From Thermothielavioides terrestris NRRL 8126 (taxonomy: Eukaryota; Ascomycota; Sordariomycetes; Sordariales; Chaetomiaceae), in contig NC_016458.1 of NCBI RefSeq assembly GCF_000226115.1, positions 8,537,501-8,601,500 on the forward strand: 64,000 nucleotides of DNA, given 5' to 3'. A program made the translations under genes and the position numbers. A model generated the notes under the pieces. That model saw only the letters and a program-made list of their open reading frames with translations. It was not told the origin of the DNA and ran no database searches. Numbering within the stretch: position 1 is the first letter of the stretch; each line of letters begins with the position of its first letter. Shown piece by piece: positions 1-64,000 of this stretch.

Positions 1-752
1 CGCCGTTTGCCGAGTACTGGGTGGAATCACCTACCTACGAGTCGGGTCGGCGCCACCACATTCCCGGGCCTTCTTCGTTGTTGCGCGGCTCAACCCGGCT
101 CGTTCAGCTGGCAGCCCACAATACCCCCTCGCGGTCGTGAAAAGTCTCGCGCGACACGGAAACGTGCCGCTATCTATAGAAGGCCGCGACCTGCTCGCAT
201 TGTGCATTGGTATACTTGAAATTCTTTCCGATAGGAAGAACCGTGTAGCTATCTAAACAAAGCTCTCGCTTGCCCGGGCGTTCTACAGCGATCCCGCCAG
301 CCCTGTCTCCTCGGCTGGGCTCGACACCATGACCCGGACTGCGGACAACGGATTTGGGCACACACATGCTAGCGAGTGACAAGCAAGTTCCTTGGACTAA
401 TTGCCTAAGCTAGACTTCAGCATCAACCCAATCTCTCCGCTGTCCATCCCTCGCCACTACCCATCACATCCAGTCACATCGAACCCGGTGCCACCTGCAA
501 CCAACCAGCGATGTCAGTAACTCATCGCAGACACCGCACCACCTAGGCAAGAACATTGAGCGCACTCGCGGCCCACCATAGCCACCGCCAGCCACGCCGT
601 CAAGTCACCCCAACATTCCAGGGCGGCCCAGTGCCGCCGGTGCAGCGGATGCCTTGGGCATCTTGGACAAGCGCCTGGTCGATCTTGTTGCCGTTGCGGA
701 GAGCCCGGCCCGGGAACACGGTGGCCTCGGGAGGGAGCAGAGGCATGCGCTC
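1..752. other. Non-coding left edge
   Basis: No ORF here has recognisable protein features. The stretch ends at the 3' side of the minus-strand repeat-peptide gene. I see no repeat or RNA gene in it. Confidence 0.4.
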
Positions 753-1208
753 CTACTCCTCATCCTCGACTTCGTCCTCCACGGAGCGGGGCCGGGTAGG
801 CCAGGCCGACCTGGCTCCCTCTCCGGTGGAACGGGCGCCGAGCTGGTCAAGGTCACGCTCGGTCAGGTCACGCTTCTGGTTCGTGAGGATCTGCACTCCA
901 TCCTCGATGACATCAGGGATGATTTTGGCCGCGCCCTTGAGGATGCTACCGAGGTTGAAGCGGGGATCCAGTTGCTCGAGGTCACGCTCGGCCAGCTCCT
1001 CTTCGTCTCGCTTCTGGTTCGTGAGGATCTGCACTCCGTCTTCAATGACATCGGGGATGATCTTCGCCGCGCCCTTGAGGATGCTGCCGAGGTTGAAGCG
1101 GGGATCCAGCTGCTCGAGGTCGCGCTGGTTGAGCTGCCGACTGGCACCAGGGATCACGGCGGCGCTGGTGACGCCGAGGATGGCGGCGATGGCGATAGCG
1201 TGCTTCAT
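753..1208 (-). CDS. Secreted tandem-repeat peptide precursor (Kex2-type)
   Basis: This 151-residue protein has an apparent signal peptide (about residues 1-20; hydrophobic core AIAIAAILGV, then TSAA). Residues 29-68 and 75-114 are two identical 40-residue repeats. Each contains FNLGSILKGAAKIIPDV followed by a QILTNQKRD end. A third unit starts at residue 117 with ERDLDQL and then diverges into a short acidic tail. KR dibasic sites (66-67, 112-113) and single R before D (29, 75, 118) sit at the unit borders, as in Kex2-processed fungal repeat proteins. The repeats would release a roughly 30-residue amphipathic, near-neutral peptide. The two DNA copies differ at about ten of 120 positions, all silent. 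There are no cysteines. No UstY-type or peptidase gene is nearby. Function unknown: a peptide signal, surface-active repellent or antimicrobial are all possible. The start is the only ATG before the signal peptide. Confidence 0.75.
   Translation of the reverse strand: MKHAIAIAAILGVTSAAVIPGASRQLNQRDLEQLDPRFNLGSILKGAAKIIPDVIEDGVQILTNQKRDEEELAERDLEQLDPRFNLGSILKGAAKIIPDVIEDGVQILTNQKRDLTERDLDQLGARSTGEGARSAWPTRPRSVEDEVEDEE
867..1124 (-). repeat. In-frame tandem repeat, 138-bp period, two copies
   Basis: Copies lie at 1005-1124 and 867-986, separated by a short acidic linker (EEELAE). The encoded 40 residues are identical, while about ten third-position changes separate the DNA copies. Confidence 0.85.
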
Positions 1209-3064
1209 CTTGAAGGTTGGACGGGTTGGTGTTGGTGGGTTATGGTCGGAAGGCGGTTGTGGGCGGTGCGGACGCCGTCAAGTGACTGATCAGCTGGCTT
1301 GGTCAACGAGTGGGAGCCGGATTTGAGTTACCGTGTGACGAGATTCGGTATGACAGGACTTGGCCGGCGCGTGGAGCTTGGACCGTACAACGATACCGTG
1401 AAACGGGTACTGGGGGATTCGACTAGCGAATGGGTGGTGATGCTGAAGCCGAGACTTGCTAATAGCCCTGAAGGAACTTGAAAAAAGGAATGTACGTACG
1501 GCTTTCCAGAAGCCGACACAGGAAAATGAACGGATGGGACTTGCCAGAAGCCCCGGCGTAAGGAATGTGCTTGTGAGTGAGGACCGTGAGTAGATGCTGG
1601 TGAGACAGACAAGTCGCCTGTGTGGGGGGTGTCACTCATTCTTTTATGGCCAACTTTGAGCCAGCAACTGCACTGCACTCGCCACAGGAGACTCTACGAC
1701 GCATCTCTCTAGCTGTTGGCCCTTGTGGAGGAATGTGAGGTATCAGCGCTGCTGCCAATTTTGGCACGAGAAACGACCCAAAATCGATCTCCCTCCTGCA
1801 GCTCCTGACCGTGACCGCGATCGAGATCTCGACTTAGGGGGCAAGACAGGCACTTCGGGCCAACAAGGCCAGATCGATGGTTGAGACACCCATGGGGAGA
1901 CATGAAACAAACGAGCCGTCCCAATGATCGTTCGCCGCCCTTTGGCGTGGCTCGCGGACAAAAATGATCGGGTGAGTTGGTTGGGCTTGATGCCCGTGGG
2001 GGCCAAGTGGTGACCCCTTCCTGGAATTCCATACAGCATGTCCAAACTCATCCCCAACCATCTGCACAGTTATCATTTGGATACGCCTACGGATCGGTTT
2101 AAGGTTTAGCCAGACACAAAGCATTGCACCGGTTTGAAAATGATGAACTCCAGTCGCCGCGACTAAGGTCCTGTTATGACGTAGTAACCCGCTCCCGTAG
2201 ATACTGCCATCAAAAGCAATCCTTTACCATAACTACCTCTTAACGATCGTCCACAGTCGTACCAGAGATATACAGTGACAACGAGACTACAAGGCCTCTC
2301 GGTTGCAAGAAGCTCATAGCAAGTTCTCCCAGAGTGCCTATGGCGTGCTATGACCCCTCGAGGCTCGCGGTTGATTCGCGCAGAAGGGGTATGGTGTCTT
2401 TTCAGCGGTAGACGTAAGTATAGGATCCAACGACCACACGGTAGCATGCGGCGCGGAGACCAGGAGCAGTGTGGGGGCTATGCAGGATGCGGAAAAGAAT
2501 ATGTTGTTTATGTACACAGTACGGACATATTGTGTTAGAGTGAGGTGCTCTCCCAGCCAGGGAGAGGGAACAGAGGTCTATATACGTCCGGAGCAGGCCT
2601 GACACGGGACCAACGTGCGCAATGTGCCACCAGGGGACGGCCTCGGCCCGGTTAAGGAGCGCGTTGGTTTTGGCAGATTCGGCGGATTTGTCATTGGCCA
2701 AACCTCGAAGCGACCAGCCAGCCGTCTTCGAAGAGTACTCTGTTTAAACCACTCTTCTGATGATGCAAGGCATCTCGGCTTCCAAGACTTGACCGCCATG
2801 TGCTCGGTTCAATCCTTAATCGATGATGGAGGTTAAGTTAGTCAACACAGGGACCGATGCACCAGGCCACGCTTCATCCTCGTCGAGATCAGTTCAAAGA
2901 GAATCCAGGGCTCTGAGCCGGGAAAGATGAGATTCTCAGATGCATGTCATTGCGACTTGACACCCGTTTCTTAGTTGCTTCCCATGGTGAGCTGTGGGAG
3001 CGGTACAGTAGCATGGCCATTCCCCTGGAACTCTCTCCTTTCCCTCCAGCTCGTCCGGACCATG
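1209..3064. other. Intergenic, no supported gene
   Basis: 1.86 kb between the repeat-peptide gene and the viperin 3' end. ORFs of 60-116 codons occur on both strands, but none has recognisable motifs or a convincing start. The first part is presumably the promoter of the repeat-peptide gene. Confidence 0.4.
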
Positions 3065-4174
3065 CTACCACTCCAGTTCTTTCTTACTCCCACAGCCGCT
3101 CTCCCCATTCGCCGGCTTCGTCCACTCATACAGCCCTCCGCGCTCCACGAAGGCTTCCTCATCCCAGTACACGCTCTCCAGGGCCTTCTCCACGCCGACC
3201 TCCAAGATCGGCTTGGACGGCTGCTTCCCAGTCCTGTCCAGAAACCGCAGGTATTCGTCCAAGATCAGGTAGCTCTTGGCCATCAGGCGATTCGGCTCCG
3301 GCACCAGGCAGGCCTGCCCGCGGTGGCGCTCGCAGAAGGCCTCGAACTCCTCGTCCGAGATGGTAAACCGATGCGCGTTGCGCAGCGTCTCGTCCGAGTC
3401 GTTCTCGCCGCGCACGATCAGCACCTGGAAGCACTTCCACCGGAAGGGGCGCAGCGCTGCGATGTGCGCGTTCATGTCCTCGGCGACGTTCAGCCTGTTG
3501 ACGACCGTGTTGATCTTGAAGAGGACCCCGTACGTGCGGCACCACTCGGCAATCTGGTACAGGCGAGGCACCTGGTCGCCGCTGCCGCGGCCGATGGCCA
3601 CGTTGGTCTGCTCGTTGAACGAGTCGCACGACACGGCGAGGATGTCGAGCTGGCCGGCGTGCCGGCGCAGGAAGTCCTCGCGCACGAGCGACCCGTTGGT
3701 GACGACGGAGACGGACTCGAGGCGCAGCTCGCGCTTGCAGAAGTCGATCATGGCGCCCAGCGCCTTCGGGTACAGGAATGGCTCGCCGCCGGCGAAGTTG
3801 ATCTTGCGCATGCCCGCCTGCGCGAGGAGGCGGAGGGCCGCTTGCTGCCGCTCGAGGTTCTCGATGTGGGACGTCGTCGCCGTGTGGAAGCAGAAGCCGC
3901 AGCTCTTGTTGCATTGCCGCGTGAAGTGGTAGTTGACGGACACTGGGACTTTGGCGCCTGGTTTGCGACGAGGGCGAAGGGGGAAGAGGCGGCGCAAGTC
4001 GAGCTGCGGGTAGAGACCAACCAGGATGCGGGTGCTGAGGATGAGAATGAAAACACAGAGCAAAAGCGCCGCCGCGACCGCCATGATGATGGTCGCTGAG
4101 TCGTTGTCGTTGTTATGACAGATCCCTGAAGACACGGCGGTTGCAAGACTTGGTGGCGGGCAATCTCCAGCCAT
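3065..4174 (-). CDS. Viperin (RSAD2-like radical-SAM ddhNTP synthase)
   Basis: Radical-SAM enzyme of the viperin family; known members convert CTP (or UTP) to 3'-deoxy-3',4'-didehydro-NTP, a polymerase chain terminator. From the ATG at 4174 the protein has 369 residues (human viperin has 361). It has a membrane segment at about 29-55 (AVAAALLLCVFILIL), then VSVNYHFTRQCNKSCGFCFH with the 4Fe-4S cysteines C88, C92 and C95 (CxxxCxxC). The viperin-specific stretches INFAGGEPFL, CDSFNEQTN, INTVVNR and SYLILDEYLRFL follow, and the protein ends in Trp, the residue needed for Fe-S loading by CIA factors in animals. A second ATG at 4084 would give 339 residues and remove most of the segment before the membrane helix. 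The gene has no intron. It is head-to-head with the NMP kinase at 4568, the same gene pairing as animal RSAD2-CMPK2. Family assignment is very secure; antiviral role in the fungus is inference. Confidence 0.95.
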   Translation of the reverse strand: MAGDCPPPSLATAVSSGICHNNDNDSATIIMAVAAALLLCVFILILSTRILVGLYPQLDLRRLFPLRPRRKPGAKVPVSVNYHFTRQCNKSCGFCFHTATTSHIENLERQQAALRLLAQAGMRKINFAGGEPFLYPKALGAMIDFCKRELRLESVSVVTNGSLVREDFLRRHAGQLDILAVSCDSFNEQTNVAIGRGSGDQVPRLYQIAEWCRTYGVLFKINTVVNRLNVAEDMNAHIAALRPFRWKCFQVLIVRGENDSDETLRNAHRFTISDEEFEAFCERHRGQACLVPEPNRLMAKSYLILDEYLRFLDRTGKQPSKPILEVGVEKALESVYWDEEAFVERGGLYEWTKPANGESGCGSKKELEW

Positions 4175-4567
4175 GGAGGGCGAGGCCCTTAAATCCCCCA
4201 CCCGGTCATCAGGCTTCAAAGGAGAGATCGTGGAGGCAGAGAGTAGGCCTCAGTCTACGGTGACATAAGGAGCTGACTGATGTTTGTTGTTTGCCTAATC
4301 AAGACTCATCTTTCGCTTTTTGGCTGATTCACACGGCTTGCCAATCTGACAAGGCACCCGCACCTGTAGAATGAGTCCCTTTGTTGCGAATGTCTGTGAT
4401 TGGGAAAAGACAGCATGGAAAGCTGTTTGTCTTCTTTTCTAGTCATTCAGACAACATCGGGATTTATTTCTTGGAACCTCGCAGATGCCTCTCCCTCTCA
4501 TTCCCGTCTTTGCATCCCAGGCACCCCAAGCAGTCGGCCAGCCACCCATCATTAAGTAACTCCCAGA
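4175..4567. promoter_or_regulatory. Shared divergent promoter, viperin / NMP kinase
   Basis: 393 bp separate the two start codons, so both genes are probably controlled from this stretch. I could not identify a specific factor-binding site or TATA element with confidence. Confidence 0.5.
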
Positions 4568-5339
4568 ATGGAAATGGCAAATGACCATGGCAAGCCGCGC
4601 TACATCTTCGTCATCGGTAAGTTGACGGCTCTTCCCCCAAATCGCCTGTTAACGGTAAGCCGACCATTCTGAGGCGCTCCCGGAGCCGGCAAAGGGACCC
4701 TGTGCAAGAGGCTTGCGCAGACATACGACTTCACCCACATCTCGGTTGGCGACCTGCTCCGCGAGAAGGCTCACGACACGAACATCAGCAGGTATCTCGA
4801 GAACAACGAGCTGCTGCCGTCGCAGTATCTCTTCCCAGTGCTGCGGGACGCGTTCCGTAATGCTGCGCCTGGGCGCCCCATCATCCTGGACGGGTTTCCC
4901 AGACGGCATGAACAGATCGGCGAGTTTGAGGAAGCGGTGAGTGGATAATCTCTGTGCCATCTCGCGACGGAAGTTTGCTGACACCCCCAGTTCGGCGAGC
5001 CACGTCTCGTTTTGTTCTTCCAGTGTCCCCGCCAGTTGGCCAAAGAGCGTGTACTAGGCAGGAAGGAGGGTCGGCCGGGAGACACCAGCGAGGTGTTTGA
5101 CAAGAGATACAAGGAGTATCTCGAACTCAACCCGCCCATTTTGGACTACTACGGCAGCATCCGGGGCAAGGGCACGCTTGTCGAGGTGAGTTGCGTTAAC
5201 GCTAGGTTAGGGGTCTCTTTCCCAGCTAACCACCTGTAAGCAGGTCAACACCAGCAGCGGGACTGAAACCTCTTGGGAGAGATTGTTGAAAGCATTGCAG
5301 GAGAGGAAGGAGTGGAAGCAGCTGTTGCGTCGTGATTGA
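4568..5339 (+). CDS. UMP/CMP-kinase-like nucleoside monophosphate kinase
   Basis: Four exons (4568-4616, 4674-4936, 4991-5185, 5244-5339) give a 200-residue protein. All introns have GT-AG ends and join in frame. The P-loop GAPGAGKGT lies at residues 17-25, followed by HISVGDLLRE (NMP-binding region) and the DGFPRR substrate motif. LVLFFQCP and GRPGDTSEVFDKRYKEYL, with a short lid, are typical of the UMP-CMP kinase/short adenylate kinase branch. The family phosphorylates NMPs using ATP. Its position 393 bp from viperin, transcribed divergently, suggests that it feeds pyrimidine nucleotide to that enzyme, as CMPK2 is thought to do in vertebrates. Substrate preference (CMP/UMP or AMP) cannot be decided from sequence alone. 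There is no visible mitochondrial targeting peptide, unlike CMPK2. Confidence 0.88.
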
Positions 5340-5567
5340 GGTGTCCACATTTCGAGTCTGTGCCCACGGGAAGTGGTATGAGGAAAGTATCGAGAGTGGT
5401 TGGTTTGACGGCGAGTATGACTTGAGGGGTCAGTTGAGTGGTTCGGGTGATACAGAGATCTAGCCTGACAAGCCGCCAGTTCGGGACTGTAACCCCGGTC
5501 GTGCCGACTGTCTATGCTGGACAGACCGCAACCCGGGAATACACCCGACTCTGTCATCCAACCTCCC

Positions 5568-6422
5568 TCACAGACCTCTCTTTCTCATCATCTCGAAATA
5601 AGCCGTAAGCTTCCCCACCGCTTCACCCTCCTCCCACGCCCACGCATACCGCCGCATAAACGCCACAATCCTCCGGTCCATCTCCTCCATCAACACGGCC
5701 TTCTCCCCCTCTCCGATCCCGCCCTCCACCTCAACCTGCAACTCCACCTCCCCGACCTCATGCCCGAAATCCATTCGGTCCCTCACCACCTTGAACTTCC
5801 CATCGACCAACCACGCCTCGCGCGTGGTGACGAACTCGGCCAGCTTCCCCAGCCCAAAATCTCGAACCACCGCCTCCTCAATACCCACGACCTTCTCCCC
5901 GCCCTCACCCTGCGCGTATACTTCTTCTTCTTCTTCTTCTTCCTCTTCATCTGCCGCCGCCGCGTTGGCGCCACAGCGCCGGCCCAGCCCCAACCCCAAA
6001 ACCGCCGCGACGCACCGGCCGACGTCGCGCTCGCCGCGCAGCTCCTCGAAGCGCGAGCGGACAAAGTCGCCGCCGCGCCGCACCTTGGCCTGCCACGCGC
6101 CGTCGCGGCGGCGGACCCAGGCGCCGGCGGCGGAGAGGGCGCGCGTGGGCGTGTCGTAGTAGATGTCGTGGATCGTGCGGGTCGGGAGGGGCTGGACGGA
6201 GGCGAACATGTGCGTGTGCGGAGTATGGGGCTGCTTCTGCTCCGGTCGGTAAAGAGGGCGGAGGGGGAGGTCGGGGCTGTTATTGAGGGTGAGGGAGGGC
6301 ACGGCGAGGCGGCGGAACTTGCGCTCGACTTCGAGGATTGTTGTCTTAGCTGGGCCGGTTGGTGCTGGTGGTGGTCGTGGGGAGAGTTTGGAGAGTGCTG
6401 CACGGGTGGCGCGGATGGCCAT
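5568..6422 (-). CDS. CYTH-domain protein, thiamine-triphosphatase-like
   Basis: The single exon encodes 284 residues. The CYTH signature EVERKF appears near residue 33, then DIYYDTP near 86 and WVRRRDGAWQAKVR, matching the ExExK, YYDTP and RRR/K elements that line the triphosphate tunnel of animal ThTPase. C-terminal features REAWLVDGKFKVVRDRMDFG and VGEVELQVEVE follow the family pattern. Members hydrolyse thiamine triphosphate or other triphosphates with Mg2+. An inserted glutamate run, from a CTT/TTC microsatellite near 5927-5955, sits in a variable loop. The gene is convergent with the NMP kinase (228 bp between stops). Any link to the viperin pair is speculative. Fungal CYTH enzymes may prefer inorganic triphosphate, so the substrate is open. 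Confidence 0.82.
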   Translation of the reverse strand: MAIRATRAALSKLSPRPPPAPTGPAKTTILEVERKFRRLAVPSLTLNNSPDLPLRPLYRPEQKQPHTPHTHMFASVQPLPTRTIHDIYYDTPTRALSAAGAWVRRRDGAWQAKVRRGGDFVRSRFEELRGERDVGRCVAAVLGLGLGRRCGANAAAADEEEEEEEEEVYAQGEGGEKVVGIEEAVVRDFGLGKLAEFVTTREAWLVDGKFKVVRDRMDFGHEVGEVELQVEVEGGIGEGEKAVLMEEMDRRIVAFMRRYAWAWEEGEAVGKLTAYFEMMRKRGL

Positions 6423-6918
6423 TGTGTCGGAGGAAGATGGAAGCCTTGGGAGAGCGTGGCCTGGGCGGGCCGTGTTGTTATCGAGATTTTGGTCTGGCAG
6501 TGGTTGCGATTGAGCTGGTCTTCCAGCTGTTCAGAGCGATTTGCTTTGGTTGACGCGATCAGGGCAGCAATTGTGGGTGAAGGAAGTTTCAAAATCAAGT
6601 CGCGAGACTCCCAGAGTCGGTACTCAGCACTCAGCTGACTCCCAAGAGAGAATTTGCCGTGATAAGCTGGAGGCTGGCTTGTGGATTGGAAGCTATGGCG
6701 GCTTCGGTGCGAGTTGTACTGAGAATTGGCCCAAGGTTGCCAGAGAATTTCGTTGAAAGTTGTGCAACATGCATGCACGGTGTTTGTTTACCAGGCGATC
6801 TGTTATGGTCCCGTCTCTCGTGAAAGAACCTTGAGGTAAAACGCCGAGATTCGCAAGCGGAAGCGGTAACGCCAGGTATCTGCTCTGGCAACCAGCTCTG
6901 GCCTGCCTTCTATCCCAT
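6423..6918. other. Intergenic (496 bp)
   Basis: Lies upstream of the CYTH gene and downstream of the small gene at 6919. Nothing else is visible. Confidence 0.4.
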
Positions 6919-7383
6919 CTATCGGGCTTCCTCGTCCTCGTTCTTGTCCTCTTCCTTGTCCTCGTCCCTGGCCGCCGCACCTTCTTTCAACCGCTTCACC
7001 ACCAACGCCTGTCTCACATTTCCGTTGAACAGGACCTTAAAGTTTTCCGCAACGCCAAAGCCAACATCGGCTTTCTCCTCGATCCTTTTCCGCTCGTCGT
7101 AGTTGACCTGGCAGATGGTCACTTTTCTGATCTCCTGCCCATTTTCGTCGACCTGACTCGTCACGACGGCTTCAGGAAGTGACTCCGTCTCTGCCAGTTT
7201 CTGGAGCTCGCCGGCCGAGGAGATCGGACCGTCGGGGGTCAAAAGGACAGGGAAGCGCCTTGGGCGCGTCGGAGGCAGCGTGCCATTGCGGGCCTTCTCC
7301 CATACTTCGGCGGACCAAGGCGGTTCCTTTTGCATTTTCAGGTTGATGAGGTCCATGAGTGAATTGCACTGGAGGTCCGACAT
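6919..7383 (-). CDS. Conserved-looking hypothetical protein, 154 aa
   Basis: The ORF stays open upstream of 7383, but the first ATG (MSDLQCNSLMDLINLK) is at 7383. The protein is soluble-looking, with a central part containing PPWSAEVWEKARNGTLPP and FPVLLTPDGPISS. A strongly charged Lys/Glu/Asp tail ends the protein, encoded by a CTCGTCCTC-like repeat. No signal peptide, membrane segment or known motif was recognised. Codon usage resembles that of its neighbours and no intron is needed, so I consider it a real gene. Function unknown. Confidence 0.55.
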   Translation of the reverse strand: MSDLQCNSLMDLINLKMQKEPPWSAEVWEKARNGTLPPTRPRRFPVLLTPDGPISSAGELQKLAETESLPEAVVTSQVDENGQEIRKVTICQVNYDERKRIEEKADVGFGVAENFKVLFNGNVRQALVVKRLKEGAAARDEDKEEDKNEDEEAR

Positions 7384-8784
7384 CTCGATTGAGCGTGAAG
7401 AGCGTGAAGAGCGTGGCGGATTTGGATTGCCAATCACGATGTGTCAGGTGCTAGTGCCGGATACTGATGCCGGATACCTGACGCTGAATCGCTGATGGGA
7501 TCGTAGTGAATCGTAGCGAGTTGCTGCGGACCGAGTTCACAGAAGCCGAGGAAGAATCAGAAAGAGGAAGGTGGTGGACCATTCCCGTCTCTGCGGCACG
7601 GGGCCCGCAGGTACTGGGAATCCGAGCGGGTTGCGCTTTTGATCACCTGCCCAGTGGTACGCACATGGTTTACATTTTTCGACATGTTTCGACGCATATG
7701 TGAACCTGACGTAAACATACAGGTTGGAGGAGGGTCACCTCTGCAGAATTGCGTAGCGAAACGCCCTAGAAAAAGAAGAAAAAAGAAAGAAAAAGAAAAA
7801 TAAAAGAAGAAAGAAAAAATGATAAAATGATAAAAAAAAAGTGTGTGTGAGAGAAAGAGAGAGAGGGAGAGGGAGAGGGAGGGAGGGAGAGAGAGATGGG
7901 CCCCCGTCCACGCGGAGGTTACCGCCAAAATCCAGTAGCTATTGCTAACGCGCCTTGTAGACCTCACAGGCAGCGAGGAGCTGGGGAGTGTGATCGTGCC
8001 CACATCATTTCTGGAAGTCAGAGAGAATCCCTATCGTCAGAGCCAGTACGATCCTAGATTCATTCAAGCTCAGCTAGGACAGGCTATGTAGCAAAGCTCA
8101 CACGAGGTGAAGGCCAGCTTGCAATTCCTCTTTTCTCGCCACCCGTACTGCCGCCTTGAATAAAAACATGAGTTGTTCCTCAGGCAGACGGTATACGAAT
8201 CGGTGGCCGTCGTATTTATCCAAGTGTCTCAACAGGAGTTGAAATCTACCGAGTTGTATATAAGAAAGCTATAGTGAGTGGCTATGTCAGTTAGAAGTGG
8301 AGGCCACTTACAATCCTTTCCCCTTTCCAGGTGTATGGCGCCGTTTTCACACACAGAAATCAGAGAGGGCGGTTGGTCATCTTCACAGTCAAAGAACTGG
8401 CGGGACCCACCCTTGGCTGCATCCATGTATGTCTATGTCACCGAATTCTGCAATCATCTTCGCTCTGGAGCCCGGGGAGCTGCCATTGTTGGTATAGGAC
8501 CAACAATGGTGGAAGCACTTTGTCGACTTTGGAGCCGCCATCTGAGATGTCGCGTCACAGCTTGTCAACGCCACAATTATCCGCTGACATTTCGTGAATG
8601 CCCAAAACCAAGTGAAAAACGCCTGTATTCTTCCCTGCCTGTCCTACGAAAGATGCCATGGGCTCTCGACTCCGTCTCTACCTTGGTATGAAGCCAACGC
8701 CGTCTGATAAAACAAGGAGGGGAGCTTCAACAAAAGAAAACCTTGCGCTCCACCAGGGAAGGCCTCGTCACGCCACCCAAGCAA
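7384..8784. other. Intergenic with purine tract and hairpin
   Basis: Holds an almost pure A/G tract at 7768-7896 and a perfect 11-bp hairpin at 8483-8509. A 137-codon ORF at 8278-8691 has no recognisable features and is not called. Confidence 0.45.
7768..7896 (+). repeat. Purine (A/G) low-complexity tract
   Basis: AAG-rich runs pass into GT, GA and GGGA repeats. It is almost free of pyrimidines on the plus strand. Confidence 0.9.
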
Positions 8785-9785
8785 CTAAAAACTGTAGATC
8801 TGCTCCGGCTTGTACCCCAGCTCGGCCAGCACGCCGCTGCCCCTCCTCCCCTTCAGCGCCTTCTCCATCGCCGGCGGCCCGCACACGAGCACCTTCACGT
8901 CGCGGTTCTTGGCGTCGGCGGCGGCCAGGCCAGCCTTCTCGAGCACCTGCTTGGTGACGAAGCCCTTCTGGTGCGGCGACCCGGGGGCGGGGGCGGCGAC
9001 GACGTAGACGGCCCGGAAGCGGCCCGGGTGGGCGCGCTCGAGCGCGGCGAACTCGTCGCGCAGGAAGAGGTCGTCGTCCGTGTTGACGCCCCACACGAGC
9101 GTGACGCGCGTCCGGTCGGCCGGGTTGCCCAGGATGCCGCGCGCCAGCTGGTACATGGGCGTGATGCCGGCGCCGCCGGCGATCATGGCCACGTGCGCGT
9201 GCTGGTTCGGCGTCCAGGCCAGCTCCTTGATCGGCGCGAACGTGAGCGTGTCGCCGGGCTGCAGGGAGTGCAGGTGCGTGCTCTGCTTGCCGTTGGGGTA
9301 CAGCTTGACCATCAGCTCGATGTAGCCGGGCTCGTCTGCGGTCGCTGGCGGTTAGCTACTCGCTTTGCGTTGGCACTTGCAGATAGATAGATGGAGAAGA
9401 GAAGGTCGGGGGGGTACTGGGCGTGCATACTGAGGTCGTTGACTGGGGTGTATGGCCGGAGCACCGGCAGCCAGCGGCCGGTGGGCCAGGAGACGGTCAG
9501 CAGGGCCGAGGTGAGGGACAGGCCGCTCGGCTTGCTGGCGTCGGGCAACTCGAAGCGCAGCTTCTTGGTGTTGTGGTTGATCAGCTCGGTGCTGTGCAGG
9601 CGCAGGGTGTGGAAGCCGAAGCTGCTGAAGATGGGCTTGTCCGAGCTGGCGGTGCTGTTGCTGCGCAGGTACCAGGCGCAGGCGCCAATGCCGGCAACGG
9701 CGGCGGCGACGGCCACTGGGGTGCTCATGACGCTTGCGCGGTGCGTGGCGCGCAGGAGAGGCCCGAACTGGGTTGCTGGAGACAT
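8785..9785 (-). CDS. mcr1: NADH-cytochrome b5 reductase (Mcr1-type)
   Basis: Two exons (9431-9785 and 8785-9335) give 301 residues. The N-terminus has a short basic stretch and one membrane segment (VAVAAAVAGIGACAWYL), as in the outer-membrane/intermembrane-space form Mcr1. The FAD-binding motif RPYTPVND, the GDTLTFAPIKE segment and the NAD-binding elements IAGGAGITPMYQLAR, VWGVNTDDDLFLRDE and VCGPPAMEKALKG follow in the family order. The protein ends in F, as usual for this family. It transfers electrons from NADH via FAD to cytochrome b5 or, in mitochondria, to the ascorbyl radical and sterol pathway. The intron splits the codon after VNDL. The family usually has 300-330 residues, so the model looks complete. 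Confidence 0.92.
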
Positions 9786-11020
9786 TCTCGGAGGATGCTT
9801 TTTTGTTGTCTTAAATATTGGTTGTCGGCCTTGTCAAGAGCGACACACGGGCAGCGCTGAGTGGGCATCCGGAACACCGAAACTCGAAGGCGCCAACCAG
9901 GTAGATTAACGGTATGCTGTGGCACTTGCCGTGTGCACCCAAGAGAGCAGGGTCCAGCTAATATGCGGATCGGAGGTGGGCTTTGGGGAAGTCCCAACGC
10001 GGCGCAGAACCCTGTTTATTAGGCCATTCCTTGACATCGGTCCCGATCTGATCGATGTCTCTCGGCGCGGAGACCGGGAAAGTCCGACGTGGCCGGCGCT
10101 CGGAGAGGATATAAGCGCCGACATGCACTTACCTTCACTGAACAACAGGGTACCTTAGTTACGGCAACCAACATCAGATTGATGGGAGTGGCTGTCGGTC
10201 TGTTGTTTCTTTTGCGAGCCATCGTGTCTCAGTCTCCCAGCCCTTCGCCGCCAGCCGCCATTTCGCTCATGATCTAGGTTACTCGCGGCTTCTGAAAAAG
10301 CAGGCCGCATGGCGCGCAAATGCACCACTTTCTTCGAGCACGGATTCATAACTTTGAAGTTCGAATCCTCAGTGTTGCGGCTGCTGACTTGGCGGCCGAA
10401 GGAATCGACGATTACGCGTCCGTTGATGTGCAGAGCGCACTGAGCTCCGTTAGACCGGCGGGAGCAGGGCATGCAGTGGTGCCAGGAATGAGAAGTGTCG
10501 GCCAGCACCGGGTTGGCGCGCACTTGCAAGGGAAGACAGGGTCACCGGGCTCGGCCAACGCAGATCGATTGCAATACACTAGTGAAGTGAAGCGTATGTC
10601 CGACGCGGTATGTCCGACGCGGGATCGGGCAACGGGCTGGGAATGTTGGGGGCGGGATGATGGCTGTTACCTACCTTAAGGTACCGTATTTAGTCCCGTC
10701 GCAGATCACATTAACTTCACGTGTGTATGCCGACATGCGAAGTGGTGTGATCGAGCCGTTTTAACGAGTGGAAGTTACAGCGCCTGCTCAGTGTGACGCT
10801 GGCCAGATTCGTCCCAGATCTCTCGCGTAGATTAGGCAGGCGGTGAAGCCTGTTGCAGCCAGGGTCAACCCAACGTCTCCACCACCTCGCAGAACTGCCG
10901 GTGTCTGTGCACTTGGCGGTCAATCTTTTCCTTTTTACTGCCGGACTCATCCACTCCAGCTTCAATGCCAACGAGGAGCCCGTATGTACCAGCCAGCACC
11001 CACACCACCGCCCATCAAGC
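9786..11020. other. Intergenic between mcr1 and dbp7
   Basis: Divergent promoter region, 1.2 kb. Small ORFs on both strands look like chance ORFs, and the ORF running into dbp7 from 10853 starts at a non-ATG-supported position. Nothing else is seen. Confidence 0.45.
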
Positions 11021-13528
11021 ATGGCCGACGATGGCATGCTGCTCAACTTTGAGCTCGGCGATGCGCCGCTAAAGAGCCAAGTCAAGTTCACGGGCGGCCG
11101 CTGGCGAGACCGGCTCAAGGCGCAGAGGAGCGCGAAACGAGAGCAGCAGCAGCAACAGCAGGGTGGCCCCTCCACGACCCCGCCAAGGCGCAGACCAGCC
11201 GCGGGCGGCGATCTCGAGTCGGGGCGGCCTGCGAAACGGCCGAGAACCGAGGATGCAGGCCCATCCAGACACGCAACAGTACCCAAGACGACGGCGGATG
11301 GTGCCGCCCGCAAGCCACCGAGCCATGCCATCAGGACGGGCCAGGTCTCGTCGAGCCTCTTCACGTCCAACCCGGTGCCCGTCACCTCGTTCGACCAGCC
11401 GCCAGCCGAGGAGGCCGAACCAGCGAAACCATCCAACGCGCCGCTGTCCGAAGAAGCCGAAAACTTCCACTCGCTGGGTCTCTCGCGCCGTATCGCCCAG
11501 CACCTGGCCGCGAAGCTGGAGATGAAGGCACCGACAGCGATACAGAAAAACACGGTACCGCAGCTGATCAGGGAGGATAGCGATGCCTTCCTGCAAGCTG
11601 AGACCGGTTCGGGAAAGACGCTGGCATACCTGCTGCCCATCGTCCATAGGATCATGGCCTTGAGCCTGCACGAGGACGGGACGCCCAAGGACACGAAGGT
11701 GCATCGGAACTCGGGCCTCTTCGCCATCATCTTGGCTCCCACCCGCGAGTTGTGCAAGCAGATTGCCGTCGTCTTGGAGAAGGTGCTGCGGTGCGCCCCG
11801 TGGCTGGTGTGCACCACTGTCATCGGAGGCGAGAGCAAGAAGTCGGAGAAGGCCCGGATACGCAAGGGTGTCAACATCCTGATTGCGACCCCCGGGCGGC
11901 TGGCCGATCACCTCGACAACACCAAGGTGCTCAACGTTGGTACCGTGCGGTGGCTCGTGCTGGACGAAGGCGACCGTATGATGGAGATGGGCTTCGAGGA
12001 CGATATTCGGACGATTGTCGGCAAGATCAGGGCAGATAAGCTGCAGAAGGAAAATGCTGAGGGTGTCGTGCTCGACGGCGTGCTTCCCTCCCGGAGAGTC
12101 ACGGTGCTGTGCTCGGCAACCATGAAGATGAACGTGCAAAAGCTGGGCGAGATCAGCCTGGAGGACGCCGTACACATCACGGCGTCCAAGTCCGACATGG
12201 AGAAGGACGTCGTGGCGCGCAATGAGGCCATCTTCGCGGCCCCTTCGCAGCTGAAACAATCTTGCATCATCGTGCCGGCCAAGCTGCGTCTAGTGACGTT
12301 GATTGCGCTCCTAAAGTCCACGTTTGCCAGACGGGGCTCCGTCATGAAGGCCATAATCTTCATCTCATGCGCCGATTCGGTCGACTTCCACTACGAGCTG
12401 CTCAAGGACACGAAGCCGCTGGAACCGCCGACACCAGAATCGTCGCCGACGAAACCGGATCGCAACGGTATCCACACGGAGTTAACCGTCGCTCCGGCTG
12501 CATACATCACGTCCCCCGCAAACCCCAGAGTCCTTCTGCACAAGCTCCACGGCTCGCTCGCACAGCCGGTGCGTTCCTCCACCTTGAACGCCTTCTCGAC
12601 CTGCAAGGACCCGGCCGTGCTCATCACGACCGACATCTCCTCCCGCGGACTCGACGTGCCTGCAGTCGATCTGGTTATCGAGTACGATCCGGCCTTTGCC
12701 GTCCCCGACCACGTGCACCGCATCGGCCGGACAGCCCGTGCCGGTCGTCCCGGCAAAGCCGTCCTCTTCCTCCTTCCTGGCTGCGAAGAGGGCTACACAT
12801 CCATTCTCCCCGCCTCCACGCCCATCACCCCACAACTCTACGAATCCATCCTGCAGAAGGGGCTCGCCACGGCAGTCAACCTTCCCTCCACCCACTCCAC
12901 CGCCGAAACCGAAAAGCAAACCTGGAGCTCCCGCGCCGAAGCCCTCCAACTGCACTTGGAGCAGCGGCTCCTCGTCGGCCCCACCACAGGCGGCGGAGAC
13001 GACGACCCTGCCGCAGGCGGCGACAGCGCCAGCAAGGCCAGCAGCAAAGGCAAGCCGAAATCCCAACAACACAAACCGCCGCCAAAAGCAAAACCCAGAG
13101 ACAATCCGCTGCTCGAGGCCGCCCGCCAGGCGTTCCGCTCCCACATCCGCGCCTACGCCACCCACGTCCGCGAGGAGCGCGTCTACTTCGACATCACGCA
13201 GCTGCACCTCGGCCACATGGCCAAGGCGTTTGCGCTGCGCGAGACCCCCGGCGGGATCGGCGGCGGGGTGGCGCGGCGGGCGGCGCAGGGTGGGAAGAAC
13301 GCGGCGGAGAATAAGAATAAGGGGAGGGCTGGTCATGGCAAGGCTGCCGGCGGTGGTAGCGGTGGTGGTGGTGGTGGTGGGGGTGGGAAGCGCGGTGGTG
13401 GTGGGGATGAGGATGATGATGATGATGATGGCGATGGCGTGGGCGCGGTGGATGAGGATGCGGCGCGGCGGATGAGGGAGAAGATGCGCTTGGTCATGAA
13501 CGCTTCGAGCGAGTTTAATATTGGTTGA
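11021..13528 (+). CDS. dbp7: ATP-dependent RNA helicase Dbp7 (DDX31)
   Basis: Intronless, 835 residues from MADDGMLLNFELGD at 11021. The open frame extends upstream to 10853, but that part is not conserved-looking. Motifs in order: Q-motif region (FHSLGLSRRIAQHL), motif I AETGSGKT at about 193, APTRELCKQ, TPGRLADHL, motif II LDEGD at about 314 (DEGD in place of DEAD), SAT, FISCADS, TTDISSRGLDVP and HRIGRTARAGR. Long basic N-terminal and C-terminal arms are present; the tail is a Gly-rich plus poly-Asp low-complexity stretch encoded near 13340-13440. Family role: 60S ribosomal subunit assembly in the nucleolus. Glutamine and alanine/glycine-rich stretches vary in this family and carry no special meaning. 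Confidence 0.95.
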   Translation: MADDGMLLNFELGDAPLKSQVKFTGGRWRDRLKAQRSAKREQQQQQQGGPSTTPPRRRPAAGGDLESGRPAKRPRTEDAGPSRHATVPKTTADGAARKPPSHAIRTGQVSSSLFTSNPVPVTSFDQPPAEEAEPAKPSNAPLSEEAENFHSLGLSRRIAQHLAAKLEMKAPTAIQKNTVPQLIREDSDAFLQAETGSGKTLAYLLPIVHRIMALSLHEDGTPKDTKVHRNSGLFAIILAPTRELCKQIAVVLEKVLRCAPWLVCTTVIGGESKKSEKARIRKGVNILIATPGRLADHLDNTKVLNVGTVRWLVLDEGDRMMEMGFEDDIRTIVGKIRADKLQKENAEGVVLDGVLPSRRVTVLCSATMKMNVQKLGEISLEDAVHITASKSDMEKDVVARNEAIFAAPSQLKQSCIIVPAKLRLVTLIALLKSTFARRGSVMKAIIFISCADSVDFHYELLKDTKPLEPPTPESSPTKPDRNGIHTELTVAPAAYITSPANPRVLLHKLHGSLAQPVRSSTLNAFSTCKDPAVLITTDISSRGLDVPAVDLVIEYDPAFAVPDHVHRIGRTARAGRPGKAVLFLLPGCEEGYTSILPASTPITPQLYESILQKGLATAVNLPSTHSTAETEKQTWSSRAEALQLHLEQRLLVGPTTGGGDDDPAAGGDSASKASSKGKPKSQQHKPPPKAKPRDNPLLEAARQAFRSHIRAYATHVREERVYFDITQLHLGHMAKAFALRETPGGIGGGVARRAAQGGKNAAENKNKGRAGHGKAAGGGSGGGGGGGGGKRGGGGDEDDDDDDGDGVGAVDEDAARRMREKMRLVMNASSEFNIG

Positions 13529-13817
13529 GGGGGGATGTGGGGGTCGTTGGAGACGGTGGGAGTGGTAGGTGTGATGGTGAGTGATGGGTTGTGTGAGATG
13601 CTTCGCTGATGTGCCAGTGATTTGGTTATATACCCCGGGGGAGGTTGCCATAGACAGTTGGGAAAAGTAGAGGTTCTCTAAGTGGATTGTCGGAGCGCAT
13701 CTCTTGGAGACGGGCCACACGGAGTAGTGGCAAAAGAACAAGCTTGAACGGGCTCAACTCACGCAACTGCGATTGTCTTGTCCCAGTCGTTTCTCAAATG
13801 GGGCAGGCCCGAGATAT
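13529..13817. other. dbp7 3' flank up to the retrotransposon
   Basis: GC-typical unique sequence that ends abruptly at the target-site duplication of the Copia element. Confidence 0.5.
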
Positions 13818-13822
13818 CTGAT

Positions 13823-14032
13823 TGTCAGAACCAGCCCGGCCCAGGGCTCCGGGCCGGCCCACCGAGATTAGGATCCACCGGCTTGATGCCCAACTGCCGC
13901 CCAAGACTGGGCTCCTAATCAGGAGAACTCTCCTACAATACAACATCTTCAATACTACGATTGATCCTAGTTGTATATATCGCTTATATCGTAATAGCTT
14001 TATCTTCCTAAGCCTATACAACGGTTCTAATA
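13823..14032 (+). repeat. 5' LTR of the Copia element
   Basis: Starts TGTCAGAACC. The first ~115 bp are GC-rich and unmutated; from about 13940 to the end it shows C-to-T changes relative to the 3' LTR. Its last two bases align with the CA end of the 3' LTR. Confidence 0.9.
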
Positions 14033-17000
14033 ATTAAAAGTCTCATTAGCTTAAAAACCTAGCCCTATCTCTAAATATATAGCCTTATATATAGCGTTTA
14101 GTAGTAACTACTATATCTTCGAAAGCTAATATAAAGATCGATATTATCCTAGCTAGCCTAGATAATTAGGTAGCTTAGAATTGCGAGTTCGTCAATAAGG
14201 CTAAGCATCTCGATCTACTCGACTATTTCGAAGGCAAGGCGGAGCTACTCCCAAAGCCTATACCGGCTAATATCTACGACCTCACCTAGGAACGTATTTA
14301 GCGTAAGCTCTAGGAATATATCGTCGAACTATAGGCTTCTACGTTAGCTATAGCCAACGTAGGAGCCCTAGCCGACCTAGGAGCATCCTCTACGAGCAAG
14401 TAGTAGCCTAGCACTATATCTATAGCCTAGCTACCCTAGGATAACGATATAGATTCCTAGACCCTCTCTAAGAGCAAAGGCCTATAAGAGTAACTTAATA
14501 TCAAGGCGTTGAACGCTAGCTAGAGGAGGCTCTATAGAGATAGAGAAAGGTAGTTTAATAACAATATCGCTATTATCATTATATAGGTTAAGAAGGATCT
14601 AGACTATAAATATAAGGACTATAAATGCTAAACCAACTACTTTACTAAGATACTAACCTTTATAACTACTATAGTAGTAGCTAACTACTAGTCTACCTAC
14701 TTTATAGAGTATACTAATCTTCGAATATAGTATAATAACCTTAAGAAGACCGTTTAATTAACTATTAAAACGATAATTAAACTTCGAATATATATTTATA
14801 TATACTTTAATACGTTTAAATACCTTAGGAATATATATATTAAAGAGGTTAATTTCAAGAGGTAGCTTATTAAGTAGGAGAGCTTAATAGATAAGGCCTC
14901 CCTTTAGAAAATAAGTAAGGCGAAGGATCCTAGCCTATAGTTCAACGAACTAATAGCTATATTAGAGAAGCTATTCCTAAGCTTTATTTCCCTCTATACT
15001 ATAAGTAAGATAGAGATCTTAGAGAAGCTAACCTTTTAAGATATAGCTATAGAGGTTTATAAAGGTATATACCTATTCCTTAAGAAAGCGCTTAGCTATA
15101 TAGGAAAAGGATCTTTCTTAATATATAGCCCTAGAGAAAAAGAAAATAAGGACCTTAAGCAACTAGAAGATTAAGAGGATCGCCCTAGACGCTAAACCAA
15201 TTATAAAAAGGGAGCTAGAATTGGCTGATCCTACTTTAAATATAAACTAAGCGCGCTTATAGCTCCTAGTACCTCTATAAGGTCCTTAAGCATATTAAGG
15301 AAGTGCTATACCTATAATTACTTCTATTCGACTAAGTAGTATTACTATTTAAACCCTAAGAGTATACCGCTTAGGTAAGAACCTAGAGAATATATCAAAG
15401 CTTATATAAAAGCTAATTTAAAGGCTAATTCAACTCTATAAATAGAGGCTAACAAGCTCTAGATAAAGAGGTCTAGAAGTAGCCTTGCTAACAACGTAAA
15501 GAGCGATATAAACGAAGATCTACTATTGTATTAACTAGCTAACCACTCTAAGAGAGCTATAGCTACACTCTTAACGAAGGAGCCTAAGGTTCCTAAAGTA
15601 GATATAGCCAATGCTAACGCCTCTAAAGAGGGCACTACTCCTAAAGAGAGCACTACCTAGGAAGAGGGTAACGCCCCTAAAGTAGGTATCGTCTCCGATA
15701 TAGGCAACGCCTCTAAAGTAGGCACTAACATTATAGCGATATTTAGCTACTAATATATTATAAGAATATAGTAGTAGAGAGCTATAGGTAAATATATAGC
15801 GAGCTTCGCTATAATCCTAGCTATATTCTAGGTAAGCTAAAGATATTCTTTAATCAACTTAGTAATCCTAGATTTAAAGTCAACTATTTATATCGCTAAC
15901 TATCTAAGTAAATTCAAAAGGCCTCCTAAGTTAGCTATACTTAATAACTATATCTAGGTAAACGAGCACCCTATTTAGATTAAAGGATATAATAAGATAG
16001 ATATTAAACTGTAGAACGACAAAGGTATTATAGTCCTTACACTATACAATGTAGCCTATTACCTAACCTTCGTATATAACATTATATTATTAAAGTAGCT
16101 CAATCGACAAAGGATCTAATAGGATAATAGGCTAGAGAGTACGTTGAACTACCTACTTAGACGCTATAATTATACTCTCCTTAGATATATTATAAAGAAG
16201 CTCTAATAATATATTCTTAAATATATACCTAAAGACTATACGCCTATAGCCTTTACTATCTAAATAAAGAGGCTCGATTACTAGGCTCGCTATATAGAAA
16301 GCGTAGTAGATACTATAACCTAGCACTTACGCCTTAGCTATATAGGCCTAAGAGCCTTTAAACACTTCGTTAATTTCTTGTAAAGAGGGTATATCAAAGG
16401 TGTACCAACATTCAAGTATAATAGCTATAGCCTTAGTAAGTTTAAACGTAGGCCTAATTACATTCCTAGGCTATTGAACTATAGCCTAGGCGATAGGATC
16501 GCCCTAGATCTATACCCTTTCTAAGAAGGCTAATAGCACTTTAAATATCTATTATTAGCGATAGATCGCTATTTAAATATAATATAGGACTACTATCTAT
16601 ATAATCGCGAGACACTAAGTATCCTAGTAGCTATTAAACACCTCGCTATATTGTTTAAAAAGCAGTGTTAGCTATGTATTAAGGTCCTAGAGTATAACAA
16701 CGAATTTATATAGGCGAGTGCTATCACTACCTAGGTAGAAAGACAAAGTATCTAAATGAAGCTTTCAACGCCTAATACGCCTATATAGAATAGAGGTGCT
16801 AAACGTTTAAAGGATATAATCAAGGAGAAGGCTAGAACAATGGCTATTAGTATATAGTTGCTAGGGCAACTATAGCTAAAAGTCACTAGAGCTATAATAT
16901 ATCTCTATAATAAGACACTATTTTTAACAACAAAGTAGATAACGCTATTAGATCGCTTTTATACCTTCTTTACTAAGAGAGATAGCCTAAGAGCCTTAAA

Positions 17001-19638
17001 GTACAAGCTATATTAAAGACATTTAAAGGTCTATAGTTGTAAAGTATTTACTATAACAAATGCTACTAAAAAGAAAGAAAGGTACTTTAAGTAGTTCCAA
17101 CTAAAAGCTTAGATCGGTTACCTTATAGGATATAATTCCTTGAATATCTATTGTATTTAGAACCTAGCTACTAACTAAGTAGTATATATATACGATATAA
17201 TCTTTAACGAGAAGTAGGTATACCTAAGCGATCTAAAGCTTATAGTATAGGATATCCCCTAAATAGACTTTAAAGAGCTAAAGCACTAGCTTAATATTAA
17301 AGGCGCTAATAACGCTGATTAGCTAGATAATAGCGATCTTATACCTATAGCTAAGGAAGAGAATATAATAAAGACGTTTAATATACCTTTAGTAACCTTC
17401 GAAGAACTAGAAAAGAGCTTAGCTACTATCGACAAAGTATTAAATACTATTGTAGTAAAAGGCAACGCTATAGGCACCTTTCTAGAGTTCTAATATCTAA
17501 CTCCTCTATCTACTTCGCTAAACGCCCTAATTATAGCTACCTTCCTAGGCTTACGTTCGCCTAAAGCCTCTAAAAGAGCGTTCTAGCTATAGGAGGCTAC
17601 CTTCAATGTAGAAATATTAGGCCCTAGAGCTATCGAATATAGGTACTTAAAGAGGATTCTCTATATAGAGGAAGAAAGAGAGGAACTTATTTAAAAGAGT
17701 AAAAAGAAGGCTAAGAAGGTAGTCGATACTATTAAAAAGGAAGATAGCGATATTAAAAGGATCTTCTAAGAAGAAGTTGGTCGCTTATAGTAAGAAGGTA
17801 AGCTTAGATCTATCTACTAGTCGATACTCCTACCTATACCTCAATAGCACTCTAAACTTAAAGATCACCTACTAGGCTAGCTATTCCTAGAAGCTAAATG
17901 TAATTATCTTCGAAGCTATAAAGTAATAGGCTCCTAGAAAGAGATTCGCTACTATAATAAGAAGGCTTAGGGCAAATAGATCCTAGATTATATATAGATA
18001 TATATCTATAAGTTTAATAAAAGTAGATACCTTATTAAATATAAAGCGAGGCTCGTAGTATATAGCGATTAATAAAAGAAGAGGTTCGCTAAGGTGAACT
18101 ATATAGCTATACTCACTATATAATCCTTTAGAACAGTGTTTACTATTATAGCAAGGTTCAACTTAGAACTAAAGTAGTTCGCTATAATCAACATCTTTGT
18201 CAATATAAAGATCGATAAAGATATTTATATAGAGATGCTATATAGCTATTATAAGCTAAGAACTATCTTAAAGCTAAAGAAAGTACTCTATAGTCTATAA
18301 AAGTCTCCCCTCCTCTAGCAACAAGAGCTAACGGCTACCCTAAGGAACCTAAGGTTCTAGGCTATACTATAAGAGCCCTATATTATAATAAATAAAGATA
18401 TTATTATCTTCTTCTATATAGATAATATCGTCTTTACCTATTATAAAAAGGATCAATATCGAGCTAACAAAGTAATTAGCTAGCTATAAGAAAAATATAA
18501 GCTTATAAAAGAAGATAACCTCCTATAGTTCCTAAGTATAGAGATTTATTACAATTATAAAAGGCGTTTAATTTAGCTTAGCTAAATGGTATATATTGAG
18601 AAAATTATAAAGTTCGCTTAGGAAGAAGGAGAGCTAGAGACTCTAATAGCTAAGGGCAAATTACTCCTATACAATGATATTACTAGCTATAGCTCTATTA
18701 AACTCTATTAAAGGAAGGTTAGCTTAATCCTATATACCACTATTAATATACGCCTAGACATTGCCTTTATAGCCTCTAAACTTATATAGTTCAACTAGAA
18801 CCTAGGATTAGAATACTACTATATAGCTAATTAAGTATTATAATACCTCTATTAAATAAGGTTTTAGGCCCTCTAGCTAAAAGGAGGAGATATCCTAATT
18901 GTAGCTAGCGATACTAGCTTTATTAATAATAATATCGATTATAAAAGCTTATAAAGTTATATTATTATCCTATTTAAAGGGCTAATCGTTTAGCGAGCTA
19001 GTAAATAGGATATAGTAACTATATTAACTATAAAGGTAGAGCTATTAGTACTGATATAGATAGTAAAAGAGGGTATATTCCTTTAATATCTATTAGAGGC
19101 ATTAGAGATATATCTAGATAATAAGATCTTATTAATCTAGTACAATAATAAATAGATGATCTAACTAATCAACGCTAAGATACCTATACTATAGATAAAG
19201 CTAAAATATATCAACATTTATAACTATTAGCTATACTAAGAAGCTTAGAATAAAAGGGTTAATATAGATTATATACCCTCGAACTAGATATTAGCCAACG
19301 GCTTAACAAAGACGCTAAAACTAAAGCCCTATAGAAAGTTTATAGAAATATTTAATCTAACGGATATCTAAGCCTTTATCGAGATCTACGTCTACTAGGC
19401 GGTATAGAAGGAAGAAGTATAGGGCTAGAAGAAAGCTCTAGCTAAGCCAAAAGTTTAGTTTACAATGTAATATATAGGATTAAGAAGAGTAGACGTAGAA
19501 GGCTTAGTAGATCAAGACGATAGTAGAAGGACCTTAACACTATAAAATTACTAGATTAGGAAGAACGTAGTATTAGGAATAGCTTTATAGATTACTAGAT
19601 TTAGCAAGCTAGAGCCGGAGGCTCGACCTAGGGGGGTA

Positions 19639-19848
19639 TATTAAAACTAGCCTAGCCTAGGGCTCCGGGCCGGCCCACTGAGATTAGGATCCACCGGCTT
19701 GATGCCCAACTGCCGCCTAAGACTGGGCTCCTAATCAGGAGAACTCTCCCACAATACAACATCTTCAACACCACGATTGATCCCAGTTGTATACATCGCT
19801 TACATCGTGATAGCTTCATCTTCCTGAGCCTACGCAGCGGTTCCAACA
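19639..19848 (+). repeat. 3' LTR of the Copia element
   Basis: Mutated only in its first ~20 bp (TATTAAAACTAG against TGTCAGAACCAG in the 5' LTR) and otherwise close to the presumed unmutated sequence. It ends TTCCAACA, followed by the CTGAT duplication. Confidence 0.9.
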
Positions 19849-20079
19849 CTGATGCCTGCTCCGTGCGACCTGGCAATAGAGACTTTGACTTCAGGCAAAG
19901 AGACACCGCGGCTTCTGAGCCCAGCGCCAGAGAGCCCGATCTATACCTAGAGGTGACAGAAGAGTGCGAAATCAACAATTGAATTCAGGAGCGACCCATG
20001 CCCCACGCGTGTAGGCGCCAACTGCTAAGCTGGGCAGACGCTGGCGCTAAATACAAGGATGGGTGTCAGCATCCGGGAG

Positions 20080-20956
20080 CTACTTGCCGCCCTTCTTCTT
20101 CTTCTTCAGCCTGAGCATGGCCAGCAGCAGCTGCCGCAGGCGCCTCTCCTCCTTGCCGCCCATCGTCTTTCTCGGCGCGATGGCGGCCAGCAGCTGCTGC
20201 CCCAAACGCTTCTTGTCCCTGCCGTCCATGGCGGCCAGCAGCTGCTGTCGCAGCCGTTTCTCCTTGTTTCCACCCCTCTTTTCTTTCTTTGGCTTGAGCG
20301 CGGCCACCGTGAGCTCGACCACCAGCTGCCGCAGGAACTTGTCCGCCTCGCGCTGCTTCATGCTCTTCTTCGCCTTCACGATCTTCTTCGCCTGCTTGCT
20401 CTCTTCCTCGCTCGCCTTTTTTTCGCTTTTCTTCTCCTCGCTCTTCTCGTCCTCGCCCTCCGCTTCCTCCTTCACCCAATCGCTGCTCCTCTCATTCTGG
20501 ACGTTTCTGGCCTCCACGGCGGCGGGCTTTTTCTCCTTGTCCTGCATGTGGAAGGCAGCGAACACGTGGGCGTGGCCTTGGGCGCGCTCCTGTCCGAGCT
20601 CGACCTCGTTTTGCTCTGAGGAGTCGGAGGAGGAGTCGGAGGAGGAGTCGGAGGAGGACTCGAATGGCCATTTGCTCTGAAGGATCTCACTGACGGTGCT
20701 GACACGGCTGTTAGCACCGCTGGCGTACGTCTTACGCGTCTCCCAACCCGATGCGGGGCGAAACTGACTTCCTGCTGGTGCCAGAACCGGACCTCATCTC
20801 GGCTGTGGCGACCCATTTCCTCTCCTCGGCCGCCCTGGCGGCGCGGGCTTTTCTAAGCGCCGTGAGGTACGCGTTTCTCGGCGTCGTCGCCGTTGTAGTT
20901 GATGTTGGCGGTGGCGGTTGACGACGGTATTTCGGCATCGCCATTGTTGTTGCCAT
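20080..20956 (-). CDS. Lysine-rich protein with helical repeat tail (unknown)
   Basis: Two exons (20736-20956, 20080-20689) joined across a 46-bp intron (donor GTAAGA, branch GCTAAC, acceptor GTCAG) give 276 residues. The first ATG after the in-frame stretch is 20956; MPKYRR at 20938 is an alternative. The N-terminal part is Arg/Ala-rich (NAYLTALRKARAARAAEERKW), and a Ser/Asp block (SSSDSSSD repeats) follows. A long Lys/Glu coil comes next. The C-terminal third holds four related units built on L-R-Q-L-L/L-A: FLRQLVVELTVAAL, RLRQQLLAAM, RLGQQLLAAI and RLRQLLLAML, each followed by a basic run. Composition suggests a nuclear/nucleolar protein, but no named domain was recognised. The 3' end lies 230 bp from the retrotransposon. 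Confidence 0.6.
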
Positions 20957-21390
20957 TGTTGCTGTTGTTTTGATTTGGTGGTGGTGGTTGACAACGGCTG
21001 GCGTGACTCGAGAGGAAGGGGATGAGAAAGGAAGAATTTTGGAGAGAGTTTTTGCAGGCACCCTGACAGCTCCGGTATTTACTCGAGCACTACCTTACGG
21101 TAAGCGTCATTTGCTGGCAGAAACTCACAATGGCTGGTACATTGCTATTGTTCTCGCTGTCAATAGCCACGATGGCGCTTGTAGGAAGGACCTAAATGTA
21201 GCGCTCAACACCGCGCACACTAAGTTACCCGCGAAGGAAGAGGCGCTATTCAAATGCAGGCTATCAATGGCGCTGAATAGCCACACACGATAAACACGCG
21301 CATGAGATCAATGGCCGCATCAGGGCAGCAGCGCCGTCGGGTTCTCCCTCAGGGAAGCCATTCGCAATGAGCCCCGCGACGCTCTTGCAC
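20957..21390. other. Intergenic upstream of the Lys-rich gene
   Basis: Presumed promoter region; no other feature seen. Confidence 0.35.
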
Positions 21391-21640
21391 AGCATGTACT
21401 GCGCGCCTACTGCATTTACGGCGTGCCAGCCTGGCTCACAAAGGCGCCATGCTCGCTGCCAAACCGATCGAGCAGCGTGCCGGCCGGCAGCGTGACATTA
21501 CCCTTGATGGTCTTCCTCCCGTCACTCCCCCGTCATCGGCCCCATCCGCATCAGCGAGCGTGAACCCATCCTGCGGCGGGCACTCCCATCAGCCATGGGT
21601 CTCATTGAACCGGCGGCGGAGAAAACTCGCCAGGACACAG
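21391..21640 (-). pseudogene. Decayed TNT-domain (NADase-like) gene fragment
   Basis: Read on the minus strand, two short stretches resemble the TNT family of NAD glycohydrolases found in bacterial and fungal secreted proteins. One is a CPPQDGF-type segment near 21585 in one frame, the other a segment with the family-like DRFGSE motif near 21470 in another frame. They are separated by a frame change near 21525. The second stretch runs into stops at 21416-21418 and 21407-21409, and a stop also precedes the first. No start codon, signal peptide or downstream catalytic part could be joined. I treat it as a non-functional relic. The match rests on a short motif only. Confidence 0.4.
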
Positions 21641-22439
21641 GCCACCGGAACCGTCGTACGGGGCGCGGGGAGGGGGGGTTCTGCTGCTGTGCGAGGGAGG
21701 AAGTGGTGGGAGGAGTGCGGTGAGGAGGAGGGAAAGGAGGAGCATGGTGCAAATAAGGGGTATGGATTAGGGGTGGTAGGAAATGGAAAGATAGTTAGCT
21801 GCTAAGTTACCCGGGCAATGGGAAAGTTCTCTCGGGGCGGATGGATACACCACAAGGCGAGGGGGACGAGAGACACGACCCCGAATCCATGGTCACTCCC
21901 GGCGACGACACACTAATGCGCCTCGTCTACCCCCTTCCCCGGACACCGAGTTGTGATTTACCGGCTATAGCCATACTCCGCACCCACGCTATCACCAAAG
22001 GACAGTCTGCGTGATATTGAGACGCACGTCTGCTGTCTCGCACGCCCCGATGAGTAAGCGGTCGCTCCCAGACGGTGACCCTGCTGATGGGCGGCGGCCC
22101 TGCATGAGCTGAACCTGAGCCTGCCAGCCGAACTCCAGTCCGCATCGCAAGGCTAATCGGGGATGCATGACCAACAACTGGGAACCAGTGCCGGCGCCGA
22201 TGCAGCATGCATTCCAAGACGACAGTAAGCTGGACTCGGAGCTTTGTCTGTAGGTAGTCATGGACTCGGTATGGGAGGAACCTAATCACATAGGAGAGGA
22301 AATGGCTGAGACTCATCATCCATGAATGCAATTACGGCCTATTGATTATGGAACCAAACGCCGAGTGAAGTACCTTAGACTGACTCCTGCGGAACATCCA
22401 CACCCAATCAGCTTTACACCGCCATCTTACCCGCCAACG
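21641..22439. other. Intergenic, no supported feature
   Basis: Small ORFs only; the 3' flank of the phospholipase D gene occupies the right end. Confidence 0.4.
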
Positions 22440-25377
22440 CTACGTGTAGACGCTCTCGGTCCACTGGTTGACCTGCAGCCCCTTCTCGGCCATGTTCGCG
22501 TCCCGCAAAAACTCGAGCGGCATCCAGACCAGATGTCCCCTGACGGTGTCCAGCTTCTGCCTGACCTCGTCCGGCGGGAACATGCGGTCGAAGACGTGGC
22601 CCGCCTTGACGCCCTTGGCCGGCAGGTAGCCGTTGTAGTCGTCGAATGTTTTGACTTGCGCGGCGTCAGTCTTCGCGGAACCGAACCCTTCAATCAATGC
22701 AACGTATGTAGGTAGTACTTGGCTTGGAACTTTGGTAGAGCTTACCGTGGTCATCCGGATCGGCGTGGAACAGCTGCCGGAAGACCCGCGTGTTGGTGGA
22801 CGCCCGCGACGTCCACAGCTCCCACAGCTCGTCGCTCAGCGGGTCCGCGACCAGCTTCCACGCGTCGTCGCCGTCCCGCACGTCGTTCGGCGAGTCGTCG
22901 CCCGGCGGCTGGGCGTCCGGGTCGTTGCCGGCGTCGTGGTCCTGCGGCGGCAGCAGCCCCAGGTGCTCGCGCCAGAGGTACCGCCGCAGTGTGGCCGCGT
23001 GCCAGCTGGCCGCGAACGGCTTGCCGTCCATGGTGGACGCGAAGCGGCGCGCGTCCTCCATGACGATGCTCAGCTCGCTGTCGTGGTAGCCCAGCTGGCT
23101 GCGGTCGTTGAGGTTGCTGGACCCGCAGACCACGATGCGGTCGTCGACGATGAGCACCTTGGCGTGGACGTAGAGCTCCTCTTGGATCCAGTGGTTGACT
23201 TCGTCCTCGGCGTCGCCGTCCCACGGCACGGCGGACACGGGGTCCTGGTCGGCCATGGCGTGGTGGGCAACGGTCGCGGCTGGGTCGCCGTGGGACTCTT
23301 CCCCCGTGGCGGCGGCTTCAAATCGCCGCTTGGCGTCCATCTGCTTCATCGCACCGGCCGGGCGGTGTTCTTCGTCGAGGTTATCCTGGAACTCGCCGTT
23401 GACCGTCGGCCGCTGCTTGCGCTGCTGGCGCTCCTTGCCCGTGTGGGAGTCCCGGCCGCCTTGAGCGTCGATGGTCCCGTGCATGCCTTCGCCCATGACC
23501 TCTTCGGCGTGCGCTCGCTGGACCTCGCTGTACTTGACGCCCGACTCCTTCTCCTGCTTCTTGATGGACGAGGTGCGGTTGAGGCGGTCGTAGCTGCGTA
23601 GATTGAAAAAGAAGATGTACTTTCTGGGGTCCACCCCTTCCTTTTGAATCTGCCCGAAGATGCTATGTTCACCCCGGCAGATCGACCTGTACTGATAGTT
23701 CATAATTGCTCGCGTTCCAATGGCGCCGTCTTCTCGCAGGTCCCCGGCAAAGCCTGGGATGGCCGGGATGAGGATGATGACGCGGAACTTGCGCTCCTCC
23801 TTCGCAGCCCTCAGCACGGCATCCACAATAGCTCTCCCCACAGTGTTTCGGATCGGCAGCTGGTGTTCGCCGGTCGCGGTGATGAAGAACTGGTTCTCAA
23901 TGTAGACGTAGTGTTGTGCGTTGCGGATAATCTCGCTGTAGGCATTTTGGATGGACTGCTCCGTGAGAATGCCGCTCGACCAGTCAGTGCTGGAGCGAAC
24001 CACCTGCGCGTGAACGGACCCGCGGTTCTCGAGATGCTTGGTCTCCAGGGGGGAGAGGGGGTGAAGCATGTACCCCCCAACCGGGTGAACGGGCCGCTGC
24101 ACGCCAACGAGGTCCTCGTCTCCGCCCCGACGGCCTTGCAGCTCGAGCCACTCGAACCTCTCGTTCCGCTTGTACTTGTCCCGCTTGACAAAGTTCCAGC
24201 GAAGGACAAAGTGCTCGGCAATGTCATAGACGCAAGGACCGATCAGGCCCATGGACACGTCGTGCCACGGCATGCGGCCTGACTCGGCCTTGTTGAGCTC
24301 GTTCTGCTTCCAGTCCTGGACGTTCTTGAAGTCCATGACGCGGTTGTTGTTGAAGTCCTGGCCGGGCCACACCTCGTAGTTGACACCTTCCGGGTGCATG
24401 TCGGACAGGGCGTGCTGGTGGTTGTCCCACCGGCCAAAGCAGAGGTCCAAACCACCGATGAAGGCCAACTCGTAGTCTACGACGATGAGCTTCTCGTGGT
24501 GCGCCCAGTAGAAGGTCATGTCTGCCGCGTTCTCCAGGACGTTGTGGTCCGGGTGGCGCATGACCTTGATGTTGCCGAAGCCAGGGGAGCCCTCTGGACA
24601 CAGGGCTTGGAGGGCGTGCTTGGTGTGCTCCGAGTTGCAGGTGAGAGCGGCCTCGATTTCGCGATAGACCATGACGTAGATCTTCACCCCGGCCTCGGCT
24701 CGCCGCTTGAGAACCTGGTCGAGACGCCATTCCTGGTTGAAGTACGGAGGGCGGCGAAGGAACAGCTCAGGCGATAGCCACCAATCGGCGATGTAGATGG
24801 TTTCCTTAGCGTTCTCAAGAGCCACTGACACGGCCTGTCACTTTGTGAGCGGGCGGAAAGGGGTACAGAGAGGATAATGGGTGGGGACTATGTGAGTTTA
24901 CCCAGAAGTAGTCTCTGCCATCCACATACCACTTCACCATGTTCCCGTCTCGCTCGGGAAAGTAGGACTGGAAGCGGTGGGAATCTGCAATCCTGCTGCG
25001 CTTCTCGTCGCAGGCTTTCTCGTGAGCCTCGTCATGCCGGTGCCGGGGGTTGCACTGCGGCACGGTTTATCAATACGACGGCCCTAGATGGGCATTGGGG
25101 ATGCCGAAGGGAGGTGGAGGAAATCTGATGTTACCAAATTTGCAAACTTGCCGATCTTGTGCCTGGGACACCATCAGAATCATCCCTGGCGGCTCCCACT
25201 AGAATCCACGAGGACTGGCTCTCACTTTTGGTGTATCAGGTGAACTTTGACGTCGTGCAGGTAATGGCTGTTTTGGAGCTTTTCCTTGAGCTCGTGGAAG
25301 GGGAGCTTGAGCCTTTGCCCCAGCTCATGCTGCTTGCCCTGAGACTCTTCCGGTACCGCATCCGCGGTCATATCCAT
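22440..25377 (-). CDS. Phospholipase D (PLD1-type)
   Basis: Five exons (25226-25377, 25135-25162, 24902-25054, 22746-24834, 22440-22687) total 889 residues; the 28-bp second exon (KHKIGKFANL) is needed to keep frame. The start ATG at 25377 is in an ACCATGG context. Catalytic HKD motifs: HHEKLIVVD with H224, K226 and D231 followed by GGLDLCFGRWD, and VHAKVLIVDD with H668, K670 and D675 followed by GSSNLNDRSQLG. IYIADWWLSPELFLRRPP and ENQFFIT are family blocks. A hydrophilic insert (about residues 540-650) separates the halves. Hydrolyses phosphatidylcholine to phosphatidic acid. There are no PX/PH domains in this model, so this is the short fungal type, probably cytosolic/peripheral. The last exon ends LQVNQWTESVYT, typical of fungal homologues. 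Confidence 0.92.
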
Positions 25378-26515
25378 GGTGAATTTTTGGTATCGCTGTC
25401 CCTGTTATGGGCGCTTAGTATCCTAGCTGGGCAGTGCCGAGCGGTGGTTGAGAATAGTTATGATTCGGTCTCTACTACCTAGTTAACTAGGGTATGAGGC
25501 GGCGATGGTGGGTTGAAAAGCAAACTGTACAAGACAATATGCGTAGATCGCTGATGAGCGAGGGATGCACAACCGTTCTGGACAGGAGCACGCGGAATAA
25601 GTAGAAACAATGCCTCCCGCATGGACTGGGTTTATGCCTGCGAATTTGGACGTATTTAAACTCTGGAGCCTGCCAATTCGGAGGGCGCTTGGCGGCATTG
25701 AAGTCACCTTTACTGGTCTGAGGTTACCCGTGGGCTCATGAACTGCCTGAGAACTCTGCCCCCAAGGGGCCGCCAAGGGAGAGACAACTGGGATGACGTC
25801 ACGGGCAGGCGGTTCGAGTTGGCACGCCGTTCCTCGGTGACGCAGCATCTATCCGGGAACGCGATTGGAAGCTTGCAAGGTTGTCTCCACTAATCACGGT
25901 GAGTGAAACCGTGCTTGCGCCGGTATTCCATCTTCATGGTGCCTATTCGGCTCCCGGTCAAAACAAGAAACTTGTTTCTCATATGTAAAGATTTCGTTCG
26001 AGATTCAGATTCGACCGGGCACAGTTCATCTAGCACGACATGGGAAGAGGGGAAACAAATGACTACCAGGTCATTCAGGGATATCCAGGCCATTTTTGTG
26101 TACTCGCAGAGCTCGGGCCTCCGAGGACTCCTCATTAACCCCTCTCTAGTGCCTAACCAAGCAGGGCCTCAGATGGTCAGTGGCGCATGCCTTCACAAGA
26201 CGGTGCTCTGATCCGAAAACAGGACATGCCTTGAGCATAGAGACCAAACCTCACAATCACGCTTCCGAACTTTTAATTCTAAGATCGCTTTTCTTCCCCA
26301 GCAATAGTGCCTGTTCCGCATGACCTTGGCTGGCGGTTTGGGCAGCAAAGTGTTCGGGGGCGGGGCATGCGCTGGCGGGGCGCGCTACGTTAGCGATTGA
26401 CGGATTGGGGTTTCACGACCGTCTCCAACCTCCAATGCTGACCGCCTCCTGTTCCGTCCCCCCAACAACCCCGACTACTCTCCCTCTATCTTCGTCACCA
26501 CCAACACAGCACACC
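25378..26515. other. Divergent intergenic region, PLD / HET-C2
   Basis: Carries the upstream regions of both flanking genes. ORFs within are short and featureless. Confidence 0.45.
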
Positions 26516-27363
26516 ATGGCTACCGCGCAGATTCCCGAGGGCGGCACGCTACTCGACACCTTCAAGGGGTCCTTCACCCGGGTCCCCATCGATGCCGAGC
26601 ACGGCAATGCTGTCTCGACGACCGAGTTCCTCGACGCCGCCGAGTCCCTGACCACCATGTTCGGTGCTGCTTCCTGCTGCCCCTCGCTGCGCCGGGCGAC
26701 GCTTATCTCTTGCTAACTTTGAGCCTGTCCCAGATCTTCTCGGCTCTGTCGCCTTCGCGCCGGTCAAGAAGGACATGATGGGCAACGTTGAGGTGCGTTG
26801 TCCCCAAGCCTACCGGGTAGCGTCCCCCGCCTCTGGCAGCAGCTGATGTTGGTTCTTGCTCCCACAGAAAATCAGGAAACGGCAACTGGCTGCGCCCCTC
26901 GAGTCCCAGAACCTCCAGGATCTCGTGCGGAATGAGCTCAAGACCAAGTCCCACACTGCCACCGAGGGGTTGCTATGGCTGGTCAGGTAAGGCCGTTCCA
27001 TTGGCGGACGGGGCTTCCCGCCTGAGAAAGAAAAGGGACGGCTGCTGACCTGCCTCGCACCGCGGCAGGGGCCTCGAGTTCACGTGCCTCGCGCTCAGCC
27101 AGAACGTCGCCAACCACGACCACGAGCTGTCGGACTCGTTCCGCAACGCCTACGGCGCCACCCTCAAGCCGCACCACAGCTTCCTCGTGAAGCCCGTCTT
27201 CAGCGCCGCCATGAGCGCCTGCCCCTACCGCAAGGACTTTTACTCCAAGCTCGGCTCGGACGAGGAGAAGGTCATGGAGCAGCTCCGCGAGTACCTGGCC
27301 GCGCTGGACAAGATCGTGGCCATCCTCAAGGCCTTCCTGGAGAGCAAGGAGGCCAAGTGGTAG
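26516..27363 (+). CDS. het-c2: Glycolipid transfer protein, HET-C2 family
   Basis: Four exons (26516-26663, 26734-26792, 26868-26986, 27069-27363) give 206 residues, the normal GLTP length. The start is in CACCATGG. The glycolipid headgroup triad is present: D63, N67 and K70 in VKKDMMGNVEKI, with W106 (LLWLVRGLEF) as the stacking tryptophan and H144 (LKPHHSFLVK). This is an all-alpha GLTP fold that moves glycosylceramides between membranes on the cytosolic side. In Podospora anserina the orthologue HET-C controls heterokaryon incompatibility with NLR proteins HET-D/E. No NLR gene lies in this window. The first donor (GTGCTG) is a weak consensus, but the join is required by conservation. Confidence 0.93.
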
Positions 27364-28452
27364 ACCGTTGGATGTTGGAATACATAGGCGCTACTCTAAA
27401 CACGCGTGGCATCAAAACCAGGCGGAAATAAAAACGGCCTGTGGCCGTCCCGAGGTTCCGCGAACCATGATCTATATTGCTTGACTGCGCACGCGTCACT
27501 GGGCGTTTTGGAGAGGTCCTCCGGCGGCGAGAGTTGCAGCCCCCTGCCAATAACACCGAACGTTCCGCTCGTGTTTGTTTCCCTCCCGTCGTGCTTAGCC
27601 CTGGTTGCCCTGGACACTACCTATTCTTCGCGGGGAATATCTAGGGAGGGCTGGCTGCGTTGTGTCCGAACTACCGGCCTTGTTCAGGGGCGACTTTTGC
27701 CATATCACATTCGCGTAGGTGTAGTGCTGGTTTCGTGGAGTCCTGAGGGCCTCGACCTGGGGTCAAGTGCTTCCTTGTGGCATCGGTCTCCAAGCAGCAA
27801 CAAGGTGGGCAGGGGCGCACGTTGATGCCTCAGTTCGGTCTTGCGGGACGAAGACAAGCAAGCCCATCACACGCCTGCATATGGCTCGAAAGAAGCGGCC
27901 GGGTGTTGGGTTGTTGGCTGAGGCTGCATCCAGCTGCTGCCCACTGTGTCGAAGGGCGTCCAAAAGGCAGTGAATTGGCCTTCGGTGGCGAGGACTCACA
28001 CGTGAAGAGCGGCCCCGGGCCTGGCTTGACTTTGCGGCCTTGTCATGCAAGAACGCGGCGCTGGGCGGGTAACTGGAGGGCGCAAGGGGGGCAAGGGGGC
28101 CTCGGCGGCGGCCAGCCGTTGAATGCGGCCACTTGTTTTCCCAGCTGTGCAACAGTCCTTTGCCATAGCTTCATTGTCAACCAAAGAGAGAATTGGTCAT
28201 CTGAAGGTGAGGGTCACAGGCCCACTGCGGCAGGCACTGGCACATGTGTGCGGATTGCATATGTCTTGTCATATGTCTCCGTGCAGCCATGCGTGGGGGT
28301 GCGGAATCGTGTTGAGGTTCAACCTCTGCATTGCCCCAAGCAGCCCCCGGTCCTCGGCAAGCCCCGCTAAGCGCCCCGCGGACTCCCAGCTCTTGGCCTG
28401 ATGCCCCACAGCAGTGGGCTGCCTGCCAGCAGCTTCCATCGCCAGCCTAACC
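27364..28452. other. Intergenic, GLTP 3' flank and ankyrin-gene 5' region
   Basis: About 1.1 kb. ORFs of up to 197 codons on the plus strand are featureless and probably chance. Confidence 0.4.
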
Positions 28453-31215
28453 ATGGAACCTCAACGTCTTCCCCATCCGTCAAGCATGCCGCCCGATGAC
28501 ATCGCCCATCCAACCCCCGCGCGATCCGGGATGGATTCTCCGCCACGACAAGCAAGCACGCCAAAAAAGACGACTGCGAAGGGGAAAACGAGAAAATCGG
28601 ACCGGAAGCCTCCCCGGGCGAAGGCAACCAAGGCGGCGTCCTCGCCAGTGCCCATCCTGAGATTGCCACCTGAAATCGTCCTCCTCATCGACGAACTGCT
28701 CGTGCTGCAGGATCGCCTCGCTCTCAGCCGCACGAACCGTAAATTTTACACTATCATCAACCCCGTCATTTACCGGGACAATGTTAGGTTCGCCAACGCC
28801 TCGTGCCTCTTCTGGGGCGCCGAGAACGGCCAGCTGGGCACACTGAAGCACGCGCTCGCAGCTGGCGCCGACCTGAACGCCTCGGGCCCGTTGCCTGGTA
28901 AGATCAGCGCTGGCGACGGCCCTGGCGCCGAGAACGACCACCCCGAAAGCGATGGGAACGGTGACGCCGACCCCGCCGCCGACTTGGAGGAACCGTTGAA
29001 TCCCAGCTTGGAGCCGTCGTGCACCGCGCTGCACCTAGCGGCTAAGAACGGGCATCGCGATATCGTCGAGTGGCTGCTCGACAACGGCGCTAACATCGAC
29101 GCGCCCTCATACCGAGTCTGCGACTGCCAGTCCCTTAAGGGCGGGAGGCACCCCTCGCACCGCCTCTCCGAGTGGCCGCGGTGGCGCGCCCTCCACACCG
29201 CCATGTGCAACCAAGAACGGGCCGTGGCCGAGTTGCTCCTCTTCCGCGGCGCCTCGCTCGAGCTCGATGCCGCACCCGAGCACAAGCACACGGCGCTCCA
29301 CTCGGCCGCCGCCCACGGCCTGATCCCCATCATCAAACTGTTGGCGCTGGACGACGTCCACCTCGACGTCAACCAGCGGGACGCCTGGGGCAACACGGCG
29401 CTGCACTACGTGTCCGAGATCTGGAGCCCGCGCGACTCGGCCGACATACGAGACACGATCGCGAAGCTGCTTGCCCTGGGCGCTGATCTGGAGGCGCACA
29501 ACGACAACGGCCACACGCCTTTGCTCAACGCGTGCTACCGGGGCAACTTCGCGGTGGCGCACCGGCTGGTGAGCTTTGGTGCCAATCCGGACCCGCACCG
29601 GCACATCCCCCACTTCCGCGACTTCCGGCCGCTGTACTACTGCATGCTGCAGCGCACCGAGTTCTTCGATGTGGACGAGGCGCCGGTCAAGCATGACGAG
29701 TTCGAAGGCAACCGCGTGACGCTGATCAAGGCCCTGGTGGATGCCGGCGCCGATGTCAATGCCCGGTTTGACAAGCGCGGCCACCGCAGCGCGACCCCGC
29801 TCATGCTTGCCTGCGAGCTTGCAGAGCCGCGCGCCGTGGCCGCCCTCGTCCAGTGCGGCGCCGAGATCCACGCTCAGGACCGCAGCGGGAGGACGGCGCT
29901 GTGCTACGCCGTGACGTTGCGCGTCGACCACCGCGGCGAGGTGCCCGAGATCGCATCCATCCTGCTCCGCCACGGGGCCCGCATGGACCTGGAGGAGGAG
30001 CCCAACAGCAGCCCGCTCGAGACCGCGATAAAGCACATCCGGTGGGCGGATGACGACGTGCTCGAGGCCATGCTCAGCGTGGCCGACGGGCGAAACCTCA
30101 CCGAGGCGAAGCTTAAGAACGCGCTGCGGAATTGCGCTTCCTGCGGGAACTACAAGGCGCTGAAGCTTCTCCTCCAGTACGCGGAGCGCGTGTACGAAGT
30201 CACGGACGCGGACGTGAAGGAGTACCTCTGCCGTATCATCGAGCAGAGCGACGCATGGAACCAGGTCGAGACGTTCAACTGCATGATGGACTTTGGCCGG
30301 CCCGTCTACACGAACGAGATGCTCCTGCTCAAGACCATGTTGCAGCAGAACCGCGAGCTGAGCCTGGCCGTGCTGGAGCGCGGCGTCTCGGTCAGCGAGC
30401 CGCGCTTCCACGGCGGCCAGACCTACCTGCATCTCGCGTGCCAGTGGGGTGACCCGGATGTTGTCAGGGCCCTTCTGGAGCGCGGCGCCGACGTCAACGT
30501 GTTCGACCACGAGCTGCGGACGCCGCTGTCCATCGCGGTCAGCGAGAACTTCATCTGCATCGCGGTGGAGCTCATGAAGGAGGTTGCCGACCCGTTCCTC
30601 GTGCCGCCGGACTCTTTGCTGCAAGAGCTCTTCAGCCAAGACGACGCCGGCGACGGCCCCGACGACGAATGGCGCTTCATCAAGCGGCGCTACCTGACGG
30701 CGTTCGACCTCGCCATCCGCGACGACCGCGTCGTGATCCTCAACGAGATGCTCTCGCGCTTCGCGCTGCCCGACATCCCCGCCGGCGCCCGCTTCAGCTA
30801 CGTCCACCGGGCCGCGCAGAACCCGAACCCGGCCGTGCTCGCGGCGCTGCTCGGCCGCGGCGCCGACCCGGCCGGCGGCGCCCGCGGCCCCGCCGAGCCC
30901 GCCGTGCGCCTCGTCCGCCGCGTCTGGGACGCGCCCCGCCCGCCCGACGCCGCCGTCGGCCTGCTGCAAACCGCCAAGCTGCTGATCGACAGGTACGACA
31001 GCCCCGCGCTGGCCGCCCTGGTCCGCGAGATCGCCCTGTGCGACGACCCGGACCCCGATCGCCGCGCGCTGCGCGACCTCGTCGTCCGCGAGCTCGGCAT
31101 CTGCGTGGAGCCGGGCAAGGGCGGTCCCGGGGCCGAGCCGGTCGTCCGCATCGTCAAGACGGACCTGCTGCCGGAGCCGCTTCCGCAGGATAGCAAGGCT
31201 TGCAAGGTCATATGA
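28453..31215 (+). CDS. F-box-like ankyrin-repeat protein with C-terminal CaaX box
   Basis: Intronless, 920 residues from the ATG at 28453 in an ACCATGG context; the open frame upstream lacks an ATG. A Lys/Arg-rich N-terminus is followed by an F-box-like helix bundle near residues 65-110 (ILRLPPEIVLLIDELL ... INPVIYRDN). From about 115 to 850 it carries many ankyrin units. Clear ones include TALHLAAKNGHRDIVEWLLDNGAN, TALHSAAAHGLIPIIKLL, TPLLNACYRGNFAVAHRLVSFGAN, ATPLMLACELAEPRAVAAL and TYLHLACQWGDPDVVRALLERGAD. The last four residues are CKVI, a CaaX-type prenylation motif (with K at the first a position). F-box proteins recruit substrates to SCF ubiquitin ligases; ankyrins give the binding surface. 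Membrane anchoring by prenylation is inferred. The ligand is unknown. Confidence 0.85.
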   Translation: MEPQRLPHPSSMPPDDIAHPTPARSGMDSPPRQASTPKKTTAKGKTRKSDRKPPRAKATKAASSPVPILRLPPEIVLLIDELLVLQDRLALSRTNRKFYTIINPVIYRDNVRFANASCLFWGAENGQLGTLKHALAAGADLNASGPLPGKISAGDGPGAENDHPESDGNGDADPAADLEEPLNPSLEPSCTALHLAAKNGHRDIVEWLLDNGANIDAPSYRVCDCQSLKGGRHPSHRLSEWPRWRALHTAMCNQERAVAELLLFRGASLELDAAPEHKHTALHSAAAHGLIPIIKLLALDDVHLDVNQRDAWGNTALHYVSEIWSPRDSADIRDTIAKLLALGADLEAHNDNGHTPLLNACYRGNFAVAHRLVSFGANPDPHRHIPHFRDFRPLYYCMLQRTEFFDVDEAPVKHDEFEGNRVTLIKALVDAGADVNARFDKRGHRSATPLMLACELAEPRAVAALVQCGAEIHAQDRSGRTALCYAVTLRVDHRGEVPEIASILLRHGARMDLEEEPNSSPLETAIKHIRWADDDVLEAMLSVADGRNLTEAKLKNALRNCASCGNYKALKLLLQYAERVYEVTDADVKEYLCRIIEQSDAWNQVETFNCMMDFGRPVYTNEMLLLKTMLQQNRELSLAVLERGVSVSEPRFHGGQTYLHLACQWGDPDVVRALLERGADVNVFDHELRTPLSIAVSENFICIAVELMKEVADPFLVPPDSLLQELFSQDDAGDGPDDEWRFIKRRYLTAFDLAIRDDRVVILNEMLSRFALPDIPAGARFSYVHRAAQNPNPAVLAALLGRGADPAGGARGPAEPAVRLVRRVWDAPRPPDAAVGLLQTAKLLIDRYDSPALAALVREIALCDDPDPDRRALRDLVVRELGICVEPGKGGPGAEPVVRIVKTDLLPEPLPQDSKACKVI

Positions 31216-31934
31216 TGCCTGCCTGCCGACAAAGTTTGCAAAGTCTTATGATGCCCGTAGTTCCGGGTGTAAGCGTGGTTTTTACCTCCTTTCCCAGGTA
31301 CCTTTTCCTTTTTCTCCGTTGTTTCGAATTTGCATCAAAAAGCGGGTCGGTTTCAAAGCAGTTTACACAGAACGGATTACGCAAAGAAGCGGGGGCTAGG
31401 GTATACGGGACATGTTGCTTGCTTGCTTACGGGGCTGGGCCGGGTTGGAAATGGGCTGGGCTGGGCTTGGGAAACTTGGGGAGCGGATATAAATACTCCC
31501 TCAGTGATGCTTTTGTGGGCGTGCTTGGGACGGACGGTGGCATCCGGGACGGCTTGGCTTTTGGTGTATGTGGATGTACGCGCATGATATCACCCATGAA
31601 GCGCTTGGGCTGGCTTATGAAATTGATGACGATGATGGGCTCTGGTTGCCTTGCTGAGCACGGATGGGTTGGGATTGATTGTCTCTGACGCTGCTGTCGA
31701 ATGATGCGTCGGTTCTGGAGCGGCAGTGCCTACTCTAATTCAGTAGTCAAGCAGGAAGACAGTTGCTACCAGCGCCATCGCATGAGTTGAGACATCAGAT
31801 CTTGAGGAACAGAGGCACTCCCATTGCACCGCGTCCGCCGCCCAGACCGGACGGTTTGAGATGGTGTTTGGAAGGCGGTGGTGAATGGGGACGGCGCAAA
31901 AAAGCTGAGTTGGAAATTCCCGTTTAGGGAACGC
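31216..31934. other. Intergenic, ankyrin gene 3' flank
   Basis: No gene-like ORF; short ORFs at 31330-31688 lack features. Confidence 0.4.
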
Positions 31935-32025
31935 CGCCAACGGCGAGACTCGAACTCGCAACATTCAGATGGCCTTCTACGGTTCCGTAAAAGTCTGACG
32001 CGCTAACCAATTGCGCCACGCCGGC
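31935..32025 (-). tRNA. tRNA-Lys (anticodon UUU) with 17-nt intron
   Basis: On the minus strand a full cloverleaf forms. The acceptor GCCGGCG pairs with CGTTGGC (two G-U pairs) and the D stem is GCGC/GCGC. The anticodon stem is TCAGA/TCTGA and the T arm is GCGAG TTCGAGT CTCGC. The anticodon loop is split after position 37 by a 17-nt intron beginning CGGAACC; without it the RNA is 74 nt, discriminator G. Positions 34-36 read TTT. CCA is not encoded, as usual in eukaryotes. The fold is clear; the amino-acid identity follows from the canonical intron position. Confidence 0.82.
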
Positions 32026-32571
32026 GCGCTGCATGTTGATTGGCTTTGCTCGGATTGTGGGTTTACATGGATTTTGCGGAACTGCCAAGCCGGGGTAAAG
32101 GCCATCGCTGCGAACGGCGGGTGTGGGCGGATTGCTTACGTGCATCCTGTTAGGTTTGTCCGAAGGAATCGAAAGTTTCTGGGACTTAGTTAAGGCAGTC
32201 TTTCAAGGGGCAAAGCATGTGCCCACGACCTCACTAACATAACGACATTGATACAGGTAGCCTACAGTAAGGACCGCGAGGCGAGAGCTACTAGCGTATA
32301 GGATATTGGAGGAAGAGTGTCGATGTTACAGCAATTCCATAATCTCTGGGTGATAATGAACCGGTGTATGTTGTTCTACCGAAAGGGGGGAAAAAAATAA
32401 AAAGAAAAGAAAGAAAAAAAGAAAAAAAAAGGAGAAAAAAAAGAAAAAAAAGAAGATGATACCGGATGCTCCTGTATATGTAAATAGATGATGACCCCAT
32501 CTGGGATAGGCTCTGGGTTAGGGTTGCTCCATGCAGGGTTTGCCCTGCATGGCCCATACGCCCCACACACA
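32026..32571. other. Intergenic with A/G tract
   Basis: Contains an A-rich purine tract at about 32386-32456. No gene seen. The right end abuts the inverted-repeat element. Confidence 0.45.
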
Positions 32572-33100
32572 CACTGCCAAGGATCGACCCTTTTAAAAAC
32601 ACTACACAGATTTTTTAGAACCACTACACAGCCAGGGGTGGTCCGTGCGCCCCCCCAAAAATCTTGCAGCAAGCAGTCACCCTACGCCCCAGCTGACATG
32701 TCACCACAGGAATCGCAGGAGAAAAAGCTTAAAAGATCCCAATGGTCAATCGCCACGTCAATTGAAAGAGAGGACTTTTGCAAAGGCGAAAAGAGAGGAC
32801 TTTTGCAAAGGCGAGTGCAATGGAAGTTCTATCCTACCAAGGTGCCAACGCGAGAAGTTTCTTATCGATAAGAAAAGCCACGTGACTAGCTAAGTGTAAA
32901 GTGGAGACATTGTCTCTCGCATTGGCGCTCAATGTAGAAGGCGGTCAAGGTAGGCAATATAACTTCTAGGTTGTTCTGTAGGAAAAGCTTGGCGTGGAAT
33001 GTTTTGGGGGGGGGCGCACAGACCACCCATGGCTGTGTAGTGGTTCTAAAAAATCTGTCTAGTGTTTTTAAGAGGGTCGGCCAAGGATATCTTGGCAGTG
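32572..33100. mobile_element. MITE-like inverted-repeat element (529 bp)
   Basis: Arms of about 90 bp at each end are inverted copies of each other. Left 32572-32661 (CACTGCCAAGGAT ... AAAAACACTACACAG ... TAGAACCACTACACAGCC ... GTGCGCCCCCC) matches the reverse complement of 33000-33100. The interior, about 340 bp, has no transposase-like ORF but has an exact 25-bp tandem duplication at 32765-32814. No clear target duplication was found, so exact ends are uncertain by a few bases. Probably a non-autonomous DNA transposon; superfamily undecided. Confidence 0.75.
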
Positions 33101-33754
33101 GTGGGAGCCTCCCCACTTTGAATCCATCATCACTCATACCATCAATCTTCCTGCATACTCATATTGCGTGCCACCGCATCAGAAGAAGAGAAAGAAAAAA
33201 GAAAACTAGGATCTTTGGTGTTCAACTCGGTATGTGGAGGTTCTATTGGAACAAATGAAAGTGTTGCTCGCAGGGGTAGCAACTACCTTAGAACTCGGCA
33301 GATCAGTGGCGATGCCTGCGAGATCCGTTTGTAGTCTTGCTTGTTGGTGTTAAAGAAGGCGTAATAAATTCCACTTACTAGATTTGGTGCACAAAGTCCC
33401 TCCGCCGTAAGTCATTCTGCTAGTTCGAGACCTGACCAACCCTCGCATATCCAGTTCCATAACCGGTGCACACCTAGCCCGGAGATATGTTTGGGCATAG
33501 ACCGTGGGGTTAGTTAGGAAACTCCTGTAAGCCGAGCTCTGGGTAACTCTCTATGGCAACAGCGCCCGACGTCCTTCAAGTTCGCAGAGAATTGTACCAG
33601 CGGAAGACTCGTGCTCGGGGCCGAAGCTGGTGATACCTCGCCCAAACATCGTCCATGATTTGCGCTGGGGATCGACCACTCTCCGTGTAGGCGCACGCTT
33701 TCAAAGAGACCGGAAGCGGAGGCAGATGAGGCAACGGGAGCTCAGTGGAGGCTT
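33101..33754. other. Intergenic, no supported feature
   Basis: Unique-looking sequence between two mobile-element remnants. ORFs are below 65 codons and featureless. Confidence 0.4.
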
Positions 33755-33984
33755 TTCTGTGTCAGAACCTGGGCCTCAATACCGGGGGCTCGGCACCCAC
33801 GGGCCATACTGCCGTAATTAGGATCCACCAGAGCCACAGATCTGGATGCCCAGAGTAGCCCTCTCCCACACACACACTTTGATCAATACAACGAACAACA
33901 CCATCATTGATCACCATCTCTGTGTATCAGGCACTTCGTGATAGCCTCATTGCTTCCATCCTGCGCAGTAGCTCTGTCATTCTG
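33755..33984 (+). mobile_element. Solo LTR (220 bp) of a Copia-related family
   Basis: The LTR spans 33760-33979, flanked by the 5-bp duplication TTCTG (33755-33759, 33980-33984). It starts TGTCAGAACC and ends TCA. It shares ATTAGGATCCACC, a GATGCCCA segment, a TCAATACAACGAACAAC-like stretch and CTGCGCAG with the LTR of the element at 13823, but differs in between, so it is a related subfamily. Not RIP-mutated, unlike that element. Confidence 0.85.
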
Positions 33985-34308
33985 TTGTGTTTTCTCGTCA
34001 TGTCAAAGTGCCGTCCCCCTGAGCTCAACCCACAGCCTGTAGCTGCTGTTCTCCAATTCCACGGCCTTCGCTATCTATCGGGAGAAACGCCGCCCTGTTG
34101 CCCCAGCCATGCACCAGTCTGACAGCCTACCGTGAAGCACTAATTAGCTGCCTCTTCAGGTTATACTTTTCGTGTCGCCTCCATCCATGCAGTCTCCGTC
34201 AGGCAATTTCTCGAGCTACGATCATCATTGGCTTTCTTCCCATTTTCAGTCGCATAAAGTCTTGAGTTGAGATCAAAATCATAGCCGACCTCGGCAGTCG
34301 CTGCGCCG
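33985..34308. other. Intergenic
   Basis: Between the solo LTR and the 3' end of the regulator gene; nothing seen. Confidence 0.4.
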
Positions 34309-36910
34309 TCAAACATTCACGCTCCCAACGCCCGGCAGCCCCAAGCTACCCAGCCACGACATGTCCTCCAACCCAAAGAGCAGCGCATCCGGGTCAAACG
34401 CCAAGTCCTGAAACAACACATCCTGCCACGGAACAACCGCCGCCGCAGCAGGAGCAGCAGCAGCAGCATCCCCACCTCGCCCCGCCTCAGCCGCCCCAGC
34501 CGGCACCTGTGCATCACTGCCATCACCACCAGCACAAACACCAACACCATTACCATCACCACCACCCCCATCCCTCACCTGCCCCTGCCCCTGTCCCAAG
34601 CCAAGACACTGCCCGCCAGCCGACGAAACCCTCTCAAACATGGCCAGACACTGCCCCACGAACGCCGGACACAGGTGCTCGTGCGCGCGCAGCGCCGCCC
34701 TCGCGCGGGCCCACGACTCCGACACCACAGCAGCTGCTGCTGCGCAGCCCTCCTGTTGTTCCACCCGCTGCGCCTGCCCCTGCTGCCCCTGCTGCCCCTG
34801 CGGCCCCTCCTGCTGCTGGCATAACAGCCCCGGCTGCAGCGCGGCAGCCATCAGCACGGTGGCGGCCACGTGCAGGTAGAAGAGGCGGTACCACCAGGGG
34901 ATGGTGAGGATCGTCGGCGCGCTGCTGCCGCCGGGTGGTTCGTGGTTGTTGCTGTTGTTTGTGTTGAGGCACGCGTCGTCGACGAGGGCGATCAGCTTCT
35001 GCGCGTTTTCCACGCACAGCAGGGCGCAGTCTCGTACGATGCGCGCGTGCAGGCTGTTACTGCCGCTGCGGTCTGGGGAGGTCGGGTTGGTGGTGGTGGT
35101 GGTGGAGGCGGGAGGGTGGACGGGTCGGCGTGAGAGGCAGTGACGCGCCAGCAGGGGGCGAAAGAGCGAGATGCGGCCGTGGATGAGGCTGGAGAATGTC
35201 AGTGGGTCGATTGCGGTGACAGGAATACAGGCTCGCCTCAAAAACCGCGAGGAAAAGGGGGGGAACAGGGAGTGCGGTGGTTGGTGGCCCTACCGCAGCT
35301 GGAGGAGCAGCGCCTGCTTGTACGACCAGGGGTCTACGCGCGCATCGACGTGGCCGTGGCGGAGCGACCGCGGCAAGCTGTCCGCCCACCTGTCTAGGCA
35401 GGCGTCGAATCTGGAGACGTTGCTGAAGTGGTCGTCGACGCGGTACAGCGGCGGCAGGCCCAGCTTGTCCGGGACGTTGCTGCGGACGGCCATGTGCGAG
35501 AGCGAGATGTGGTTGGAAACCTCGTACAGCTCCATGATCTTGGCGAGGTAAACGCCTGTCTGGTCGACACCTGAGCCACCCTCTCCGCCATCTCCCTGGG
35601 TGGCGTGGCGTGATGGTTGCGCCGTGACGGGCAGAGGCGATGGGAGCATCACCATCGGCGTCCGCCCTGCTCCCCAAGACGTCATCCTGGTGCGAGCGCA
35701 TTAGCACCCGCAGCGTTTGTTCCACGTTGTGTGGGGCCGATGACCGGGTCAACGACGAACCTGTCCATGTAAACACAGCATTGCCACAGCTGCTCCTTGA
35801 AGCTGCGGGGGACTCGATCCGAGGGGTCGTCCACTGAGGCGCTGGCCTTGTCGAGACCGATGCTCTGTGCCATTCGCACGGCAATGCCGACGGCCATCCA
35901 GGTCTGGTGCGGGTTGCTGGAGCACTGAAGATAGCGGGCCGCGAGGAGCAGGCTCTGCACCAGCTCGACCGAGGGGGCCTGCCACAAGACAGTCTCGACG
36001 CGAAGCAAGGCCCAAGCGCGGCGGAAGTATGCGTTGCCCGCTCGATTTCTCTCCTCTGTGGGCACGTTTTCCTGCAGCTGCGTGGAGAGGGCGAAGACAG
36101 TGTTGAGCGTGCTCAGGAAGATGCGCTCGTCGGTATGATCCTGCAACGGGTGGCCGGCGAACACGGCCTCGTACAAGCGGCTGAAGAGTCCGGGCTCGAG
36201 CATGGGCTCGAGTGGCTGGATGTACTGCCAGAACAAGTCCACCAGGCGGTCCGCATGTCTCCGCTGGGGGAGCACGTTGTGGTCAATGCCGCCGGGTAGC
36301 GGATCAATATCCAGGCGCAGGTCGAACAACGGAGCATCGGACAAGGGCGCCGAATGAATGACCCTTTTGCTTGGAGCAATACCCAGTCGCGCGTCTATCG
36401 CGGCTTTCACCTCGCCGGCAAAGGCGCCATGGACCACGCCGGAAGGCGGGTCTGTGGATTCCGTCAGGTCTGACCCGCATGACCCTTGCAATTCGACGTC
36501 CAGAGAGTGAGGTGATGTTTTGCTCCCTGGCGAAGACACGCCGCTGTGTCCCCGTCCAACGACTTGAATGCTCTGACTGGTGGTGGCCCAGAAGGGCCCG
36601 GGCCTGTAGGAGCAAGAGCTGCGTCTCTTCACACACAGGTTGCATGCTGATACAACAACATTGATCAGTTACCGGGCCAAGTGTGCTCCAGGGTGGACGT
36701 GGGCTGGGGGTACACTGCTCAGGGCAAACACAAGATGGGCGATAGCCTCGCAGAAAAGAGCGTGTCACCGGTCAGCGAGCGTGTCACATAATTACCTGGC
36801 CTGGCGCCGTCGCACTTCTTCTTGCTTATCCGGCAGCGCTCGCAAGCAATGGCTATCTTCAGCCTCCTAGAGCGCCGCATCGGGCCCGGCAATCCCTCCG
36901 TGTTCGACAT
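34309..36910 (-). CDS. Zn(II)2Cys6 fungal transcription factor
   Basis: Four exons (36796-36910, 35761-36646, 35294-35686, 34309-35188) give 757 residues. The first intron splits the binuclear cluster. The six zinc cysteines are C23, C26, C33, C40, C43 and C50 (CERCRISKKKC...CNLCVKRRSSC). The middle homology region (fungal_trans) includes LVDLFWQYIQPLEPMLEPGLF, LWQCCVYMDR and SWGAGRTPMVMLPSPLP. The tail after about residue 540 is Gln, Ala and Gly-rich with imperfect triplet repeats. It is a nuclear DNA-binding regulator. It is divergent from an MFS exporter 360 bp away, which it may control. Start chosen as MSNTEG at 36910, 22 residues before the first zinc cysteine. Target unknown. Confidence 0.88.
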
Positions 36911-37270
36911 GTCGGATATATCTTGCTGCTCGCAATGCGCCGAAATGGGCGTGAGTTGGCGGAATGAATGACCCAGGCGGACGCCAGGAGGCGGAAGGGA
37001 GCGGAAGACTGGCGGAAGGGCCGCTGATAGGATGTGCGTCTTGCGTAGGCAGCCAGTCATGATCGACGAGACCCAGCCCAAGCTCCACTATCCTAGACAT
37101 TTACCCCTTGTCGATGGCGGAATGCCGTCCTGGGAGACGGGACCAGCGATCATTGGCTGGAGCTTACTGTGTACGCTGAGGGCACGCTCCCTTATAAGTC
37201 CTCAGCAACATGAAGCCGAGTCTCCGGAAGGAAGCAAAGATTGGGGATAGCAACAAACAGTCGTATCGCC
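36911..37270. promoter_or_regulatory. Divergent promoter, regulator / MFS exporter
   Basis: 360 bp between the two start codons. CGG-type half-sites occur, as expected in GC-rich DNA, but no clear CGG-n-CCG pair was singled out. Confidence 0.45.
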
Positions 37271-38953
37271 ATGCTGCCAGTCGATTTCAGCCCAGCGCCA
37301 CAGCAGGCGACCACAATCTCGGCCAGCGTAAACACTGCGCTCACTGGCCCCGACGACTCGGACGGGAACGAGAAAGTGCATGAACCGAACCCGTCGCTAC
37401 GGTCTCTTGCTGCCGGCAGTTTGCAGGACGGCGAGGACTTGCAAGAACAACAGCAGCAGCAACAACATCGCATCGTCGAGTTCCTCCCCGGCGACCCGAC
37501 GAACCCTATGGAGTTCTCGGCCGCCAAGAAGTGGTTCATCACGTCCATCGTGACAACATCGATCCTCGCCATCACGTTGACCTCGTCAGCCTATTCCTCG
37601 TCAGCCGTCCAAGTCATGGCCGAGTTCGACGTCAGCTCCGAGGTGTTCGCCCTCGGCATCTCCCTCTTCGTGCTGGGCTTCGCCGTGGGGCCCGCGCTCT
37701 GGGCGCCGCTTTCCGAGCTGTACGGCCGGCAGGTCCTGTTCGTCGTCACGCACGGCTTCGTCACGGCCTTCGTCGCCGCCTCGGCGGGCTGCAACTCGAT
37801 GGCCTCGCTGCTGGTCTTCCGCTTCCTGGCCGGCACCTTCGGCGCGTCGCCCATGACCAACTCGGGCGGCGTCATCGCCGACATGTTCCCGCCGGCCCAG
37901 CGCGGCCTGGCCCTGACCTTCTTCTCCGCCGCGCCCTTCATGGGCCCCGTCTTCGGCCCCGTCATCGGCGGCTTCGTCACCGAGACCGTCGGCTGGCGCT
38001 GGGTCCACGGCGTGTGCGCCATCTTCGTCGGCCTCGTGTGGATCGCCGGCTCCCTGCTGCTGCCCGAGACGTACGGCCCCGTGCTGCTCAGTCGGCGAGC
38101 CGCGGCGCTGACGCGCGAGACGGGCCGGCAGCACGTCAGCGTGCTGCACGCGGCGCGCGCTGGCAGCGGCAGCGGCAGCGGGGGCGGCGGGAGTTCGTCG
38201 CCCGCCGCCGTCTTTGGCCGCGCGCTCAGGCGGCCCTGGGCGCTCCTCTTTCTCGAGCCGATCGTGCTCGTCGCGTCGACCTACCTCGCCATCCTCTACG
38301 GCATCATCTACATGTTCCTGGGCGCCTTCCCGATCGTGTACCAGCGCAACCGCGGCTGGAGCCCCGGCGTCGGCGGGCTGGCCTTCCTCGGCCTGGCCGT
38401 CGGCATGCTGCTCGGGCTGGCCTACACCGTGCTCGACAACGGGCGGTACCAGCGGCTGCTGGCGGCGGGGCGCGCCACGCCCGAGTCGCGGCTGCCGCCG
38501 GCCATGCTGGGCGCGCTGGTGCTGCCGGCGTCCATGTTCGCCTTCGCGTGGACCAACGGGCCCGGCGTGCACTGGGCCGCCAGCATCGTCCTCTCGGCCC
38601 CCTTCGGCTTCGGCTGCGTGCTGGTCTTCCTGTCCATCCTCAACTACCTGCTCGACGCCTACACCATCTACGCCGCCTCGGTGCTGGCGGCCGGTGCCAT
38701 CCTGCGGTCCTTCTTCGCCACCGCGTTCCCGCTCTTCGTCTCGCAGATGTACGCCAACCTCGGCATCCACTGGGCCAGCTCCGTCCCGGCGTTTCTGACG
38801 GTCCTGTGCATGCCGTTTCCGTTTCTGGTGTACAGGTACGGCGCGGCGCTGCGCATGAAGTGCCGGTATGCCCACGAGGCGGCAATGCTGCTGGCTAAGA
38901 TGCGCGGGACCCAGTCGGGGGAGGCCGCCGAGGAGACGCCAGCGTCTGCTTGA
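37271..38953 (+). CDS. MFS drug:H+ antiporter (DHA1 family)
   Basis: Intronless, 560 residues from MLPVDFSPAP; the open frame upstream has no ATG. The hydrophilic N-terminus carries a Gln run, followed by WFITSIVTTSILAIT as first helix. Family marks: LGFAVGPALWAPLSELYGRQ (loop 2-3 motif), RFLAGTFGASPMTNSGG, FFSAAPFMGPVFGPVIGG, LLPETYGPVLLSRRA and NRGWSPGVGGLAFLG. Twelve membrane segments are visible in two halves with a basic loop between. Such pumps export toxic compounds, polyamines or secondary metabolites at the plasma membrane. Divergent from the Zn2Cys6 regulator. No biosynthetic core gene is near. Substrate unknown. Confidence 0.9.
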   Translation: MLPVDFSPAPQQATTISASVNTALTGPDDSDGNEKVHEPNPSLRSLAAGSLQDGEDLQEQQQQQQHRIVEFLPGDPTNPMEFSAAKKWFITSIVTTSILAITLTSSAYSSSAVQVMAEFDVSSEVFALGISLFVLGFAVGPALWAPLSELYGRQVLFVVTHGFVTAFVAASAGCNSMASLLVFRFLAGTFGASPMTNSGGVIADMFPPAQRGLALTFFSAAPFMGPVFGPVIGGFVTETVGWRWVHGVCAIFVGLVWIAGSLLLPETYGPVLLSRRAAALTRETGRQHVSVLHAARAGSGSGSGGGGSSSPAAVFGRALRRPWALLFLEPIVLVASTYLAILYGIIYMFLGAFPIVYQRNRGWSPGVGGLAFLGLAVGMLLGLAYTVLDNGRYQRLLAAGRATPESRLPPAMLGALVLPASMFAFAWTNGPGVHWAASIVLSAPFGFGCVLVFLSILNYLLDAYTIYAASVLAAGAILRSFFATAFPLFVSQMYANLGIHWASSVPAFLTVLCMPFPFLVYRYGAALRMKCRYAHEAAMLLAKMRGTQSGEAAEETPASA

Positions 38954-44515
<5,562 letters not shown>

Positions 44516-45612
44516 CTACATGCATGCATCCTTGGTCAGGGGGTGGGGGTGGGTGTGATTAGACGGGAGATTCTGGTTGCACTTCGTGTTGAGAGCGCAC
44601 CTAAGCGGCCTCTGGGGTAATGTTAATTATCGTCTTTCTGGAGAAGTTTGTTTTATTGGAGTATCGTTTAGATACAGGACAGCGGTGTGGGTATGGGAGA
44701 GATTGTTACGACGTTGCGGGATGGGCGAAATAGTAATCTCCTAGGTTATGGGACGCTGTGGTATAGATAGGGTTGCTCAGCGGCGGACAGTGTTTTCCAT
44801 CGGCAATGAATGGATGGTCCATCAGGATCCGGCGGCACGTAACCGCCGTACTTGACTGAATGTTCTTCTAGGTGAGCAGATTAAGGCTTGTTTGTTTATG
44901 TTGTCTTGCGAGTTGCGACATACCCCCTTACCCCTTTTCCTCGATTTCGGCCATTTTCTAGTTTATGTTTGAATCCAGCAGTGTGTCCGAGCACCGGCAG
45001 TGTACGGTCGGACTCTCCAGTTCCAACCATGTTGCGCGTTTGAGTTTATTTTGTTGTCCCCCTTTCGCACGATCCAGTGGACGGCTAGAGCCAAGAAGAT
45101 ACTACATGGCTAGAGCCAAGAAGATACTACATTGAAGCGTGTTGTTGGAGTTCAGGACTCTTCAACTGAATGGAACACTGCCCCACAGCCCGCCGCTAAC
45201 TTAGCGGATCCGCAAGGTAACATTTGGCTTCCGCCATCCGCCATCCCCATCCGCCATTCAACATCCAAGTCTTCCGGAAACTCCCGCAGAGACCAATCCG
45301 CTTCTCAGTTCGCTGAGATGGCCCCCAACTACGACTAGGTACTCATTACTCAATGTTAATTCCGCTCCCCGGTAGTTGGCCGACTCAGTTTTTGGAGACC
45401 CACGGGCCTGTGTTTCATTTGAAATTCACTGCCTCTGTCTAGGCACTCTCGGATTTGCTTCGGCCCGGGTTTTCTTTGATACCTTTTCTGCGCCGGACGC
45501 CTTCGGAGGGCGGTATCATTCCCTTCTTCTTGCATTAAGATCTCGACGAGCCAAGGGTTGACTCAGATTTGAAAGTTTTGATCATTGCTTCCACCCCCGG
45601 TTTCACGACAGC
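44516..45612. other. Intergenic
   Basis: 1.1 kb between KatG and the next transporter. Contains an exact 25-bp tandem duplication (45083-45107, 45108-45132). No supported ORF. Confidence 0.45.
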
Positions 45613-47274
45613 ATGGCCAGCGCCCAACCGGACACGCAGCCAACTGAGTCAAGTGACTTGGACTGGAACGGGCCTGATGATCCAGACTGCCCCTACAACT
45701 GGCCGCTCTGGAAGCGCATCTACATGACCAGCATCCCGGCGCTGCTTTGCGTTAATGTGCAAGTGTGCCCCTCTCCACCTGGCCAAGAAGAAGCCAAGAA
45801 AAGAAAAGAAAAATAGGAGAGAAGACCCAGCCTCCGCTCTGACTCATACCAGGTCATTCGCCTCGTCCGTGTACACATCCGGAGCCGACGACATATCACG
45901 AGAGTTTGGCGTCTCGCAGACAGAATCCCTTCTCGGTCTTTCTCTCTTCCTCTGGGCGCTCGGCCTGGGCGCCATCATCGCCGCGCCAGTCAGCGAGTAC
46001 TACGGCCGCCGGATAGTGTACCTTACCACCGTTCCGGTGTTCGGCCTCTTCATCCTGGGCTCCGGACTGGCCCAAAATTTTGCGACCCTGGCCGTCTGCC
46101 GGACGCTCGCAGGCTTCTTTGGCAGCGCAGTCGTGTCGGTCGGCGGTGGCACCAATGCCGATCTCTGGCCGCCTGCCCTGACGGGATTTGTCTATCCCTT
46201 CTACTTCGTGTCGCCGTTTCTGGGACCTGCCTTCGGTATGATCCGGCCATCACGGCCGCCTTCTAGCAGATATTCTGGACGCTGACCTCCTCAGGCCCTG
46301 TCATCGGCGGTTTTCTGAGCGAGGCAAAAGGCTTCCGCTGGCTCGAGTGGGTCATCCTGTTCATGGTCGCGTTTATCTACCTGTATTCGCTTCCGCAGTA
46401 CGAAACCTACAAGAAGACGATCCTCGAAAAGCGCGCGCGGGCCGAGAAGCGGTCCAGCGCGCCCCGGCCCCGCGCATTCAAGATCGCCCTGCCCTCGAGC
46501 GCCGTCGTCCAGCGCATCGTGCTCAAGCCCTTCAGGATGCTCTTCGTCGAGTCCATCGTGCTCTTCATGACCATCTACATGGCCTTCAACTTCGCCGTCT
46601 TCTACAGCTTCTTCGCCGCCTTCCCCTACATCTTCGGCGCCGTCGGCGGCAGCGGCCTGTACAACTTCACCGCCGGCCAGGAAGGGCTCACGTTCATCTC
46701 GATCGCGCTCGGCTGCGTCGTCGGCTTCGTCGCGGTCGTCTACATCGACCGGCGCACGTACCCGGCGCTCGAGGCCAAGTACGGCGCCGGGGCGGTGCCG
46801 CCCGAGTACCGGCTCTACGGCGCCATGGTCGGCTGCGCGCTCAACCCGGCCAGCCTGTTCTGGTTCGGCTGGTCGGCCAACGCGGGCGCCTTCTGGCCGA
46901 GCCCCGTCGTCGCCGCCGTGCCCTTCGCCGTCGGCAACATCATGGTCTACAGCAGCGGCGCGCTGTACATCATGAACTCGTACGGCTCGCTGCACGGCGC
47001 CAGCGCCCTCAGCGCCAACAGCCTGCTGCGCTACGCCGCCGGCGGCGCGTTCCCGCTCTTCACCGTCCAGATGTTCTCGTCCATGGGCATCGGCTGGGCG
47101 AGCAGCCTGCTGGGCTTTGTCTCGGTGGCCTTGGTGCCGGTGCCGTGGGTGCTGTACAAGTACGGGCACAGGATCAGGGCGAGGTCGCAGTACATCACGA
47201 TCAAGGCGCCCGTGTTGGAGAACCCGGATTCGTCGCGGGAGATGACGAGCGAGGGAGAGGAGGTGGCGGTATAG
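45613..47274 (+). CDS. MFS transporter (DHA1-like)
   Basis: Three exons (45613-45758, 45853-46235, 46295-47274) give 502 residues. The first intron has a GC donor (GCAAGT); the GT choices nearby do not join in frame with the conserved FASSVYTSG segment. The N-terminus is short and acidic (LDWNGPDDPDCPYNWPLWKRIY, typical for the family). Motifs: APVSEYYGRRIVYL (loop 2-3), RTLAGFFGSAVVSVGGG, SPFLGPAFGPVIGGFLSE, and RRTYPALEAKYGAGAVPPEYRL between helices. Twelve membrane segments are visible. Likely exports drugs or metabolites at the plasma membrane; substrate unknown. Confidence 0.88.
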
Positions 47275-47745
47275 ACGGCGGGGGCAGCGGAGGGCAACTG
47301 GATATTGGAAATGTCACCCGGCCGCGTGTGACGATACTAGAGGGAGTTGAACTGGTCAGCTCCAATAATAACCTTTGGTTGCGGCTGACAACTACCAGCC
47401 CCTCAGGATTACTGAAGCTCCGAGCGGCCCGGAGTTTAATATAGATGTTAAATCAGGGACGATGGTCAAACTCTAAAACCAAGCATACCTCTGAAATGTA
47501 GCATACCTTAATACCTTGTCATGCCAGCATGATCTTACACACGTCCACCACATGTACCGGGTGTTTTCGCCTTTTGTGCGGTTTCGTACCCCAACCCAAC
47601 GACTGTTCAGGATGTACCCGCAACTAACACCTCCCCCTTCCAAAACCGCCACCTTACACGAGCAGAAAGCAACCCCCCTTGCCCATGCCCTGAACCCCCT
47701 TAGTATAGATCCCCAACCACCTAAGTAACACTAACCTACCAGTCC
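47275..47745. other. Intergenic between convergent genes
   Basis: 3' flanks of the MFS gene and the CsbD-like gene. Nothing else visible. Confidence 0.4.
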
Positions 47746-48409
47746 TCAATCCCTCTTCTTCCCCTGCTGCCCCTGACCCGGCTGACCCCCCTGCCCCCCA
47801 GCACCACCACCACCAGCACCACCCCCACCCCCAAGCCCACCCCTACCAGAACCAGAGCCCGAGCCAGAACGAGCGGAGCTCTTACTCTTACTGGCCGCCC
47901 CCTCCTGCCGCATGCCCTCGCAGCCGGTCAGCCGGCCGGCGAGCTCCTCGGCGCGGCCGTAGCCGGTCTTGGCCGGGTCGCGGCCCTCGAGCGCGGTCTG
48001 CAGCGCCGCGCGCGCGCGCGCCTTGTCCTGCGCGCCCGACGCCCGCCACGACTCGGAGCCCGTCAGGCTGCCGATTGTGCTCTGCCGATGCCAGCGCCGA
48101 TGCCGACGCGGGCGTGTTAGATTTGTTGTGTGTATGGTTGGGATGTGTATGGATGTAGGTTGGTGGTGGATGCGGAGGTGGGCGGAGGTGGGCGGGTGTT
48201 TGCGATGAGTTTGGGGAGGTGGTGAAAATGGTTGATGGGAGGGGAAATTGGGGCGGCGAGGTGATGGGAATGGGATGGGAGAAGGAAGAGTGTTGGGCAC
48301 GCACCTCGGCTGCGCCCTTGATGTATTCTGCGTGGCCGGCCCAGAGACCGGTCTGCGGTTGGCGGTTCGGGTCTTGGGGGTTGCTGGGACTGTCAGACGA
48401 GGCGGACAT
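47746..48409 (-). CDS. CsbD-like small protein (cruciform/mismatch-binding Hmp1-type)
   Basis: Two exons (48305-48409, 47746-48081) give 146 residues. The N-terminal block TGLWAGHAEYIKGAAE, then STIGSLTGSESWRASG and further Ala/Arg helical repeats match the fungal 'mismatched base pair and cruciform DNA recognition' group within the CsbD-like family. The C-terminal 50 residues are Ser/Gly-rich low complexity with many Gly-Gly runs, ending GQQGKKRD. The intron lies after GAAE. Related proteins bind DNA structures or act in general stress; the exact role here is unknown. Confidence 0.75.
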
Positions 48410-49143
48410 GGTTGCTACGGCCGGATGCGCAAGCGGGAATAGTTGGGACGGATGATGGTGTTGCTGTTGGTTTCCGTTGAAGTTCTACACCGGTCTTCGT
48501 CAATTGTCCAGTTGGGCGGACAGAACACAAGAAAATTGGGTATATCGAATGTCCAGTGCGCCGTGTTTTGGATGTCGGGAGGAGGAGGAGTGCTGTGTAG
48601 GCGAAGCGTCTTTGTAAGTGACGTCGTCTGACGTCACGGCGGTTAAGGACGACTCGTTGAGTATTGAATGCCAGCGGTTTTGGCTAGTCGCGTACTCTAC
48701 TGTGCACGGATTAATTTCCCAGCATTGACTCTGGCTTCGTTCCATAGGCCACATCCGGCTCGGCCGAATGTCCCTTTCTGCCCCGAGGCTATCCCCTTTC
48801 CCCTTCGATGGGCCAACGCATGGAGGGCGGAGACCAAGAGACGGGGGAGGCACTCACTGGGCGCACCAGGATTGACCAGGACTATGACAGACCGAACTCT
48901 CACAATATATCCTGCTATCTTTGCGAGAAAGACGCCCTTTCGATCGCGGGACCAGCCCCTAACAGGAGGGGCCAGAAGTTGCAGCGAGGAATTTTGTTGA
49001 TTGAAAAACCGCGTGACACGATGAATTGTCCCCGTGGTCAAGATTTATATCGCCGCAGGGTGGAAGAGAAGCCACCGTTGCTAGTTATTAGGTTATTAGC
49101 AATGCTCCCCTGGTCTACGTCTTATGCCCGAGGTAGTAAACTC
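48410..49143. other. Intergenic
   Basis: Upstream of the CsbD-like gene and downstream of the glycosidase-like gene. No supported gene. Confidence 0.4.
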
Positions 49144-50496
49144 TTAAACCCTCACAGGCCCGGGCCCCCCCTTCCCCCCTAGCGCGGCAACCGGCACCAC
49201 CGCCAGACTCACCCCGCCCCATCCATTTCCGTCATAGGTATCGCCGCCCACAACCAGCAGCTTCTCCAGCCCCTTCCCAAACACGCCCAGCGCGCGGCTG
49301 TACGCCGCCGGCTGCCCGACGTCGACCTGCTCCCACGCGTCCTCGTCGCCGCCGCGCTTGTTAACGTACACGGGGCTGTGGTCGGCGTCGGACACGACGA
49401 TGGTGCCCTGCGGCCCGCCGACGGGCGACCAGACGACGTAGGGCGACGCGTTGGGCGCGAGCTGCGTGCCGTTGGCGAGCGTGACGAGGAGCGGGTGCGG
49501 CTCGGCGGCCGCGAAGGACAGCGGGTCCGCCGCCAGCCGGTACGTCACCGGGTACTGCGCGCCGTGCGAGCTCGAGTTGCCGATCGGCAGCTCGTACGTC
49601 AGCATGTACTTCTTGAGCGGCGCGATGTACGCCACCACCGGCATCCCCGGCCGCGCGAGGTACTCGTCGTACGCGGCGGTCGTGACCGGCGGGGTCCAGT
49701 CGACCAGGTTGGCGCTGCGCTGCTGGGTGAGCTTCTGCCCGTGCAGCGGGTCGCGCTGGTCGGAGTAGTAGGCGATCAGCTCGTGGTTGTAGACGCTGTG
49801 CGCGGTTAGCTGGGTGGAATAATAGTGCCTTGGCTAATTGCCCTCTGTCGGGGTGGTAGGGAGTGGGCGGGACCGACGCGGAAGGACTTACAAGAGGAAC
49901 GGCTCCCACACCGGCGTGGCGCCGTTGGTGGTGTTCGGTGCGCCGCCGGCCGCGATGTGGCTGACGAACTCCCAGGTGCGCGCCCTGTCCGTGCTGGCGT
50001 ACAGGTCGATGCGCGTGCCCTCGGAGCTCCAGCTGTTGCCCGACGCGAGGATGGTGCCCGGCTTGTATTTGCCCATCGGCTCCTGCAGCTCCAGCAGGGC
50101 CGGCTGCGCGCTCATGCCCCAGCCGTTGACCTGGTCCGTGATGTTGGAGATCCACGTCCAGCTGGCGCCGCCGTCCTTGCTCTCGAACACGGGGAAAGGC
50201 TGCTTGGCGCCGCTAGGGAAGGATCCCCCCGCGACGCTCGCCGTGACGAGCAGCGTGCCGTCATGCAGCTCGGCAACGCGCGCATACAAGGCCCGCGTGC
50301 CCTTGGGCGGGTTGTAGATGGTGCGGTTGTGGAAGAAAACATCCGATCCCGGCGGCCCGGGGGGTTCGGGTGGCCCCGGTGGTCCCGGTGGTCCTGGGGG
50401 TCCCGGTGGCCCCGTCGGCTTGGGGGGCGCGCACGCTGCCAAAGCCGCGCCGGCCTGGGCGGCCAGGCACAAGAGGGTGACAAGTCTGGAAGGCAT
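49144..50496 (-). CDS. Secreted BNR/Asp-box beta-propeller glycosidase, GH93-like, with collagen-like N-terminus
   Basis: Two exons (49892-50496, 49144-49795) give 418 residues. A signal peptide (about 1-20) is followed by seven Gly-X-Y triplets (GPP-type, one EPP) at 29-50. The six-bladed propeller then starts with SDVFFHNRTIYNPP. An Asp box (SKDGGASW), WEPFL and YYSDQRDP fit exo-arabinanase (GH93)/sialidase-type families. YLARPGMPVVAYI and PYVVWSPVG are further blades. It would act on plant arabinan or a related glycan outside the cell. The Gly-Pro repeat is encoded by near-perfect GGC/T-CC-type codons. Which family is correct needs a profile search; I lean to GH93. Asp-box is clear in only one or two blades. 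Confidence 0.78.
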
Positions 50497-51853
50497 CGCT
50501 GTGGGTGTCCTGGAGAAAAAGCGGGGGTGTCCCGGGGCAGATGCGCTGATCCTCGACGGTCGGCTTCCATGGTTCAGGCCATGCGATCTGCAACTTATAT
50601 ACACGTGCTGCCGCTGGTCATGGCCTCGCCCGTCGTGTCTTGCCGTCCTCTCCAGCCTTCACGACTGTCCGAGAGCCGAGTGTGCCGATCTCGTTCATGT
50701 GTTTAGCCAACCGTTATCCTCGAGATTCCAGCGGCATCTCAACCCGGGAGGCTGAATTCACCAAGCACATGTCGTTGTGGCATCCTGTGTGGTCCAAGCG
50801 CGCCAATTGGGGTCGTGTCCGACCTGAGGTGCCATCCGGCTGAATCTGTTAAATTAGGCGGCTCTGCACGGCTGCATGAGCGTCGCTGGCCGTAAGTTGA
50901 AACAGGTAAGGCGGCGTAGCAATAGGAGCTGACTACCTGGAGGGTGCTCCCGCTACCGTCCCGGTGCCATTGCCGTGGGACCACTTTATGAGTAATTTAA
51001 GTACCATAGCGCAGCATGAGGGGGGGGGGGGGCGTGGGTGGTCGAAATGTCAAGGCGCCTGTCTCCTTGGTCAGGGATAGTCCCACAGACCAAAATATTT
51101 TTTCCTATATAGAACGTACAGTGACCCCCTCCTTCTAGAAGTAACCTTCAACCTAAGATATTTCCTCTTCCTCTTGAAAATAATCCCTTCTCTTGAAGTT
51201 GCTCTTTCTATACCAAGAGACGTTTTGTTTATTATATTGTGCTTTAAGAGGAGGGTAGAATTCCTCTGGGCGACTCTTATAGCGACGATTTTAGAATATC
51301 GAAGATTCTCCTCCGACTATGTGATCCAATTCGTGCTTCAAGATGGTAGTAGAGACCAAGTTGACCACCCCCCAGGAAGAGGCCAGTACAAAGTTCGGGT
51401 CCGGCCTTGGTCTCTGCAGGCCAGTGCCACGGCGTTCACCACCGGCTGTGTGTGGTAATTCCGACTCCCGGACCCGGCGTCCGGCGCGACGCGCAATTTT
51501 GGCTAGGAGAGATTCGCGTGCCCCAGTCGGTTTCCGAGACCGTGAGAGACCGTGAGGATGAGACGCGAGGGATCTCGGCCGACTAATAGCGGGCAACAGC
51601 GAGATGCGGCCACGTAACCACATGCTCGGCCTCGGGAACTGGTCTTGCGTGTTGCCCCGAAAGACGGTGCGCTGAGGGTTCGCCGGCTGAGACACGGCTT
51701 GCGTCGTGAAACGTATCCTCGTTGACTATCTTCGAACGGACCCCTTCGAAAAGCCCGAGGGCTGCCATACGCACGCCCGTGGTTGTTTGGTTGTTTTCTT
51801 AAGTGTGACAGAGAAAACGTGAGCGAAAAAAGATACAGGAGAAGATATCAAAA
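50497..51853. other. Intergenic, partly AT-rich
   Basis: 1.4 kb. A run of about 14 G lies near 51019, and an AT-rich patch at 51090-51330 differs from the surroundings. No ORF can be supported in it. Confidence 0.45.
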
Positions 51854-52758
51854 ATGCAGCTGGCTCTCGTCCTCTCACCCGCGCTCGCCGATGCGGCGTC
51901 GATGCTACAACGACATTCCCTGCAGAGGAAGGATGCGGAAGTGGCAACGCTTTGCGGCCAGTACAGCTCCTGGTCCGGCGACGGATACAATGCCAACAAC
52001 AACAACTGGGGCGAGGACTCCGCCACTTCCGGGTCGCAGTGCACCTACGTCGACAGCAGCTCCAGCTCGGGCGTCGCCTGGCACACGACGTGGACATGGG
52101 AAGGGGGGTCGGGTGATGTCAAGAGCTACGCCTACGCAGGCCGAGTCGTCGACAGAGGGCACACGATATCCTCCATCAGCAGCATGCAGACTCAGGTCTC
52201 GTGGAGTTACAACGACACCGACATCACGGCCACCAACGTCGCATACGACTTCTTCACATCCGAGGACCCAGACCACTCCACCAGCAGCGGCGACTACGAG
52301 TTGATGATATGGTGGGACTCACGCTCGCATTGTGGTTGAACTGTGTTTGACCGAAAGGAGGAGCTAACCAGTCGGCTGCGCATTAAGGCTCGCCAGATAC
52401 GGCGGCGCGACACCTCTCGGCAGCATGAACGACACCGTCACCATCGCCGGTCAGACGTGGGACTTCTACGTTGGCGGCCACAACGGAGAAATGGCGGTTT
52501 ACACCTTCGCCGCTTCCAGTACGATCACCAGCTTCAGCGGCGACGCCAAGGACTTCTTCGACTACGTGACGGAACACCAGGGTTTCCCGGCAAGCACGCA
52601 GCATCTACTCGGTAATAAGAAATCCTCTTCCTGCATGTGCTCTGTGGTCTGGGTGGCTGACCACTGCGGCCGCAGTCTTTCAAGTAGGCTCCGAAGCCAC
52701 CACTGGGGGTCCGACAACCTTCACGGTTTCTCACTTCTCGGCTAGCGTAAGTACTTGA
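51854..52758 (+). CDS. GH12 endoglucanase/xyloglucanase
   Basis: Three exons (51854-52311, 52388-52611, 52676-52758) give 254 residues. The secretion signal is short and the first 35 residues contain basic sites (QRKD), so a propeptide or a missed 5' exon is possible. The catalytic nucleophile E149 is in DYELMIWLARYGG, and the acid/base is E234 in FQVGSEATTGG; WDFYVGG and the TSFSGDAKDFFDYV segment are the usual family blocks. Cleaves beta-1,4-glucan or xyloglucan outside the cell. The GH12 start at CGQYSSWSGDGY is conserved. The last exon ends SHFSASVST, close to the family C-terminus. Confidence 0.88.
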
Positions 52759-53198
52759 AACTACGCAGGCTTGGGTTAAACGGTTCGGTGATGGATGAGC
52801 CTAGTGATCATTGGACTGTCAGCAGGATGCCAGGACAGGAAGACGAGAATGCTATTTCTATATCGCTACCTTCTGTAACACTATGGACCCAAGCAGACGC
52901 ACTTGATATCAGAAAGTTTGAGCATGGATGGGTGTTGTTTTGTATCATGAATCATGAAGATCATGACACCTTGGATGACTAGACGTCGATAGAATGGCCT
53001 CGATGTAGTGCCCGTTGATGCAATTCGTTCGCCGTGATTATAGGCCTTCGTAGACAGGACCCTTGCTCACGGAACGCTCTACCTGCTTGAGGCTTAGCCG
53101 ACTTCCCCGCATTTTCTTTCCTAGAGCCAACTTGTCTACGTGCCGGGAACTTCACTGTTGCACCAGCTCTCTCAGGCTTAAATTTGCAGAGCCCAAAT
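52759..53198. other. Intergenic
   Basis: Short region between GH12 and the kinase-like gene, both on the plus strand. Nothing seen. Confidence 0.4.
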
Positions 53199-54452
53199 AT
53201 GCCGCCATCATCGACATCGTCTTCCCGGGGCGACGACATAGACTCCGAGACCTTCGGCCCGCTGGCGGCCATCCCGGAAGCCTCTCTCGTCAGACTCGCT
53301 TCCAACATCGCCCGCCGAGTGCTGCAAACGCCTAGCAGCTCTGGCGGCAAGCTCGTCCGTCGCATTAGCGGATCCTACAACATCGTCCACGTTCTCGATC
53401 TGGGGGGCGTCAAGCTCGTGGTGCGAGTGCCGGCAACCGGATGGGGCTCGGGCATGACTGCGACGGCGGCACAAGCTTTGAAGTCCCAGGTTGCCACGCT
53501 GCGTCTGATCCGCCGCAGCACATCCATTCCTGTACCTGAAGTCTACGGCTGGGATCCGACAAGCGACAACGAGATTGGAGCTCCGTACGTCTGCATGAGC
53601 TTTCTGCCGGGCAAGAGGGTTTCCGATATCTGGTTCGATGATTCCGGGCCCCTCCCGCGAGATGAACTGCGACGCGCCATCCTTGCAAATCTGGCGAGGA
53701 CGATGGCCCAGTTTTCCGAGTTGAGGTTCGACAAACTCGGCTCAGTCACGGAAGACGAAGCCGGAGCCATAACTATTGGTCCTGTTTTTGACTACCAGGT
53801 GAACGGAGATGGCAGTCTGCGAGTGGAGGCGTCGGGGCCGTACACCTCTGCTTCTGAGTACCTCCGCAGTCGCTTAATGCTGAGAGAAGGCAACGTCTGG
53901 GCCCGGGCCGAGACGAAAGTCATGCACGCTCTCATGCGCTCCTGGCCAGATCTGGACCCAGAAGACGGGTTCGTGCTGTGTCCGCCGGACTTCGACTCCC
54001 AAAACATTCTGGTAGATGAAGCAGGCACCATCACGGGCATCATTGACTGGGATCTGGCCCATACGGTGCCGCGACGCCTAGGATATTGCCGCTACCCAGG
54101 GTGGATCACCCGCGATTGGGACCCCCTCATGTACGGCTGGCCTAAGATGGCGGACTCCGAGGACTCTCCAGAGGCGCTGGCCCAGTACCGGGCATACTAC
54201 AACGACGAGATGGGCAAGGCGCTTGACTGGCAGGGTGACTGGAAGTTCACCGAGAAGTCTCACATCACTGAAGCGGTGTGGATTGCGGCGCTGAACCGTA
54301 TTAATCGGCTGGAAATCTGTCGCAAATTTGTCCAAGTTAGCGTTGGCCCCGGAGTCGATGCGCTAGATGTTCTGTACGATATCGGAGAGAGCCGGTGCAG
54401 CGAGGAGGACTGGGCGGCTCTCGAAGCGTCCTTCAGAACGCTGCTCAACTGA
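53199..54452 (+). CDS. APH-family phosphotransferase (aminoglycoside-kinase-like)
   Basis: Intronless, 417 residues from MPPSSTSSS at 53199. A kinase-like N-lobe starts with KLVRRISGSYNIVHVLDLGGVKLVVRVP, the nucleotide-positioning lysine region. SIPVPEVYGWD and PYVCMSFLPGKRVSDIW are the usual hinge blocks. The catalytic loop reads PPDFDSQNILVDE (the usual His-x-Asp is here F-D; D plus N retained), then TGIIDWDLAH is the metal-binding region. Fungal genomes contain dozens of such genes with unknown small-molecule substrates. A truncated relative lies directly downstream. Confidence 0.85.
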   Translation: MPPSSTSSSRGDDIDSETFGPLAAIPEASLVRLASNIARRVLQTPSSSGGKLVRRISGSYNIVHVLDLGGVKLVVRVPATGWGSGMTATAAQALKSQVATLRLIRRSTSIPVPEVYGWDPTSDNEIGAPYVCMSFLPGKRVSDIWFDDSGPLPRDELRRAILANLARTMAQFSELRFDKLGSVTEDEAGAITIGPVFDYQVNGDGSLRVEASGPYTSASEYLRSRLMLREGNVWARAETKVMHALMRSWPDLDPEDGFVLCPPDFDSQNILVDEAGTITGIIDWDLAHTVPRRLGYCRYPGWITRDWDPLMYGWPKMADSEDSPEALAQYRAYYNDEMGKALDWQGDWKFTEKSHITEAVWIAALNRINRLEICRKFVQVSVGPGVDALDVLYDIGESRCSEEDWAALEASFRTLLN

Positions 54453-54504
54453 TCAGCCAGCGCCCGGGCGTGGAAGCGAAGTGGCTCGAACACCAGGCTT
54501 GAAG

Positions 54505-54790
54505 AGCAGAGTTCTCATGATCCTCGCCTCGGACATTGCCAGACATGTCCTCTATGTCGTGGGTTCAAACGCCGCCTCGTCTCCAAAACAGCCGGCTCTC
54601 CAGCTGGTGATTTGCGCCCTCGCCACAGGCTGGGCCTCCGACCTCACCCCGGTGCGGCACAAAGCCCTGAAATCGCAGGCAGCCACGATGCGTCCTTGTG
54701 CGGTCAGTCTAGCCGGGCGATGGCCCAATTCCTCGACCCTGACGCAGGTGATCAACTTCCCGAGGGGGTCGGGTACAGTGGAAGACCAAG
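54505..54790 (+). pseudogene. Decayed partial copy of the APH-family gene
   Basis: The translated stretch has LASDIARHVL, LQLVICALATGWASDLTP and KALKSQAATM. These align with LASNIARRVL, VKLVVRVPATGWGS and QALKSQVATL of the intact neighbour. After a gap and a frame change it resembles the neighbour's LARTMAQF block (SRAMAQF). The glycine loop region between the first and second stretches is missing and the second half of the protein is absent, including the catalytic loop. A tandem duplicate that has decayed. Confidence 0.7.
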
Positions 54791-55283
54791 AGAGTGGCGG
54801 CGTTTGGGTATGGCGGAAAGCGGCTCCACAGCAAGCGCCTCGATCTGTTCTTCAGAAGCTTCAATCGTGGCAAACATGGGATGTCGGTGGGGAAACGAGG
54901 TGGCAGCAACAAAAACATCCACTCATCACGTACCCCCGCCAAAAAAATCTTCGCGAACGAGCAAGGATTTGCGGCCCCGGATTCTGGGGGCTCGGCTGGA
55001 AAGGACTGCCGCCTCGCAGACAGGGACCCCGTCGATGTTGAATTCATTTTTTTAATGAGGTTGCTTGGCACTGCACAATCTCAGCGGTGGAGACGGCATG
55101 TTCCCCCGCAACGGCGGCGGAGGAGGATTGTGGTTCGAGCAAGCGTGAAAAAAGACTGGCTGGCCGCCATCCTCGTTCGGCGGCCAGTGAGAGAGCCCAC
55201 GTGCGTCAAGACGGCAATACCAGGCGCCAGACCCCGTGCTGCTTTGTTCTTGGACATTTTCACATGCACTAGTAGTAATCACC
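54791..55283. other. Intergenic
   Basis: Unique-looking sequence between the decayed kinase copy and the twin transposon remnants. No supported gene. Confidence 0.4.
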
Positions 55284-55825
55284 TACAGTACAACCCTGGT
55301 TTGTTTGTTAGTTTGGTTCTTCGCCCCACTTTTTGACAGGGCCCTGCAGCCAACCAAAAATCGGCAGTTTTACCCACCTGTTCGGTTCCTGGCTCCCAGG
55401 TCTGGCACTGCATTCCACCAAACCATCAAAAAAGCATCACCATCATCAAAACCATCAAATCCTTCAAAATCGGCCAGGGCAGCCAAATCAGCTAAATCAG
55501 CCATTTGAATGAAGCGGTGGATCGAACGTAACTATCCTACCAGGCCAACCGGCGAGGCATTGAAGGAAGCTATTTTACAGGCGTAGAATGCAGTGCCCTC
55601 TGACTATCTGTTGCGGTTGGTTCATTCTATGCCAAGGCGGCTAGCGTAGGTGATTGAGAATCAGGAAGGTATACGGGGTACTGAGAGTGACCTGTTTCGC
55701 TTCGGTTTTTCTATAGAAGATTAAGTACTGTACAGTTTTTATAATCCATTGTTGATTGGCTTTCAAACCCTTGTTGTAGCCCACCGTAAGTACCAAACTA
55801 ACAAACAAACCAGGGGGGCACTGTA
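55284..55825 (+). mobile_element. Tc1/mariner deletion derivative, copy 1
   Basis: The element is 55286-55823 (538 bp) flanked by TA (55284-55285, 55824-55825). Its outer ends are inverted copies: CAGTACAACCCTGGTTTG at the left and the complement of CAGTGCCCCCCTGGTTTG at the right, followed inside by TTTGTTAG. The plus strand has the degraded C-terminus of a Tc1-type transposase from 55521 (IERNYP ... LKEAILQA), interrupted by stops at 55584-55586 and 55647-55649 and a one-base shift before the end. The catalytic domain is absent. Confidence 0.82.
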
Positions 55826-56367
55826 CACTCCAACCCTTGTTTGTTTGTTAGCTTGGTACTTACGGTGGATCACAACAGGGATGTGAAAGCCAATCAACAT
55901 TGGATTACAAAGACTGTATAGTACTTAATCCTCCATAGAAAAACAGAGGCGAAACAGGTCAATTTCAGTACCCTGTGTACCCCCCCTGATTCTCAATCAC
56001 CTGCGCCAGCTGCCTTGGCATGGAATGAACCAACTGCAACAGATAGTCAGAAGGCACTGCATCCCACGCCTGCAAAATAGCTTCCTTCAATGCCTCGCCA
56101 GTTGGCCGAATAGGATAGTTGCGTTCGATCCATCGCTACCTACCTGGCTTGATCTGGCTGATTTGGCTGATTTGGCTGCCCTGGCCGATTTGGAAGGATT
56201 TGATGGTTTTGATGGTGGTGATGCTTTTTTGATGGTTTGGTTGAATGCTGTGCCAGAGCCAGGAACTGAACTGGTGGGTGAAAAGGCCAATTTTTGGTTG
56301 GCTGCAGGCCCCTGTCAAAAAGTGGGGCGAAGAACCAAACTAACAAACAAACAAGGGTTGGAGTGTA
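55824..56367 (-). mobile_element. Tc1/mariner deletion derivative, copy 2 (inverted)
   Basis: 540 bp (55826-56365), TA on both sides (55824-55825, 56366-56367). About 90% similar to copy 1 by eye, in opposite orientation and sharing the central TA. The minus strand encodes an uninterrupted transposase C-terminal stretch (56129 to stop at 55975), ending VHSMPRQLAQVIENQGGYTG then Y. The first two-thirds of a normal Tc1 transposase is missing, so it is not autonomous. Confidence 0.82.
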
Positions 56368-57674
56368 CTGCAGTTGATGGATCCGAGGGAGGACAGCGTC
56401 AGATGCGTCAAGACTGCCAGACCAGGGCAGACTTCGACGCCACTCGGTCCAGACGGCCAGGTTGTAGGGACTTCAAACCAGGACTTGCGGGGTCAACGGC
56501 GGCAGGGACTCAGCATACACGTGTACGGACAAAATGTAATCCGTATCTAGTGAATAGCAGTCTCGCTTCTGCAGCATTAGCCAGTGCGGACTCCATACGG
56601 CAGTACGGATTATCCAGTCCTCATCCTCGCCATCTGTTGCGGTGGCGAAGCAACGGCTCCCGGTGGCCCAGGCGGGCCAACGAGGCATAGAATAACCCTT
56701 GTTCAAACGATCCTGTTGGTCACAGCTGCCCCCGATAGGGCTTATCTGAGCGCTATCAACAGACAAGTGTTCTGGACGACAAAGACAGACCCATCGTCCT
56801 CATTCGCCACTGCGATACCTCCGTACAACGCGGAGTGTCTTGTTCAGCTTTTGCTTTCCCCAGTCAGCGCTCACAGTAGAGATGCTCCGCCGCGATTCAA
56901 GGGGCAGCGGCAGCAACGTATCCTGCATCCGGACCCGAATCGAGCGTTTGGGCAAACCAAGTGTTTCATCTCAAGTTGTACTGTGGTATTGATTCGCCCT
57001 TTTGGGCTTGCCATCTCCGGCTCGGCTTGGATTCCTTCTTGCAGCAATCCCGGGGCCGCTCATTGGTGATCCAATGCATTCTGACCCCTGTCAGATCCCT
57101 GCTTATCGCGTATCAGAGATCCCACCATCCCCGATTCGGCGGCATCAGAGGGCGGTGAGGCGGCGTGCATTGCGAAAATTTTGAGATCGGGCAAAGAAAA
57201 GTTTTCGGTGCCGCCTTCCTTATCCCCCTCCATTTCCTATCCCAAGTGGGTCCCCGCACCTTCTGAAGGCTGTGCCCGCCAAATCTTTTTTTAAATATCT
57301 GCCAGGCTCACCACCCTGGGTTTTCCTCTTCTCTTCTGTTCCCTCAGGTCTCCCTCCTCCCTCTCCTTTCTTTTCCGGTTGTTTGTTCCCCTTCGAGGGC
57401 ACTCTCCGCTCAGTCTTTTTCTTGGGCCAACATAGAGTAGGCATTTCGACCCTCCATCGAAATCCCTACGGGCTCGCCAGGACTCGCATCTGTCCGCTCG
57501 CAAATAAGCAGGATACCCGATAGACAGCGCGCAACGGTCTCGCATTTTCCGGATAGACGGCAGGATTAGATTCCCTGTTCTTCGATTCGCGCGACGTTCA
57601 TAGACTTACCGTCTGCTGTTCTTTCTCGACACGAACATCTTTGAGGTTTCGATTTACCACGAAAATCGCCCATA
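56368..57674. promoter_or_regulatory. eEF3 upstream region
   Basis: 1.3 kb. The last 400 bp (about 57220-57660) are pyrimidine-rich (CT blocks), as often found upstream of strongly expressed fungal genes. No gene-like ORF was found. Confidence 0.5.
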
Positions 57675-60600
57675 ATGCCTGCCGCCACTTCTCAGGTCGC
57701 CGCCGAGAACGCCAAGAGCGTCAAGGTTCTCGACGAGCTGATGCAGAAGCTCACCATCTCCAAGGAAGCCGATGCCATCAAGGAATCCACTACTGCCATC
57801 GCTTCCTTCATCAATGGCCGCATCGAGGACCTCGATACCCCCACCAGGTAAGAGAGCGCCCCGCTCACACAAAAAAAAAAAAAAAATTGGAGAACTGGGG
57901 CTGACATGTGACGCCCATTGCCAGGACCGTGGAGGCTCTTAAGAAACAGCTCGCCAACAAGAAGGATGCCACTGTCCGCGAGAAGGCCCTTCTCGCGATC
58001 CAGGCCATCGCTCAGCACTCCGAGGTTTCCGCCCATGTCGAGCCCTACCTCGTCGCCTTGCTCCCCAGCGTCCTGGCTGGCGCTGGTGACAAGATCACGG
58101 CCGTCAAAAACGCCGCCATCGCGGCTGCGCTGGCCATCGCCGAGGCGGTCAACCCCAACGCCGTCAAGGCCGTTCTTCCTCCCCTCATTGACTCCCTGAG
58201 GAACGCCCAGAAGTGGCCCGAGAAGATGACGGTTCTCGACTTCATCGACACCATCATCCGCACCGCCCCTACCCAGACTGCTCTCCGCGTCCCCGATCTC
58301 ATTCCCGTGGTTTCCGAGGCCATGTGGGACACCAAGAAGGAGGTCAAGGACCGCGCCTACAAGACCATGGAGAAGGTCTGCCAGCTGATCGTCAACCGCG
58401 ATATCGAGCGCTTCATTCCCGAGCTCATCAAGTGTATCGCCAAGCCCGAGAACGTCCCCGAGACGGTCCACCTGCTCGGCGCCACCACCTTCGTCACCGA
58501 GGTCCAGGAGCCCACTCTGGCCCTCATGGTTCCTCTTCTCGACCGTGGTCTCGCCGAGCGTGACACCGCCATCAAGCGCAAGTCGGCCGTCATCGTCGAC
58601 AACATGTGCAAGCTCGTCGACGATCCCAACATCGTCGCTCCTTTCTTGCCTAAGATGATGCCTGGCCTCCAGAAGAACTACGAAAACCTTGCCGATCCCG
58701 AGGCCCGCGAGAAGACCAAGCAGGCTCTCGACACTCTGATCCGCGTCGGCAACGTCGTCGATGGCAAGATTCCCGAGGTGCGCAACCACGGTGACATTGC
58801 CACCATCATGGGCCACCTGAAGGACGTGCTCTCTGGCAAGCATGCTGCTGCCTTCGAGAAGTTCACACCCGTGCTCGAGTACGCCGCTGCCATCGCCGGT
58901 CAGCTGGTCGACGAGAAGGCGACGGACGCTGCCACGTGGGCCGAGAGCGTCAAGCCCTACATCTCCGTTGTGGTTGGAGATGCCGAGTCTCAGGGCGTCA
59001 TCGATGCGCTCCGCAGGCGCGCCATCCCTGGCGCTACTGACGAGGACGAAGTCGAGGATGACGAGGAGGAGGGCGAGGATCTGTGCAACTGCACCTTCTC
59101 GCTCGCCTACGGTGCCAAGATTCTGCTCAACCAGACCAACCTCCGCCTCAAGCGTGGCCAGCGCTACGGTCTGTGCGGCCCCAACGGCTCCGGCAAGTCC
59201 ACCCTGATGCGCGCCATCAACAACGAGCAGGTCGAGGGCTTCCCCAAGCAGAGCGAAGTCAAGACCGTCTTTGTCGAGCACGACCTGGACGCGGCCGATA
59301 CGGAAATGACCACCATTGATTGGACCATGAAGAAGCTTGCCGAGGCCGGCGTCGAGACCACCCAGGAGGATGTCGTCAAGCGCCTGAACGAGTTCGGCTT
59401 CACCGACGAGATGATCAAGAACCAGATCACCTCGCTCTCTGGTGGTTGGAAGATGAAGCTCGCCCTGTGCCGTGCCGTCTTCGAGGCTCCCGATATTCTT
59501 CTTCTGGACGAGCCCACCAACCATCTCGACGTGGTGAACGTGAAGTGGCTCGAGGACTACCTCATCAACTCGCCGTGCACTTCCATCATCGTCTCGCACG
59601 ACAGCGGCTTCCTTGACAACGTGTGCCAGCACATCATCCACTACGAGCGCTTCAAGCTCAAGCGCTACAAGGGCAACCTCAAGGAGTTCGTCCGTCGCGT
59701 GCCTTCGGCCAAGTCGTACTACGAGCTCGGCGCCTCCGAGATGGAGTTCACGTTCCCGGAGCCCGGCTTCCTGGAGGGTGTCAAGACCAAGGCCAAGGCC
59801 ATCTTGCGTGCCAACAAGATGAGCTTCCAGTACCCTGGCACTTCCAAGCCGCAGCTCACCGACATCACCTTCCAGTGCTCGCTCGGCTCGCGTATTGCCG
59901 TCATTGGCCCCAACGGTGCTGGCAAGTCCACGCTGATCAACGTCCTCACCGGCGAGCTCGTTCCCACCAGCGGTGAGATCTACCAGCACGAAAACATCCG
60001 TATCGCCTACATCAAGCAGCACGCGTTCGCCCACATCGATAACCACCTGGACAAGACCCCGTCCGAGTACATCCAGTGGCGTTTCCAGACCGGCGAGGAT
60101 CGCGAGACCATGGACCGCGCCAACAAGATCATCACCGAGGCCGACGAGGAGGCCATGAACAAGATCTTCAAGGTCGATGGCACTCAGCGCCGCGTCATCG
60201 GCATCCACGGTCGCAGGAAGTTCAAGAACAGCTACGAGTACGAGTGCTCGTTCGTCCTCGGCGAGAACGTCGGCATGAAGAACGAGCGCTGGGTGCCCAT
60301 GATGTCTGCCGACAACGCCTGGTTGCCTCGTAGCGAGCTGCTCCCCTCTCACCAGAAGCTGGTGGCCGAGGTGGATATGAAGGAGGCCCTCGCTTCTGGC
60401 CAGTTCCGCCCCCTGGTCCGCAAGGAGATCGAGGCGCACTGCGCCAACTTCGGTCTGGATGCCGAGCTGGTATCCCACTCCCGCATGCGCGGTCTGTCTG
60501 GTGGCCAGCGTGTCAAGGTTGTTCTTGCCGCTTGCTCGTGGCAGCGTCCTCACCTGATCGTTCTCGATGAGCCTACCAACTACCTCGACCGCGACTCGCT

Positions 60601-60998
60601 TGGTGCATTGTCCAAGGCGCTGAAGAAGTTCGAGGGTGGTGTCATCATCATCACCCACAGCTCCGAGTTCACCAAGGACCTGACCGAGGAAGTCTGGGCT
60701 GTCATGGACGGCAAGATGACGCCCTCTGGTCACAACTGGGTCCAGGGCCAGGGTACCGGGCCCCGGCTGAAGCAGGACGACAACGACGAGGAGGAGAAGT
60801 TCGACGCTATGGGCAACAAGATCGAGGCGACCAAGAAGAAGGCCAAGCTTACGAGCTCTGAGGCGAGGAAGAAGAAGAAGGAGCGTATGGCCCGCCGGAA
60901 GCGCGGTGAGGAGGTACGTCATCCCGTTAACTGCCACATAAATAGGACATCACAGGTGCTAACTGATCATGCAGGTCTTCAGCGACGAGGACGACTGA
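57675..60998 (+). CDS. tef3: Translation elongation factor 3 (eEF3)
   Basis: Three exons (57675-57847, 57925-60913, 60975-60998) give 1061 residues, close to the usual 1045-1060. HEAT repeats occupy the first ~320 residues, then the helical bundle. ABC1 has GPNGSGKST at about 476, [10 protein letters not shown] and [12 protein letters not shown] near 585. ABC2 has GPNGAGKST at about 719, [10 protein letters not shown] and [12 protein letters not shown] near 938; the chromo-like insert lies between Walker A and the signature. The basic C-terminus ([15 protein letters not shown]) ends VFSDEDD. It is an ATPase that helps release E-site tRNA on ribosomes; found in fungi and a few algae. Codon use is strongly biased. 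Start is the ATG with conserved MPAATSQ. Confidence 0.97.
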
Positions 60999-61806
60999 AC
61001 GTCTCGTTCCTGACTCTTTTTCGTGGCTTCAGCGTGACGATCGGCTATACAAAAAAAGCTGCGTTTTCTTTCTGGGTTCGGGTTGCATGGGCTGGCCTTA
61101 ATGGGATTTTTTTTTTTTCTTCATTTCTGCTTTTCAAGTTCGTCTGGATGATCATAACGCCTCGCATGCCCCCGCTATGTATCGATGAATGGCTATGGAT
61201 GAGACCTCGCCACCCGGGACTGGAGACCCCGGGAAGGCTTAGACTGGGTGCTCCATCGGCCGGACAGGAGGGAAGATAAACTAGACGGAGGAGCAGGAAG
61301 CTGTCTTACGGATAGAGAAGACAATAGAGATCATGATCATACCTAGGTACTACTCTCTTTGTGTTGCCATACTGGTGTTGCCTGTGCGTGTTCCACTTGG
61401 ATGGTCTCGTTCGGCTACACTCTGAGAACTGTGATGACAAGCCTACTGGTATCAAGCAACGCACATGGAGTCATAATGGAGTGCTAACTATCAGGTAGCT
61501 AGGAAACTGAGCCAGATCCACCCTGTAGTATACCGTCCATCCTGTCCTGGTTTATACCTTCCATGGCCTCCGGGATATCATGCCTCCATGTTCCTTTGAC
61601 CTTGTAAGTCCTTCCTACCTAGTTCCCCGACTGGTGCCCGACCCATCCATCCATTGTTTCCTTTTCACTCCATCCGAAACGCCGTCGAAGCGAGGAAAAT
61701 GCCCCGTGGGTTTTGCAAGCTGCCACCGCCTGTCCTGTCTAGCGCCTCTATCCCCTCGTCGTCATGTCGGGTCAAGATGTGCGATTCAGTTACAATCCCG
61801 GCTTGT
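60999..61806. other. Intergenic between convergent genes
   Basis: 3' flanks of eEF3 and the macrodomain gene. Contains a T-run near 61108-61120 but no ORF of note. Confidence 0.4.
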
Positions 61807-62795
61807 TTACTCCTCCCGCTGTTTCTGCTTCTTGCCGGCGTGGCCGGGGTCGGACGGGCCGGACGGGTCGGATGTCGGTGCGCTGGGCAGCTCGCTGGCC
61901 ACGGCTGCGGCTTCGGCGTCGAGCTTGGCTCTTGTTGCCGAGCGCGCCTCGTCTCCGTCGGCGGCGGTCTCGCCGTCGTGGCTGGGGCTGCTGTCCTCGT
62001 CTTCCGGGACGGGCGGGAAGTAGAGCCTGGTGTGGAGGGGGAGCGGGTCTGTTAGTGACGAAGGTAACTGGGGGGAACAAGAAAGCAAGGCAGAGGCAGA
62101 GGGGGGGCGTACGGAATACACTCGTTGTACGCATCCACGTCCTTCATCTCGTACGTCACGATCACCACCTTGTCGATCGCCCCGCCGCGCGGGCCGAGCA
62201 GGAACTGGCGGATCGCGCTCAGCGCCGCCGGCGCCGCGTCCCGGCTCGGATACCCGTACACGCCCGTGCTGATGGCGCTGAAGGCCACGCTGCGGCACCC
62301 GCCCTCGACCGCCAGCTCCAGCGACCGCGTGTAGCACCCCGTCAGCAGCCGCTCGCTCTTCTCGTGCGCGAACGGGTCGTAGATGGGCCCCACCGCGTGG
62401 ATCACCTTCCGGCACGGCAGGTCGTAGCCGTTCGTCATCTTGGCCGAGCCGGTCGCGCAGCCGCCCAGCGTGCGGCACTCGTCATACAGGCCCGGGCCGG
62501 CGGCCCGGTGGATTGCGCCGTCGACGCCGCCGCCGCCGAGCAGCGAGCGGTTGGCCGCATTGACGATCGCGTCGATCGCCAGCGTCGTGATGTCGCCGCG
62601 GAAGAGCGCCACGCGGTCGTTGAGGAACTTGGACGGCGCCGGGAGGGACGTGCCGTTCGGGCCGAGAAGGGTCGTCGGCAGCGGGGTGTCGGGCGGCGCC
62701 GGGGAGAGCTTGCGCAGCTTGTAGAGGAGGGAGAGGGAGGGGATGTCGGAACTCGCGAGCCGGGGCATTCTGGCGGCCATTTTGCGAAGAAACAT
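61807..62795 (-). CDS. Macrodomain protein (MacroD/ADP-ribose hydrolase-like)
   Basis: Two exons (62113-62795, 61807-62026) give 300 residues. The macrodomain starts with [36 protein letters not shown] (adenine-binding D and the NAAN/GGGGVDG loop). [25 protein letters not shown] and [11 protein letters not shown] follow, as in MacroD-type enzymes that remove mono-ADP-ribose from acidic residues or hydrolyse O-acetyl-ADP-ribose. The second exon adds [12 protein letters not shown] and an acidic/Ala-rich tail ending KKQKQREE. The first ATG and M6 are both possible starts. Upstream residues are weakly mitochondrial-like. Confidence 0.9.
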
Positions 62796-63781
62796 GTGCG
62801 AGCGGGGTGCTGGGCCGGTTGTTGGTTTTGATGCAGTCAGTCGGAGGATGATGTCGATGTGGGGTTAAGACGGAGGAAATACGAAAGTCGCAGTCGTGTG
62901 CTCTGCGGGGTTGTTGGTATCGTACCGGGGGAAAGGGTCCGCCGGCTGTTGCCAAGTAGCAGCTGGCGTCTTCATGCACCAGCAGCGGGCAATATGGACT
63001 CGGAGCGGCCCGGGGGTGCAGTTAATGTGATGCAAGAAGACGGCCCGAGTGATGGGACCCCGGGTCGGCTGTGGATGAGACCTTTGAGAAGGCGGGGTTG
63101 GAGGTTGGCTGCTCCCGCTCAATTAATTGTCCTCAGCAACTTTTAGCTGCTGTTTGCCATGGAAATCCACTCAATGCATCGATTCGGTATGAGAAGCATT
63201 CTCACGGCTCGCAACGGGCCACGGGCTGCACTCAGGTGGAAAGGTCGAGAATCAATGTCCGCGAATGATATCGTGCCAGTAAGGCCTGTCAAGCCCGAAA
63301 ACGGGACGCCGAGTGGTCTGGACTTTTTTCGTGCAGCTTCCAGGCACCAAAAAGCAGTCCAACCCCGGCACAGCCTCACCTCGCTGTTTCCTATCTTATC
63401 TTATCGCTCGTAATGTTCCCGGTTATCTGACGCTGAGTGCCTGAGACCAACCCCTGTCGTGTGGGCTGTTGCCCGCTTGCCCCTCCCTGCTTGTTCTCTG
63501 TGCCCCTCCAATAATTTTGCCGGGCCCAACCGCAAGCGGGCTTGACTCACCCAGACCCTGTGTAGCTTGGGAAGGACTACGCGATTTCCATCGCTCGAGT
63601 TTGTGACGAGTTGGCGAAAAAGTGCATTCGCCTAGTACAAGACATCCAAGACTTCGACCGAATTCCCAAGCTTGACAATTTTTTTTAAGGCCTCGGCACA
63701 ATCGTCCATCGTCTCTCGAGCAGGAGGCGAGGCGTCCCTCAACGACGGGTGACAAGCAACGAACAACCCTTTCAGGAGACA
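62796..63781. other. Divergent intergenic region, macrodomain / KRS
   Basis: Upstream regions of both genes; no supported gene. ORFs under 170 codons show no features. Confidence 0.4.
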
Positions 63782-64000
63782 ATGCCGGACGCCGTAGCAG
63801 ACGCCGCTGCCAAGCTGCAGCTCGGTGACGCGCCGGCTGACAACGGGGCAAAGCTCCAGCTCGACGAGGAAACCGGGGAGTGGGTGTCCAAGGGAGAGCT
63901 GAAGAAGCGCCTGGCGAAGCGCGCAAAGAAGGCGCTCAAGGAGAAGAACAAGGATGCGAACGACACCTCGGCAGCGCCGAAGGCTGCCCAGGACGCTGCA
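63782..64000 (+). CDS. Lysyl-tRNA synthetase, 5' part (runs off the window)
   Basis: 73 codons are visible. The segment KLQLDEETGEWVSKGELKKRLAKRAKKALKEK resembles the basic N-terminal extension that precedes the anticodon-binding OB domain of eukaryotic cytosolic lysyl-tRNA synthetases. No catalytic motifs are in view, so identity rests on this extension. A tRNA-Lys gene lies 32 kb away; there is no direct link. Confidence 0.7.
   Translation, partial: MPDAVADAAAKLQLGDAPADNGAKLQLDEETGEWVSKGELKKRLAKRAKKALKEKNKDANDTSAAPKAAQDAA

Follow-up and report, generated by a model that had tools for sequence, protein, structure and literature searches.

The vertebrate viperin gene RSAD2 adjoins, in inverted orientation, the gene for the kinase CMPK2, which supplies the substrate of viperin (a passage of PMC10058120), and 15% of bacterial viperin genes adjoin a gene for a CMPK2-like kinase (a passage of PMC11249213). 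PADLOC lists both VakA (viperin-associated kinase) and a viperin-kinase fusion (pVip-kinase). According to passages of PMC9642334, the viperin of the fungus Thermothielavioides terrestris accepts CTP, UTP and 5-Br-UTP as substrates and forms ddhCTP and ddhUTP. Viperin-kinase pairs in vertebrates and prokaryotes and the ddh products of the T. terrestris enzyme are thus already known. A fungal viperin-kinase pair is not described in the titles and abstract openings of the open-licence literature searched, nor is it mentioned in passages of PMC10732462, PMC11185175, PMC8124187, PMC12988326 and PMC12114427. A search for mycovirus papers that also name viperin gave nothing of use; in the one examined, viperin occurs only in the title of a reference. 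The abstract of Shomar et al. 2024 (Nat Ecol Evol) reportedly attributes the diversification of eukaryotic viperins to partners, in particular nucleotide kinases, with which they remain genetically linked; that work may already cover the fungal pair. Here we describe a divergent viperin-kinase gene pair of T. terrestris and its conservation among filamentous ascomycetes.

The viperin gene and its divergent neighbour

The window, a stretch of 64,000 nucleotides from T. terrestris NRRL 8126, contains a viperin gene (minus strand) that diverges head-to-head from a nucleotide kinase gene (plus strand). The viperin (SAND) gene (3065..4084, minus) is a single exon with one open frame encoding 339 aa; its start at 4084 is the better supported one because the homologue P0121, from another T. 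terrestris assembly, begins at the same Met. The protein carries the radical-SAM motif CNKSCGFC (CX3CX2C), passes the NF038283 "viperin family" model (256.9 bits, cut-off 180) and scores 392.5 bits on TIGR04278 "antiviral radical SAM protein viperin", under the cut-off of 450 for that model. Its best solved relative is 6b4c (E 9.6e-148), which comes from Trichoderma virens according to a table of PMC8124187. A search of the whole T. terrestris genome returned one match, indicating a single-copy gene. The protein begins with a hydrophobic stretch and ends in Trp, two features likewise found in animal viperin. Since the species is the same and the gene is single-copy (accessions form no part of this argument), the viperin of the window is almost certainly the very TtRSAD2 (fungal SAND) characterized before; the earlier description differs in that a term search of the main text of PMC9642334 did not find the word "kinase". 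The suggestion of the initial annotation that this viperin makes ddhCTP or a relative is supported by the published ddhCTP and ddhUTP.

The two divergent starts, at 4084 for viperin and 4568 for the kinase, enclose 483 bp (4085..4567), which we regard as a putative shared promoter. A divergent promoter of 393 bp had been annotated initially; the divergent gap is real, but the length of 393 bp hinges on a less supported in-frame viperin ATG at 4174. No repeats were found in 4085..4567, and a scan of the gap for bacterial-type promoter patterns, which is not meant for fungi, gave nothing useful. The arrangement as such, a full viperin head-to-head with a P-loop NMP kinase, is confirmed by motifs, family models and exon reading.

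The kinase gene and its family

The kinase gene encodes 200 aa in four exons on the plus strand. Exon 1 (4568..4616) is followed by an intron (4617-4673) that splits the first Gly codon of the P-loop; exon 2 (4674..4936) holds the P-loop, the NMP-binding segment and the HISVGDLLR and DGFPR motifs; exon 3 (4991..5185) encodes a short LID with conserved Arg/Asp residues; and exon 4 (5244..5339) is missing from the public gene model THITE_2046475 (P0001), which consists of exons 2 and 3 and intron read-through only. Several public models in this kinase clade (among them P0001, P0044, P0050, P0055 and P0269) begin with the P-loop or immediately ahead of it, as would be expected if the relatives, too, had a short first exon whose end falls within the P-loop; gene models of the clade need care.

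A match to PF00406 (96.2 bits against a cut-off of 26.8, scored on a 201-aa draft with one glycine too many) places the protein among the NMP kinases of the ADK superfamily, and no match to PF02223 was found at E <= 0.001. Besides the kinase itself, the UMP/CMP kinase URA6 was the only genome match at E <= 0.001, with 38% identity. Identity with URA6 was rejected, as the URA6 gene lies on another contig (C5:2336076-2336552) and the two are separated in the tree. There the kinase belongs to a fungal clade of its own within the adenylate/UMP kinase superfamily (67 rows, branch support 99). The tree and the residue counts below take in 66 listed fungal kinases; most of those that were short, incomplete or nearly duplicated were set aside, as were additional fungal hits. 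The 67 clade rows count the window kinase twice, once as the public model P0001. Arg46, Arg124, Arg128, Arg132, Arg143, Asp89 and Asp135 are kept in all 67 rows, and the P-loop Lys and Arg93 in 66, with one gap each, so that the catalytic residues of the kinase are kept. The likeness to URA6 extends to the fold, the catalytic arginines and the short LID, whereas clade membership, family-model score and the residue at the SxG position set the two apart (see below).

Linkage of the viperin and kinase genes in fungi

Relatives of the kinase (the best 120 of 129 and the best 120 of 7356 matches) and of viperin (the best 120 of 2317) were compared by species name, and linkage was scored where both genes lie on contigs of identical length; species in one list only and unnamed metagenome sequences were excluded before counting. 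Thirty-three species are named in both lists: T. terrestris itself, 26 in which the genes are linked, three in which they are not and three that are undecidable among the matches listed. Trichoderma harzianum, T. asperelloides and T. reesei were left out, their listed sequences coming from different strains or clusters. Among the matches listed, linkage is therefore found in 26 of the 29 decidable species besides T. terrestris, and the conserved fungal linkage that the initial annotation had named as a strong sign of a shared system does exist.

The species with contigs of identical length are Chaetomium strumarium, Chaetomidium leptoderma, Staphylotrichum tortipilum, Parathielavia hyrcaniae, Madurella mycetomatis, Podospora fimiseda, Humicola hyalothermophila, Lineolata rhizophorae, Trichoderma citrinoviride, T. 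ghanense, T. gracile, T. ceciliae, T. viride, T. chlorosporum, Melanomma pulvis-pyrius, Glonium stellatum, Periconia macrospinosa, Cladorrhinum sp. PSN332, Aspergillus indologenus, A. avenaceus, A. coremiiformis, Amniculicola lignicola, Immersiella caudata, Myriangium duriaei, Cucurbitaria berberidis and Escovopsis weberi. Ten of the 26 shared contigs measure only 6 to 117 kb (Humicola 6,222, Periconia 8,288 and Glonium 8,440), and consecutive gene tags are found in S. tortipilum (43445/43446), H. hyalothermophila (1863/1862), T. gracile (008360/008361) and T. viride (006842/006841). Orientation and exact gap were read directly in the T. terrestris window alone; long contigs elsewhere show a shared contig, not a distance. 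The six linked species whose classification was looked up belong to the Sordariomycetes (T. ghanense and H. hyalothermophila), Dothideomycetes (Glonium, Lineolata and Myriangium) and Eurotiomycetes (A. avenaceus), and in all 26 the kinase falls inside the clade of the window kinase. The persistence of the pair in many distantly related moulds suggests a joint function.

With random placement in genomes of 36.9 Mb each, 0.8 of 29 pairs would be expected on the same contig and the chance of finding 26 would be about 1e-50, a figure that gives only a scale because the calculation ignores kinship among the species and takes all genomes to be of one size. The mean pairwise identity over 27 pairs is 48% for the kinase versus 68% for viperin. 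The r of 0.72 from a Mantel test is accounted for by shared species history and is given no weight. A search of genome contigs with fungal viperins found no relative.

The genes are not linked in Thermocarpiscus australiensis (contigs of 60,835 and 159,626) or in Phaeosphaeriaceae sp. PMI808 (322,220 and 872,438). In the third such species, Parastagonospora nodorum (clusters P0234 and P0248), the viperin cluster is represented on 139 contigs but the kinase cluster on only 4, and the longest contigs differ; given these unequal numbers, the kinase may be accessory in this species.

Fusion of viperin to a kinase of this type in fungi was rejected, as not one of the best 120 of 2317 viperins matches the profile of the window kinase family, the only profile used in that search; viperin P0217 bears a precomputed PF13521 label. 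The kinase is adjoined on its other side by a CYTH (triphosphatase-type) gene (5568..6422, minus), which we do not claim as part of the module. The 584-aa model P0138 of Mycothermus thermophilus, probably a merged gene model, joins a CYTH-homologous stretch to viperin, so these two genes seem to be neighbours in Mycothermus too. No Mycothermus kinase occurs among the best 120 of 129 or the best 120 of 7356 matches.

Comparison with vertebrate and prokaryotic viperin kinases

The T. terrestris locus shares with vertebrate RSAD2-CMPK2 a viperin gene beside a nucleotide kinase gene in inverted orientation. Vertebrate CMPK2 is a member of the thymidylate-kinase family and is mitochondrial, whereas the window kinase belongs to PF00406 (ADK type), has a short LID and lacks an N-terminal extension. 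The supply-and-conversion logic of CMPK2, which had been carried over to this locus in the initial annotation, holds as an analogy only, since the fungal kinase belongs to a different P-loop kinase family.

The prokaryotic systems VakA and pVip-kinase resemble the fungal locus in having a kinase adjacent or fused to viperin, but the 11 prokaryotic partners scanned are of the thymidylate-kinase/dNK or Cytidylate_kin2 type. VakA matches the window kinase over residues 13-55 only (E 1.4e-4); of three other fungal members, two gave no match and one matched in the P-loop region only, while three prokaryotic viperin partners match VakA over nearly their whole length. With neither a PF02223 match at E <= 0.001 nor a full-length VakA match, the window kinase does not fall within the CMPK2/VakA type. 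Among 16 plasmid records with a viperin-like match, eight regions were examined; in three of them a nucleotide kinase is annotated close to viperin, in each case of the PF02223/PF01712 type. A survey of the best 80 of 136 prokaryotic loci (flanks of <=3 kb, ORFs of >=90 aa, two profiles only) found a thymidylate-kinase-type ORF in 10 and a weak ADK-profile ORF in 7. Three of the former were scanned and all match PF02223; five of the latter were scanned and have Cytidylate_kin2 as their best kinase match, two of the five being fused to viperin. In Flavobacteria, viperin and a Cytidylate_kin2-type kinase are fused at L055:2971-4407 and L063:2434-3879, the kinase being C-terminal in one case and N-terminal in the other.

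Descent of the window kinase from a prokaryotic viperin kinase was rejected as far as tested, the scanned partners being Cytidylate_kin2 or PF02223 types. Because vertebrate CMPK2 and the prokaryotic viperin partners scanned are of other kinds, the fungal pairing looks like a separate recruitment from another kinase family.

Proposed function of the gene pair

We propose that the kinase most likely feeds pyrimidine nucleotides to viperin. The kinase would use ATP to phosphorylate UMP and/or CMP, a general cellular NDP kinase would carry the resulting diphosphates on to UTP/CTP, and viperin, presumably held on the cytosolic membrane face by its N-terminal helix, would convert these to ddhUTP/ddhCTP, which may terminate viral RNA chains. 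Transcribed divergently from a single region, the two genes would be induced together. That the two genes form such a co-switched, antiviral functional pair is, on balance, the reading we favour. It builds on the two genes, their linkage, their intact active sites and the distinct kinase clade, all of which were observed, and is further supported because the kinase is an extra paralogue beside URA6, because T. terrestris viperin is published to act on CTP, UTP and 5-Br-UTP, and because vertebrate CMPK2-RSAD2, the CMPK2-like neighbours of bacterial viperins and PADLOC VakA and its fusion are precedents. Against it stand the three species without linkage, the lower conservation of the kinase relative to viperin, and a specificity that neither the family models nor the fold separates between UMP/CMP and AMP. 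Gln97 also counts against it: the kinase shares this residue with AK1 and URA6, where human and slime-mould UMP/CMP kinases have Asn.

The kinase scores 116.1 bits on TIGR01359 (UMP/CMP), below the cut-off of 207.6, whereas T. terrestris URA6 reaches 227.5; on the AK1 family model, too, it stays under the cut-off. The label "UMP/CMP-kinase-like" given to it initially therefore survives as PF00406 NMP kinase, but not as membership of the URA6 clade or of TIGR01359. TIGR01360 (AK1) outscores TIGR01359 in two of five clade members scanned, and the fold of a predicted model of a close homologue resembles AK1 and UMP kinases equally. Both results would suit an enzyme resembling adenylate kinase that serves energy metabolism or salvage in general and is linked to viperin by shared stress regulation and not by one pathway; we hold this to be unlikely, as the T. 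terrestris genome already has two long-LID adenylate kinase genes (LID judged by eye) besides URA6, and only one of the 67 clade rows has the Thr that human AK1 carries at the SxG position.

This SxG position, which we take to sit near the base, is Val, Ile or Leu in 65 of the 67 rows (Val in the window kinase) and Ala in four URA6-type controls; since the residue differs from both URA6-type enzymes and AK1, the base pocket seems peculiar to the clade. Such a pocket, together with the presence of the general NMP kinase URA6 in the genome, could point to a kinase that still partners viperin but rephosphorylates ddhNMP from excised or degraded terminators and so recharges the ddhNTP pool. We rate this as rather unlikely, because the changed residue presumably faces the base and not the 3'/4' carbons that viperin alters. 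Inherited synteny without functional meaning is the least probable explanation: the CYTH gene, which seems to stay near viperin in Mycothermus, suggests that some local order is kept in near relatives, and the 139 viperin contigs of P. nodorum against 4 for the kinase also speak for it, but the linkage spans three classes across which local gene order is otherwise heavily shuffled, and a kinase that diverges fast and is apparently dispensable nevertheless remains beside viperin.

The supply of pyrimidine nucleotides to viperin may be part of a larger picture, which we put forward tentatively: a third kind of viperin partner, a dedicated ADK/UMP-superfamily clade whose base pocket is distinctive, would have been recruited independently in filamentous ascomycetes and kept beside viperin across several classes of Pezizomycotina, making pyrimidine analogues, or recycling them as ddhNMP, in an inducible system against mycoviruses or transposon RNA. 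If true, a third, separately recruited viperin kinase would argue strongly, by comparison across lineages, that viperin is limited by the supply of its substrate, and a genetically tractable eukaryote would be at hand for testing the making and tolerance of chain-terminating nucleotides. It would also bear on mycovirus resistance in fungi, which are without interferon.

Other genes in the window

The product of a gene at 753-1277 (minus) is small, looks secreted and contains, twice in almost the same form, a segment that ends in Lys-Arg; the DNA here has a 138-bp repeat with 91% matches. The protein resembles a kexin-processed repeat peptide precursor and has a weak match to Pfam Antimicrobial_4 (E 7.2e-6). 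Towards the far end of the window lie a gene for an EF3-like ABC protein (57905-61276, plus) and a macro-domain gene (62055-62864, minus).
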